A stretch of 64,000 bases of DNA from Liolophura sinensis. Lineage: Eukaryota > Mollusca > Polyplacophora > Chitonida > Chitonidae. This document shows positions 1-64,000 of the stretch, in pieces. The translations under genes and the position numbers were made by a program. The first letter of the stretch is position 1; each line of letters starts with the position of its first letter. The notes below the pieces were generated by a model. It made no database searches and was not told the origin of the DNA. It worked only from the letters and a program-made list of their open reading frames with translations. The stretch lies in the NCBI RefSeq assembly GCF_032854445.1, contig NC_088297.1, positions 22,701,127-22,765,126 on the forward strand. Reading direction: 5' to 3'.

Positions 1-2306
1 CGTAGGCCATACACAATACATGTACTTACAACAAATGAACATATTTATACAACCTTTACCTTAAATGAAAGGGCTATACTTTATGTTCAATAAAATATCT
101 AAATTTTCTGTCAGTAGGGCTTGTTATTTGAGTACCGCATCTAAGAGTTAAACATTGAAGGCTCAAAAATCTCCTTTACACCGCCATTTGAACAGATTAC
201 ATACATCATCATGCTTAGCTTTGCCAAGTAGCCCATCAGGATATGGCATTCCCGACACATTTTTGGCAGACAACAGCCACAAATGTAGGCATGATGTGGT
301 CGTCTAGTACATCCCAAACTCATCCTTTTTAGTTCGCTTTCACAGACCTTAAAATCCACGATTATCACGATATACATACGCATTTAGCTGAGACTGGAAA
401 TGCACGTCAATCATATGGTAAGAGTAAAACCGGAAGCACCTTGACGTTACAATTAATATTCAAGAGGAAGAAAGGAGGGGTTTCATTGGGCAAGCATTTA
501 ACATGGCAGGACTTTCAATGTGCCTCGAATTGGTGGATTTGTAGAACATGAAGATGTTTAAAACCGTTTTTCTCTCTTACGAAAACTTTAAATATGGTGA
601 CCTTCATAACAAAAAACAGCCACTAAACTACAAAAAGGGCTATACCTGACATGGATGTTATATGGGTTACGCAATTTTTCTTTTTGTACAAGTTTGTCCG
701 GCAACAAAGAAGCACATTACATGGACTCCCAAGGACTCCTTTGTCATCATATGACTGAAAGTGTTAAGTACAACGAACTCCCTTGAGTTCTCTCCCTGTA
801 TACGTGTCCATCTCCTAACACAAAAGGTCAGCGAATCTTGTTCATTGTTTACTGGATACTAAATATAGGGAGACTGACCTTCTGGATGGTGGTAACTGAA
901 AAAATACTGAGTGTGTAACATTTGACTGTGAGTGCATAAACTACCACAACTCTGCCAACAAACGACACATTGTTTACTGTACATGGCTAAAGTGATAGGT
1001 GAACTCCAGCTGGTCGCTCAGAACAGTCAAAGTTCACAGCCTACGTCTGGTTAGACTAAACAAATACCCAGCATATACTCCAAGGATGTTTACCTTGCAA
1101 TGCCTCAACTTTCTTACAGGTTGAGTTCTGAAGATGTGTCTATTGGCATATTCTCAGAAAAGAATGATATTACTAGAGATATACTGTACCTACATACATG
1201 TGCTCTTTAGGGCAACTTTAAATGATTTGTTTATTGTTTTATATAAATAATCTCTAAATTAATCGTCCACCTACAATGTACAATTGTAACAAATCCGATC
1301 AAAATAAATACATCCAGAATACTATAAAAAAACTTTATTTCTTATGCTTAATGGAACATGAATATATTTTTTGAGTTTTCAAACAAAGCCGAGCAATTTT
1401 CCTCCCTTATGAATTTAAGTCACCAAATCTGTCCAAAGGTAATGGATGCATTAGAGAAGTTAAGGTACATGAAGGTGTATATGCACATATATGCCTAAAG
1501 TCAGTCATTCATCCAGCCGTTCCACATTACACAGTTAAGTCAGCATATTTTCTTCTTCTGTCAGACTATACCTGAAAGAAATCAAACAGCTTTGTTGCTT
1601 CTGTTATCAAAATCACAACCATGTGTTTACACCACCTCAAACACAGAGCTAGTCTACACTCGTTCTTGCACTCTGACGAATACCAAAGATTTCTCAAATA
1701 TCTCAGATGTACATCCCAGACAAGAGCATCAAAACCTGATATCAAGAAAATGTGACCTAGCTGATGGAATTACTGTGTTTCCTGGTCAGCCACTGAGTCA
1801 ATCTCTCACAACGCATATTTGCTGTCAATGGAAGACGGCCCCTAAAGCTCAGTACAGATTAATTTAATTGGGATTGAAGTGAGGCGTTTCTGTGACAATG
1901 GCTGGACAACCCGGAGTTAAGAGGATTGAGAAGATTGTCTGACCAGGTGCTACAGACCTCAGCTAATTACCTCACCTGTATTCTGCCTCAGGCAAGATAA
2001 TGACAGGTACACTGGAAAGTCTGGCCAGCGAGTGGTCAGTCAAGCAGGTCCAATGCTGTCTGACAGCACAGCCAGGAATCTAAGACATTTAGCCAGGTTA
2101 TGGTCATTAGACTAATGGGGCCGTCACAGAGGTGATGTTTTCATTGAATCAAGCTAGTCATCTCACACAGGAATATTGATATCCTATATGTATATAGAGA
2201 CGTGTCCAAGGCTTTATAAGGTTACCCTAAAAGGAAAACTGCACAGTATGGAGTCCAAAGCATAGAACAGAACGACTTGTGTGTACTCCATTGAGTGAAC
2301 AAAAGG

Positions 2307-2339
<33 letters not shown>

Positions 2340-4224
2340 GGTATTTGTGTATTGTGAATTAAAATATAAGCTCAGTATAAAAGATGAACTGGTTTCAGAG
2401 GGATGTATATGCACATCAGCTTAAAAGAAAGCATTGCAGGCCTTTGTTTGTTAACAAAAATATGACACAAAACAAAGACAAAGAAGATAAATTGATGCTT
2501 TTTTTGTTTCTTTTCATTTTATACCAACATTTTACACTGACACTTCAAAACCTGTTGTTCAGATATAATCCATATATATTCTAATGACACTCAATAAGCC
2601 ATAAGCTACTTCCTTTAACTGCCATATACATCATGTTCGCAGGAATCTTGATAGTACATTTACCCTTCACAATAATATCCAATACAAAATCTTCAGATTC
2701 CTAACCATGTTCAAAATCAGCAAATTAAAACTCAGCGAAATGAGCATCTTATGTACACATGTGTATAGCACATGTAGCTTTCAAAAATTGCTGCTAAATT
2801 TGATCATGCGTGCCCCAATTTTTTCTGTAAGTATATCTCCACCAATCAATACTTTTGTGTCAATGCCAAAGCCGTGGACATTATTTGCGATGACAATTCT
2901 TATTGGCTGTAACATCGGATCCACTCGGATGACCTAGAGGATCTACATCGTTCTCCACAATGGTGATCAGCTCTTCAGGGTTAGATGCACAAAAGCACAG
3001 GAAGTGTCTGCGTCAAGCGTAACCAAAGCAATTTACGTTTTCTCCACTGAAAATGTTTGAAAAGCTGCAGAGTCACAGCCAATTTTGAATCCTAAGGCTT
3101 GAAAACCGGAGCCAGCACACAGATTTCTGTAAGACCAGAGAGAATCCATCAGGATTAATACTGGCAGCAAGGTTGGCCGCGAGTCAGTTCCATACACAGA
3201 AAGCTTTCCTGAAAATCGTTACGAAAGAACGGCCATACTATAAGGATAGACATTAGAGTGTCCATCAAGGGAATGACGTCTAATTCTGTTCAGCCTCTCC
3301 CTAGGGGAATAAACATTGTTAGGGTGGGGGTTCCAGAGTGCCAATCAGGTCGGCTATGAAAGATAATATGATTGGTGCAATCCAAGCTAGATGCTTCTTT
3401 TTTGGTTCACCAATGACTTTTGAGCACGGAATATCTGGAATGATTTAGACGAACATCACGGGGAGGACAAAGAGGTACTGGCGTGCAAGAGTGAGAAAAC
3501 TGGGGAAGCAAATCATCAATCGACACCACTGACATTTATCTACATGGATTCCATCAGAATTGGTCCTGCATTTTGGATGCAACAGCTCATTGGATAATGA
3601 CCGTGTGCTTCTGGCAAACCTGGCACATTCCTTGTTCAATACAGCAGAAAGTAACAGACTGAACATGTAGATTGTAGCCATGTTGATGCCTTTATATTTA
3701 TAATATACATGTGTTCAAGTACATGCTGAATGGGCCATAATTTCCTTTTTTTTTTTTTTGTTCATTTATCCAATGTGCCATATACATTTTACATAAAAGT
3801 CGCAAAGAAAATTTTCTATACTGGCTGTAACTGGAATACGTACTGTGGTTTCATTCTCACACGGCTATACGTACATATACATGTTTAAGGTGTTCGATCC
3901 AAAATAGTATCCAAAATATATGTGCATGTCTCAACAAACACATGTAAAACAAGTGTCATCAGGAAAGGCTCATGAAAACTTCATATCAGAATTTATAAGT
4001 ATCAATCTTTTACATGGTGTACACGTCCATATTTTTTTACGAGTCTTTTTCTTTTTTTTCAAATAATTTAAATACGGCACAGTGGGATAGTTGAAATCCA
4101 TGGTGGACTTTATGGACAAGTATTCAAAAAATTGGATAGCAGTAATGTCAAATTACTGGTAAAGTTGACTACTGCATCGTCTAGCCCTACAAAAGGATAA
4201 GTAAAAAGATATGCATATATATTG
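1..4224. other. Non-coding, A/T-rich sequence; no gene recognised
   Basis: No exon could be recognised on either strand. If the kinesin gene whose first exons lie at 25568-28337 continues leftwards, this stretch is intronic to it. A (TA)n microsatellite lies at about 2311-2332. On the minus strand a few short open stretches end at donor-like sequences, for example near 1970 and 860, but none has a convincing acceptor plus a recognisable peptide, so none is annotated. Confidence 0.5.
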
Positions 4225-4868
4225 ATAGTAAAGCTATGGTTTTAGATTTCAGCTGCCTAGCTTTCCCTTTCCCTTGAAGCTCACTGGTTTTAGTTTTCAT
4301 CTACTTACCTTTCCCTTTCCCTTGAAGTTCTATGGTTTTAGTTTTCAGTTGCCTACGTGTATCTTTCACTTTCTCTTGAAGCTCAATGATTTTTAGTTTT
4401 AGTCGTTCAGCTTTCCCTTTCTCTTAAAGCTCACTGGTTTTAGTTTTCAGCTCTCTAGCTTTCCCTTTCTCTTAAAGCTCAGTGGTTTTACTTTTCAGCT
4501 GTCTAGTTTCCCCTTTCCTTTGAAGCTCACTGCTGACTGGGAAGTTGGAAAGAAAATTTTCTATATTGGCTGTGACTGGAAGTTTTCAGCTCTCTAGCTT
4601 TCCCTTTCCCTTGAAGTTCACTGGTTTTAGTTTTCAGCTGCCTAGCTTGCCCTTTCTCTTGAAGCTCACTGGTTTTTAGTTTTCAGTTGTTCAGCTTTCC
4701 CTTTCCCTTGAAGCTCACTGGTTTTAGTTTTCAGCTGCCTAGCTTTCCCTTTCCTTTGAAGCTCACTGGTTGTAGTTTTCAGCTGCGTAGCTTTCCCTTT
4801 CCCTTGAAGCTCACTGGTTGTAGTTTTCAGCTGCGTAGCTTTCCCTTTCCCTTGAAGCTCACATGATT
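4225..4868 (-). repeat. 48-bp minisatellite, period of 16 codons on the minus strand
   Basis: About 13 copies of a 48-bp unit, seen on the plus strand as GCTCACTGGTTTTAGTTTTC followed by AGCTGCCTAGCTTTCCC and TTTCCCTTGAA. A break at about 4525-4578 carries a copy of a 30-bp stretch also found at 3808-3835. On the minus strand the period is exactly 16 codons. The rightmost copies read in one open frame, Q-G-K-G-K-A-R/T-Q-L-K-T-K/T-T-S-E-L, until single-base insertions and CAA-to-TAA changes break it. The least regular copies (about 4420-4309) end on the minus strand at a perfect GTAAGT. This may be an expanded coiled-coil exon or an ordinary minisatellite with a coincidental frame. Confidence 0.85.
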
Positions 4869-6511
4869 TGTGTTTTCTTACAGAGTAAACATAACCCAGT
4901 CCTTGTGACGATAACCATGGTTTTTACCGTGTTAAGGAGCAAATGTCCTTCTGGCTGATTAACAACCACCATCTGTGACCAGTGTGTCTTCCCCCTCGTT
5001 TTCTGCCTCTAGATACATGTGCCTACCAAAATTATGAAAGGGAAAAAAAAAAAACCTGGCAACAATTTTTCCAGTCTGTCACTTTGGCAGATGATTTGTC
5101 AGTGTTGATGGGCAATTCCTAGTGCACAGTTCTGCAGTTTCCTCAGCAGTGAGCAGATCCTTGCATAAAACCTTTGAGGGTTCCCATAAAATCCATGCGG
5201 CTGCCAATGAGAGTACATACACATCAGGTGGAGATAAAGGAATCACCCATATAACCACTGGAGAGGGCCCCAGTGTATCACACACCATGTGTCTGATACC
5301 AGAGATAAGACTGTTGACTGGACTGGTAATAAACAAACACACATGGCTTATACAGCACCATATCCTCTTGCTGCTTTTTCTGCAGCAGAGCCCTAGAATT
5401 TGGGTCCCTTTGATAATTCATACCAGACACTGGTGCACATAGATATGTGCACACAGGTTGGCAGTGTTTAGAGATAACCAAGGCTGCTCAGGGTGAGACA
5501 AAATTCTCTACTTACTTTAATACAGGTCTGAAGGTCCTCATATATGTAAGACATAAATAAATGCTCCTATGCATTCATTGTAAGCCCTTTATACTGTCTT
5601 ATCTGGCACTAATATTAGTGCCATGTCTTATGAAGAATCAGTATGTCGTACTCTTTAATCCTGAAGGCCTCCTGTACAAAATTACATGTAGCTAAACAGG
5701 AGAATAATGTATTGGACATCAGTGCCTGACAAGAGGTTACTTAACTAACTCACTTTAGAATTAAGTATTAACATATTTATGTATTTCATTGGTGTTTTTA
5801 ACTTTACCTGTATCCACTTTACTTTCCAGGAAGATGATTTATATAATGACTTCAAAAATGCTTTACATCTGTCCTCACTATCCACTTCAGAGCCACCAAC
5901 CCCCTCCCCATCCCTACATACCCACACAAAATATCACCAGGCTGAGCACAAGCCTTGCAACGTTAATAATCTGCCCCATGTATGTCTACAGAGCACATTA
6001 TGTAACATCAGCCATCCTTACAATGTTTCTATACACAGAGCAACACATAGCAAATACTCCTCCGCCCCAACATCAATAATCACTATGGCAACAGGGTACC
6101 TAATAAACCGAATCAATTCCACCAAAGAAGAGAAGGTTAATCTTGTAGGGTTATGAGGCGAATTACAAGGAAGTCCACAGTAAATCCTATGTCATGCTCT
6201 CATCTGTGTCAGCTGTAATGAAGTCAAGCAAGCATGTACAGTGTAGTACAAGGAATAATTTATTCACAAACTATGAAGCTGTTTATAGTAATTTCCATGT
6301 CATTGCATGTCAATCTGTCAATATTTAATTACACTCAATTTGCTTTCAGCATTGTACTTGTCATGCATGCATCATACTTTAATAGCTAAAGTCTTTTTTC
6401 AGCTCTGATCTGATCTAGCGCAGTCCACGGCATGGTTCAGGATCTGCAATACAGTTATATAAAACAGCATCAAATAAATCCACAGAATCAAAAATCGTAT
6501 CCTACAGTGTG

Positions 6512-6590
6512 CTACTTAGCATATAGCTCATTAGCATAGCATATCACTCATTAGCATAGCATATCACGTATTAGCATAGCATGTCTGGTG
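6512..6590. repeat. 20-bp tandem repeat, about 3.5 copies
   Basis: TAGCATAGCATATCACTCAT and close variants start at 6532, 6552 and 6572, with a degenerate copy before them. Confidence 0.8.
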
Positions 6591-7057
6591 CTCAGTTTAA
6601 TGTTAAATATGTAAACCTTGACCTGTAGTCAAATCAAATATTAATTAATTCTTCCCCATATACTGGCATATTATGTACACGGAGGAAGACGGAGCAAGGT
6701 TCAACCTTGACTTACATAAATATCCATGTACATACTCAAATGTTTGTGTACATACTTAGAGCAAAATTTGTGCAGTTCCATATGCAAATGAAGTGAAGTC
6801 TTGCCTTTAAGCAGATAAGTGTAACCCTGTAAGTGGCTTCAGAATACAGATTCTGTATGTACTCCCGTCAACCTGGCCAATGAGAGACTGCACTGTCCGA
6901 TTGAGGGTTAATCACTATGGAGGACATGCTGCCTGTATATGTGTATTGCTGTTTTTTTTATCTACATTTTATCTATTACCACCAGACTTTAGGAATAATG
7001 GGGAACACAGCATATCTAAAAAAAGCCAGTCCATGAAATGTTTCCAATGCACACATA

Positions 7058-7285
7058 TTTGTTTGTTTTATTTGATTAAAGTTTTACACTCAAGAACATT
7101 TCACATATAGGATGACATCCAGCATTATGGTACCCAAGCCCTTACATCCGTGTCATGCGTACCACAGGTTTATGGGCGGACATACCAGACATACTCATAC
7201 AACTCCGGCCGCTGCAGGAATCAAACAACCCACCTCACTGGTTACGGTTAGATGGAGATGACGGAGTGAGCCATCAATATCTCCA
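7058..7285 (-). mobile_element. Decayed tRNA-type SINE, reverse orientation
   Basis: TTGATTAAAGTTTTACACTC and ATGACATCCAGCATTATGG match the tail and core of the window's main SINE read in reverse. The inner part (7130-7285) differs from other copies and may belong to a related family or be heavily mutated. The end GGAGTGAGCCATC may be a remnant of the tRNA-like head. Confidence 0.5.
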
Positions 7286-8352
7286 TGTTATGTTGCATAG
7301 GTAGTTATCTGGGTGGTGAATACTTAGAACATATACATGACGTGTAATTCTTGTAAACGTGGATTGTAGACACACATGAAGTTCCAATGTTCCACGAATC
7401 TACCTAACACCTATAGAAGGCCATACATTTACATGTATATGCACAGGTATAAATTTCCATGTACAGCTTGCTGAAATCTCCAGGAAAATAGCTACATTAA
7501 TTAAACCTGACCTTAATGGTCTTTTATCCCATAATTCAAGAGCATGCGCTTGTATAAAATCGCGCACAGCCAGCACATTTACATACATCAACCATAATCA
7601 CTCCTGAGCACAAAAGAGTTGCGTGAGGCCCACCTCAGCAACCTCGCTCTTTTCAATTCAATGCAGCATCACAGGAGAACCTGAGAAACACAGAAGTCAA
7701 TTTCTAATCAAAAGGGAACTGAAGCTAATACAGGGCTTCTGTCAATCTCCACACTTTACCACCTTCACCACCATATCAGATCTCTCATGATTTATTCACT
7801 CCAGGCTACCTGTGTATCTTAAACAACAAAGTTAGCCCTTACATCCACGTCCAATCAGGCGCATGGGCATGACCTTTAACCTTCATCAGGGAGATACTGA
7901 ATATGTACATATAAACTGGCTTGGGGGTAATATGGAAGAGTTTTGTTGTAACAATGTATCACTATAACAGTGGTGCAATATCCAGAAAAACTTGCTCATG
8001 TGAAGCATATGCCATGGTGTCAATGACTGCTCATCATGTAATTATAAACACACGCACAGTCTACATGTGCTAATCCAAGATGTCCAGAGAATAGCCAAAT
8101 GACACCATGGTGACTAAAAATGCCATTTTATACCCACCTTTTGGTGTCCATATGAGTATCCATATCTGAGTCTTGTTTGCACCTTTTACAATGTCATGAA
8201 CGAAACCTAAAATTCTGTAGCCTATAATACTCACAGCAGGCCTCAGCATGGAGTTGTAACATTTGTTGTTTTTTGATTTGGATTTGTGCGTGATTTCTGT
8301 CACTTCAGTGATGCTGCACACTTAACTGCAATTTCGCCAAAATGAGTAGATC

Positions 8353-8800
8353 ACCCATACACATGTTCAAGTACATCACAGAAAAGAACCTGACTGCAGC
8401 ACCACCTGTGAGAGGAAACTCTGCCTGTACACACCTGAGAATCATAGCATGTCAACATGTTCGAGAACATCACAGATGAAGATACAACACACATGAAAAA
8501 CACCTGACTGCAGCACCACCTGTGAGAGGAAACTGCCTGTACCACCTGAGGATCATAGCATGTCAACATATTCGAGTACATCACAGATGAACGATACAAA
8601 ATGCATGAAGAACACCTGACTGCAGCATAACCTGTGAGAGGAAACTCTGCCTGTACACACCTGAGAATCATAACATGTCAACATATTCGAGTACATCACA
8701 GATGAAGATACAACACGCATAAAGAACACCTGACTGCAGCATGACCTGTGAGAGGAAACTCTGCCTGTACACGCCTGAGAATCATAGCATATCAAAATGG
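8353..8800. repeat. 114-bp tandem repeat, about 4 copies
   Basis: The word TGACTGCAGC recurs at 8391, 8505, 8617 and 8731, giving periods of 112-114 bp. Each unit carries CCTGTGAGAGGAAACTCTGC and GAGAATCATAGCATGTCAAC. Because 114 is a multiple of three, long minus-strand ORFs run through the array (8351-8912). They are rich in Cys, Ser and Val with no recognisable fold and are taken as repeat artefacts. Confidence 0.85.
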
Positions 8801-9076
8801 TATTGTACAAAAAAGCAGTTTTGCATACACTTTGGTTTGTGATACGTTGCTCACACCCATGTAATATTATGAAAGTGTAAGGGCAAAGAATACATACAGG
8901 TACATCGTACATAAAGGCGATTAGATCTGATTAAATGAACAATCACAAGAATTGATGGAACTAAACAGGCTCACACTCAGCACAAACTACAGAACATGCT
9001 GTACAACCTGATGAAGAATTTAATACAATTATTTCCCTCCTTGAATTCCTCGCTTAATTAGGTGGCGATATTTGCT

Positions 9077-9352
9077 TTAATCAACGCGGAAGTGACAGCA
9101 ATGCGTAGCTTCTAATCTAATATTTGTTACATTAGCAGCCAGGATTGGCCAAAATATGTCAGATTTCTGCGAACAATGAAGATGAAAATGAACTGGGTCA
9201 GGATTTTCTGTGGACAGAAACAGATCCCCTGTGTGGCCACAGATTGCTTTCACTGAGTTCCTCGTAAGTCGTGTACTGTCATCAATTTTAATTAAGTCAC
9301 AGACGGACAGGACAGGCTGAAGTACAAGCAACAACATTAAGCAGAATTTCAT
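9077..9352 (-). CDS. Candidate small secreted protein or first exon
   Basis: The frame starting at 9352 encodes 91 residues. It opens with MKFCLMLLLVLQPVLSVC, which has the form of a signal peptide: short charged start, leucine-rich core, small residues before a likely cleavage site. The rest contains five more cysteines and one NVT glycosylation sequon. The start has A at -3. About 40 bp upstream on the same strand is TATTTAAAG, a possible TATA element (near 9390). A longer frame begins at 9481, but its extra residues do not look coding, so the internal start is preferred. No family is recognised. It could be a complete short secreted peptide, a first exon continuing through a donor inside the ORF, or chance. 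It lies on the same strand as the kinesin exons and would be nested in that gene's intron. Confidence 0.28.
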   Translation of the reverse strand: MKFCLMLLLVLQPVLSVCDLIKIDDSTRLTRNSVKAICGHTGDLFLSTENPDPVHFHLHCSQKSDIFWPILAANVTNIRLEATHCCHFRVD

Positions 9353-10168
9353 TTGTGTTGTCCCTAATGTACTGGTAAAATGCGGTAACTTTAAATAGTC
9401 ACGCGAGAGTGGTTGAAATATAACGCCAATGGTCTGCTTCCCACTTGTTTCCACAATAATTGGCACAGCGTGCGCAAGCAAACATCAAAAGAATCTAATT
9501 TTTTTTCTGCACAACTTTTTTTTGTGTAAGTCGCCAATGCAATACAAATTAGTTTCATAACTACACATGTATCAGGAAAACAGGCAATTATTTTCGATCA
9601 CACATGTATGTAGACTGACAGCTTTGATCAGTAAATGAATAAATCCATGAAATATGTTCATATTGTCAAACACACTCTGTCTTGCATTGTATACATAAAT
9701 TCAACAAATAGCTGCATGTACATGCATGTACAAATGTTGAAGTCTAAAGCTTAAAAAGTCGCCTGAAATCCATCATTTAAACACCTCTAAAACACACGGG
9801 GGTTTTATTCTTGTCGTCAAGAATAATAAATGACATCAATAAATATGGTGATGGTCAGATTTGTGAGACAGGAAATAGACCAGTGACGTCACCGTTTCAA
9901 GCACAGGTACGCAGTGGGATATTCAATCAGGTAAACAGCACAGACGTGTGACATGTGGCAACTAGATGACTGATATGTTTTCTATACTCGGTGGGATAAG
10001 TCCCTGCAGAAAACAGCGCAGGTCATTTTTATACTTGAAAGATTGATCTGTTACTTTCAGTGACAATAACGCAAAGAAAATGTGCACAGCAATTAGGTGT
10101 GACTATCTCTGTGTTTAAAATACAGCTGTGAATGTATTACTAAGTCTTAAAACTCTTTGCATCACCTG

Positions 10169-10369
10169 TAATTCCTCAACCTCTTCGCATGTTTGCAAGG
10201 TGTTGTTTCAAGGATACTCTGAAAGCAGTATTCTGTGTAGATGATGCTTTTGTGAAGCCCTGATCTTGGCTAACCCAGCCTATCTAGTTTTGCCACCAAA
10301 AACAAATCATAAATGTACATAAGTTGCACTCAAAGTTGCTTTTTAATACGAGAAAAGGTTGAAGAATTA
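10169..10369 (-). mobile_element. MITE family A, copy 1 (reverse of copy 2)
   Basis: About 200 bp bounded by TAATTCCTCAACCTCTTCGC and, inverted at the right end, GAGAAAAGGTTGAAGAATTA. Its reverse complement aligns along its length with 24796-25008, for example GGCAAAACTAGATAGGCTGG against GACAAAACTACATTGGTTGG. It has no coding capacity. Outer TA/TA bases would suit a Tc1/mariner-type TA duplication, which is an inference. Confidence 0.75.
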
Positions 10370-11196
10370 GAGTATCTATGTATCTTTGGAAAATGACAAT
10401 TTTTTAATTTAATTTGTGTTTTAAGACAAGAGTACTCGAGACGTTCTATACTTTAAGACTTCTAATGTCCACATACTGTATGAACATAATAGTTATAAAG
10501 TTTCTTCATGGCGGGGATTGGATTTGATTTCCTACAGTGACATGTTTGTATTTTATGTCCCTGACAAACCTGATTTTACCCTGCAGAATAGCCAGCAAAA
10601 GCTGGACTTCAGCTTGTGACTTCATTGCTTACAAGAAAACGCCGTATAAAAATAAAGTCAGCATCAGGAGAAAGGCCACTGAAAACTGCCTCTAACAAAA
10701 TGCCTACCTTATCTTTAACTTTTATCTCCACTCAATCAAATGCAGTCACATAGGGGAAGATATCCATTTTGTATTGTTGTTTAATGTGGCCACCATATAA
10801 CTGAGAATTAACACAAGACAGTGCTATAGATAAGTGGCTGCTGGTGTAAATACGCTTAAATATTTAAAACAGAGTGTACTGTATACGCCTGAAGATTTGT
10901 GTCTACTCTTTGGTTCCCAATAGCTAGCATACATGCGAGATTTAAAGCAGACTGTCCTGTTAAAATCAACAGTAAATCTCCACAGCGAACCTTGTCCTCA
11001 ACATTCTCCACCACATGTTAGTTTTCAGATACTCTAGGCTACAGCAAAAGCTCCTGTGCCACCACCCACAGATGTAAAGAATGCCTACCGTGATATTTGT
11101 CTTTGACATTCTCAAGTGTTTCCATGAATAAGATGTAGCAAAGGTTTAAAAATGGTGTTTTTGGTTACTATCCCTAGTGAAAATGGCTCTGGAAAA

Positions 11197-11465
11197 CAGT
11201 GGGATTCCAGTGAATAGAAGTGGAATTTCACATTCCAGTGGAATCCCATTGGAATTCCAGTGCCAGCACTGGAATTCCACCACCAGCACTGGAATTCCAC
11301 TGAGATTCTTCCAGTGGAATTCCTGTGGCGGGGAATTCCACTGGAATTCTTCCAGTGGAATTTCAGTGGAGTGGAATTCCACTGGAATCCTTCCAGTAGA
11401 CTTAATTACCAGCGGAGCAAAATTCCAATGGGATTTACCCCCTGGAATGGAATTCTAGTGGGATT
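11197..11465. repeat. Palindromic GGAATTCCACTGGAATTCC cluster
   Basis: Irregular tandem repetition of a 10-16 bp word containing GGAATTCCAGTGG or its complement. Each word is nearly its own reverse complement, so the stretch can fold on itself many ways and carries several GAATTC sites. Long ORFs through it on both strands (for example 11177-11458) consist of repeated G-I-P-L-E-F-like blocks and are not genes. Confidence 0.85.
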
Positions 11466-12579
11466 TTTCCTGTTTAATATCCAAATTGAATCGGATTCTA
11501 GCTATTGCTTTCAAAGTAATGGAATTTCAAAAGAAATAATCTGGCTGAAACAAGGAAAGTTTATAGGTTTGAGGATAGTGTAATATAACGAGAGGAAATC
11601 CATGAAATAAATTCAGGTCAAACTTGAAGTATACCGCACAAAATTATCATAATATCCCTCCCAAATATTTTATTTCAATTTCCCACGAATCGTCAGTGAA
11701 GTCTGCAATGTTAAAGTATCATCGATGGTCCAGTTTCTGACATATACATGTACCTATGATTACGTAAAGAGAGAAGGTAATGCAATGGAGTAAAATGTAT
11801 CATGAGAACAGCTGGCAACATGTGCACAGAAACAATTCAAATTTATACAATATACCGCCAATAATTAAAGCACAAAATAATAAATCCTTGTCTTCTAGTG
11901 TACATTTGGATTTAGCATATATCAAAAACGATTTTATCATGTTTTGACCCAAAGACAGCAGTTGTTAACAAGTTTGTTCGGGACAAGAAATGTTTAGACA
12001 GGTAAAGAAAATTTACCTCTCGCATCATGCAGATTACCAGAGACAAAACATAATACTGGCACCCCTGCTATCAAAGGTCAACGAATGAAAAGTACATAAT
12101 AAACTGTTAGCACAGTGAGAGAGTTATTGAAACAAACCCCACACAGGTTGATGCGAAATACATAAACGTCTTAACTTCATTCAACTTCATTCCTCTTGCC
12201 GGAGCGCTAAAATAATTACTTTATTCCAGAATGTTATGACTAGTCATAAATTTTTGGCAATTTAAATATAGGCCTACACCTACTTGTATAATCCTACATT
12301 GACTTGTATAGTCCTAGATAACTACAATGGGAAGAATTATCCCTGACCATGTCAGCCTATGTACAGGTGTGTCTTATCTCCAGCCCCCTTCCCTTGATCA
12401 CCTTCGCACTTCACAGCTACACATATTAATAACTCTTGACACAACATAGTGCACTATTGAGTGTTGCAAAAAAATGTGTTCTGTGGTGTTACACAGGGGG
12501 CCTACTTGAAAAGTTTGAAGTTGCTGACCAAGTTGGTTAGTTGCCTAAGGTATCCTCTTGCCACTGGTTTTAACCCATG

Positions 12580-12851
12580 TTTATTTATCTATTTATTTGA
12601 TTAGTGTTTTACGCCGTACTCAAGAATATTTCACTTGTACAACGGCAGCCAGCATTATGATGGGAGAAAACCAGGCAGAGCCCAGGGGAAACCCATGACC
12701 ATCTGCAGGTTGCTGGATGCCCTTCCCATGTATGACCAGAGAGAAAGCCACCATGAGCTGGACTTGAACTCACATCAACCATATTGGTGAGAGGCTTCCG
12801 GGACATCACACTGCGCAAGCGCGCTAACCAACTGAGCCACGGAGGTTCCCC
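12580..12851 (-). mobile_element. Full-length tRNA-derived SINE, reverse orientation
   Basis: The tail (TTTATTTATCTATTTATTTG) is at the left and the tRNA-like head is at the right, where CTAACCAACTGAGCCACGGA is the reverse of the A-box region. The core CAGCATTATGATGGGAG and the tail-proximal TTTTACGCCGTACTCAAGAA are well preserved. No clear target-site duplication was seen. Confidence 0.9.
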
Positions 12852-12898
12852 TAGATCCATGCGACTATGCCTCCCAACTTGCAAGCAGCTGCAGATGG

Positions 12899-13636
12899 TA
12901 CAAGTACATGTAGGTATGTGGGCACATAAGCTGGGGTTTTAAGTCATACTTAATGACAAAGAGAAGTCATTAGGTACAAGTATGTGGGCAAATAAGCTGG
13001 GGTTTTAAGTCATAGTTAATGACAAAGAGGAGTCATTAGGTACGTGTACATGTAGGTATGTGGGCACATAAGCTGGGGTTTTAAGTCACACTTAATGACA
13101 AAGAGAAGTCATTCGGTACAAGTATGTGGGCACATAAGCTGGGGTTTTAAGTCATACTTAATGACAAAGAGGAGTCATTAGGTACGTGTACATGTAGGTA
13201 TGTGGGCACGTAAGCTGGGGTTTTAAGTCATACTTAATGACAAAGAGGAGTCATTAGGTACATGTACATGTAGGTATGTGGGCACATAAGCTAGGGTTTT
13301 AAGTCATACTTAATGACAAAGAGGAGTCATTAGGTACGTGTACATGTAGGTAAGTGGGCACATAAGCTGGGGTTTTAAGTCATAGTTAATGACAAAGAGG
13401 AGTCATTAGGTACAAGTATGTGGGCACGTAAGCTGGGGTTTTAAGTCATACTTAATGACAAAGAGGAGTCATTAGGTACATGTACATGTAGGTAAGTGGG
13501 CACATAAGCTGGGGTTTTAAGTCATACTTAATGACAAAGAGGAGTCATTCGGTACAAGTATGTGGGCACATAAGCTGGGGTTTTAAGTCATACTTAATGA
13601 CAAAGAGGAGTCATTAGGTACGTGTACATGTATGGT
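12899..13636. repeat. Bimodal 66/77-bp minisatellite, about 10 copies
   Basis: Each unit contains GGGCACATAAGCTGGGGTTT and TTAATGACAAAGAGGAGTCA. Units alternate between a short form of about 66 bp, joined by TTAGGTACAAGTATGT, and a longer form of about 76-78 bp that adds TACGTGTACATGTAG. The mixed order suggests a higher-order unit spread by unequal exchange. It begins about 50 bp after the SINE head at 12851. Confidence 0.9.
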
Positions 13637-13689
13637 GTCTTCTAGAGGCAGGGCAAGATAGAGAGTGTCATGTCAGTGCTGAGCCCCAA

Positions 13690-13790
13690 GTCTTTGGTGA
13701 CCTGAACCAGGTTTGATATGGAGTCTTCTGACTTTCAGGCACATGCTCTAACCATTAGTCCCCTCCCCTCACCTTTCAAAAATCTTGAAG
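13690..13790 (-). mobile_element. tRNA-like SINE head of a second family
   Basis: On the minus strand the sequence reads GGGGACTAATGGTTAGAGCA, then GTGCCTGAAAGTCAGA, then CAAACCTGGTTCAGGTCACC. This is an A-box-like segment, an anticodon-arm-like segment and a B-box-like segment in tRNA order and spacing. It is not a clean cloverleaf, so a tRNA-derived SINE or tRNA pseudogene is more likely than a functional tRNA. It differs from the main SINE. Confidence 0.5.
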
Positions 13791-15332
13791 TAATAACCCC
13801 ACACACTTCCTCACTCCATGTCACCGAATAAACAGAAATATTTTTGATTAGTGTGTTAAACTCCAATCAAATAAATAAATACATGAACACTTTGCAAAGC
13901 TGCCCTGAACAATGTTTTAATAACATGTACATGTGTAGGAAATTGTGCTTTAATACAAAAACTATTTAAACTGAAGACATCATGGATCTTCCATCTATCT
14001 CCTCCTCCTCCACACCCCAACCCCAAATTTCTTCCTCCCTTATCTCCTGTTGTAAATGTCACCACATCCCCAGTAGGCTTCAATCACGGCCAGTAATAAA
14101 CAACCTCAGTTCCATCGACAAATGCCGCCATAGGGTTTCATCCCCATGGTAACGGGCAGGACCTCCTATCCCAGTACTCTTCACTTGTCCCTGGACAAAG
14201 GTGTCATCCAGAGAGAAATCAGCCAATTTAAATCTTTCCACATATTTATGAGCATTATTGCAGAGCGCATCATTTCAGAATACCTAAATCTTTGGCCGCA
14301 TACATACAAACATACCTGTATGTATACACGTGGCGCAGAATCAGTGCAGTGCACTCAAGAATCTTCCATTTTATCGACAGCAGTCAATTTTATGGGTGGT
14401 GGAAACCCAGAAGTGCCTGGAGAAAAACACTTATTTGTGCAAGAAACAGATAAAAATTCCACTTGTCACATACTCATTTCCACCTGTAGAGTGACCTCAA
14501 TATGCAAGCCATATTGGTTTAAGTGATTGATCTGTAAGCTTAGATGTCCTAAAACCTCGACCTGTGAAATGAAATAAATATACTTGCGGCAATACTCATA
14601 TAGCGGTATTAACTAGCGAAAACAATCCAAAACATCTCAATAATTCTACTTCGCAACTTGAACTACCGTAAAATACATGTATATCATACGTGACCATGAC
14701 ATACATGTACAATTATATATGTGTATGTGTATATATATATATATATAAATAGAAAGGGCCCTATCTAGAGTCACTTTGGTTCCCAAACTGTTCGCCACCC
14801 AAAACTAAACAAGTTGTGTTAAAACTAACAAGTACATGTAAATTAAACAAAAATACTATGGTTTACCAATGAAAGGTTAAGTTTTCAAATAAACTTCTTT
14901 CATTTACAGACTTAAAAGCTCGTAGAAAGCATCATTTTGAGATGCATTTTTAAAGTTTCTTTATGCACAGTCATAATGTCATCAAGTTTGGGTTCAAAGC
15001 CTTGAATTTCTTCCTAGATACTGTGTTGCCCTGTGTATACTGGTTACTTCTGGAAATTTGGGGGGTCATTCAGTCCTGGAACACCCTGCACACACAAAGA
15101 GTAGATATAACTGTACCTAGTGACACCTACCACTCAATACACAGGTGCATGTGCATCTACACTTCTTTTACAGTAAATTCCATAATAAATCACTGATAAA
15201 AATCCCTCTGAAATTCCTCAATATGCAAGGATGTATGAAAACAAACCTGTCTATCCTCTACACCACACATCCTAGGAGTGAATATACCTGGGTACATCAT
15301 GGGCACGACGTGCTTGTGAACATCACACATCT
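13791..15332. other. Non-coding; TG/TA microsatellite
   Basis: No gene was recognised. A TGTGTATGTG stretch running into (TA)n lies at about 14719-14749. ORFs such as 14146-14526 show no motif or splice context. Confidence 0.45.
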
Positions 15333-15594
15333 ACTTATTTATCTATCTATTTGTTTGACTGGTGTTTTATGACGAACTCAAGAATATTTCACTTATACGA
15401 TGGCGGCCAGCATTATGGTGGGAGGAAACCGGACAGACCCCAGAGGAAACCCACAACCATCCGCAGGTTGCTGGAGGACCTTCCCACACACGGTCGGAGA
15501 GGCAGCCAGCGTGAGCTGGACTTGAACTCACAGTGACCGCATTGGTAAGAGTCTCCTGGGTCATAATGCTAACCAACTGAGCCAGCGAGGCCCT
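15333..15594 (-). mobile_element. Near-full-length SINE, reverse orientation
   Basis: It has a tail of TTTATCTATCTATTTG, the core GGCGGCCAGCATTATGGTGG and the head CTAACCAACTGAGCCAGCGA. Unlike most copies it lacks the GCGCTAGCG loop of the tRNA-like head, where CATAATGCTAACC is joined directly. Confidence 0.9.
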
Positions 15595-16635
15595 CCACAC
15601 ATGTACAGCTACTGGTAGTTATTACATGTGTTGACTGTGTACATATATTTCTCAACAACAATGTTACATATCGATCACAACAAAATTGCTACATGTATTA
15701 TACACACCTGAACCAATACAACAAATGTGAAAAAATCAAACTGAACACTATTCTTAAACAATTTACCATGAGACACTCATAAATGATATCCAATACTTTA
15801 AGTACACAGGCACATTGGCTGTAGTACAGTGTATGTGAAATACACAAATTCGGATACACATTCTGTTGACAACATGATCATTCTTGCTTTGCACCATGAG
15901 TTAATTTTGGAAAAAAAAAGGTGATGAAGTTTGTAAACAACTGCTCTGTACTGCAAAATTTCTGTTGATTTCCTTTTTTTATTTTTTCTCATTCAGCCAG
16001 AGTTGCCGCTTGATGGCAGTGCAGAAATCATAACAACTGCACTGCGCGCCTCTTGCCCAAGCCATAACATCAGCAGGCAGGCAGACAAAACAGATGTCAA
16101 TGCAGTCAATACCAAGAGTATGCAACATTAGGGCAGTGAGTGTTATACTCCAGTCAGTGACAGCAGCAGTCCTACGTGACATAGCTTAGATACTGGGGCA
16201 GATAGCACACAGATAAACAAAAACTCTCCTACTGAAACATTGGACAGGACAGTGAGGCCATACCTGTCCACACACAGATATTCAATATTTTATAAAATTA
16301 TATATCATTCGAAAGGTAGAGAAGAGGCCATAGAGCACCTTAGGTATACAAGTATGTCGACCAGGTATTGTAAATTTATACACGTGTTAGTATGTATTTA
16401 CGCAGCCTGAGAAGGACATCATCGGGCATCAAATCCCACCTAGTCAGGTACCGCTACAATCACAGGAAATCAGTAGTTCAACTGAATGGGTTCTGAAAGC
16501 AAACCTTGGAAGAGTTGTGTAATGTATATTCGAGAAAATGTATTCATAACTTACTGTCAATATTTTACCTACATACAAGTGAAGTTTGGTCTGTAAAGCA
16601 TCGACAACCATTAACACAGGCCTAAAGCATATGTG

Positions 16636-16791
16636 ACAGTGGACGGCATTATAGGGGAGGAAACCGAGCAGAACCCAGGGAAAACTCATGACCATCCACA
16701 GGTTGTTGGCAGACCTTCCCACGTACAGACAGAGAGCATGAGCTGGACTTGAACTCACAGCAACCGGATTGGTGAGAGGCTCCTGGGTTGA
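16636..16791 (-). mobile_element. Internal SINE fragment, reverse orientation
   Basis: GGGGAGGAAACCGAGCAGAA through GCATGAGCTGGACTTGAAC and GGTGAGAGGCTCCTGGGT match the middle of the main SINE. Both the A/T tail and the outer head are missing. Confidence 0.85.
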
Positions 16792-17510
16792 GCTGGCAAA
16801 CCGCACACTGTATCGCATACGTATTATACACAAGCACATGCAGCTTTAATATGGGGCAGGCAGGCAAGGTACATGTAACTGATCTACACATACAGTAGAT
16901 GCATTTATAGAAAACGTGTCATGTGACTATGAAAGGGAAGTTTAACACGTACAAAAGGAAAGAAAAATATTGAGTAAGTGAATCATTCTGTAGCTCTGCT
17001 GGAATGAGGAAGTCTTCTCCTCACCACATCAGCATCTGGAAGATTTACGCTCACATCAAGTACCTGGGCACACACAAACGTCACAGTCATAAACCCTTGT
17101 TAGTCGGTGGCCATTATCCCCACAACACAAATTTACATACATTAAGGTCACACTAATTCAAATTATTGTTACAGGCATAAAAATAAAACTTACACATGGT
17201 CTAGTCTACTTTGTAGGAAATGTGGACTGTGCCAGTTACTTTTTCCTGCTGAAAATGTATTTATGTCATCAAGAAAACTTGAAAAACAGTGAAAATTGCA
17301 AAAATTATCAAGACTGTACAAAATCAAAAGATGCATTGTCTGTTTCATTCTTATTTAATTTTTTGACTTTTTACTGTCAGTTTGCAAGTAAACAAAAGAT
17401 CAAAGTGAAAAAAAGGTCAATTTTGAACTTTCCATAACCAACTTATTCACATCACCCACAATGTAGCTGACGAGAACTTGATGAATTGTAGCTTTGCCAA
17501 TACACGGAAT
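16792..17510. other. Non-coding A/T-rich sequence
   Basis: No gene, repeat or element was recognised. A weak acceptor-bounded open stretch on the minus strand near 17070-16990 ends in a stop after about 26 codons and matches nothing I know. Confidence 0.4.
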
Positions 17511-17616
17511 ACAGTCCACTGGAGCTTACATACAGTCCAATGGAGCTTACATACAGTCCAATGGCGCTTACATACAGTCCAATGGAGCTTACATACAGTC
17601 CAATGAAGCTTACATG
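17511..17616. repeat. 21-bp tandem repeat, 5 copies
   Basis: Five units of CAGTCCAATGGAGCTTACAT plus one base, with single-base differences (ACTGG, ATGGC, ATGAA). The period of seven codons creates the short S-S-I-G-L-Y-V repeat on the minus strand, which is not a gene. Confidence 0.92.
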
Positions 17617-17629
17617 TAATGTGCAGGTC

Positions 17630-17861
17630 CCAGTTGTTTGAAATGTATTAGCTAAAACTGGTATTAACCCAATATTATAAATAAGATTTCTAGACAAATT
17701 CAGCAGCCAATACAGCTGACCAAAGTCTAAAGTATAACAGCAGTAGGCTTACCTCATATTTAATATATTGTTATGCAATTATTTCTGAGCTTAGTACAAA
17801 GCTGAGGATTTGGTTTAAAGTTAAATCTGGTATTTAGTCTTCAAACAGTTTTGAACAAACA
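17630..17861 (+). mobile_element. MITE family B, copy 1
   Basis: About 230 bp from CAGTTGTTTGAAATGTATTA to CAGTTTTGAACAA. The two ends are imperfect inverted repeats (GTTGTTTGAAA against TTTTGAACAA). It aligns along its length, in the same orientation, with 49551-49776. Shared blocks include GTATTAGCTAA, CAGCAGCCAAT, AGTATAACAGCAG (ATATAACAGCAG in the other copy) and CTGGTATTTAGTCTT. It has no coding capacity. Confidence 0.75.
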
Positions 17862-18276
17862 GGCCCAGACGCACGCACTTACACTAGGGTATGTTGTATC
17901 AAACTAATAAGAAACCAACAAATACATGAACATGCTGAACTCTCTCCACAAAATGAAAACCTCTAAACTCTCTGATCCCATATTTCCAGTGAAGTAACAA
18001 CAATCATCAGTGAAAGGCATGTTTATTTTGATACACTCTAACCAGTACATATAACAGCTTTGGTGTTGTTACTTCAAATACCTTTGTTGTGAAAACTGAT
18101 AAAGCAATTACATGTATATTTGAGCCAGGAATGACTTCAGTAACGGTGGAAAAACTGCTCTGTTCTTCTTTAATCTTGTATTTGAATTGTAACAAATCAG
18201 GTCTGTATTATAGGTACACGTACCAAAGGTTGCTGTGTAACACAGTAAGTACAATGTGCAAGCAGTGCAAGGTATT
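17862..18276. other. Non-coding A/T-rich sequence
   Basis: Nothing was recognised here apart from the target-site copy TGCAAGGTA at 18266-18274 belonging to the next SINE. Confidence 0.4.
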
Positions 18277-18543
18277 TAAATTATTTATTTATTTGATTTG
18301 TGTTTTACGCCGTACTCAAGAATATTTCCCCTATACGACGACGGCCAGCATTATGGTGGAAGGAAACCGGTCAGAGCTCAGTGGAAACCCACGACCATCC
18401 GCAGGTTGCTGCCAGACCTTCCCACGTACGACCGGAGAGGAAGCCAGCATGAGCTGGACTTGAACTCACAGCAACCACAGTGGTGAGACTCCTGGGTCAT
18501 TATGCTGCGCTAGCGTGCTAACCAACTGAGCCACGGAGGCCCC
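18277..18543 (-). mobile_element. Full-length SINE with 9-bp target-site duplication
   Basis: A complete reverse-oriented copy: tail TTATTTATTTATTTGATTTG, core GGCCAGCATTATGGTGG, head GCTAACCAACTGAGCCACGG. It is flanked by an exact direct repeat TGCAAGGTA at 18266-18274 and 18547-18555, as expected from LINE-type target-primed insertion. Confidence 0.95.
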
Positions 18544-19309
18544 TATTGCAAGGTACCTACTGCCAATGTTTATGTGTGTTTAATACAGGTGCGTTGTTGA
18601 AGGGGCTGGCCAGGCTTCACAGTGTATACAATGTTCATGATTGTTTATCAGATATAAAATGTCAAACAACTGTCATTTTTACAGGTGAGTACAACGCTTT
18701 TTTTTTTCCCTAAAAACAGGGAACATTTACATATATTGTACATGCAATTGTAGCAATTGTAGCGATTACTGGGCCTAGGTTCCCAAAGATGTCGTACGTG
18801 TACAATAATTGCACATATAGAACAAAGGTACAGCAATAATGACATAGAAAATATCGTAGACAAATGTACGATCAAAAAATGTTGTACGCCGCTTTGTGAA
18901 ACTGGGCCCTGCTTTCTGAGTAAAAGTTAAACACTTCCTTTGAAGCCACATTTGAACCGGATCCTAGAGACACATGTGTATGGGTCATGTAGATGTAGGT
19001 AGTGGTTTACATCAGAGAAAGGAACACTTTGGTTTCTTCCACTCAATTGAACGCGATGACAAGGTCATAGGTATGAATAAGTAAAAACTCCTTGTTCACC
19101 TGCTGATATTTTAGAATTTTGAAGCCTAGCTATAACATCGTAATTGCCTCATCCTGAATGACGATGACAATCCACCGTCACTCTAACCATTAACACTGAA
19201 CATTGCAGGGTTGTGGGATTTTACATGTAAAAACATTCATTGTCAGTCCAGACGTTCCGAATGTGAAGAAAGGTGGAGAGGCTGTATCAGGGCTCACTAT
19301 CTCCAATAT

Positions 19310-19445
19310 TTCATTTATTTTTCTGATTTTGGTGTTTAATGCTGCACTCAAGAAAATTTCACTGATAGGACGGTGGCAAGGAAACCAGGTCTGCCAGGAG
19401 AGCCACATTCATTCAAAGGTTGCTTGCAGACCATCATATGTACAC
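19310..19445 (-). mobile_element. Highly diverged SINE, reverse orientation
   Basis: GGTGTTTAATGCTGCACTCA, then AAGAAAATTTCACTGATAGG and AAAGGTTGCTTGCAGACC, still follow the order of the main SINE. The head is not recognisable. It is probably an old copy. Confidence 0.7.
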
Positions 19446-20903
19446 GTACGGCTACAAAGGCCATCAGGAAAGTCGCACAACAGCGAAGTCATTCCCACTA
19501 TATAACCAGGCTTACATGCACTACTTTACGCAGTCCAGTTTGGATTGTTATTTTATCAATGTAGCCACTGAACATATATACTATGGAATTCACACACACA
19601 CACACATTATGTAAGCACAATAATCAACTTCCAGATATACAATAACACTGTTTAATACAAATATCATCTTATGCTAACATCAGTATAAGGACCAAAAGCC
19701 GTAATCAATGTGCGATAAAAACCTGGCTCCAAGGACCCCCGGGACATACGGCCTGTACAGTGGCTAATGGACAGCTGCAGCCGCAATGTGCTGTCAACCA
19801 CAGCAGCCAGCGCAGCACCACAGCTCTACAACACATACATGTACAATGGACAACACAGACTGACAGCAATTTGCAGCATTTTGCTTCCCAGCCATGCATG
19901 TGTTACAGCTTAAGGGACTGAGAATGGGAACGGTCAGTGTGACAATGGATGTGTTAAACGCATGATTGACCAGCTTGACCAGTTCACACTACACAAACGG
20001 TCAATGCTGTCAACGCCCTACATCTTTATCCCTCAAACACTGAGGTCAGTTAGATTAAATCAATTTGGATAATATGATCCTTAACATCTCTTTCATAAAC
20101 GGCATTTAACAATCAAATATGTTTAAGATTTCAGTCACACATCAAAGTCACATGGAAACATGATCATTTAGAATTGACTAAAAATCTCAGAAGTGTATCT
20201 GGGCTAATTAAGACCTGTGGTTTTGGTGCCAGAAGTTTATCATGTCTGAAATCTAAATTTAACTTAAATGATTTAAAATTTCATCTATGTCTAAGTTGCT
20301 CATTTTTCGAGACTCTGGGTGTTCTACTGACTTTAGACAGGTGCTTTGAGAGATGTTTGGAAGGTAGGATGATATCCTACTGGGGAAAATGTAAATTTTA
20401 GCACCAAAAGTAATATCTAATGACATTTATCTGTCTCTAAATGTCTTCCTCTGTGGTGGAATTTTTACGTCATTTAGGGTACTTACAGTTCATCTATAAT
20501 GGTGATTGTATGTCTACATTTACAGCATATATAATTCTTGCCAACGTGCATATATTGATAAGTATTGATCAAAAATGTCATCCTCTGATTAAGGGTTTAA
20601 CACTGCCGTAACAGTGTTTGCTGTGTTACCTGATGCAGCTGAGCTTTGTGTCGTACCGGAAAATGAGGCAAAAACTGCAAATTTCATGCTGCCACTGTTT
20701 TCCTGCCTCCACAGAGGTCCTGCATTTTAGGCCAATCAACAGGAAGATCAGGCCGTGGTTGTTGACCTAGATACATGGAAGCTACATATGTGTGACATCA
20801 TGTCGTACTGTTGCGTGATGTAGAAATGTAAAAGTTTACTGTCCATGTATTATGATTTCTCTGGCAGTGACTCCTGTTACTATGTCCATCAAATCTACAT
20901 GTA
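19446..20903. other. Non-coding; CA microsatellite
   Basis: A short (CA)n lies at 19591-19605. No exon was recognised. The minus-strand string I-D-Y-G-F-W-S near 19690 resembles a kinesin motif but is followed at once by a stop and was rejected. Confidence 0.45.
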
Positions 20904-21905
20904 CGTGCAGTAGTTGTATCGTCCGAAACATTAGAATATTTACCGTCACAGTATTTATATCGTCTGAAACATTAGGATATTTACCGCCACAGTATTTGTA
21001 TCGTCTGAAACATTAGCATATTTACCGACACAGTATTTATATCCTCTAAAACATTGAGATATTTACCGCCTCAGTATTTATATCATCTGAAACATTGGGA
21101 TATTTACCGCCACAGTATTTATATCGTCTAAAACATTAATTTAGGATATTTACCGACACACAGTATTTATATCATTTGAAACATTAAGATATTTACTGCC
21201 ACAGTATTTGTATCGTCTGAAACAGTAAGATATTTACTGCCACAGTATTTATATCGTCTGAAACATTAGGATATTTACTGTCACGGTATTTCTATCGTCT
21301 GAAACATTAGCATATTTACTGCCGCTGTATTTATATCGCCTGAAATATTAGGATATTTCCCGACACAGTATTTATATTGTCTGAAACATTAGGATATTTA
21401 CCGTCACAGTATTTGTATCGTATGAAACATTAGCATATTTACCGACACAGTATCTATATCATTTGAAACAGTAAGATATTCACTGCCACAGTATTTATAT
21501 CGTCCGAAACATTACGATATTTACTGTCACAGTATTTATATTGTCTGAAACATTAAGATATTTACTGCCACAGTATTTGTATCATCTGAAACATTAGCAT
21601 ATTTACTGCCGCTGTATTTGTATTGTCAGAAACAGTAGGATATTTACTGCCACAGTATTTATATCGTCTGAAACATTAGGATATTTACTGTCACAGTATT
21701 TATATTGTCTGAAACATTAAGATATTTACTGCCACAGTATTTGTATCGTCTGAAACATTAAGATATTTACTGCCACAGTATTTGTATTGTCAGAAACAGT
21801 AAGATATTTACTGCCACAGTATTTATATCGTCTGAAACATTAGGATATTTACTGCCACAGTATTTATATCGTCTGAAACATTAGGATATTTACGACCATA
21901 GTATT
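20904..21905. repeat. 41-bp satellite-like array, about 24 copies
   Basis: About 1 kb of a 41-bp unit containing CAGTATTTATATCGTCTGAA, then ACATTAGGATATTTACTGCC. Units differ by a few bases, and some carry an extra TTA or ACA. It is the longest array in the window and has no open frame of note. Confidence 0.95.
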
Positions 21906-24795
21906 AAAGCTCGCGCACCACATGACAGGTAATGCAAGGAGAAAATTAGGGTTAACAAGCTTCCCTCAACACAATCATGAATTGAGATTCCTGAAAACAT
22001 TGTGCCTAATATGCACTAATTCACATATAAAATTTAAAGTTGTGCTCTGCATTTGGGATTGCACTAGCTGTACCGCCCATTTCTCATGTGTAGAATTATT
22101 TGCTCACGTCTTAGGTTTCCCTTGTCTTTAAAAGTACCTGAATATTGCTAAAAGGTTTTCAAGACCTTGACATCCTTAAAATAAGAGTTCATCAGTTCTT
22201 AAAAGTACTTGTTAAATAAATATCATTTCTGCACCATAACTCTGAAGCAGACTAACAAAACAGTATTCTGTATTCAACCTCCACATGAAGATTTGCACAA
22301 GTTGTAATTAAACTGAATGGTCTATGAAAGTGTTGGAAAACACATGTGTCTGAAACACATGTACTACATTCTATGATAGTCATAAAACTGCATGAATTAT
22401 GCCAGCTAGAACGGCCCACCTGGGTGCAAAAGAACATAGTCACATAAAAGCTATCACACAAAACATCACTGCCCCTGAGAGACTGTCTACACCTGTTTCC
22501 ATGGATTCCACAATAACTGGAGCAGCATGTTATGTTAACTTCCCACCACCCGCCAGAATGTGTGCCAGAAGTTACCAGACAGGATAATGTTTGATATATA
22601 TATATATATATATATACGTTCAGTGTTGACTCTGTGGCTGTACTCATTACAGGTCAAAATAATTACAACTGCTGTAGAGAAACAAACATTCACAGTGTAC
22701 CACGCTGGGCTGGAGGAGGTTCACTGTTATCACATCACCTATCATACACACAATGATTTTTCCTTAAGAATGTGTTAAGTGACTAAAATGACTCCGCACA
22801 GTGGTCTATTCAAGCAAACTGTAATGTGATGGTTAACATATATATAGCAAAAGCTTTGCTTGGATCCACATGTTTAACGTAAAACTTCCATGTACAGTAC
22901 ACATCTGTAGACGAACAGGGCTTATTTTGGGATAGAAATTCAGGAATCCAATTGCCAACATAATCCTGTAAATCAATGTTACGGCAATCAATCTGAATTT
23001 TCCGTTCAAAAAAAAAAATAAATAAATAATTATTTATATATAGGTGGTTAGAAAGATCTGTATATGTATGAAAAATATAGAATGTATTTCTGAAATAGCT
23101 TACATTTTATGACTAATCTGCCTCCAGAAAAAGAGATAAAAGAACAATTTGAGAATGCTGTAATATGAAATCAGATTCCCAAGGATTCCCAAGGACTCCC
23201 AAGGATTCCCAAGGATACAGGGAAAATTGTTTGGCATGTTTGGATTAAAATTTGGAAGATGGTTGTAGATGTATATTGAACTGTTTCGATTCATGTATTT
23301 TCATGCAGTTAATTTGTCACATCTAATGTGCCACTGTATGGAATAGTATCTCTTACTATGACGAATCTAGTTTAAAAGCTTTAGAGAAGAATAATTTCTT
23401 TGTAAATTGATTAAGTATTCTTCTGCAAATATAAGATATACAAAAGATATTCTTATTCGATGTACAATGCAAGCATAACTTGTGTTGTGCCACTTTTTTT
23501 TTACTTTTTGTTACTGAGCTAATTGACATGCCTCTAAAGCTAGAGAACTATATGTATAAAGTATGAAGTACATACTGTATATATATATTAGTTGTTTAGA
23601 AAGTAGAATATTACATTTCTTTACCAGCCTTTTGGAAGAGTAAAGATATGAGTACATTGTTCAATAGATGGTCAAATCATGGGAGAAAAAAGAAACTCAG
23701 TACTCCTGCTGCAATTTCATATATTTTGGCTAAAATGAGCAGACCAGATATCCCAAATTTTAGAAGAAATAATTTCTAAATGAATGTGTTCCGCCTAAAT
23801 ACCCACTTCAACACAATGTAATTAACATGCCGAAGAAGTCATCCATGATTATAGATATCCGCATCATTGAGACAACTGCACACAATCATGCTGTACATGT
23901 TTGGCTAGGCTTAGTAGACAGTGACGCATTAACATATAATATCAACACAACAACAAACTGCATGATTTCAAATACGGTTTGCACACTTAGTTTCCATGTA
24001 TAGATGTATAAATCTAAAGTTAGAATTATAATTAAATTCAAGATAAAGTAAAAATATGAAGGAAGTAAGTGAAAACAAAATTGATACTTTAACAAAATAT
24101 CATGCACAGCTTCAGAAAGGTGTTATTTGCTGACACAGATATACATATGTAAGTAAACTATCTTAAGATATATATGTAGATACAGGTGTGAAAAAGTTGT
24201 CAGTGCTTAAGTCCCTGCCTTTGTCTACTGCTAAAAAAATTTAACCTAACGTTTTTATTACTGCCACCAAAAAAGACATTAAAATTAATATCAAGGGATT
24301 TAATTAGTCTTTTTGTATGTAGGCAGTGTACGTCAACAAATACATAAAACATGCATCACGATTTTCAGGTTCTTATGAAAGCAGTATTACTTACTAAGGT
24401 CAAAGAACTACTGCCTACATATATATTACAGTCAGAGATAATGCTTACGTAACCTTGACCATCCAGGGTCAAGAAATACGGCATACTCTACATACTCCAC
24501 ATCACAAATGGACTTGTTTGAAGCACCTGCCCACTTAAAGACAGTTTACACCATTCATTTAGCTGAAGTTCTACACATACTAACTCTATGTCACATACAC
24601 CTCAATGTATATGTATACAACCATTTATAAAGGGTTTTAATTTAACTTTGAACTAAATTTGAAATAATTGATAATGTGAACGCAAGTGTAACTGTGCCAA
24701 TAACTACAAATAACAAACTTGGTTCTATTCTTTCAACAACAAACATGTACAACTCATACAGTACAGTATATGGCATAGGAAAAGAGCAAGTACCC
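21906..24795. other. Non-coding A/T-rich sequence with minor repeats
   Basis: A (TA)n microsatellite lies at 22593-22616. A 10-bp repeat (GGATTCCCAA, four units) lies at 23173-23216. No exon was recognised. Confidence 0.45.
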
Positions 24796-25008
24796 TAATT
24801 CCTCAACCTTTTCGCATGTAAAAGTTGAAAATTTCAGCGCAATTTATGTGCCTTTTAAAGTTGATTTAGGAGACAAAACTACATTGGTTGGATTGGCCAA
24901 TTTCTGGGCTTAACAAAAGGTGTAATTTTATTAGTCTAAGCCAAAAAAACTCCTTTAGAATGATCTTCAATGAAGACCTTCCAAACATGAGAAAAGGTTG
25001 GAGAATAA
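24796..25008 (+). mobile_element. MITE family A, copy 2
   Basis: About 213 bp from TAATTCCTCAACCTTTTCGC to GAGAAAAGGTTGGAGAATAA. The termini are inverted repeats matching at about 19 of 22 positions. It is related in reverse orientation to 10169-10369. It lies about 560 bp downstream of kinesin exon 2 on the transcribed strand, so it sits inside an intron. Confidence 0.78.
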
Positions 25009-25567
25009 CAGTACATGTAATCTTATACTAATATTTGTATTAAGGGGAATCTTGTGTAAAGACTATCTGTATACAGCAAATGTATAGCGTGATGAAAAAG
25101 CTGAGTCAGCATATCCAGTAACTGGAGATCCTCACCACATGACATGCAGCAAACCTTCAGACAATCAAGGGCAGCACTTTTTGAGGGCAGGTTTATGTTT
25201 GTTTCGTTCTTTGCAGGAAGGTAGGAAGAGTAAGTGGTCAGATGTACAAGTACATATCCTGATTTGTTTCTTTTAAAGAAAGAAACAAAAATCACTTCTT
25301 CAAAAAAAGAAAAAAACCTATTCACAGTATCCATGTACAGTAGGATCACATGTACTCCATGTACTTGTACAGGTGCATGTTGTACACTGTTATCTCTTTC
25401 ATAAAACAAGCCAGCTAATTTGCTGCAGATTTAAACACCTGCTGCATCATCATCAGCCACCTGGAAGATAATCAAATATCAATAGCCTGCACCTGTAATC
25501 AGCAGTTATTCACACGCAATTCCAACACAGGTGAGAAAGTTTGCTAAGACATGTCTGACAGACTTAC

Positions 25568-25643
25568 CTGTGCTTGCTGGGATGACTGAGAAACGTCTGG
25601 TTACTATCCATATCCACCACACATTTTGTTCCCAGCTCCGCCT
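25568..25643 (-). CDS. KIF13: Kinesin-3 (KIF13-type) motor domain, coding exon 2
   Basis: A 76-nt internal exon on the minus strand. The acceptor reads TTGTCTTTATTTCAG and the donor reads CACAG followed by GTAAGTC, both strong. Joined to exon 1 in phase 1 it gives E-A-E, then LGTKCVVDMDSN, then QTFLSHPSKH, and leaves two bases for the next exon. Kinesin-3 motors of the KIF13 group have the same order at this point: after V-R-x-R-P-x-N-R-R-E comes x-x-L-x-T-K-C-V-V-D-x-D-x-N. This is the first beta-strand region of the microtubule motor, before the P-loop. The alternative frame of the same bases (R-R-S-W-E-Q-N-V) is a shadow. The next exon, expected to carry a F-x-Y-D-x-x-F-W-S motif, was not found further left, so its absence is either an intron running off the window or an oversight. 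Confidence 0.88.
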
Positions 25644-28285
25644 CTGAAATAAAGACAATGAACAGAAAAGCTGAGACATTGATAACACAAGCGTTTATTC
25701 ATACTTAGATTACTGTCATAAATGTTGCTTAGTGCAACAATAACTGAAGGGTGGAAGAAACCCCACACTTGTAAGCATTTATGAACACTATGATGCCCTT
25801 TATGTCAGAGTGTATGGAAGTGTGCTGTGGACTGATTCATTTATTTAATTCAGGAGAGAGGGGATTAATTTATGCAGCCATCTTGCATGTGCATTTGCAC
25901 GGCAGAGAAGTGTGATACAAGATACCGAATTATATCACAAGCTCTCATCATTTATAGTCACAATAGTGTTGTGACACTACGTGAAGTGTGTATTACCTCC
26001 TTTATACCTACATTAGCGTGACCACTTGGTTATCTCCTAAGATTACAATAACATGTACTTGACTTCTTACTCAATAGCATAAACACAGACGTTTACATGT
26101 GAAGCAGAGATATACATGTATGTACAGTGTAAATCTAACTTAAGAAATGTTGATCCAATACTATTGAGCTGAACATTTTTCTCGCCAAAATTGTATACAT
26201 GTATCATGGTGAATAACCTAAAACCAGTCCTTGTGCCATCCCCTTAATGCTCAACGCCAAGCGAGGAAGTTACCTCTTCCTCTTTTAAGGTGTTAGGAGT
26301 GACCCAACCCAGGACTGACCCTGGATCAACGTCCTCTGAAGCCGACGTTTTACTGACTGAGCCATCAGGCCCGATAAGAAAAGTTTTGAGGAGTGTTTAG
26401 AAGACTGGATTCGGCTACTGGACAAATGTCAGTAATATTTTGTAACAATCTAATACAATCTAGAGCGTCTAATGCACAGCTGCATCATCAAGATCCCTCT
26501 TGTGTAGGGCAAAGATTCTTTGGTCATGTTTTCGCTGCCACCTGCACCAAACTAAGCAAACTGGATAGGAGGCTCGTCAATTTGTGTTCATTAGAGAACA
26601 ACTGCATCCGCAGATAAAGCTTGAAACATCTCTGTCTGCTTTCCTGCTGGGAGAGAGTATGCGCACAATTTCATCTTTAAAGAGTGAATATCTTGAGATC
26701 AATCAAACAACGTTTTGGGTGGAACGCTCTGGAAGTAGTTGGTGTATCCCTAGAAAATCTACGAGTGATATTTAGAGGTTAATCACAAGCACCTTTGGAG
26801 ATTACAGTCAAGTCTTTGTTGTGCTGAAAATGCTACTGAACTAGCAGTCATATTGCATTTTTGAAATTTGTCCACGTTCAAGTCCTGTTGCCTGATGTCC
26901 ACCGCTTGTTGTAGAATGTTCCACGAATCTAATTTTCTTGCGATAGCAAGGATTCAGTCTTCATCAAAACAATGACTGACGCCTGGCTGCTCCATTTGCA
27001 GAGTGCCTTCATCAACGAATGATATATCCATTAAGAAAAAATTGGCTTTCAGTTCTATTCATTTAATGCATTTATGGCTCTCACTTTAATGTTGTGGTTT
27101 AGCAGACTGCATTTATCAAGTGGCAAAACCTTAAGTCATGTCACTGTTTACAATATGGTCACAAAAGGCCACACAAGTATCCAGTGTTTTAAAGGCAATT
27201 TATCTGAAGAAAAAAAGTATTTTGTCTGACATACACTTCATAATAGTGTTTATTATTTCTTTTTTTGGTCTAACTTCAAGACATTTACACTCTGCAAACG
27301 AGTATTATAGAATAATTTAGTCCTGAATCTTAGTGACTTGCGGACCTTTCAATTACCAGTATTCTTGATGGAAAGTCAAAAAATTTGATCAATGGTTTGC
27401 TCTGACATTGTAGTTTTAAGACTTGTATATTGCATGTAAGGAAATGATTTTCTTTACTTTATAAACAATACAAATCACCCTTTTAAAACTGGTCTCATTA
27501 TATTATTAACTGGGGCATAGTTAATAGTCCACTATATACTGGCGTTTCTCTTGCTTTTTGTAATTTGCGCAACACCTAATAAGGTGATTTTTCATTTTAT
27601 CAAACTGTGTGATAAAGCTGCCATTGCAGAAAGCCTACCATGTCCTAATTTACTTCTACTGACACTATAAACATGTTAGTAACAATAAAGTTTGGCCACC
27701 TCAGGTGGTACCAATATCATGTCTGGCTCATGGACTAACATATTACATCCATTTTGGTGGATGTAAAATGATACTGTAGTACATGTATAAATGGTTGTTC
27801 ACCTTTCTCCTGTGTTACACACAGACACATCAACATATTTACCCAAAGCTATTTTGGCTAATTTTCACACATAAGACATACATGTACTACACAGTATATA
27901 TGACACTTTAAGAAATAAACACTGTATTATTATACTATTATACAATCAGGTTCATATTATGCAAATGTCACCATGAAGTACAGCTACATAATTTCACAAT
28001 CTCGTATTGACAGCTTATGCATAAACAATAAATCAGTCCTGTATATATCAATCCTGTGTATTGATCAACACATTCGTGAACGTGAACAAAAAAAAAATAC
28101 GATCAGACGATACGTAACCGAGCTATTTGTTGACTGCGTTCTGACCGAACTGACGTGATTGACATGAAGAATTAGCTAATTGGATTGGCCAGAAAGACCA
28201 CTGTAGAATTATCCGTATCTTCACACTGGGTCGAAGCCACATGTGACTATACAGCCAGTCATGTTACATGCCAGACACTGCCTAC
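25644..28285 (-). other. Intron 1 of the kinesin-3 gene
   Basis: A 2642-bp intron starting with GTAGGC (minus strand, 28285) and ending in a TTTATTTCAG acceptor at 25644. It contains one SINE of a second family (26215-26376) and otherwise A/T-rich unique sequence. Plus-strand ORFs here, such as 26393-26617, are taken as chance. Confidence 0.8.
26215..26376 (-). mobile_element. tRNA-derived SINE of a second family
   Basis: On the minus strand the head reads GGGCCTGATGGCTCAGTCAG and the sequence continues with AACGTCGGCTTCAGAGGACG and CTTGGCGTTGAGCATTAAGG. GATGGCTCAGTCAG is an A-box-like tRNA head, but the body differs from the main SINE. A diverged trace of its body (CTGAGCACCAAGCGAATTAG) appears near 52125. 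Confidence 0.65.
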
Positions 28286-28337
28286 CTCGTCTGTTTACGG
28301 GCCGAACCCTCACAGCCACCTTCACCTTATCCGACAT
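28286..28337 (-). CDS. KIF13: Kinesin-3 (KIF13-type) motor domain, first coding exon
   Basis: The minus strand from 28337 reads MSDKVKVAVRVRPVNRR followed by one base of the next codon and a donor GAG-GTAGGC. KVKVAVRxRPxNRRE is the conserved start of the kinesin-3 motor domain and is specific enough to name the family. Phase 1 at the exon end joins correctly to 25643-25568. The start codon has A at -3. The protein would be a plus-end-directed microtubule motor. KIF13 proteins carry vesicle cargo and continue with FHA, coiled-coil stalk and CAP-Gly domains, none of which is visible here. Only about 43 of an expected 1,700 or more residues lie in the two exons found. KIF16B, a close relative, is the main alternative. 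The TKCVVD stretch in exon 2 favours KIF13. Confidence 0.92.
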
Positions 28338-28640
28338 CTTGGACGTCTAACCGGAAAACAAATCAAGAAATATTCCAAATGTGAGGATAAAACCACGTAT
28401 AGAATCCCTCCGTCGTTAATCCCGGTATTCGCGCATACTGTTACCACTGTAAATCCAAAATAAATGTCAAATGATTGCTTGTGAAACGATCGCACCTCAC
28501 AACCTAGGCGCCATGTTTCAGCTTCTGAATATTCATAACTTCTCGCGGGGTCAAAAATGACTCATTCCGCTTTACAAGAAAGCTTCCGGGTCAGGTTCGT
28601 GAAGCCAGGCTCCGCAGCAAAGGACTCGTGTCGACAAATG
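28338..28640 (-). promoter_or_regulatory. 5' UTR and probable promoter of the kinesin gene
   Basis: The 300 bp upstream of the kinesin start codon are visibly richer in CpG than the surroundings (for example GTCGTTAATCCCGGTATTCG and TCTCGCGGGGTC). On the minus strand ACCCGGAAGC (near 28586) matches the ETS core CCGGAAG. No TATA box was seen. CpG density plus an ETS site would suit a broadly expressed gene, which is an inference. Confidence 0.45.
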
Positions 28641-31600
28641 CAGCAAACACTTAAGTTTGAAACACAACACAGCATTATTTTAGCAAAGTTGCACCTGTCA
28701 GTCACTTTGAAAGGAATCGCAAGGTAGAATCAGGCCACGTTTTGACACATGTACCTTTAGCGCCTTTTTTTCAAAAAGAGAGGTTGTTCAAGGGAGACAA
28801 ATCTGCTAGCCCAGTGGAATTTTCCTGCTGTGTGAGCAAGACCATTGATGCTGGGATATTGAGCCTGAAATCGAACTGGAAACCGAAGCATTTATACACA
28901 TCCGATTTAGTTAATTATTTATTGTCTTTTTTGTTTTGGTTGAAGGAAAACGATTACAAAGTAAAAAGGTTGCAAGGACAAAATGAAGGCATTCATAAAT
29001 CAGCTTGATCTTTAACTTGGACATCATACAGCTCAACTCATCTATGATTTCTACTCAACATTGATATTCCGATCTACATAGTCTATTCCCACCCATTAAC
29101 CTAGCATTAGATTAGGAAGTTGAAATATTTATCAACGAGGGGTGGGGTATACGGAGCCGTAAAAATGACTTTTTTTTTCATAAAAAAAATTAACATGGTG
29201 CGAAAACATTTTTGGGAAGAGAAAATCTTTTTTTTAACCCCTGACTTTAAAAATTGGGGCCCCAAGTTTACAAGTGGGGCTCCCGACAATCACAGGTCAT
29301 TTGCAGCCAATAGATCAAACAGCCAATATGGCAGCCACAGACGAGCACCTCTCACTGATAACTACATGTTTTGAGTAGTGTCTTACCATGAGACAAATAA
29401 TTTAAGTAACTTTAGTATTTTAAATCAAGAACAAGGATTACAATGGGCATGATCGCCCCTACAAGTCGACTCCAATCTGTTTAAAAACACATATTCTCAG
29501 CTGCCGCGCTGCAGTGCTTGTGAACTTCATGTACATGCTCGACTTTGCTTGATGGGCACTGAAAATACTGAAAGAATGAAAGAGTACACCGCTTCAGAGC
29601 GACTTGCTTTAGGGGGGGGGGATGTATTTCCCTGTATCAACGAAGCAGCTTATTAACAAACAGATTTCAACGAGGCATTTATGGACTAAATAAAATGATA
29701 AAATACAGCGGGCAGCCCCGCCCTTAAATAGCCCAGTTGAGTTCTCTCTATCTCAACTGCAACTGCTATATGTGAGAGACGATATTTGGATACACGTAGG
29801 CCTACTTCATCCAGCCAGGATGGATCTGAGACAAGCTATATATACGTTAGGACCAAATGTCTTAACGTCATGTGACATACATATCTGATGACGGCTGTGA
29901 TAAGTTTTAATTTGATCATATTATTTGTTTGAATGTTTACTGTAGTAATAATATCCTAGATTTTGTTGGAGGTTATACTAGAAATCGTGTTGGTGTTCCT
30001 CATCGTTTTAAAGAACGTTTTGGGACTAAGAAGGTATAATTTGCAAGCGACAAAAGTTAATTTACAAAAGCATAGTGGGACTAACAATCAGGCAGTATAG
30101 CACATTAGATATAGATGAGATTATGCGTAACCCTTACGATTGGTCAATTATATCCGGGTCCCGACATTTAAAGTCGGGGGTTAAATAAACAGATTTTTCC
30201 TTTCCAAAAATGTTTTCCACCATATAATTTTTTTTTATCTTCCAAAAAAAATAGTTTTTCACCATGTAATTTTTTTCTCTCTCACAAAATTTTATTTTCA
30301 CCATGTGACTTTTACGGCACAGTATAAGGGGATGAGATCTACAGGGAAGTCGGACAGTACTTTTTTTTCGCTAAAAGTTTCAAAATAGGCCCGAGGATAT
30401 ATTTTTTTCAGACATTTGTAGGCTTAGGCCTACAGAATTTTCTACCATCACAGGAGAGTTAATGTGCAAACCTCCAAAAATAATACAATAAAATAATACT
30501 AAAATCAGTAGTTATAAAAGATTAATTAATTCCAGCGAATTTAAGCAAACAGGTTAAATGCTGCAGGACAAGTTTTTGTGTCTAACACAATACTCCTCGT
30601 AATGATGGATCATCAGCCATGGTTTTGGGGGCAGAGAGAAATATCGGTATATCGATTTTCGATTTTCACCGGATGTTGCATCTTACAATGAATATAGCTA
30701 GGTTCTATAAGCCTAACTTTCTGGCACCCTAGCTTCATCTACCCACTTTATGACTAAGAAGAATAAATAATATGAAATTTTAACTACATATAAACTTTAA
30801 CAGTCCTTTTTATACATCATATGTTTAGAGCAGTCCGAAAAACGAATTACGTTAGGACCTGGAAATCTTTACCAAAGGGGTATGCAGGGCCAGATGGGGG
30901 AGGAGGAAATTTCAGTGGAGTTTTTTCCTTTTCTAAACAGATGGTCAAGAAATTTTTTCAGACATTTTAGGGTTACAACATTTTCTATTCTAACACAAAA
31001 GAATATCATAATTATGATCAATATATTATATATTATAATATATAGTCTTCCCAACAGCGGATTGTATGGCCGCTTAAACCACAACCATTCTCTTCGCACA
31101 TGACAAAGCCCATGACTTCATCAAGATATTTAAATTATAAGAAACGTTACTCCTTGTAATTATTCATCTGTAATCTCGCTGTGTGCATAGCTTACACATG
31201 CGCAATTGTCTTTGATTGGTGGAAATACTGCCACACAGACATTTCGTAGGTTGTTGATCTACAATAAATGTTTGCACTGTCAGTTTGCACCTAATTAAAT
31301 ATATCAGAATCTTGTCTGTCTTGGATAGAAATGAAAATTTTTTTGCCAGTGTTCCTTTCCGTCCACCTGGAGGTTACCAAGGTAACAAAATGGTATGACT
31401 TCACTTCAGGAACCACAGCTCAAAAACTGCCTCGGTGGTAAGTAATAAAACAAGCTGCATGTGGTGGTATGACATTGTACCACGCAAAGCTTAGGGGATA
31501 CATATTTCTGAGGTTGAAGTTGACAATTTTACTACATAAATAGTAGGAAAAATGTATAATATCATCCTACATTTTAAAGAAAGCAATAAAACATCTTTGT

Positions 31601-31821
31601 ATAGGATCAACAGAATCATGCAAAATGAGCAGAGAAAATTTAGGTTATTTGATATAAGCACAAAATGTGAATCGATTCATGCGTTTACGATGTTTCAGTT
31701 TTGCTCATGTCATATTTAACCTTGAGAAAACTTTATTATTTAGGGCCTATTCAAAACGCATGGAAATTCAAATTCTCTTTAATTCAGTACAAAAAAGGTA
31801 TGTATACACCCGGCAATATTC
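28641..31821. other. Intergenic; holds a ~1.2 kb inverted duplication
   Basis: Apart from the inverted pair at 29144-30340, no gene was recognised between the kinesin promoter and the SINE at 31822. Several long T and A runs occur at 29169-29235 and 30210-30370. The plus ORF at 28742-29008 has no motif or splice context. Confidence 0.45.
29144..30340. repeat. Inverted duplication (foldback-like), arms 29144-29265 and 30160-30340
   Basis: The left arm contains GGAGCCGTAAAAATGACT, CATGGTGCGAAAACATTTTT and TTTAACCCCTGACTTTAAA. The right arm read in reverse contains GTGCCGTAAAAGTCACATGG, TATGGTGGAAAACATTTTTG and TTAACCCCCGACTTTAAA in the same order. The right arm additionally holds three tandem variants of a block around CCATGTAATTTTTTT. 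The arms are separated by about 900 bp. The hairpin CCCGACATTTAAAGTCGGG lies at the inner end of the right arm. A foldback transposon or two oppositely oriented copies of one repeat would both fit. Confidence 0.6.
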
Positions 31822-32072
31822 TATGAGCCTCTCACCGATGTGGTCGCTGTAAGTTCAAGTCTAGCTCATGCTGGCTTCCACTCGCGCCATACGTGAGAAG
31901 GTGTGACAGCAACTTACGAATTGTGACAGCAACTTAGACGTGGGTTTTCCCCCGGGCTCTGCCCGGTTTTCTTTCACCATATAATGCTGGCCGCCGTCGA
32001 ATAAGTGAATATTCTTGAGTATAGCGTGAAAAACCAGTGAAATAGATAAATAAATAAATAAATAAATAAATA
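31822..32072 (+). mobile_element. SINE lacking the tRNA-like head, forward
   Basis: It begins in TGAGCCTCTCACCGATGTGG and continues through GCCCGGTTTTCTTTCACC, ATGCTGGCCGCCGTCG and TTCTTGAGTATAGCG to an (AAAT)n tail. An internal 23-bp duplication (TGTGACAGCAACTTA occurs twice) lies at about 31896-31937. Confidence 0.9.
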
Positions 32073-34020
32073 TATGATGCATAGGACCCATATAAAGTTG
32101 AATTGCTCTGAACATCACATCACTAACTGGACTACCTAATTAATACTTAACATGATATGGATCTACGTAACAGCCACCTGTTAAATAGTGACAGTTTATT
32201 GTAATCAATATTTTACATTATTTTGCACAAATGTTGCGTGCGCGACAGGTTCACGTCTATATAGGCTTATAGATCCCAATCTATAGTTCAAATCCCTTGC
32301 TCTTGTGTAATGTGGTCGGACGTGATGCACGTGGTCGAATCAAATTCCACTTTACAAGTCCGAATGCGACCTTATGTTAGTATGTCTGAAGGAGTTATCT
32401 CCCGTATACTTAAACGTGGCTTGCGTGTGAGTTTTAATATTTCTGTTACAGTGAACCACAATCGTGAGCATCATTTGGCAAATCCTCGAGTTGTTAGCGT
32501 AAAGACAGGATACAGCTCTAATAAGGGAGTGAAAGGTAACTTATATATTACTGCATGTATTTCACCTAAAGTTTGGTATGTAAAAAGTTATCTCAGAAGT
32601 GTTTAAAGGCGTAAAATGAGCTAAGCTACGTTTTCTCTGATAGATATTAATCAAACTTTACAAAAACTCGTAAGTGATCATATAATGTGACTGAATTAAT
32701 CACATTAAAACAAACTGTGTCATTTGAAAAAACGGTAAAGATAAGGTCAACTACAGTAGTCGTGCCAAGTTTCCTGAAATATGCCGGGCTGGGATTAGGC
32801 TTGTAAAGGAAGAATGCACTATAGCTGTTGCAATAGGCCCTATGATGGAAATGAGGTAAACGACGCTGAAACACACGTAACCTAGAAAAAAAATTCTGTT
32901 TTACAGTCCCATAAAATATTATTATTTATATGTTCATGAAAATTCCTTGTAAGAATTTTCTTTGTAAGTAACGTAAATGTTCTATACAAAACATAACCAG
33001 AGTCTGCGCATGTGCACTCTCCATCTGAATCTATAGGGAAAGAGCCTGGAATTTTAGCCATGCACCAATGAGTAATAGTTCGGCCAAAATACTCCACAAC
33101 AATATACAGCAAAGTATATAATTCATACATGGTTAGCACTTAAACAGCACAGTGTAAGAATTATGCGTTGTGTACACAGATAACTATTATCTATCCGACC
33201 TTAAAACCAATAACCAATATATCATGTACATGTAGGCCCTATAACATATAACATGAATAATGAAGCATTCAGAGAGTTTATTCGTGACGATTTCTTATTG
33301 TGTATGTATTGCAGTTATTTTACCAAAAACAAAATCGTTTATTCCAGGCTGTCACATATGAGTAAATTTTACCGAAGTCGAAATATTTGTCAAAAACAAT
33401 ATGATGACCTCGGGTTTCTCGATATAACTGGTAACGACTTAACAACGTGTTTATCCATTATTAGAACGCCTTATTATCGTCAGGTGAATTTTTTAATACA
33501 CGTATAAAACGTCTTTCATGGCAGATAAGATGTGTCCATAACCAGGAAGTTTGCGACGGTAAGAGCTGGTTTGTGTGGATTTTGGCTCGAAATCAGTGTC
33601 GTGTTGGAGCATGTGTTGGGCATATATTGGTCTATGGTGGAGGCCAAATGACATTATTCTACGCTGTGAGGAATTCTGTTCGTCAACTTAAAGTGAGTTT
33701 CTTGGCCCGTTATAATTTTCATGACGTCATAACCCTGTTCAAGTAGAATGACGTGCCAGTCTTAACACGTGGTGCACTGTGACATTTGAGCTCATATCAT
33801 ACAAACTTCGCCGCTTTGAAATAAGGAAAGCCACTTTTCTATATTATCCACCAAATACATGCGGCCGTACTGCAAATTTTTACAAGCAAATAATGTCAAA
33901 TGTTTTACCGACTTTGTATGAGAGTCAGTGAGGAAAACGTGTGATTGAGTATTCGAAATGCTGTTATTGTGCATGTGCATTCCTGGGGTGCAATTCTGCA
34001 ACATCTACTACATTCAGCAA
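32073..34020. other. Intergenic, two weak exon-like ORFs
   Basis: The plus frame 32310-32426 (39 codons) ends at CGT-GTGAGT, and 33253-33483 (77 codons) ends at CGTCAG-GTGAAT. Neither contains a motif I recognise and the phases do not join, so neither is called as a gene. Confidence 0.35.
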
Positions 34021-34378
34021 AACGTACAGACAGATTGACAGACAGACGAACAGAGAGACGTAGAGACAGACAGTCAGACAGACAGAGACAGAAAGATAAA
34101 TGGCCAGACAAAGAGACAGACAGGAAGACAGAGAAAAGATCGGATGAACAAATCAACAGACAGATACTCAGACGAACGGACGTTCGTACAGGTACACAGA
34201 CAAACACATAGACAGACAAACGGACGTTGGTACAGATTGACAGACAAACGGACGTTCATACAGACAGATAGATAGACAAACGGGCGGACGTGCAGACAGA
34301 CAGACAAACAAACGGTCGAACAAATTGACAGATGAACAAACAAACTGACGTCCGTTAACACAGATAGATAGACAGAAA
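34021..34378. repeat. Degenerate GACA-type simple repeat
   Basis: An irregular array of ACAGACAGACGAACAG-like words with 4-bp periodicity, diversified with CGGACGTT blocks. All six frames stay open for long stretches, giving Arg/Asp/Thr-rich or Cys/Leu/Ser/Val-rich ORFs (33905-34515) that are artefacts. It lies about 300 bp upstream of the TATA box of the next gene. Confidence 0.9.
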
Positions 34379-34675
34379 GACTTATTGAGCTGATTGTCGT
34401 ACCTAATAGTACAAACTATCCGAATAATCAGAATTTTTGAATTTAATTCTGAAACAGAAAAGTTGTCCCTTGAACATCCTGCAATAAACATAAATCTCTG
34501 CCATGTTAAAATCAACTCTTATACCACAAATAGCATATGTATAGCGTGCAATAACACTATACTTTCTGTGTGCTCCGTTGATTTTAATGATTGAAGTAGG
34601 TTGTGTACTATGTCCATATTTGCCTCTCTGTTTTTGCGTTTCTTGTCTTCCATACAGTGACCTGTATCTCATCGC

Positions 34676-34683
34676 TATATAAA
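34676..34683 (+). promoter_or_regulatory. TATA box of the coiled-coil gene
   Basis: TATATAAA in the context ATCGCTATATAAAGACG. A TCATCACTCATT stretch at 34709-34720, about 33 bp downstream, is a suitable initiator, and the ATG follows about 42 bp later. The spacing suits a TATA-driven promoter. Confidence 0.65.
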
Positions 34684-34752
34684 GACGTACATTCAGACAG
34701 CTAGAGTATCATCACTCATTCTTCGAAGCCGAAAACCCAACAACACACAAAA

Positions 34753-34758
34753 ATGGCG
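34753..34758 (+). CDS. Coiled-coil protein gene, exon 1 (Met-Ala)
   Basis: ATG-GCG followed directly by the donor GTAGGT. The start is preceded by CACACAAAA, giving A at -3 and G at +4, a strong context. The exon carries only two codons and ends in phase 0. Spliced to the acceptor at 38030 it gives M-A-S-P-E-K-P-T, with no stop. Using the alternative GT three bases later leads to stops in the next exon, so this donor is preferred. No ORF finder could report this exon because of its size. Confidence 0.68.
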
Positions 34759-35345
34759 GTAGGTAATATATCTATATTTTGATATATATACGGACATAAT
34801 GATGTCTTTCTGTTTTATTTGATTTAAGATGTATTTGACGTTTTATGCCCCTTTATGACTCCACAAAATGTTTCGTCAACAGCCCTCCCAAAAGCGTAGC
34901 CTAAATCATCGACTAAATAAACATCGTGTTCACCACAATCAGACGGGGAATCAAACTCTTGCTGGTCCCTCGCTAACCCTCCGTGTATGAGTGAAAAATG
35001 CTTGCCTGTGGCCTTAACCACAAATGAGTGATCAATCTAGTGTCAGTGTAAATGTGGCAATTACCATGTTTGTAATGGCGTCATAAAGTAGTGGGTGACC
35101 GAAAGAAGGAGGAAAGAAAAGAAAGAGCAGTCAAGACAAAGTATGACAATTAAGGCCACAGTCAAGCTAACAGAAGCTAGGTTCTAACACCCAACCCCCA
35201 GTGGTCAAGTACTTTAAATACGGTACCCACTGTGTAGAGTGCAATACCATGAAGTATAAAAATTGCTGATTTTTGAAGTGTTAGACGTGACCCGACAGAC
35301 CAGGTCTCGAACTTTCGTACATCACAATGCATTGGGTTGAACGTG

Positions 35346-35613
35346 TATTGATTTATTTGCATGGTGTTTTACGGCGTAGTCAAGAATATATCACTTATAC
35401 GACGGCAGTCAGCATTATATGGTGGGAGGAAACCGGGCTGAGCGCAGAGGAAACCAACAACCATCCGCAGGTTGCTGGAAGGCTTCCCCACCTTAGACCG
35501 GAGAGGAAGCCAGCATGAACTGGAATTGAACACATAGCGATCGCACTGGTGGGAAGTTGCTGCATGGGTTAGTGCGCCGTGCTGGCGTGCTAAACTCCTC
35601 GGCCACAGAGGCG
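35346..35613 (-). mobile_element. Full-length SINE in reverse, within the intron
   Basis: The tail is short (TTGATTTATTTG). The core CAGTCAGCATTATATGGTGG and the head GCTAAACTCCTCGGCCACAG are both diverged from the consensus. Orientation is opposite to the host gene. Confidence 0.88.
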
Positions 35614-36094
35614 TGTGATAAGTGTCCAACAATGGTTTGTGTCTAGATTGTTACCAGGTTAAGGCTACAGGACATCAATAGACTACAGAATCCGATACCG
35701 TACGCGCAAATTTTCTTACAAGCGTTACTCATAAGGTACGCACGCGAATGGTGAAAAAATGACACGTGCAGGTGGCAAATGTCCACATATACACGTGCAA
35801 GGAAATCTCGCGTGCACGCAACCATATGCCTTTTGCGCGAGTTTTTCTCACACACACGCACGCAAGAAAAATATACGCGAACGTGATTTTTTTCTCTAGG
35901 ATCTTAAGATATTAGGACCTTTACTTTCTAAAATTCGGATGTGTACCAATTTTGAAAGGCCGGAGACGCGTTCGCGCGTTCTTGTGCCCTTTTTGGTCTA
36001 TAATTGAGTACGTGGTATTTTGATATGGACGAGCGTAGCCGACAAGTTATAGTGTCACCAATGCACCACGAACACCCTAATGGAAAGAATCTGC

Positions 36095-36160
36095 ATTAAC
36101 CGCGTGTGTCCTAAAAGTTGAAAGGCAAGCACCATAACCACTCGGCCACGCCCTGCCCCC
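36095..36160 (-). mobile_element. tRNA-like SINE head, third type
   Basis: The minus strand reads GGGCGTGGCCGAGTGGTTAT then GGTGCTTGCCTTTCAA, the form of a Leu/Ser-type tRNA 5' half. The 3' half is not recognisable, so this is a fragment or an old SINE rather than a tRNA gene. Confidence 0.45.
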
Positions 36161-36743
36161 GCGTTTATGAGGAGGGTGGAAAATGCAACATATAAAGTAC
36201 CTATATTAAAATTTCAAATTAGGCCTATACATAGATCTATATAGCTGTTGTTAAAATGTCTACCGTGTGTGAGATACTGTAAAATGGGAGTGCCGGTATC
36301 TTAATATGCTTCGGTTGTTTGCAGGATGTAACATCAGATTATATTTAAAATGTGATAATACATGAAGGCGGAACTCAACACGAAGACGTGTTAACCTGAT
36401 TCATGTCATAAGATAGTTTCATACTACAACATTTTCTTAGCAGGCTTATAGAGTTCAATTTCAACCGCGACTCCAGCAGCCCCGCGTTGTGCGCCGCTTA
36501 AACAGTTAACACTGCGAACTTCGTGCCCCCGCGGAAGACTAAGTGTTACGAAGTGTTTCTAATACTTTGAAAAAAGTGTTGTGAATTGTTGGAGTTAATA
36601 TTATTGAAGTTATATTTAACATTTCAGTTTTAAGAGTGTAGAATATTTAAACAAACACTTAAATATCTTAATTCACTCTAGTTCCCAACCTGACTACTAT
36701 GTGCACACAATCCAATGCAAACAAATATCAGTGTTTAAGTTTT

Positions 36744-36812
36744 CCAGCAACCTTCGGATGGCCGTGGGTTTCCCCCGGGCGCTGCCCGGTTTCCACTCAC
36801 TATAATGCTGTG
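36744..36812 (+). mobile_element. SINE internal fragment, forward
   Basis: AGCAACCTTCGGATGGCCGT, then GGGTTTCCCCCGGGCGCTGC and CACTATAATGCTG match the SINE middle. Both ends are absent. Confidence 0.85.
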
Positions 36813-37382
36813 TGCAACAACAAAAACAACCCAAACCATTCTCTGTTGTTATTATCTACGCTTAATTGGTTGTAAACGACCTCTTTGCCTTACGAGCACA
36901 ACTTTGTCGAAACAGTGACGTCCATTGTGTTACCGAACAAAACTGTACACCACTTACACTGACCCATTTTGGTCACGGTGATATATCACTGCCCACACAT
37001 GAAGCTCTCTCAGTGCAGTTCTTGATTTTACACCACCTCTCTTACATATACGGTACACTGACACGGTACAGACAGGTATTACGTACAGAAGATCGATGAT
37101 AAATAGCTTATATGGTATTTAAATCATCATACAGAATAGGCCTACTCTTTTTCGATATTGACATATATGTCTTAACTAACTAGGCCAATTATTAGCTTCT
37201 ATAAATGTCGCCACAACAAAGTAACTCTCAGATTTAAACTCTGATTTAGGTTGTTCTCCGAGAAACAGCCAATGATCAATGATCCAGTCAGTGAAGACGA
37301 CACATTGCAAATAGCTCTAATCTGGCCAAGCTAAAGACAGAACGGTCATGTTCGTGATCAAGGTGTTTAGCGTGCCAGTGCC

Positions 37383-37497
37383 ACGCAGTGACCCAGGAAT
37401 TTCCAACCAGTGAGATTTGCTGTGAGGTTAACGTCAGCTCATGCTGGCTTCCTCATGTGCCGTACGTGTGAAGGTCTGCTGGCAATCTGCGGATGGG
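37383..37497 (+). mobile_element. SINE 5' half, truncated at a minisatellite
   Basis: GCAGTGACCCAGGAATTTCC, GTCAGCTCATGCTGGCTTCC and GTACGTGTGAAGGTCTGCTG correspond to the SINE after its A box. The match stops at GCGGATGGG, where the 25-bp array begins. Confidence 0.8.
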
Positions 37498-37610
37498 CGT
37501 GTCCCACATATTACCACACGGTCGTGTCCCATATGTTACCACACGGTCGTGTCCCGCATATTACCACACGGTCGTGTCCCACATGTTACCACATGGTCGT
37601 GTTCCGCAGG
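37498..37610. repeat. 25-bp tandem repeat, about 4.5 copies, inside SINE sequence
   Basis: CGTGTCCCACATATTACCAC plus ACGGT starts at 37498, 37523, 37548, 37573 and 37598. It begins where the SINE would continue with TCGTGGG, so it either grew from a SINE segment or was inserted there. Long ORFs through it (37410-37788) are artefacts. Confidence 0.92.
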
Positions 37611-37656
37611 TTACTTGTACCAGTGTCGAATTAAAGAAAAATTTTACGACCAAGAA

Positions 37657-37882
37657 TGGTGCGATCGCTGTGGGTTCATGTCCAGCTCAAGCTGGGTTCC
37701 TCTTCGGCCGTACGTGGGAACTTCTGACAGCAGCCTGCGGATGATTGTGGGTTTCCCAAGGGGTTTCACCTGGTTCCTCCCACTATAATGCTGGCCGCCG
37801 TTGTATTGAAATATGAAATATTAGTATATGAAGTGCAATGTTCTTGAGAACGGAGTAAAACGCTAATCGAATAAATATCATG
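37657..37882 (+). mobile_element. SINE copy lacking the A box, forward
   Basis: GGTGCGATCGCTGTGGGTTC, CGGCCGTACGTGGGAACTTC, AATGCTGGCCGCCGTTG and TTCTTGAGAACGGAGTAAAA are in SINE order. A 30-bp A/T insertion lies between the core and the final block. The tail is short. Confidence 0.85.
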
Positions 37883-38030
37883 GAAAATGCATGAAGGAAG
37901 CTCACCATGATGGGCACCCAAAAGAGCACCGAAATTACAGAGTTGAGAGGGTAAGGAGAAGAATTCCTTCAGACAGAAGAACTCCTTGGATTTAACAAAA
38001 TTATTGAATTAACATTTCCTAATGTTTTAG

Positions 38031-38570
38031 AGCCCAGAAAAACCGACAAAAACCAAAGGATGGGGAAAGCTTCGGGAGATGGGACCCACAGAAATCACCA
38101 GAATGCTCCACCGTGAAAAGCGAGAGATCGATTTGTACTCGGAGAAAGTCCAACTAAGCTCCAAGATCATCTCCAGATTGCTGAAGGGTTTGGAACACGT
38201 CAGGGACAAGCGAAAAGCTCCTGTAAAAACTACTCCGGTCAAAATGGTCGACCAGTCAACATCGCCAGAACCAAAGTTATCGCGCAAAATGCTCCAGAAA
38301 GAAATGGATATATTGAAGTCGTTGCTGTGGGATAAAGAGCAGGAAATTAAATCGAAAGACGCGGAGATCAAGGAGCTGATTGGTCAATGTAAGGACAAGG
38401 ACGAGAAGATAGAGCAGCACCTGAGAAAAGTGGAATTGGCTGTCCCTACGGTCATGGAGGCCTTGATGAAACAGGTGAACGAACTCAGCATCTTGCGTAC
38501 TCAAGATCCCTCCGTCGAGATTGATCCGGAAGAAATCAAGAAAGCACGAGTCGCACTTGAAGGGGAATGA
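38031..38570 (+). CDS. Unrecognised lysine-rich coiled-coil protein, terminal exon
   Basis: The exon follows CATTTCCTAATGTTTTAG and reads S-P-E-K-P-T-K-T-K-G-W-G-K-L-R-E-M and on to a stop at 38568-38570. With exon 1 the protein is 181 residues. The first 18 residues are basic (SPEKPTKTK). Residues about 24-60 form a helix-prone charged segment. Residues 61-84 are a Lys/Pro/Ser/Thr linker. Residues about 86-158 are a strong coiled-coil candidate, with L/I/V at heptad spacing through IKSKDAEIKELIGQ and EALMKQVNELSILR. The tail is acidic. There is one tryptophan in the basic start and one near residue 102, and a single cysteine at 122. No signal peptide or membrane segment is present, so a cytosolic or nuclear protein is likely. 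The exon is less A/T-rich than its surroundings and codon-like. I do not recognise a family. An internal Met start at 38079 is possible if the splice is wrong. Confidence 0.72.
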   Translation, partial: SPEKPTKTKGWGKLREMGPTEITRMLHREKREIDLYSEKVQLSSKIISRLLKGLEHVRDKRKAPVKTTPVKMVDQSTSPEPKLSRKMLQKEMDILKSLLWDKEQEIKSKDAEIKELIGQCKDKDEKIEQHLRKVELAVPTVMEALMKQVNELSILRTQDPSVEIDPEEIKKARVALEGE

Positions 38571-38583
38571 AACATGTGTATTA

Positions 38584-38608
38584 ATAGCCAATAATGTGTA
38601 TTGGCTAT
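38584..38608 (+). promoter_or_regulatory. Perfect 10-bp hairpin in the 3' UTR
   Basis: ATAGCCAATA and TATTGGCTAT are exact reverse complements separated by ATGTG, starting 14 bases after the stop codon. Read as RNA this is a 10-bp stem with a 5-nt loop. It does not match the histone stem-loop consensus (6-bp stem, 4-nt loop). The arm also contains the CCAAT core. Confidence 0.8.
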
Positions 38609-38913
38609 GAGGAGAACGAGCATGAAAAACTTGCTGGAAAGACTATATCCGAAACTGTACAATCCATTTTGTAATATTTCGTACAGTCGATAATGTACAA
38701 GATGTTGTCTTCAATGTGTAGCACTTCGCATTTTTTTTTCTTTTTTTAATATCTGTATGGTTGTGAAAAAAGTAGTAGCCTTACGAGTGTGCCATGCAGC
38801 AGACGTCACTCACAGCTATAGTCAGTTTCGCTACTCGAGGCCCACGGTTTCTTGCACTAGGGACCATTCCCTGCCCACTATACCAGGTCCTTGTAAGTTA
38901 ATAACATTCAAAC

Positions 38914-38919
38914 ATTAAA
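38914..38919 (+). terminator. Possible polyadenylation signal (ATTAAA)
   Basis: ATTAAA in AACATTAAACTATTTG, about 345 bp after the stop. It is the best candidate in the 3' flank, since no AATAAA occurs between the stop and this point. The cleavage site is not predicted. Confidence 0.35.
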
Positions 38920-39262
38920 CTATTTGTATACCTCCTATGTTTGAAGCATCTTGAAAACGATTTCGGGGCTTTGTGCTCTTCACAGTTTCTAAAGATATGG
39001 CCGAAAAGTTCCGATGCAGATTACAAGGAAAGACAACAGATAATATAACCGGAGTTATTTAGGAAGACGGCCGAAATAGCCTTTTTTCTGACGCGCTTTG
39101 CAACTATATATATATATATAGACGTTTAACTTCGAATTCTTGAGATGCGCCATTCACACATATCTGGTCTGTATATACATGTAGTGTTTCTTTTAAACCT
39201 TTCTTTATATGAAATTGCTGTGTTTAAAAACACAGGTGCATGATGTACCCATGACGCAACTC

Positions 39263-39864
39263 TTTTACAATATTCAATTATTAAGCATGCAACTATGTTA
39301 CAATATGTAATTATTAAGCATGCAACTATGTTACAATATGCCATTATTAAGCATGCAACTATGTTACAGTATGCAATTATTAAACATGCAACTATGTTAC
39401 AATATGCCATTATTAAGCATGCAATTATGTTGCAATATGTAATTATTAAGCATGCAACTATGTTACAATATGTCATTATTAAGCATGCAACTAGGTTACA
39501 ATACGTAATTATTAAGCATGCAACTGTTACATATGTAATTATTAAGCATGCAAATATGTTACAATATGTAATTATTAATCATGCAACTATGTTACAATAT
39601 GCCATTATTAAGCATGCAACTATGTTACAATATGCAATTATCAAGCATGCAACTATGTTACAATATGCCATTATTAAGCATGCAACTATGTTACAATATG
39701 TAATTATTAATCATGCAACTATGTTACAATATGCCATTATTAAGCATGCAACTATGTTACAATACGTAATTATTAAGCATCCAAACTGTTACATATGTAA
39801 TTATTAAGCATACAACTATGTTACAGTATGTAATTATTATAAGCATGCAACTATGTTACAATAC
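39263..39864. repeat. 33-bp minisatellite, about 18 copies, open on both strands
   Basis: The unit is AAGCATGCAACTATGTTACA plus ATATGTAATTATT, with A/C alternation at ATGYMATTATT. Because 33 is 11 codons, the plus strand reads M-L-Q-Y-V/A-I-I-K-H-A-T repeatedly for 170 residues (39295-39807) and the minus strand reads C-L-I-I/M-T/A-Y-C-N-I-V-A. A few units are shortened by 2-3 bases. There is no flanking coding context, so it is treated as non-coding. Confidence 0.93.
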
Positions 39865-41343
39865 CTCTTCGTCAAAGAAGGACTTATGTCTTTTAATGGA
39901 TTGTATAAGTGTATAACTGAATTTTCCTGACTCAACAAAAATGAACAGAAATTAATTATTAAACCTGTTAGCAAAAACAAGACTGTCATGATTTAAAGAG
40001 AGATTTGCCAAAATGCAGTTAGAAAACGACCTCGGAAGCGATAGCGGTGGGCTGTACTTGACCACACAAGGCTCTGTTAAACACATCAAGCAGGGGGAAC
40101 ATGTCCGTTCATCGTCCGTAATGCCTGGTGGTGGTGAACGAACTACCGACACGGAAGCCTGGGCACTGAGCTATGTTTATAATTCGTATATGTACTTCAT
40201 GTATGTTTTGTGAGCACATGAACACGTAATTTGGTCCTGTCACCAGTGGGGTACAGTATCTCTCTACGCGCAATGGCGACTCGGGTCCAAGCTGGATTGG
40301 CCATTGTTCCCTTTCAACGAATGGGGACTACGTTACCAGTTTGTCCACAAAACGTCATCACAAATGACAGGAATAAAAATTATACTAAACTGGGGTACTT
40401 TTACTCCGAAATGTTCCCGATTACAAAAGATGGTGTCTCCTCAGTGCGGCTGTCTCACTGAAATGAGACCGAAATGAGCCACCGCTGTGATGGATCGCAC
40501 ATTGAACTTCAAGGCAGAACCCCCTTTTAATCTGGTCTTTCTCACCCAGGCTGGAAAACGAGTTCATCGCGGTTGCAGGCACATCCCCTTAAACAAGCCC
40601 CACCTCTAATACATCACATTTGTGAAATGGTGATTGTCCGCTGATATGTTCTGTGACGTAAATGAGTCTCCATTACATGCTTCTCTTACGATGAATGCCA
40701 TTCTGACTTTCTCATATCGTAACATGGCCATAGCTAAACCTGTCTACTTCGAAGTAAAGCAGAATTCTCGTGTGAAATGTCACCTATACGTTTCTTTGCT
40801 GACCATCTATATACTGATTATTACTGTATACTAAATGATATACGTATCTGCTATGATATACAGATGTGCATATCTGAATGTTTATTTTCCTCCAAACCTC
40901 AATGTAAGATTGCACCAACGAAAATAAATTGAACTTGCTCTTATACCTGTGATCATTAAATCCGTGTATATTTAACTGTCAATCTTAGAGCTAATACATG
41001 CATGTACACTGTAGCTGGGCCTGGCATCATGGAGCGTTATACGATATACCACGGCAAACATACTATGGGCCTATTAAACATACTATGGGCTTATTAACGA
41101 CGACAAGGCAGTATATGTGCTCGTAACTTAAGAGGGTTTCGTGCAAGTGAGTCAAGACCCTTAAAGAAAAAAAAAGTCACGGATTTGCACACTACAAATA
41201 TGTACATGGTGTTTTATCTCCCTATGAGCGTAGCACTGACCGCAGTGTTATGCTATGCTCTATTCCGTATCATTTATGGCCTTTGCCAGGTTAATGCATG
41301 CATGACTGAAATCAGATTTGGGGCAGGGACACCTGGGGAAAGT

Positions 41344-41366
41344 GGGGGGGGGGGGGGGGGGGGGGG
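41344..41366 (+). repeat. Uninterrupted run of 23 G
   Basis: A pure guanine tract following GGGAAAGT. A C16 run lies at 41568-41583, about 200 bp downstream, so the two can pair as an inverted repeat. G-quadruplex formation is possible. Exact lengths of such runs are often uncertain in assemblies. Confidence 0.9.
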
Positions 41367-41567
41367 CGTCTGGCAGTCGTCCGCCAGGTACGTTATCTGA
41401 TATACCTCCTCACTTTAGCCTGCAGCTGAAAACTGAAAAACCATAACACTGTTTTACCGTTACACCTCTCTGATCATTGCACAGACTATAATATTACGTA
41501 TGACGGCACACAACATGTATCATGCGGCATGTTAACGGCCGAACTTAAGCCGATACACATATTTCGT

Positions 41568-41583
41568 CCCCCCCCCCCCCCCC
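41568..41583 (+). repeat. Run of 16 C
   Basis: A pure cytosine tract after ATTTCGT, complementary to the G23 run at 41344-41366. Confidence 0.9.
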
Positions 41584-41956
41584 AGCTGTGCAATTAAGGG
41601 TTAGGTATGTAGGGCTGGATTAGAACTAGCAACCAAACTGGTAAAGGAGAGCTCGACCGCGGTAACTCTGGAGCTTTAACTGAATGCTCAAAAAGTTAAC
41701 TCAGAAAGTGCCCCCCAAAATATGTGTCTAAGTAGTAAAACAGTAGGCATACAATATGAAAATAAACGACTCTACAAATGGTTTGACGGATATAATCTAA
41801 ATAACTGCGCTGCACGAAAATGTATGAAAGCGCATAAATATTGTGTTTTTGATTTTCATTAGTTTAAAGGGTAGCAAGATCTCTCATTATAATTTGCTGA
41901 CGCTTGAACACAAATGTTATATACCTCCTACCGCCAACTCTCAGAATTTCAAGACA

Positions 41957-42056
41957 GTGGGCTTTTCCTCCCACCATAATGCTGGTTGCCGTTGTATAAG
42001 TGAAATATTCTTGTGTAAGGCTTAAAACAACAATCAAACAAGAAAAAAAATCAAAC
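41957..42056 (+). mobile_element. SINE 3' half, forward
   Basis: CAGTGGGCTTTTCCTCCC, ACCATAATGCTGGTTGCCG and AGTGAAATATTCTTGTGTAA are followed by ACAACAATCAAACAAG. The tRNA-like half is missing. Confidence 0.88.
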
Positions 42057-42534
42057 AAGTTTTTGCTTATACAATTCATGAGCAATATGTAAGAAGCCCC
42101 GAGTGTGAATCACTATGTAAAAGGTAGACAAAACTGGTTCTCCCGTATGTGTAAGGCTGTGCTAAGATTGTCACAACCTTATATTCAGGTTTTATAGATA
42201 ACACGAGAGGTACCTATAGTGTATACGCCCACACGTAAGAACGCCAATTTAATCCTCAACAGTCGGGTCTATATAGTAGTGCGAATATCCCGAGTAAACC
42301 TTGTAGCAGATATTGTGATAGGCCTGACGGCATGCTGCAAAGTTAGAGTCGGAAGTCCCTCTATGTGAGTTTCCAAACAACATTGCTGCCGCTAAATTAC
42401 CCGTCTAATCCTCTTGTTTTAGCTACATTCGAGCACTTATAGTACATCTCTCTTCGTCAAGGGTCTTATTTCCCCCTTGTTTGTCCATTGTCAACGATAC
42501 ATGTATTTTGACGAATAGACTCTCCCTCACATCT

Positions 42535-42703
42535 TCGCCGTTCCTTCCGTACGTGGGACTGTCTACCAGTAACCTGCGGACGGTTGTGGGTTTCTCCCGG
42601 CCTGTGTCCGGTTTCCTCCTACCGTAATGCTGGTCGTCGTCGTATAAGTGAAATATTCTTGAGTACGGCGTAAAACACCAATCCAATAAATAAATAAATA
42701 AAA
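42535..42703 (+). mobile_element. SINE without head, forward
   Basis: It starts in GTTCCTTCCGTACGTGGG and continues with ACCTGCGGACGGTTGTGG, TAATGCTGGTCGTCGTCG and TTGAGTACGGCGTAAAACAC to an ATAAATAAAT tail. Confidence 0.92.
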
Positions 42704-43039
42704 AAACCAAAAAAAAAATGAAATAAAGGAATAAATAAATTTAAATAGAGTTTCTTTTATTTATTTATTTGCAGTGTAATAGCCGTAGTCTAGTGATTAA
42801 ATTTAATTCACTTTCCTTTTAAAGGCGATGAGCCGAAAGGTGCAGATGCAGATTGGACTGAACAGATAGTTTGTAGATTTAATCTGGTATCACTGTTTGT
42901 GTGGCCTTGGGGGAGAGAGTAAGCGGTCAACGACCGTGGTGAGGTCGCTCGAGCTTTCTAACATTCCGTGAAGGTCATTTGTCTTATATCAATATGGTTT
43001 GTATATCCGTACGTCATGTGTGTCAAAGCTCGTCAGTAA

Positions 43040-43148
43040 CTTGCCCAAGGTCAGTGGTTTACACCGGGAACTCTGATTTTCTCCTCCATCGTCTAAGTGA
43101 AAAAATCCTGAGTATGGCTAAAGGCAATAAATAAATAAATAAATAATT
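43040..43148 (+). mobile_element. Decayed SINE 3' part, forward
   Basis: TTTCTCCTCCATCGTCTAAG, CCTGAGTATGGCTAAAGGC and an (AAAT)n tail preserve the order of SINE landmarks with many changes. Confidence 0.65.
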
Positions 43149-43692
43149 TATTTCTCCGGGGACAAACGGCACATCCATGCAAGAAAACTTCCTGTAATCG
43201 AGCAGTGTCGTCAGATATTAGGGTACTTGATATGAGGAAAGTGGGTGAATAATCTCAAGACCAAGTTCAACAAAACCTTCAACACAAACAACCATAGTGT
43301 AAATTGCAAAGTGTGTGTTTAGACAGGTCAGGAGGTCATACACTTAGGACTGACAGTACCTTTTTTCAGCTAATTGGGGTATGAATAAAAAACGCTTTTG
43401 TATGAAGGGCTTCGCGGACTCATGCAATTTGAATTAGTTCGATTTGCTACTTTGGTACATATATAATTTATATGATGCACCCAGGAAAGTTTATGGTTAA
43501 AATTAATTCCAAGAGACTTGACGTTAGATACTGAATACTATGTCATGAAGACCGGATGGGAGCTCTTTACTAGAAGGTGTTCCAGTCATTACGATGTAAT
43601 CAGAGCTTATTTGCATATGACCAATCGTACACTTTTATAAGTTCATGTATCCGATACTTTATGGTTTAATTAATATATTTCTGACGAAGAAT

Positions 43693-43965
43693 TTATTTAA
43701 TTTATTTCTTTATTTGATTCGTGTTTTATGCCGTACTCAAGAATATTTCACTTATATGACTGCGACAAGCATTCTGGTGGAGGAAAACTGGGCAGAGCCC
43801 GGGGGTAACCCACGACCACCCGAAGGTTGTTACCTGACCTTCCTACGCACGGCCAGAGAAGAAGCCAGCATGAGCTGCTTTAACTTACACCGACGGCAGT
43901 GGTGAGAGGCTCTTGGGTCATTGTGCCGCGCTGACGCGCTAACCACTTCGACCACGGAGGCCCCT
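43693..43965 (-). mobile_element. Full-length SINE inserted in a retrotransposon remnant
   Basis: Reverse copy with the tail at TTTATTTCTTTATTTGATTC and the head at CTAACCACTTCGACCACGGA. On the minus strand it directly follows reverse-transcriptase sequence ending CTATTCGCCAG. Past its tail is TTCTTCGTCAG, so TTCGCCAG/TTCGTCAG may be an 8-bp target-site duplication with one change. Confidence 0.9.
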
Positions 43966-43970
43966 GGCGA

Positions 43971-44083
43971 ATAGAACAGCTGATGTCATTAGCAAAGGGT
44001 ACAAATATTAATATGGTAGAAGAAATTAAATTATTGATATAAATTAGAAATAGTAAAGGACCTAGAATAGAGCCCTGTGGCAT
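43971..44083 (-). pseudogene. Non-LTR retrotransposon reverse transcriptase, palm fragment
   Basis: The minus strand encodes PQGSILGPLLFLIYINNL and then F-V-P-F-A-N-D. These are the conserved palm motifs of CR1/Jockey-type reverse transcriptases: PQGS-x-LGP-x-LF-x-x-Y-x-N-D-L and the F-A-D-D catalytic box, here F-A-N-D, so the first catalytic aspartate is lost. The fragment is cut off by the SINE at 43965. Upstream on the same strand the frame loses similarity within a few residues. Confidence 0.85.
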
Positions 44084-44339
44084 GAAATAGCGACAAGTTT
44101 CATGAAAATGGCAACAAAACTTTTCAAAAGTGTTCGAAAATCTCTTATCTTCCTAACACGAGGGCTTTGTGTGAGACTGCATGGGAATTGTCACTGCAGT
44201 TTACCGATGGAACAAGCTTACAATAGTGTTTGCTTGCTGTCTTTTGTATTCGGCTATGAAGAGAAGATCAAAGCCGCATAATCTCAACGTTAGCGCCTAG
44301 TACTATAGTCTATTTCTTTTAACCAGTCACCTATATTCA

Positions 44340-44556
44340 GCTCAGCTCAAACGGGCTTCCCTCTCCAGTCGCACGTGGGAAGGTCTGCCAGCAACCTGTG
44401 GATGGTCTGCCAACAACCTGTGGATAGTCGTGGATTTCCCCTGGGATCTACCCGGTTTCCTCCCACCATAATACTGACCGCCGTCGTATAGGTGAAATAT
44501 TCTTGAGTTCGGCGTAAAACACCCATCAGTCAAATAAATAAATAAATAAATCTTCA
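44340..44556 (+). mobile_element. SINE without head, with internal duplication
   Basis: GGTCTGCCAGCAACCTGTGG and GGTCTGCCAACAACCTGTGG are adjacent near-duplicates (44383-44428). Core, TTCTTGAGTTCGGCG and an (AAAT)n tail follow. Confidence 0.92.
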
Positions 44557-44763
44557 GCTGCCTGTAAAATCACGCTGGCTACCAAAGTTGCCTTTCCTTA
44601 AAAACAGATTGTAAATAGTTGTTATATCATGGACTGCTTACAAATCCTGCTAAAACGGCCTGGTAAAACTAATTAAATTATGTTTATATACCAAAACCAC
44701 TTGATTTCAGAGGTGTTTATTAGCAAGTTTCGAGATTAGCAAACAGTTTCACGAAGAGAGCAT

Positions 44764-44930
44764 TTATTTATTTATTTATTTACTTGATTGCTGTTTTACG
44801 CCATATTCAAGAATATTTCACTTACACTACGGCGGCCAGCATTATGATGGGAGGAAACCGGACAGAGCCCTGGGGAAACCCACGGCCATCCACAGGTTGC
44901 TGACAGACATGCCCACGTAAAGCCGCCTGA
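44764..44930 (-). mobile_element. SINE truncated before its head, reverse
   Basis: The long (TTTA)n tail and the core GGCGGCCAGCATTATGATGG are intact. Similarity ends after GACATGCCCACGTAAAGCCG, so the tRNA-like half is missing. Confidence 0.92.
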
Positions 44931-46510
44931 AGAGAGTATGCAATGAGCATAACTCGGTTCATTTAGGTGCAAGTGACGCAATTAACGAGTAGCCAAACTT
45001 ACATGGCGGTGATTCTGTAAGACGGGTCGGAAGATGGAGGTCACGTGATCACCCTTTCGTGTCTAAAAAAAATGACCGTCCATTGTTAAAGCATTGTGGA
45101 AAAGGTCATTTTTTGACACATCACTAGCGACCAGTAAGGCCTAGTTGTATAAGATAACATCACGAGAGCTCTGCAGAAATGTTGTGTCGAGAGCTGAAAC
45201 TTATACAAATCCAACGGATATAAGATCGCTGTAAGGATTGCTTTACACAGATCATCAAAGATACCAAAAATTGTTAATTAAGAGTAGTTTATACCAGAAC
45301 AAATATGAGAAAATCACGTGAAATAGCGTCATGACATATACACAGAGCTCTGAAGCAAACATGACCGAGAAAAGTAGTGCACATTATAAAAAAAAAATGC
45401 GTCAAGAACATGGTTGAGAGGAGAGAGAGAGAAGTTGAGATGAGAGCTGAAAACATTGAGGCCTACACAGCTTAATATAGAGCAAAAGGGCATGAAAAAC
45501 AATTAATTCTGGTATTTAGCACTTAGGGTTCTCCTGTTTTACAAGTATAGATTTATTTAGGGTCCTATAAAAGTGTATCTGATCCAAGTCGCAGCGTCCA
45601 TGTTACAAACAAGCGCTGTTCATGCAATACTTATTGCTAATTCATAATGTTAATCCCCATAAGCCTGGTTTTAACACCAAGAACTCATTGCCCCGAGTGT
45701 TGTCATAGTTATTCAGAAACAGGTGGGATGCTAGTTAATTGGAGTGAAAAGGATTTGTTTTACAATGGATGCACCAACACGCGGTTACAACGAACTTCAC
45801 ATGGTAAAACTGCTACACAACTGTCTCAGCGAATAAACTACATTGTTTTTTTTTCATAACAGAATTTTCTAACATCCAACTCTTAAACCATACTGCTGTG
45901 AGATCATATACTACAAGGGTTAAAATAAAATTCATTTGTGAAGGTTATATTATACTAAAACGTGCAAACGATGTAAAATATGGAAATGTGAATAACAGGG
46001 TTCACAGTTAAGTCGACAGCAGTTAAGGTAAGTGGTGTCATTTTTCTGAAACATATTGAACCCTGCCTAATATAATTTATGATGTGACCCGAGGCAATAT
46101 TTTCTTGGTATCGAAGCAAGGCTTTTGGAGTTTATAAATTAGAAAAAAAATGTTCTAACTTTATTTTCTTTGCAAATATATATGTACTTCCAGTGTGTGG
46201 AGCTTACATGTCACAGACTAAAGGCAATTTTGATTGCGAGTATGACTGATTTTACACTTTATTATTGACTGACAGCTGAATATAGGTCACTGATTCGAAG
46301 AAATAGACCATAATAGTCCCAATGTACGTGATACCTGGCAGTCACGGGTTATCCTCCAGGGCATTCCTTTTCCTATTTTTCCTATTTTTCTTTCATGTTT
46401 TGTAGTTATTATTACTATTAACAGTATGATTTATGGAGAGGGTACCTAACCATCCCCGAAATTGCTGTCCGCGACAGTTATATTTTATATGTGAAATCTT
46501 TTCATTGCAG
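44931..46510. other. Unassigned sequence between retrotransposon pieces
   Basis: An imperfect hairpin (TGTCTAAAAAAAATGACC at 45060 against its complement at 45104-45120) is present. A short exon-like stretch 45999-46027, ending TTAAG-GTAAGT, would splice in phase to the terminal exon at 46511. Nothing else was recognised. Confidence 0.4.
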
Positions 46511-46630
46511 AGAAAGCTGAGACTATCCCCAGACAAAACCTTAAGGAGCAGTGACGAGGAAGGGGAGTTTTTTGCCCTCACGGGAGTCGAAAAAAATCAG
46601 ACATCCGCTATGTGCCGTATCCAGCTTTGA
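46511..46630 (+). CDS. Candidate terminal exon of an unidentified gene
   Basis: The acceptor GAAATCTTTTCATTGCAG is strong. The frame R-K-L-R-L-S-P-D-K-T-L-R-S-S-D-E-E then G-E-F-F-A-L-T-G-V-E-K-N-Q runs to a TGA at 46628-46630, giving 39 residues. The SPDKT and SSDEEGE stretches look like a regulated, phosphorylatable tail (for example CK2-type acidic sites), an inference from composition only. A preceding mini-exon at 45999-46027 ending in GTAAGT would add F-T-V-K-S-T-A-V-K in the same phase, but its acceptor is poor. The exon lies between two blocks of retrotransposon sequence on the opposite strand. No upstream exons were identified, so this may be the end of a larger gene or a coincidence. 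Confidence 0.38.
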   Translation, partial: RKLRLSPDKTLRSSDEEGEFFALTGVEKNQTSAMCRIQL

Positions 46631-46649
46631 CCTCCATCAAAACCAAAAG

Positions 46650-46835
46650 GCTGCTTTCAAAGAGGGACAATAGGACAATAGGAAACTCTGCTCTGTTATT
46701 GGAACACACTTGCTGGAACCTGCCGGACAGATATCTTCTAAACCACTCATTGACAGACCCTATGAAGCCAGTATGATTAAGTTTAGATAACTTTGTTCCA
46801 TGGTTGATTGTATTAAAACCCTTTGATAAATTATA
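46650..46835 (-). pseudogene. Non-LTR reverse transcriptase fragment (A-box region)
   Basis: The minus strand reads L-S-K-G-F-N-T-I-N-H then K-L-S-K-L-N-H-T-G-F-I-G and W-F-R-R-Y-L-S-G-R-F-Q-Q-V. This matches the S-K-A-F-D-T-V/I-N-H and W-F-x-S-Y-L-x-x-R motifs of CR1/Jockey-group reverse transcriptases. The catalytic D of SKAFD is N here. It is bounded at 46836 by a SINE tail. Confidence 0.85.
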
Positions 46836-46885
46836 TTCTTGAGTACAGCGTAAAACACCAATCAAACAAATACATAAATAATTAA
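46836..46885 (+). mobile_element. SINE tail fragment inside the retrotransposon
   Basis: ATTCTTGAGTACAGCGTAAA then ACACCAATCAAACAAATAC is the last 50 bp of the SINE, forward. It interrupts the reverse-transcriptase reading frame and replaces about 40 expected residues. Confidence 0.85.
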
Positions 46886-47830
46886 ACCATACATGTTAAC
46901 CGATATTACATCATTGTTGTCTAAGTGATGAGGCGTAGAGCAAACTAGTTTTTTCCAGAATTTTACTTAAACAAGGAAGTACTGAGATGGCTCTGTAGTT
47001 TTTGCTTTGTTCATTTTATTAACAGGTATTATTTTGGCTATTTTGAACAAATCAGGCATGACACCTGATGCGAAGGAAATGTTCATAATAGCTGAAACAG
47101 GGGTGGTAATATAGCCGGATACTAGTTTTACGAGTGACGCGCGAATTCCATCTTACCCAACTTATGGGTTTCATTTTTCAAGAGAATATTGTAACGCATA
47201 CGTCGGCGGAAGTTACTACTGAAAAACTGAAAATAGCTTAAACTGGAGGGGGCCAAGAAAGTCTTGAAAACTTATATCTACAAAATAAATATCTGAATCC
47301 AGCTTCGATGCCTTCATGCTAAAATATTGATTGAAGTTGTTAGCAATCGTCAATTTGTCAGTGGTATTGACTCCATGTTTCTCAAAATGGTAAATTGAGA
47401 TGGTAAATTGCCACATTTTTTTAACCCATTTAACATTTTATTAAGGATTTTCCGTGTGCGCTTGATATCGTGATTGTAATGGTTGAATTCATATTCGAAG
47501 TTTCTTTTCATGGCTAAACGTATAGAATTATTTAACCTGTTTCTTTAACGGTGGTTTTTTTTGCCCTGTCCGTTTCAGATTTAGTACGTAGTCGGGTACG
47601 ATACAGTTTTTGTTTATAGATGGGAATTAGAATTCCAGGATTTAATTATTTTTACACACCTTACTATCCACAAGTGGAGAAGAGCTATCGTAAATCTCAC
47701 AAAATCTATCAGAAAAACTGTCCCAATCAAAATTTTTGATATTTTCACAAAATTGTTCTCTGCCGGCATCAGTTATCTTTCGATATAATGTTAGGTTTGG
47801 GAGATATTCGGATCGATTGGGTAATATGGT
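46886..47830 (-). pseudogene. Non-LTR retrotransposon: linker and reverse-transcriptase start
   Basis: Going down the minus strand in several frames: R-K-I-T-D-A-G-R-E-Q-F and F-D-W-D-S-F-S-D-R-F (about 47790-47700), then D-I-K-R-T-R-K-I-L-N-K-M (about 47450), I-A-N-N-F-N-Q-Y-F (about 47330), and D-G-I-R-A-S-L-V-K followed by SGVMPDLFKIAKIIPVNK (about 47150-47020). These are the linker and the first reverse-transcriptase block (G-x-D-G-I and G-x-x-P-x-x-x-K-x-A-x-V-x-P). Stops and frameshifts make it non-functional. Confidence 0.85.
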
Positions 47831-47871
47831 TTGGTTTATATGACATACAGGAAAGTGATTAGTTAGACCTG

Positions 47872-48060
47872 TTAAAATAATACCGTAAAGAAGACTGTCA
47901 TCGTGAAAATTAAAAAGAAATATTGTCGATGAGGGTGATGCCCAGACTTAAGTAAATCAATATTAAAACCACCCATGATTATACATTTTTTGTCTTCACA
48001 ACGTAGAAGTGAAATTAAATGGTTGTTAAAACTGTGTAAACTTTCACGGGAGGGCAATAT
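47872..48060 (-). pseudogene. Non-LTR retrotransposon endonuclease fragment
   Basis: The minus strand reads P-S-R-E-S-L-H-S-F-N-N-H-L then C-I-I-M-G-G-F-N-I-D-L-L-K. The G-D-F-N-I-D box of apurinic-type endonucleases is present with D changed to G. It is in the right order relative to the linker and reverse transcriptase to its left. Confidence 0.82.
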
Positions 48061-48214
48061 ACAGTACTTATCAAATAATAAAAATGGCTATTCCCACAGG
48101 CGTGTGAAATACAATATCAAAGTATTTACACCTCATGCTCAGAGGAGGCAGATTAAACTGTTTACACAGTTCTAAATAATGAAAATTTAGTCCAGCTTTA
48201 AAAGATAAAGATGT

Positions 48215-48360
48215 TCATAAACTTCTTTTCACCCGTTCTGTGCGCTCAACGAGAGAACGTTGATAAGGTGACCAGATCGGAGAACAGTACTCCAGCTTCT
48301 GACAAAAAGCGATATACAATGATTTGATCGTAGCCACGTTCGTAAATAATTTACAACTTG
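48215..48360 (-). pseudogene. Non-LTR reverse transcriptase C-terminal fragment, out of order
   Basis: The minus strand reads C-K-L-F-T-N-V-A-T-I-K-S-L-Y then K-L-E-Y-C-S-P-I-W-S-P-Y and R-V-K-R-S-L, then a stop at 48215-48217. L-E-Y-C-S-P-x-W-S-P-Y is a hallmark of the thumb/C-terminal part of this reverse-transcriptase group. It lies upstream (on the coding strand) of the endonuclease piece, so it must come from another copy or a rearrangement. Confidence 0.85.
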
Positions 48361-48384
48361 TATTTACAAAGCCAAGCACTTAGG

Positions 48385-48840
48385 CAAGAAATTTATTTGG
48401 AATATATATCTGGTACGTTTGTCAAGAAGGAGTTTTTTTAGAACATGGGTTTGGAAAGGTGGTAAGGAAGGAGTTTCTTTGGAACATGTGTCTGGTACGT
48501 CGGTAAAGAAGGAGTTTATTTTGAGCATGTATCTTGCACAGCGGTAAGGAAGGAGTTTATTTAGAACAGGTGTCTGGTACGGTTGTAAGGAAGGAATCTT
48601 TTTGGAATATATATCTGGTACGGTGGTAGGGAAGGAGTTTCTTTGGAACATGTGTCTGGTACGGTGGTAAAGAAGGAGTTTATTTTGAGCATGTATCTGG
48701 TACAGTGGTAAGGAAGGAGTTTATTTAGAACAGGTGTCTGGTACGGTTGTAAGGAAGGAATCTATTTGGAATATATATCTGGTACGGTGGTAAGGAAGGA
48801 GTTTATTTAGAACATGTGTCTGGTACGGTGATAAGGAAGA
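48385..48840. repeat. 41-bp minisatellite, about 11 copies
   Basis: The unit is AAGGAGTTTATTTAGAACAT then GTGTCTGGTACGGTGGTAAG and one G. Copies alternate between GGAACATGTGTC, GAGCATGTATC and GGAATATATATC versions, indicating a higher-order unit. It starts about 25 bp after the retrotransposon fragment. Confidence 0.93.
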
Positions 48841-48906
48841 TAGTTTGATTCTTGCATGGAAAGGTATGCGGCTGCATATTTACATTCAACGATAAGTTTC
48901 ATTTAC

Positions 48907-49205
48907 ATCCTGAAAGTGCTGCACCACTGAAGCATCACAAGCCACCGGAACGATTTTCCATCCAGTCACATAGTGCTGCTCCACTGAAGCATCACAAGCC
49001 ACCAGGAACGATTTTCCATCCAGTCACATAGTACTGCTCCACTGAAGCATCACAAGCCACCAGGGACGATTTTCCATCCAGTCACATAGTGCTGCACCAC
49101 TGAAGCATCACAAGCCACCAGGAACGATTTTCCATCCAGTCACATAGTGCTGCACCACTGAAGCATCACAAGCCACCAGGATCGATTTTCCATCCAGTCA
49201 CATTA
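48907..49205. repeat. 58-bp tandem repeat, 5 copies
   Basis: TGCTGCACCACTGAAGCATC, then ACAAGCCACCAGGAACGATT and TTCCATCCAGTCACATAG. Units start at 48917, 48974, 49032, 49090 and 49148, with very few differences, so it is probably recent. Confidence 0.95.
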
Positions 49206-49227
49206 TGCTTACTGGTACTTACTTACT

Positions 49228-49300
49228 CATACTCCACCGTCGTATAAGTGAAATGTTCTTGAGTACGGCGTAAAAAACTTATGAAATAAATAAACAAATG
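49228..49300 (+). mobile_element. SINE tail fragment, forward
   Basis: CCACCGTCGTATAAGTGAAA, then GTTCTTGAGTACGGCGTAAA and an ATAAATAAACAAATG tail. Confidence 0.88.
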
Positions 49301-49550
49301 TTAACGATGCTAGGCAGTACACTCCACCCAATCGGTATACTAACGCCAGACAGGACACTCAGTACATTCTCAGCTACAGGCCACTGACACCAGGTATGGC
49401 ACTGTTTTCAGTCCGACTACACCAATACCATTACCAGACATGACACCAGACTCAGTTGTTGTATACGGATAGCAGACTTGAAATCACATCAGGCCGCCGT
49501 ATAAAAACATCAGACATGACATCACAGCAAGTGGTTGTAAACATTTGGAT

Positions 49551-49776
49551 CCAGTTGTTCGAAAGTGTATTAGCTAATGCTGGTATTAATTCATGTCTTG
49601 TATTTAAAAGTTTGGCCAAGCTCAGCAGCCAATGCAGTTCTCTTATTTCAAAATATAACAGCAGCAATTTTAGTTCAAATTTAATATAATGTTACACAAT
49701 TTGTTTAGAGTAGAAAGTTGAAGATTTGGCGTGAACTTAAACCTGGTATTAAGTCTTAAACCAGTTTTGAACAACG
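49551..49776 (+). mobile_element. MITE family B, copy 2
   Basis: It runs from CCAGTTGTTCGAAAGTGTAT to CCAGTTTTGAACAAC with imperfect terminal inverted repeats. It is colinear with 17630-17861 (GTATTAGCTAATGCTGG, CTCAGCAGCCAATGCAG, ATATAACAGCAGC, CTGGTATTAAGTCTTAAACC). ORFs on both strands through it (49452-49939) are artefacts. Confidence 0.78.
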
Positions 49777-51453
49777 GGGTTTTAAGGCGAATCACATAGT
49801 TCAATTTAACTGAATCAGTTTTACAAATGGACGCTTTCTGTGTAGCCAAACCTTGTTTCCACACTGACGACACCTGTAGCTTGGCTGATGACAGGTGGGG
49901 ATGACTTCCTCGTAAGTGTGACGTTATGCACGTGGTCATTACAATAAGAAGACAACTCGTGTCAGGTCACTTTCACCTGGGATAATGCATGAGTTTGATC
50001 TATAGATTTCTAACATATTTTATGTACTCTGGTGTTCTTGCTTGGTTTCCCTTTTAGTAATTAATTGTCCAGATATATGTGATGAGAAAAATTTGTTTAT
50101 TAGAGATTCACGCCATGATGGGTTGATTCCTTGTTGTCGTTGTTGGAATTGTTAACCTTATTTTTCTCCGTGGATTTTGTCACCAGCATTTGAACATTGC
50201 AGCATTCGACGTATAGAGCGATGTCACTTATACCCATCCTATAGCAACAGGCCTAAAGTGTTTTTATTTTTCAAAGTCAGGTGTCCAGAGTCATTCAGAA
50301 GTCAGCCATATTGCATTTTTCATCCACATCCTTTGTAAAAAATGAATGCTTTTATCGAGTGTAACCAAATTTGCTGTCCGTTATCTACGTTCGGTATATG
50401 CTCACCAGGCTTTATGTAATTGGAAGCAGGTGTAGATAGTTACACAAATTAATTAGCCTTTGACCCATTAGTTACATCGCCGTTGTATAACTAAAAATGT
50501 TGAGTAGGACGTAAAACCGCCACACAGTAATACATTACTTACGCTACTAATAGTCAAGGATAGACGTTTTTTGAAATTCTAATATTGTTCGCATTCGGCG
50601 TTTTGAAGAAAGAAAAAGAAAATACATGTTGTATGCCCATAAAGTTTCCGCTTAAATTACCTTTCTTGGGCCAAACTGATTTTTGAATTTTCACTCTTTT
50701 GGGAGTTTTGAGAAAAGAAAAATTGCCTTTCTGCTTTACGCAATTTCTTGAAAATTATAATGATAATAATTTGAATATGATTATCAAAAAACATTTTTTC
50801 TTTGATAATTGAGAATGTTGAAATTGTGGATTTCATCTTCGGTCTTGGAAAGTTTCGTCTCCCGCAAATGCAAGTTCAGTAAAAGTGTAGCATTACATGG
50901 AGGCAACATGTGCCGCTGTGATGACAAACAATGGTCACCTGTTCTTGGTTCAAATCCAGTCAACTAGATTTGTGTTCATAGCTTAGTATTCGCTCGCGAA
51001 TTAAGATTGGCATTTGTAATTTCAGAATACAGTCATTAACGCGACATTTGTCATACCACGTTAAATATAAGTGAGACTCATAAGTGAAATACAAAATAAT
51101 ACATGAATGACGGAAACTTTGTATGCATCATAGGCTCTTTATAGTGTCGCAAAAACGTATTCAAACTAATGGATGGACTAATTTGAATAACGTTGGAGTG
51201 CTTTCGGTCGAGGTGTAGTCTGTTTCCCACCCAATGAGAGCTCGTGGACATGCTCGTATATGCTGAATAAAAAACGGAAATATTTTTTCCCATTTTTTAA
51301 TATGTTCACACGAGGGAAAAGTCTACAAACCCAGTTATTCTCAAAATGGGTCTCTGTGACAGAGTGGTTTAGTGTGAAACAAATTTCTGAGTCAAACATT
51401 ACACTGCAAAGTTCCTATATGGATGGAGCAAGTTTGCTAGCTATTATACTCTC
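49777..51453. other. Intergenic A/T-rich sequence
   Basis: A decayed forward SINE tail is recognisable at 50478-50525 (CGCCGTTGTATAACTAAAAA, TGAGTAGGACGTAAAACCGC). No gene was recognised. Confidence 0.45.
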
Positions 51454-51677
51454 AAAAAATTAACCAGTTGATTTTAACAGAAAGTCTGTTATCTGAGTGA
51501 TGCTAGAATATATTCTGTTATTATAACATAATACTGTGTCTTATTCAACATAATGTTTTGTTAATTTAATAGAATCTTTATGATGAATTAATTGAATATA
51601 TAACAGAATAATTTAATCTAGTGGCAGAATGCATTCTAACATCACGCAGACAACTTTCTGTTAACGGATTAATTTTT
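51454..51677. mobile_element. MITE family C, full copy
   Basis: About 224 bp with terminal inverted repeats of 45-50 bp. The left end reads AAAAATTAACCAGTTG, then TTAACAGAAAGTCTG and GTGATGCTAGAAT. The right end in reverse reads AAAAATTAATCCGTTAACAG, then AAAGTTGTCTGCGTGATGTT and AGAAT. The A/T-rich interior has no ORF. Confidence 0.8.
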
Positions 51678-53048
51678 AAGTGTTTGTTCTAAATCATTAT
51701 TGTTATAGGTGTCCAGCATGATAGTTCAGTGACGGCAGCATTTTGGCGTCATGGGCTCGTCCTGAAACAATATATGTACACAAACCTAATGGGTCCTCGT
51801 CGTCATGTGATTGAAAAGTTTTTAAATACAACGTTAAACCCCAAGAATACATACATTTATAATGATTTTGTCTGCAGCGGTGAATCAATTTTCAAATGAG
51901 GCATCGGTGTCTACAATTGTATCAGATAAAGATCTGCGTATCTGTAACATTTTTGTGATGGTAGACTATCACGACGATGTCTCCTTGTAACAAGCCGGGC
52001 ACAATGCCCACATGTTTAGTGCTGCCTCATTGGAATGCCATGCCAAAGTCAAGAGACACGGCGCCCCATCCAGTTACTTTATACTGACAGCCTGCAGATT
52101 CAATACTCGGTCCACTTTCCTTATGCTGAGCACCAAGCGAATTAGTGTAAAGATTAAAAGAGGCGAACATGCAACGTGTTTATAGCAGTATTTCAAAGTC
52201 CGTTACGTCGCAAACGGTGTGCAACAAGAGCTTTGGTATGAAATCAACGAAATTTTTAGGCCTACATATTTTATTTCTTCACTTCAGCAGACGTACGAAA
52301 ACGTACATGATGCATAAGATGGAAAGCTTCTACAAAATTTCCATACTCCTTCTGTTAATACCTGTGTGCTAAAAATGCACGAAGTGAATGTAGGTGGGCT
52401 GTAAAACATAAAAAGCTAGTTTTACTCTATAAAAACTACTGTGTACGAATGGCACATGGCACTGAGGCAAAAATGCACATCCGCATTATTTTGTGTAGCA
52501 GTTGTACACAAATTATGTAAATTGTGCAAGACATCCACATTGACACCATGTTTCTGGTACACGTTATACTGAATGTACAAATTTGTGATACTTTCTTTTG
52601 GAGAGAAAATGTATATAATGATAATTAAATACACAGAAAAGATCCATGCTTTGAAAGCCGTCTTTATATAAAATGCTGTATCCAACCTTATAAAAAGGAA
52701 CCCGACAACTGGGTCGTCTCGGTTGACATCATGTAGGTTACTTTTGCATTGAATAGAAATTTGAATTTTGTTTAGAGTCGTGCTTTCATTTATTATTCGT
52801 TTCGTTTCATGTCACGAAAGGTTATCCAATGCGCTTGAGCTATTTTGGGGGTCATGACGGTAAATGTCACAAACCAGTCGGTACCTTGGTTGCCTGTGAT
52901 GGCGTATGTAGCGAAAAGATTTACACCTTGTAAGATATCCTACATTCATGTATTTAACAGCTCCTAATAATATTTAGGCCTGCTTAGGATTACTATGTTA
53001 GATATAACATACATATTCTATTAAATGTAACTCTACTTAAGCTTCTAT
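51678..53048. other. Intergenic; old SINE traces
   Basis: At about 51715-51855, AATACAACGTTAAACCCCAA resembles the 3' end of another mollusc-type SINE. At about 52060-52145, TTATGCTGAGCACCAAGCGA resembles the family at 26215-26376. Both are weak. No gene was recognised. Confidence 0.4.
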
Positions 53049-53143
53049 TACCCGGTTCCCTCCTACCATAATGTTAGCCGCTGTCGTATAAGTGAGATAT
53101 TCTAGAGTACAGTGTAAAATACCAATCAAATAAATAAATAAAG
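53049..53143 (+). mobile_element. SINE 3' third, forward
   Basis: CCCGGTTCCCTCCTACCATA, ATGTTAGCCGCTGTCGTATA and CTAGAGTACAGTGTAAAATA are followed by an ATAAATAAATAAA tail. The tail abuts the half MITE that follows. Confidence 0.9.
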
Positions 53144-53247
53144 GATATTACGTTGAATATAACACAGTATTATGTTATAATAACAGAATACATTCTACCA
53201 TCACCCAGACAACAGACTTTCTGTCAAAATTAACCAATTATTTTTTT
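53144..53247. mobile_element. MITE family C, half copy in reverse
   Basis: Reverse-complemented, it matches the left half of 51454-51677 almost base for base (ACAGAAAGTCTGTTGTCTGG, TGATGGTAGAATGTATTCTG, TTATTATAACATAATACTGT). The other half is missing. The junction lies at the end of the preceding SINE tail. Confidence 0.8.
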
Positions 53248-54222
53248 GAGTTTACCAACTGTAAAATGTTTGTGTCGTCAACTAAATATCGATTGATTAT
53301 ACCGACATCTTCCATAAATAATGGGTGTAAGGTTTACGAATAATTCACAATTCATAATTGTAATTTTTTGTGCATTCCTAAAAAAAGTAGTAGTATTTAG
53401 TATACTACTAATTAATTACTAATGATTAAAGTTGTCATATTTTAGTATGGCTAACGGTTTTAATATCCTGGTACAGTCCACAAATGGCAGCCGTGTGGAC
53501 AATTTAAGACTATATTTGACAAATAACAGTTTTAAACGTTACATGTAAGTACAGTCGACATGTAAACGTTGTAGAACTCTGGCTCAGCCCAGTAATAACA
53601 TGCAGTGTTAATATTTAAATAATGGGCACAAATAACATCTGGAAAGAAAAAATCAGTGAAAATAAAACCGACACAGTCCACGAAGATGTGTTGCGGTGGT
53701 TTTTGTGTGTCTCACATTGCTTTATAACCTGCATCTGCTAAAACCAGTAAACTGTCGTCGGCGGAGCAAAATTAACTAAAATCGAACACCACCACTCGAC
53801 GCACACAATGCATCATAACAGGGGGTGTATAAAGTACTTGCCACATGTGTTCAGAGGGCAGGTTGTTGTATTGTCCACTGAGATACATGTATATAGCCTC
53901 TTAAGACCTCCCCATCCCTCTCCACGCCTCCAATCTATAACACGTCGTTGTGATACACAAGTTGTCCGTTCGTTGAGTCTTGTCCGGGCGTTCTTGGCAG
54001 GTAAGTACATACCACAGTAGACTGGAACATATAGGGATTTTTTTTTTTATTTTTATCGACAAGTTTGATGGTGGTCACAAGTAACCAGTGAAGTGTGGAT
54101 TATCAAATCCTGTTTGTTATCATGAAATTAACAGTAACATGCAAAAAATGCTAAGGGACCAGGCCTGGGGACCCTTAGCTGATAAACATGTAAAAGTGTT
54201 TACTATATAAACATGCCCAGTT
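53248..54222. other. Intergenic; possible 5' exon ending at 54000
   Basis: A less A/T-rich plus-strand stretch at 53808-54000 ends at TTGGCAG followed by GTAAGTAC, a near-perfect donor. The frame from ATG at 53808 is open (64 codons plus one base) but shows no motif, and the exon could equally be untranslated. Downstream, GTTTACTATATAAAC lies at about 54199-54213. Confidence 0.35.
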
Positions 54223-54462
54223 GGGCCTCCGTGGCTCAGTTGGTTAACGCGCTAGCGCAGCTTGATGACCCAGCAGTCTCTTATCAACGCTGTCGCTGTG
54301 AGTTCAAGCCCAGATCATGCTGGCTTCCTCTCCGGCCGGATGGTCGTGGGTTTCCCCCGGGCTCTGCCCAGTTTCCACCCACCATAATGCTGGCTGCCGT
54401 CGTATAAGTGAAATATTCATGAGTACGGCGTAAAACACCAATCAAATAAATAAATCAAATTA
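54223..54462 (+). mobile_element. SINE with intact head and tail, internally deleted, forward
   Basis: It begins GGGCCTCCGTGGCTCAGTTG. TGGCTCAGTTGG (54232-54243) is a perfect pol III A box and GAGTTCAAGCCC (54300-54311) is a good B box. About 30 bp of the usual middle (CGTACGTGGGAAGGTCTGCC) are missing after CCGGCCGG. The core TAATGCTGGCTGCCGTCG and an ATAAATAAATC tail are present. This copy shows the tRNA-derived promoter best. Confidence 0.95.
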
Positions 54463-54899
54463 AACGAAAGGAATTAGCTTAATGTTTACCCATGCGAGTA
54501 TTAACAACGCCGTATATTGTAAAATAAGCATAAATGAATCAGTAGAGAAATTAGTCAATCATTCAGTCTATTAATCAGTCAGTCTGCATCACTGTCTGTC
54601 TTTCTAGCACATAGAGCGCGAGGCGATTTTGTCGCAGCAATAAAGAGAGGGCAAAACAAGAAACCAACGAGAAACATACAAAATGCACATCCGTACTGAA
54701 ATATTTAAACAACTATTTGAAGCCGACAGTTTTTTCTTTTAGGTTTTCATTTTATAACTGAAATCGTCTTTCAGTGACCTCGTTAAGTCACCTTGTTCAC
54801 GTACCCATGGCGAAGGATCATGTCACGGTAATCTGGATTGACTGACACTTTTATCATGTAACTAACGTCTGATGTGTCAGCAATTATCGGACCGGGAGT

Positions 54900-54981
54900 C
54901 ACTGTGCCTAGGGCATTGGTCGGAGGCTCATGGGTTATTACACGTCCCTGGCGTGCTAATCACCTCGGCCACGAAGGCCCC
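54900..54981 (-). mobile_element. SINE head fragment, reverse
   Basis: GGTCGGAGGCTCATGGGTTA, then GCGTGCTAATCACCTCGGCC and ACGAAGGCCCC correspond to the tRNA-like head only. Confidence 0.75.
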
Positions 54982-55175
54982 TACTAATGTTTCTGTCGCA
55001 GGGTGAAATATTACAATTTCAAGTAAAAACACCATAGCTCATCTTATAATTGTGAACAGTTTAAACAATTTCACAATATGTGAAACCGATGAATGTTTAC
55101 TTGAAATTGAAACAGTGTACGTCTGCTGACAGCGTCCATTAATCTGACGCAGATATCTAATTAACATAATCCAGA

Positions 55176-55357
55176 ATGGCCAATAGAAACGACCGTAATA
55201 TCGTACGCAAGACATGGCGTGTTGTTGTCGTTTGCCGTGGTATTTTTCTCGTTCATTGGCTAACACGGATTAAATCACTTTTCACTCGCACCAGAAAGCC
55301 AGTTGTCTTTCGACGGAACTTCGGGTCGATAGATTTGAATGACCTGTCTTGGAGAAA
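55176..55357 (+). CDS. Candidate first coding exon, basic N-terminus
   Basis: ATG at 55176 has A at -3 and G at +4. The frame runs 60 codons plus two bases to AGAAA-GTAAGT, a perfect donor. The peptide starts M-A-N-R-N-D-R-N-I-V-R-K-T-W, passes a hydrophobic patch (V-V-V-V-C-R-G-I-F-L-V), and ends in L-N-D-L-S-W-R. It is Arg/Lys-rich with no family I recognise. If unspliced it would end three bases later at TAA as a 61-residue peptide. A 34-nt stretch at 56089-56122, between AAG and GTAAAG, would continue in phase as G-R-L-S-P-S-R-S-Y-E-Q, but this is weak. An untranslated role is also possible. Confidence 0.38.
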
Positions 55358-55622
55358 GTAAGTTGACGTGTACGTCAACACCAATAGCAACCGATTACTC
55401 TCCACGAGACTTGGCGCTCCGCTGAAGAAGAAATGGAATGAAATGATCCTAGATGACAATGGACGCGAATAAAGGCGGTTTCACAAGTTATTGACCACTT
55501 CGATTTTTCATGATAAATATCGCCTTGAACTGCAGGTGTCACCAAGATTCACCAGGGGTCATTGTCAACTCATCACATGGCCGACTAACGTCCAGAGCAC
55601 TGACTGAATTCCTTGATCAAAT

Positions 55623-55898
55623 TTATTTATTTCATTTATTTGATTGGTGTTTTACGCCGTACTTAAGAATATTTCATTAGCGTTATGAAATATTATTAGC
55701 ATTATGGTGGGTAGAAACTGGGCAGAGCCCGGAGGAAACCCACGACCATCCGCAGGTTGCAGCAAGACCTTCCCACTTACGGCAGGAGAGGAAGCCAGCA
55801 TGAGCTGGACTTGAACTCACAGCGACCGCATTGATGAGAGACTCCTGGGTCATTACGCTGTGCTAGCGCGCTAACCAACTGAGCCACGGAGGCACCCC
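55623..55898 (-). mobile_element. Full-length SINE with exact 12-bp target-site duplication
   Basis: Reverse copy with both ends. Direct repeats CCTTGATCAAAT at 55611-55622 and 55899-55910 flank it exactly. A short insertion (GTTATGAAATATTATTAG) replaces part of the region next to the core. Head: GCTAACCAACTGAGCCACGG. It is the most recent-looking insertion in the window. Confidence 0.96.
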
Positions 55899-56689
55899 CC
55901 TTGATCAAATGTGATATTGATTAACTGTCAGTCTAATTAATGGCGTTTAATATTTATAGTTATTACTTGATTTCGCAGAGTATCTCTCACTTTTGTAATT
56001 TATATATTCATACGAAAATTGAGTTACATATTTGAATAGAGCCTTTCTAATTACGATTTATGTCGTTAACTTCCTCGGGTCTTCAAAGCGGAAGACTTAG
56101 TCCTTCAAGGTCGTATGAACAGGTAAAGAAATGAAGCGTGCATGAGTGTCAATGCCGTGATGATCATTGTATACTGGCCGTGACCGCCAGTGACCTATAA
56201 AGGTTTATATCAGGAAAGTCCATTGAGTGATGCTTTACAATTTGTGTCTCCAACTAAAATGGGTCGAGGACGGCAGATTTGAGGACATCCCTACGACATC
56301 AGCGGCAGGAATGTGCACGGAGCTGAGGTTTTCTTTTGCACACGAGATCTAGGGCCACGCCCAAGAGGGAGTAGCTACTGTGATATAGATAACTGTTTCC
56401 TGCATGGGCGACAGGAGAAACACATTCTGTAATGGCTGATAACATACTGCGGATAAATCAGGCTCCATTTTCGCGAAACCTCTCGTGATAATTTAGTACT
56501 ATACTTAGTGTAGTATTTGAAGTTTCCTGAAACCGGGCCCTGCCCTGCCTATGGGATACAATGTGAGTTCTGAGCAGATCTTACTATGATTTTAAACATC
56601 ATAAATTTTTTCCACGATTGATTTCCACCCCTGTTTCCCCTAAGTGTGACAATATGACCGCATCTGAAGTAAGAGGGGCGGGCTGACTT

Positions 56690-56830
56690 GACATGTTTAC
56701 TATGTAAACCTGTCATATGTTTACTACAGCAAACAACTAGTAAACTCAATCATGTTTACTAGCCTGTTTGTATTTATGGAAAATGCCTAGCACATTACTA
56801 TGTAAACGTTTCGCATGTTTATCACACTAA
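56690..56830. promoter_or_regulatory. Cluster of forkhead-like TGTTTAC/GTAAAC motifs
   Basis: Seven or eight matches to the FOX core (GTAAACA or its complement) occur in about 140 bp: CATGTTTACTATGTAAACC, ATATGTTTACTAC, CTAGTAAACTC, CATGTTTACTAG, CTATGTAAACG and CATGTTTATC. GTTTACTATGTAAAC is an inverted pair. It may be an enhancer or just a low-complexity repeat. The nearest gene candidate starts about 1.7 kb downstream. Confidence 0.4.
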
Positions 56831-57351
56831 AGACATCTCTACTAAACATAGTTTTTAGGAATAAACAGCACAATGCATTTCCAATCTGTATATAACAGAA
56901 ATCTGTTTATAATCGAAACATTGATTTTTAGTGGGCTAAATTGATTGTTTCATTCATTTTCTCTTAAAACTAAGTTCATTTTACGCCTGACACTTATAAT
57001 TTGCGACTGCGTTCGGGTTTGCGGGTAAGCCAAGAAAAAAATACACCGACCTTCGATAGACACCTGACCAACTTCAGGCCGCAGCCGACACAGTGTGAAT
57101 GCTTTAACTGGAAGAGATTCCACACGATATGGCTATGACATACATATACACAACGATCAAGAAACTATCGAATAGGAAATCTCATTTTCCGCAAGATAAT
57201 TACTTATTCCTCGTCTGTGCAAATACACTATATGTACTGCTGATTCGGTATTTAGAATAAGCAGGTTACATGCTCTGTATTCGCTTGGTGATTAATCAGT
57301 GCTGCTCATCCATAAAGAGTAATGGTAAAAACTGCTTCACTATAAAGTCCT

Positions 57352-57503
57352 AGCATACATTGTGTTACTGCAACCATATTAGTATTATGTCACATGGTCA
57401 ACATAAGCATACATTGTGTTAACTGCAACAATATCAGCATTATGTCACATGGTCAACATAAGCATACATTGTGTTAACTGCAACAATATTAGTATTATGT
57501 TAC
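57352..57503. repeat. 55-bp tandem repeat, 2.8 copies
   Basis: AGCATACATTGTGTTAACTG then CAACAATATTAGTATTATGT and CACATGGTCAACATA, starting at 57352, 57406 and 57461. Confidence 0.92.
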
Positions 57504-58499
57504 TATACTACCTCTCTGCACTCACAAAACCATGCTGTTGGAATAGCAGAATAAGTCTGTCATATGTAACAAATTGTGCAGCATTGACATAATCTGTTCT
57601 GGCATTGCTGGCAAAACATAATGTCCGGTCAGTTTAACAGATTAGAGTTTAGTGTGCAATTGAACATAACCATGTCTTTCAGATACCGGCCGCCATTAAA
57701 AATGGACATCTGTATGATGTGTCCGATCTTTAGGGTGTTTTTATCCCAGAAGAGTTTATAAATAGGTTCCTTGAACTTCTATCCTGTCGAGCGTAAGTGT
57801 GAAATGGTCCGACGGCCATTGGGGTTGATAAATACATGGTGAATTGTTTGTATCATACATAGGTTTATTCTTGCATGACTTAAACCAGACAGCAGGATAT
57901 GTTCTCCAGTATTAGCTGTGATAAGTTGTAGGCCAGAACTTCAACAAAGTGTGGCATGCCGGATAAAATCATGTGTACAGAGCTCAGTAGCATGCGAGCT
58001 GATATGCGGATAGAGGATTAAAGGCGTATAACCGTTTTTAACAGTTGATAGCCTATATATATATATATATATATATGCATGGATGCATTCAACGCTAGTG
58101 TGTTGTCATCCTGTTGATGTTGTTGAAGATTGAATTATATGACTAAATATAGAAAAGCTAACATGTATGAAAGTATACAGAATTACATAATGGAAAGGGA
58201 AAAAATCGCATCTCTTCTTTCAAGTTTTTGTGCAGGCAATGAAGCAAGTATATCAATTTGTATACACAAAGGACGGTGTGGGCGTCAGCGACATGCTCCA
58301 GATTGCTGGCGGACAATTCGTCGTCTGACGGTGCTAAAGGGAGAGAAAGCTTCAGGTAATGCGGAGTACCATGCCCACCCGAGGGTGAGCCCTGAGAGCG
58401 CTACTGTGATTGGTCAGCATGGGTTGGCTGGTGTGGAACAGAACAGTCACCCCGACTGGAACAGAAGGCAGACGACCACACGGCACAGTGGAAATCAGC

Positions 58500-58598
58500 A
58501 TGGATCCCGCCGACAGCACTCCGTTGAAATCTGGACAGATGGATAGGAAGAGGAAAATGATCGAAACGTTCTGGATATTCTGGGCCATAATGCTTGTG
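58500..58598 (+). CDS. Probable first exon of a signal-anchored membrane protein
   Basis: ATG at 58500 (AGC-ATG-G, A at -3 and G at +4) opens 33 codons ending in phase 0 at CTTGTG-GTGAGT, a near-perfect donor. The peptide is M-D-P-A-D-S-T-P-L-K-S-G-Q-M, then DRKRK, then M-I-E-T-F-W-I-F-W-A-I-M-L-V. A basic patch directly before a hydrophobic, tryptophan-rich helix is the layout of a type II signal anchor (cytosolic N-terminus, as in Golgi glycosyltransferases and similar enzymes) or of the first membrane helix of a multi-pass protein. Continuing past the donor the frame still runs to a stop at 58631, but the splice is more convincing. No following exon was recognised in 58.6-64 kb, so the rest may lie beyond the window. 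Confidence 0.52.
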
Positions 58599-61299
58599 GT
58601 GAGTATTGTACCTCGTACTATTGTGGATTAGCGTATGACTTTAGCGGGCGTGGTACAGGGTAGTAACAAACGTGATGCAGAGCGTCATCTTCATCTCTCT
58701 GTATACATGTACAATTCCCACACGGTCTGGCACAGCCAACTTGCTAAATCGATAATAGAAGGCTGTATGTCTCTGAAGCGATCGCTGGCACAAATTCCTC
58801 CCTATCATCACTTCCTTGAGTCGTAAACAGTGTTAAACAGCAGTTCACTCGACATTTCCAGTAAATAAATTATCACGGGAATCGTTTCTACAAATATTAA
58901 AGGTGACGTGTAATTTTTAAGAATACCTTTAACAGGTGCAAAGATAAATATCTAATTCCCACAAAAGTTATGCTCAAAAAGTGATTCTTGAAAATATTTT
59001 GTCTCAATTCTAATAAATATACACATCATTGAGCCGGTCTAGTGAAAGTAGAGCGACGACAAGCGATAGCTGGTAAATGGCCACACATAAATAACTTTGA
59101 GTAAGGCCTTATGTTAGTTTACCTCAGTTAGGATTTTGTCTTAACTATTTATGTTAATGCTTATATAGTAACAAAAGACACGTCCCCTCTGGTTGAAGCA
59201 GAATTCGATAGAAATTAAAGTGATGTTAACTGCATGTTTAATGTTGTTTTGTCAAATTTTTGACATACAAAAACTTTATAACAATGTAAAGGGACCAAGG
59301 AGAATTACTTCGATCTGCTGTCATAAACCAATCATTAATTTCGAATACTAGTAATTAAACAAACAAAAAAATAGAAAAAAAAACAAAAAAAAGCAAAAAA
59401 CAGGACATGTACATTGATCATTATCAACGCCGTCGAAAATACTTTTTTCTTCTTACAGTTTCTGCTTTGTAAATCTTACTATGAGCCAACCACAACAAAT
59501 ACTCTTGAGGACACGAGCTAGTAAATGGAAACTTGAGCCCTAACCTATATTCAGGAGTGTTGGTATTGTAACCCCAATGTCAAGACGTGTGAAAAGAAAA
59601 TATAAAAGACATACAAATAGATGTCAATAGCCTAAAAAGCACCGAGAGAAGAAAGTATCACACCCCGGCAAACACATGTAGCTGTTAGAGCCCTAGGTGT
59701 CATATGATAGTTTAGCGGCAAAGCAATTAGTGGAAGAAAGGATCAACCATTACAGCACTAGCTGCTAGCGCGACATAGAAATGATATATGACATTCGTAG
59801 CAAAGTAAGTGCTGACAGAGATCGGGCACTAAACATCACAGCAACAGATGTTAGATCTTCGTGTAAAGATGGTGTGAAAACATGAATAATTAGATTAGAT
59901 TAACAGACATCATACCATAGGTTTTACACATGACGACAACAAAAATATTGAGTATTTCTAGACAACTGACGTGTGATAAACTGCAGTTAATATTAGTGTT
60001 TTTTTTTAAACATAACTCTATTTTGTTCTATGCACGGTACTAAGGGGTGTTTAGGCTGTTACTTTTTTAAGAATCTCCATGGACAGTTAGAATAAAACTC
60101 TACATTGAGAGAACCCGGAACTTTACAGGTTACGTGTGACCATTTTCCGACTATGACCCGCTGCTTTAGTTTTAATGCTTTACACTGTAGTTTACATTGC
60201 CACAAACTTGCGACAGTAGGGAATCGTAGTAATACACGTCCCTTACTAGACTTTCATATACTATAATTGGGTTTTTTTCTTGTACCTCCAATACTTGGTT
60301 TTTCGTGTCGACAGTCGTTAGCTGATTTCGCATTAATTGTATTGTATTAGTTTTCATATTTCATACTGACAGCTCAAGTCACCCGTGTCCTGTTTTTGGG
60401 GTATGTGAGCGCATGGTCTGCTTAGTGTCCTATAGTAATAGAGAGCTCTGGCTCATCGGCAATAACCCACTTACATGTACAAAATGTCCACCACCTCTGA
60501 TATTCAGTGGTTTTCATCTGAATTCTCCTTAATGGCTTGGTTTTTCATTGTTGTTTCCTGTAAACGTTTTCATTATTGCATACAGGTAAACGTCCGATAA
60601 AACTGAAATGACAACTATTATATCTTTTAATACCGTAAATGACCCAAAATTTAGCGCATATCTAAGTTGCACATTTTGCCTATTCTTAGCAGTCTGTTCG
60701 TCTTAGTTCGGTCTGTGTAGGTTTCCCTGGCAGGTAGGATAATATCGTCTTTAAAGACAAAGGAAACACTAAAAATCTCCCAATATGGACAAAAAAGTTG
60801 AACAATATCCTAAAAAATATATCACTATTTCCCCGGAAAATATTTAATGGCCTTTCATCTGACAACTGATTCGTGTTACTGTGTTCTTTGCCTTTTTAGC
60901 ACTAAAAGTAAAAATTTTTAACTAATTCGCCACTAATTTTTTTTCACGCAATTTTTGGGGTCATTTACCGTAGAAAAAATAAACAGTGGCGGGTTAAGCG
61001 CATCACCATTGTGTCCATATGGCCCCGAAAGGATTAGGACAATCGATCTATCAACCCTCAATCAGTTTTTTTGTCACCAGCGGGCCTTTTCATGGAAACA
61101 CGTCAAGGCGAACCCCGTTGGAGTAAATTGGATGGTCGTTGACAACTGAGTGACTTACGTAATCCAGTGGTTTAAGATCGATTTCGTTTTGAAGCACATG
61201 GAGATTGGCATAGAACACGTGTGGGGTATCGATAAATTAACAGCTGTCTTAAAAGGCCAGATGCCATGTATAGAACTGTTCTACGACTCGAAACATCCA
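58599..61299. other. Probable intron or intergenic sequence, A/T-rich
   Basis: No exon was recognised. An A-rich tract lies at 59360-59402. The stretch 60970-61150 is less A/T-rich and open on the plus strand but has no motif. Confidence 0.4.
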
Positions 61300-61446
61300 G
61301 TTGTACCTAGTTCCGTAAATCTACGTGTGATTGCGTCCTGTTGTACCTAGTTTCGTAAATCTACGCGTGATTGCGTCCTGTTGTACCTAGTTTCGTAAAT
61401 GTACGCGCGGTTGCGTCCTGTTGTACCCAGCTCCGTAAATGTACCC
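61300..61446. repeat. 40-bp tandem repeat, 3.7 copies
   Basis: GTTGTACCTAGTTTCGTAAA then TCTACGCGTGATTGCGTCCT, with units starting at 61300, 61340, 61380 and 61420. It is unusually CpG-rich for this window. Confidence 0.93.
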
Positions 61447-61711
61447 TGTTGGTCACGTGAGGCATCACATGCATGTGTTACACTTTGAAAATGGCCACCA
61501 CCGACTAGACCAATGGGGCGGATAATAAATTCATCGATATATGGAGGCTTAGCCCGAATTTGTTCGACCCCTCTTGCAAGGCACAAAAAAAGCAGATGAT
61601 GTATATGTGGATTTGTCTATCCTTTCATTGAATAGGAGTATAAAGTGAAAAGCTGGATGAATAGGACAAGAAAATTTTCCAAGAAACCTTAAATTTAAAA
61701 AAGACAACTAT

Positions 61712-61783
61712 GTTAGTACGTGGGAAGGTCTTCCAGCAGCCTGCGGATGATCGTGGGTTTCACCCTGGCTCAGTCCGGTTTTA
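61712..61783 (+). mobile_element. SINE internal fragment, forward
   Basis: AGTACGTGGGAAGGTCTTCC, AGCAGCCTGCGGATGATCGT and CAGTCCGGTTTTA match the SINE middle. The match ends where the next, inverted copy begins. Confidence 0.88.
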
Positions 61784-61784
61784 T

Positions 61785-61921
61785 TTTATTGGTGTTTTAC
61801 GCCGTACTCAAGAATGTTTCACGCTTACGACAGCGACCAGCATTATGGTGGCAGGAAACCGGGCAGAGCTCGGGGGAATCCCAAGACTATCCGCAGGTTG
61901 GTGGCAGACCTTCCCATGCAA
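61785..61921 (-). mobile_element. SINE 3' half, reverse, abutting a forward fragment
   Basis: TTATTGGTGTTTTACGCCGT, CAGCGACCAGCATTATGGTG and CTATCCGCAGGTTGGTGGCA. Together with 61712-61783 it forms an imperfect inverted pair. Confidence 0.9.
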
Positions 61922-64000
61922 ATAATGGCGCTTACACTACTTCCCTATGATGGCACAAACGTAGAAGGCGGATTATAGATTAACAACTCTGACGTCAATA
62001 TCCAGAGTTACTTTGTTTCTAGTTCACAACGTTTCCGGCTATTAAAATCTGTGTCTGGCAAAACTGGACCAATCCTGTTTTTTTAGTGTTGGTTTTTATT
62101 TTTTTTGTACGCTAAAATGTTTGCAGTTTAAGCTGTATATTTGCATGCGCTTTATCGAAGTAGAGTATGCCGTGTATTTTTTTTAACTGTATAGTTTTTC
62201 CTATATCCATCAAAGGCGCTTATTTTCCACGTCCACATTCTTTATCTGCATCTAAATTTTTTTTTTTTGCTATACCATACATTTTATCACAAATCATAGT
62301 AGAATGCATGACAAAGTTGCGGTACTTTAATGTGAGCGAAAGTGACCTTTTAGCGAATGCATGTTTAGATTTGCCTCAGGCTGTTAAACTATTTTCACAT
62401 TAGAAATGTTAACTGTTTTTCTTTCTGGTTTACTAGTTAGGATAGATCCCAAAATACCAGTACAAATTCATTTTGAAAAGAAAAAAAAAACAAAAAACAA
62501 AACAAAAAAATTATAATATAAATATAAATAAAAAATTTTTAAAACTTTATAAGACAAGCTTAATCTGCCATGATGATCATTACTCACGTAACCAAAATCG
62601 GTGTTGATTGTTTTTTACCAAAATTATAGATGATTATATCCCTGGCTCTGGCATTGTATAGATGCTGGCTTCATATTGTGTGATGTGTACAGTCACGACT
62701 AGAGCATGGCATTCATCATGTTTAGTTATCAAGCGATTTACACCTGTATTATAGTTTTTTGTGTATTTACCATTCATAAAAGAACGATCATGACAAGAAA
62801 GGCGCTAGCAAAACCAACACAAAAGTGCGTAAGTTGGATTTTCACCAAAAATTTGCCTTCAGTGCGCTTTATTTCTGGCTTGGAATGTTGTGATGAGCGT
62901 TTTTAGCGAACTTAACTCATAAACAAATGACAGTATGACGTCATTAGAGGGAGAAGGATAGGAAAGGACATAAGGATGAGAAAATATATCATATGAATGA
63001 TAATTGCTTCTAATTAGGGGGATGCTGTTTATGAGTTTATGTTCAGAGTGATAACAGACACAATTTACACGCAAATGTGTTCTGCCGACGACGTGACCTC
63101 GTGTTAAATATGGTTGATGCCATATGTCGAAAGTGATAATCACGCTAGTAAGTTGTACATGGGCGATATTCTATCCAATGAAAACAGTCTCTTAAAATAA
63201 CGTTGAATGACGTGAATATCACGTGTCACACGTAAAACCTCGCGTGACAACATCGCAATTTGAATTACATTTGAATGTACTTTGGGAGTAATATTCAGCT
63301 CTCACTCCTTTGCTGCACAAGGATCAGTTGTCTTCAGAACGCCAGAAATTACCTCCGAATTCGTTAAACACAAGTTTTCATTGAGAAAACGTTGACTTAC
63401 ATTGTTGTTGTCTTTTTTTTTATCCCATTGCAGTTCATAGGGAGGTTGTCACGTGTCAGCTACTCACGTTTTCTGAAGTGTGTCCTTTGTGGGATTAGTC
63501 ATGTGTTTCAAGTTTTGGTTTAGATACTTTCTTTAGCATTTTTGCATTGCGGTTATCCTCTTGAAAAACGTGAAACTCCACGTGCTAGATGAAAATCGTG
63601 ATCCTTTATACATCCATTGCTAAACTGAATAACAGCCAATTAGGAACTCATTGATAAAATTAATCGCAGCCAATTGTTTGTTTGGTAATTTATTACGCTC
63701 CAGTTAACTTTAATATTTATTTAATAAAAACAGAAAAGAAAAAGCGTACGGGCTTGGTGACAATAAACGATGGACGACACTCGTTGGCCCGTTTGCACAG
63801 CCCTTTGCTCGTGGAATACTAGCAGTTGTCTGACGCCATTGTATAGTGCGCGCATTTAAATTGTAAATACCGAGCACCTATCCGCCATACACTGAGTTTG
63901 GATCAGCTGACTAAAAAATCTGAGTTATACAACTAACCTAATTCATCTTAGAAAAGTCATATGAGTCGTATGACGAGATCAGCCGAGGCATGAAACTCAT
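61922..64000. other. Non-coding sequence to the window edge
   Basis: No gene or repeat family was recognised. A/T-rich tracts lie at 62480-62540. Near 63210-63245 several ACGTG words cluster, including one CACGTG E-box-like site (AATATCACGTGTCACACG). Confidence 0.4.

Follow-up and report, generated by a model that had tools for sequence, protein, structure and literature searches.

The window, that is the whole 64,000-nucleotide stretch of Liolophura sinensis DNA analysed here, carries on its plus strand what is probably a single-copy protein gene with two coding exons, ATG GCG and a further 179 codons, separated by a phase-0 intron of ∼3.3 kb that is predicted to be spliced out. Joining 34753-34758 to 38031-38567, followed by TGA, yields a reading frame of 181 residues. 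The TATA box, the ATG-GCG-GTAGGT sequence and the phase-matched terminal exon named in the original prediction are all present as described and exceed chance expectation. Computation establishes the coding exon, the promoter/first-exon unit and the helix propensity of the product. The two-exon model as a whole is partly supported: its computational support is good and its acceptor ordinary.

Coding potential of the terminal exon

Codon-usage tests and ORF length define a terminal coding exon of 179 codons plus TGA at 38031-38570 (plus strand). In synonymous codon choice it reached 14.7 bits, where the null gave -9.3 ± 5.2; with a null that reproduces the base composition of the exon itself the excess is 3.7 SD, and z values over the non-coding nulls span 3.7-4.6. 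Among the 28 window ORFs of at least 110 aa, it was the only one to exceed 10 bits, and in 40 mononucleotide shuffles of the 64-kb sequence, ORFs of at least 179 aa occurred at a rate of 0.05 per window. The RNY test did not favour the sense frame. Besides, the codon test does not suit every long frame of this genome: one of 707 residues (L005) has a score of -61. A second copy of the exon was not found among the matches scored. That the frame is a chance opening or a decayed remnant without a product is barely credible: this would accommodate both the antisense ORF at 38030-38383, whose per-codon score equals that of the sense frame, and the failure to find a homologue in Pfam, NCBIfam, PDB, viral/prokaryotic or own-genome searches, yet the codon choice, the length of the ORF and the way in which promoter and first exon form a coherent unit jointly speak against it.

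Downstream of the stop codon, the predicted 3' UTR contains a perfect 10-bp hairpin (38584-38608, plus strand; fold z = -2.9, with one of 200 shuffles as stable) that has a single genome match at up to three mismatches. It also harbours a shortened copy of a dispersed repeat (38764-38892, plus strand; 40 matches scored of 491 candidates, itself included), which lacks further-5' sequence common to most of the eight copies aligned. The first poly(A)-signal variant past the stop, read from the sequence, is ATTAAA at 38914-38919 on the plus strand, with AATAAA being absent from 38571-39600. A 33-bp tandem array follows at 39256-39863; tandem repeats are another source of long frames in the window, such as one of 187 aa at 39244-39807.

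Promoter, first exon and splicing

A TATA box, TATATAAA, was read directly at 34676-34683 (plus strand; 9.1 bits in an approximate TATA matrix), so that a TATA element precedes the start, 77 nt ahead of the ATG. From this TATA-type promoter, the mRNA would start near 34706, at ∼+30 from the TATA box; in mouse, TATA-to-start-site spacings of 30-31 are the commonest and most fall within 27-34 (PMC1779604). The initiator that had been claimed here did not materialise, as we saw by eye no YYANWYY 28-34 nt from the TATA box. The predicted 5' UTR (34706-34752, plus strand) is an A-rich leader devoid of any ATG before 34753, where the start ACAAAAATGG (context 3.1 bits) opens the first coding exon, Met-Ala (34753-34758, plus strand). 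This exon would end after its two codons at the donor GCG/GTAGGT (8.1 bits), where the phase-0 intron begins, and the second and last exon would provide the remaining 179 residues.

The rarity of such a unit was gauged in a combined TATA, start and donor scan that required phase 0, used approximate matrices, took the score observed at this site as its threshold and covered ∼0.3 Mb of this genome on both strands (604,004 strand-positions). Four other sites equalled the score of the unit at 34676-34758, and three of them lie at or upstream of recognised genes, two being the first exons of two beta-tubulin genes and one an ATG/GTGAGT upstream of an EF-hand gene (L032). On its own strand between 26 and 38 kb, the unit is the top-scoring phase-0 combination with an ATG, and a second copy of the promoter segment was not found among the matches scored. 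The fourth, a first-exon-like site at window position 58189 that scored as high (20.6), is probably false: its TATA is part of an AT run, and its ORF matched no family.

These data bear on the possibility, which we consider quite unlikely, that exon 38031-38570 terminates a longer gene of several exons, the others lying further upstream, and that the TATA/ATG unit is coincidental. The acceptor and the terminal coding exon would fit such a gene equally well, and short upstream exons would elude the scans used. However, first-exon units of such quality should turn up only 0.006 times per 3.3 kb in simulated DNA and 0.03 times in real sequence (true genes counted in), no other long ORF in the window passed the 10-bit codon score, and the six frames of 25.0-55.0 kb gave no Pfam match at E ≤ 0.01 other than a below-cut-off match in tandem repeat. 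The latter, a minus-strand match to PF24894 that scored 19.2 bits against a cut-off of 23.3, was rejected because it sits in the 33-bp array.

In the favoured two-exon model, donor and acceptor scoring delimits a predicted intron of 3,272 nt (34759-38030, plus strand; GTAGGT...TTTTAG), whose acceptor coincides with an in-frame TAG at 38028-38030. A candidate branch site, TTAAC, lies at 38009-38013 (plus strand), and no AG intervenes between it and the acceptor AG. What the original prediction had called a good acceptor turned out to be an ordinary one. A crude model places it at the 81st percentile of 16,581 AGs, with a score of -1.8 compared with -2.7, 1.7, 5.9 and 7.6 for four real tubulin acceptors. 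An AG seven bases downstream (38036-38037) scores slightly better (-0.5); its use would break the frame with exon 1. The intron further contains a dispersed repeat (35346-35612, plus strand), which we take to be SINE-like and whose listed matches are 74-85% identical (40 of 12,441 candidates scored), and an inverted partial copy of it (37660-37814, minus strand; 75% match to the first copy).

Alternatively, the gene might consist of a single exon or begin with a non-coding one, and be translated into 163 residues starting at the internal Met (38079). This appears very unlikely to us, even though the context of that ATG is acceptable (CGGGAGATGG) and the codon-like composition previously ascribed to the frame, while valid for the whole 179-codon exon, does not extend to the 16 codons upstream of 38079 (-1.4 versus a null of -0.7 ± 1.5). 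The first AUG after 38031 is at 38060; it is out of frame in the absence of an upstream start, has a strong context (CAAAGGATGG) and opens 18 codons (38060-38116, plus strand) running across two in-frame ATGs (38079 and 38103). It thus disfavours a start at 38079, an argument that does not apply to transcripts beginning after 38060.

Predicted product and search for relatives

The two-exon model predicts a basic protein of 181 aa (20.9 kDa, pI 9.1; 14.9% Lys, 6.6% Ser) with, by inspection, a hydrophilic and basic N-terminus. A short basic head is followed by a long amphipathic helix (∼21-64), a K/P/T-rich linker, a second such helix (∼87-160) and a short tail helix. AlphaFold2, given just the exon-2 sequence, predicted the helices with a mean pLDDT of 81 and a pTM of 0.37. 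Both long helices show a hydrophobic periodicity near 100 degrees (p = 0.003 and 0.0004 by shuffling), which the tail helix lacks (p = 0.66). Thus, the basic start and linker of the original prediction stand, but its single coiled coil gives way to two long amphipathic helices, the second of which had been overlooked. Head and linker each hold one S/T-P-x-K site (two in total; shuffle p = 0.024).

As far as Pfam, NCBIfam, PDB sequences and its own genome were searched, the earlier statement that the protein belongs to no recognised family is borne out. Neither Pfam nor PDB sequences returned a significant match. FAM76 (PF16046; 14.1 bits, E = 0.031) and CCDC-167 (PF15188; 13.2 bits, E = 0.11) are weak Pfam echoes, far below their curated gathering scores of 28.5 and 27, respectively. 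Foldseek found no PDB or BFVD match at E ≤ 0.001, all ten BFVD matches having E ≥ 2.6. The own-genome search revealed no paralogue; its sole other match (E = 0.76 with the whole protein, 0.038 with an N-terminal 53-residue piece) overlaps a rhodopsin-family receptor match, extends past its end, contains an internal stop and was rejected as chance. A viral or prokaryotic origin was likewise dismissed, as none of the 10 and 58 stretches that fit a pattern proved to be a relative in tblastn. Passages on the spiralian-specific lophotrochin and trochin gave no sign of kinship; the former contains a DUF4476 part (PMC7441323), and DUF4476 was not among the Pfam matches of the predicted product. The titles and abstract openings searched held no account of this protein or of two-codon first exons in molluscs.

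Possible function and wider context

Nielsen and Wernersson (2006, PMC1626468) described a class of short proteins rich in lysine that are marked by phase-0 introns near the start. In this start-codon-intron class, group means lie at 153-289 aa for length, 6.5-8.1% for Lys and 6.2-8.1% for Ser, conserved and ribosomal proteins are enriched, and the absence of a signal peptide is a further trait. The present gene resembles the class in that its predicted phase-0 intron lies right at the beginning of the coding sequence and its product is short, lysine-rich and serine-poor. In contrast, its predicted intron falls between codons 2 and 3 rather than 1 and 2, and its product is of no recognised family. 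The ATG/GTGAGT site noted above would be a further representative of such genes in this genome. In its long amphipathic, K/E-rich helices, the product is like small coiled-coil proteins in general.

Very probably, then, a real gene of a believable, ordinary kind encodes a small, basic, rod-like protein of no recognised family. Most likely, the protein would act as a small coiled-coil adaptor or scaffold whose two long helices let it associate with itself, and perhaps oligomerise, or bind a partner. The S/T-P-x-K sites of head and linker could serve as a switch for a proline-directed kinase, and the TATA promoter suggests that expression is cell-type-specific and not constant. A more elaborate reading, which we regard as unlikely, combines these elements into a lineage-restricted, proline-directed-kinase-regulated two-helix coiled-coil protein of one cell type, driven by a TATA promoter, whose regulatory S-P-E-K head is translated only thanks to the spliced-on two-codon exon. 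Were it to hold, annotation without RNA evidence would miss the true N-terminus, because that exon is joined from 3.3 kb away.

While the biological payoff of the gene rests on its expression and conservation, the two-exon model, if true, would add one more uncharacterised coiled-coil gene. It would also mean that tiny first coding exons, easily overlooked by gene finders, are detectable here with a simple TATA, start and donor score, one that recovers tubulin first exons as well.

Layout and translation start of the predicted gene

The two-exon gene of the original prediction remains the best reading of this locus, and a real, single-copy gene is probable here, although its acceptor is ordinary and its TATA box lacks an initiator (YYANWYY) at the usual spacing. 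Re-reading of the window, which lies on contig C3 of the 609 Mb genome, confirmed all coordinates: a TATA box (TATATAAA) at 34676 (+), ATG-GCG at 34753-34758 (+) followed by a GTAGGT donor, an acceptor AG at 38029-38030 (+) forming the last two bases of an in-frame TAG, an open frame at 38031-38567 (+) followed by TGA, and ATTAAA at 38914-38919 (+). Joined, the exons encode the 181 residues previously claimed.

Alternatively, translation might start within the terminal exon, at the in-frame internal Met codon (38079). This would require initiation past the first AUG after 38031, an out-of-frame AUG at 38060 with A at -3 and G at +4, which opens an 18-codon frame to 38116 overlapping the in-frame ATGs at 38079 and 38103; the argument does not apply to transcripts beginning at 38061-38079. 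With the two-codon exon attached, the ATG at 38060 falls harmlessly within the coding sequence. The predicted leader before 34753 is free of upstream ATGs.

The acceptor had been described as good, yet it ranks in the 81st percentile of 16,581 AGs, scoring -1.8 (four real tubulin acceptors: -2.7, 1.7, 5.9 and 7.6). AG 38036-38037 scores slightly higher (-0.5) and would give an exon start at 38038, out of frame with the first exon, while AG 38031-38032 scores -2.3. Since the first AG after a branch site is usually preferred during scanning, AG 38029-38030, the first past the candidate branch site, would be favoured.

Promoter and first exon

Each ATG was scored with generic matrices on three features: a TATA box lying 55-150 nt ahead of it, its start context, and a phase-0 donor no more than 300 nt away. 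ATG 34753 scored 20.3, the top value among plus-strand ATGs at 26-38 kb (runner-up 17.6), and four other sites reached its score in 604,004 strand-positions (414,404, including the window and receptor loci, plus 189,600). Two of these are the first exons of two genes in stretch L010 (MREIVHLQAGQCGNQIGAK), which we take to be beta-tubulins from their peptides. The third, at 6420-6560 of stretch L032, combines a TATA promoter-like site with ATG|GTGAGT, possibly a one-codon first exon of an EF-hand gene ~2 kb downstream (Pfam PF13405, E 5.5e-7). The fourth is position 58189 of the window (unit 58069-58384; score 20.6), with its TATA inside an AT run and no Pfam family in the 139-residue ORF holding it. 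Three of the four coincide with or precede recognised genes, an indication that this architecture is in use in the genome. The two tubulin genes lie within 10 kb in divergent orientation; both have a TATA box, and both first exons are 19 codons long.

In 10 Mb of simulated DNA with matched dinucleotide composition, 19 such sites turned up, or 0.0063 per 3.3 kb, and in 10 of these the exon had at most 10 codons; the real-sequence rate (414,404 strand-positions, true genes counted in) was 0.032 per 3.3 kb, and the threshold, being the observed score of the 34753 site, flatters the case somewhat. The proposed initiator was not borne out, YYANWYY being absent 28-34 nt from the TATA box; PMC1779604 gives TATA-start spacings of mostly 27-34 for mouse promoters.

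Coding character and surroundings of the terminal exon

Codon usage was judged against the longest ORFs of 16 receptor loci (best 16 of 147; 7,541 codons), the 147 being the rhodopsin-family matches scored among 1,077 candidates in the genome, with nine 10-kb genomic stretches as background. The claimed codon-like composition held up: synonymous choice in the terminal exon gave 14.7 bits (background-like codons -9.3 +/- 5.2, coding-like 9.3 +/- 5.2), 3.7 SD above a null matched to its own base composition. It was the only one of 28 window ORFs of at least 110 aa to exceed 10 bits. Seven of 43 background ORFs did so, six of them in the tubulin stretch (some mutually antisense) and the other a 516-residue frame in stretch L004. 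ORFs as long as the terminal exon occurred 0.05 times per shuffled window. Counting against the codon evidence, the longest background frame (707 residues; stretch L005, 5870-7990, minus strand) scored -61 bits. The antisense ORF over the terminal exon equals the sense frame per codon, although it is shorter and its GC1 falls below GC2; an RNY test did not favour the sense frame, and the exon's first 16 codons carried no codon signal in a test of little power. Long frames in the window also arise from tandem repeats, e.g. 187 aa at 39244-39807; an array of 18.5 copies of 33 bp (39256-39863) is open on both strands, and a hexapeptide-repeat Pfam match there was below cut-off and false.

The promoter segment had a single genome match, and the terminal coding exon had no second one among those scored; with 37860-38930 as query, the remaining 39 listed matches were all to a dispersed element within the predicted 3' UTR. 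This copy (38764-38892; 40 of 491 genome candidates scored) looks 5'-truncated beside eight others, and the nine-copy consensus has a well-conserved core, GTCACTCACAGCTATAGTCAGTTTCGCTACTCGAGG. The predicted intron contains SINE-like repeats at 35346-35612 and, in inverted orientation, at 37660-37814, an arrangement that could allow pairing within the pre-mRNA; fragments 36744-36810 and 37361-37501 had single matches (in each case among 40 scored of 12,441 candidates). Pfam searches covered all six frames of ~25.0-55.0 kb, where no further conserved gene reached E <= 0.01, and single ORFs elsewhere in the window. Just past the stop codon, 38584-38608 forms a hairpin whose 10-bp stem is perfectly paired around a 5-nt loop (fold z = -2.9); allowing up to 3 mismatches, the genome gave a single match. 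The hairpin may be a regulatory element of the 3' UTR or may have arisen by chance.

Predicted protein

AlphaFold2, given the exon-2 sequence alone, predicted helices at exon residues 11-16, 19-62, 85-158 and 166-178; with a mean pLDDT of 81 but a pTM of 0.37, the helices appear credible and their packing does not. Where one coiled coil of about 70 residues was originally proposed, the model has two long helices, 19-62 and 85-158. Hydrophobic residues recur at close to 100 degrees in each of them (p 0.003 and 0.0004 by shuffling), a periodicity that the tail helix lacks (p 0.66). The protein is basic (pI 9.1; Lys 14.9%) and carries two S/T-P-x-K sites (shuffle p 0.024), a proline-directed kinase pattern. 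As anticipated, no family was recognised: profile searches of Pfam and NCBIfam gave nothing above cut-off, a PDB sequence search no match at E <= 10, and Foldseek against PDB and BFVD none with E <= 0.001. The closest known parallel to the gene is a class with an intron at the start codon (PMC1626468), whose members are short and rich in lysine, though its own intron lies one codon later. The product of the gene may be a small coiled-coil adaptor, possibly switched by a kinase.
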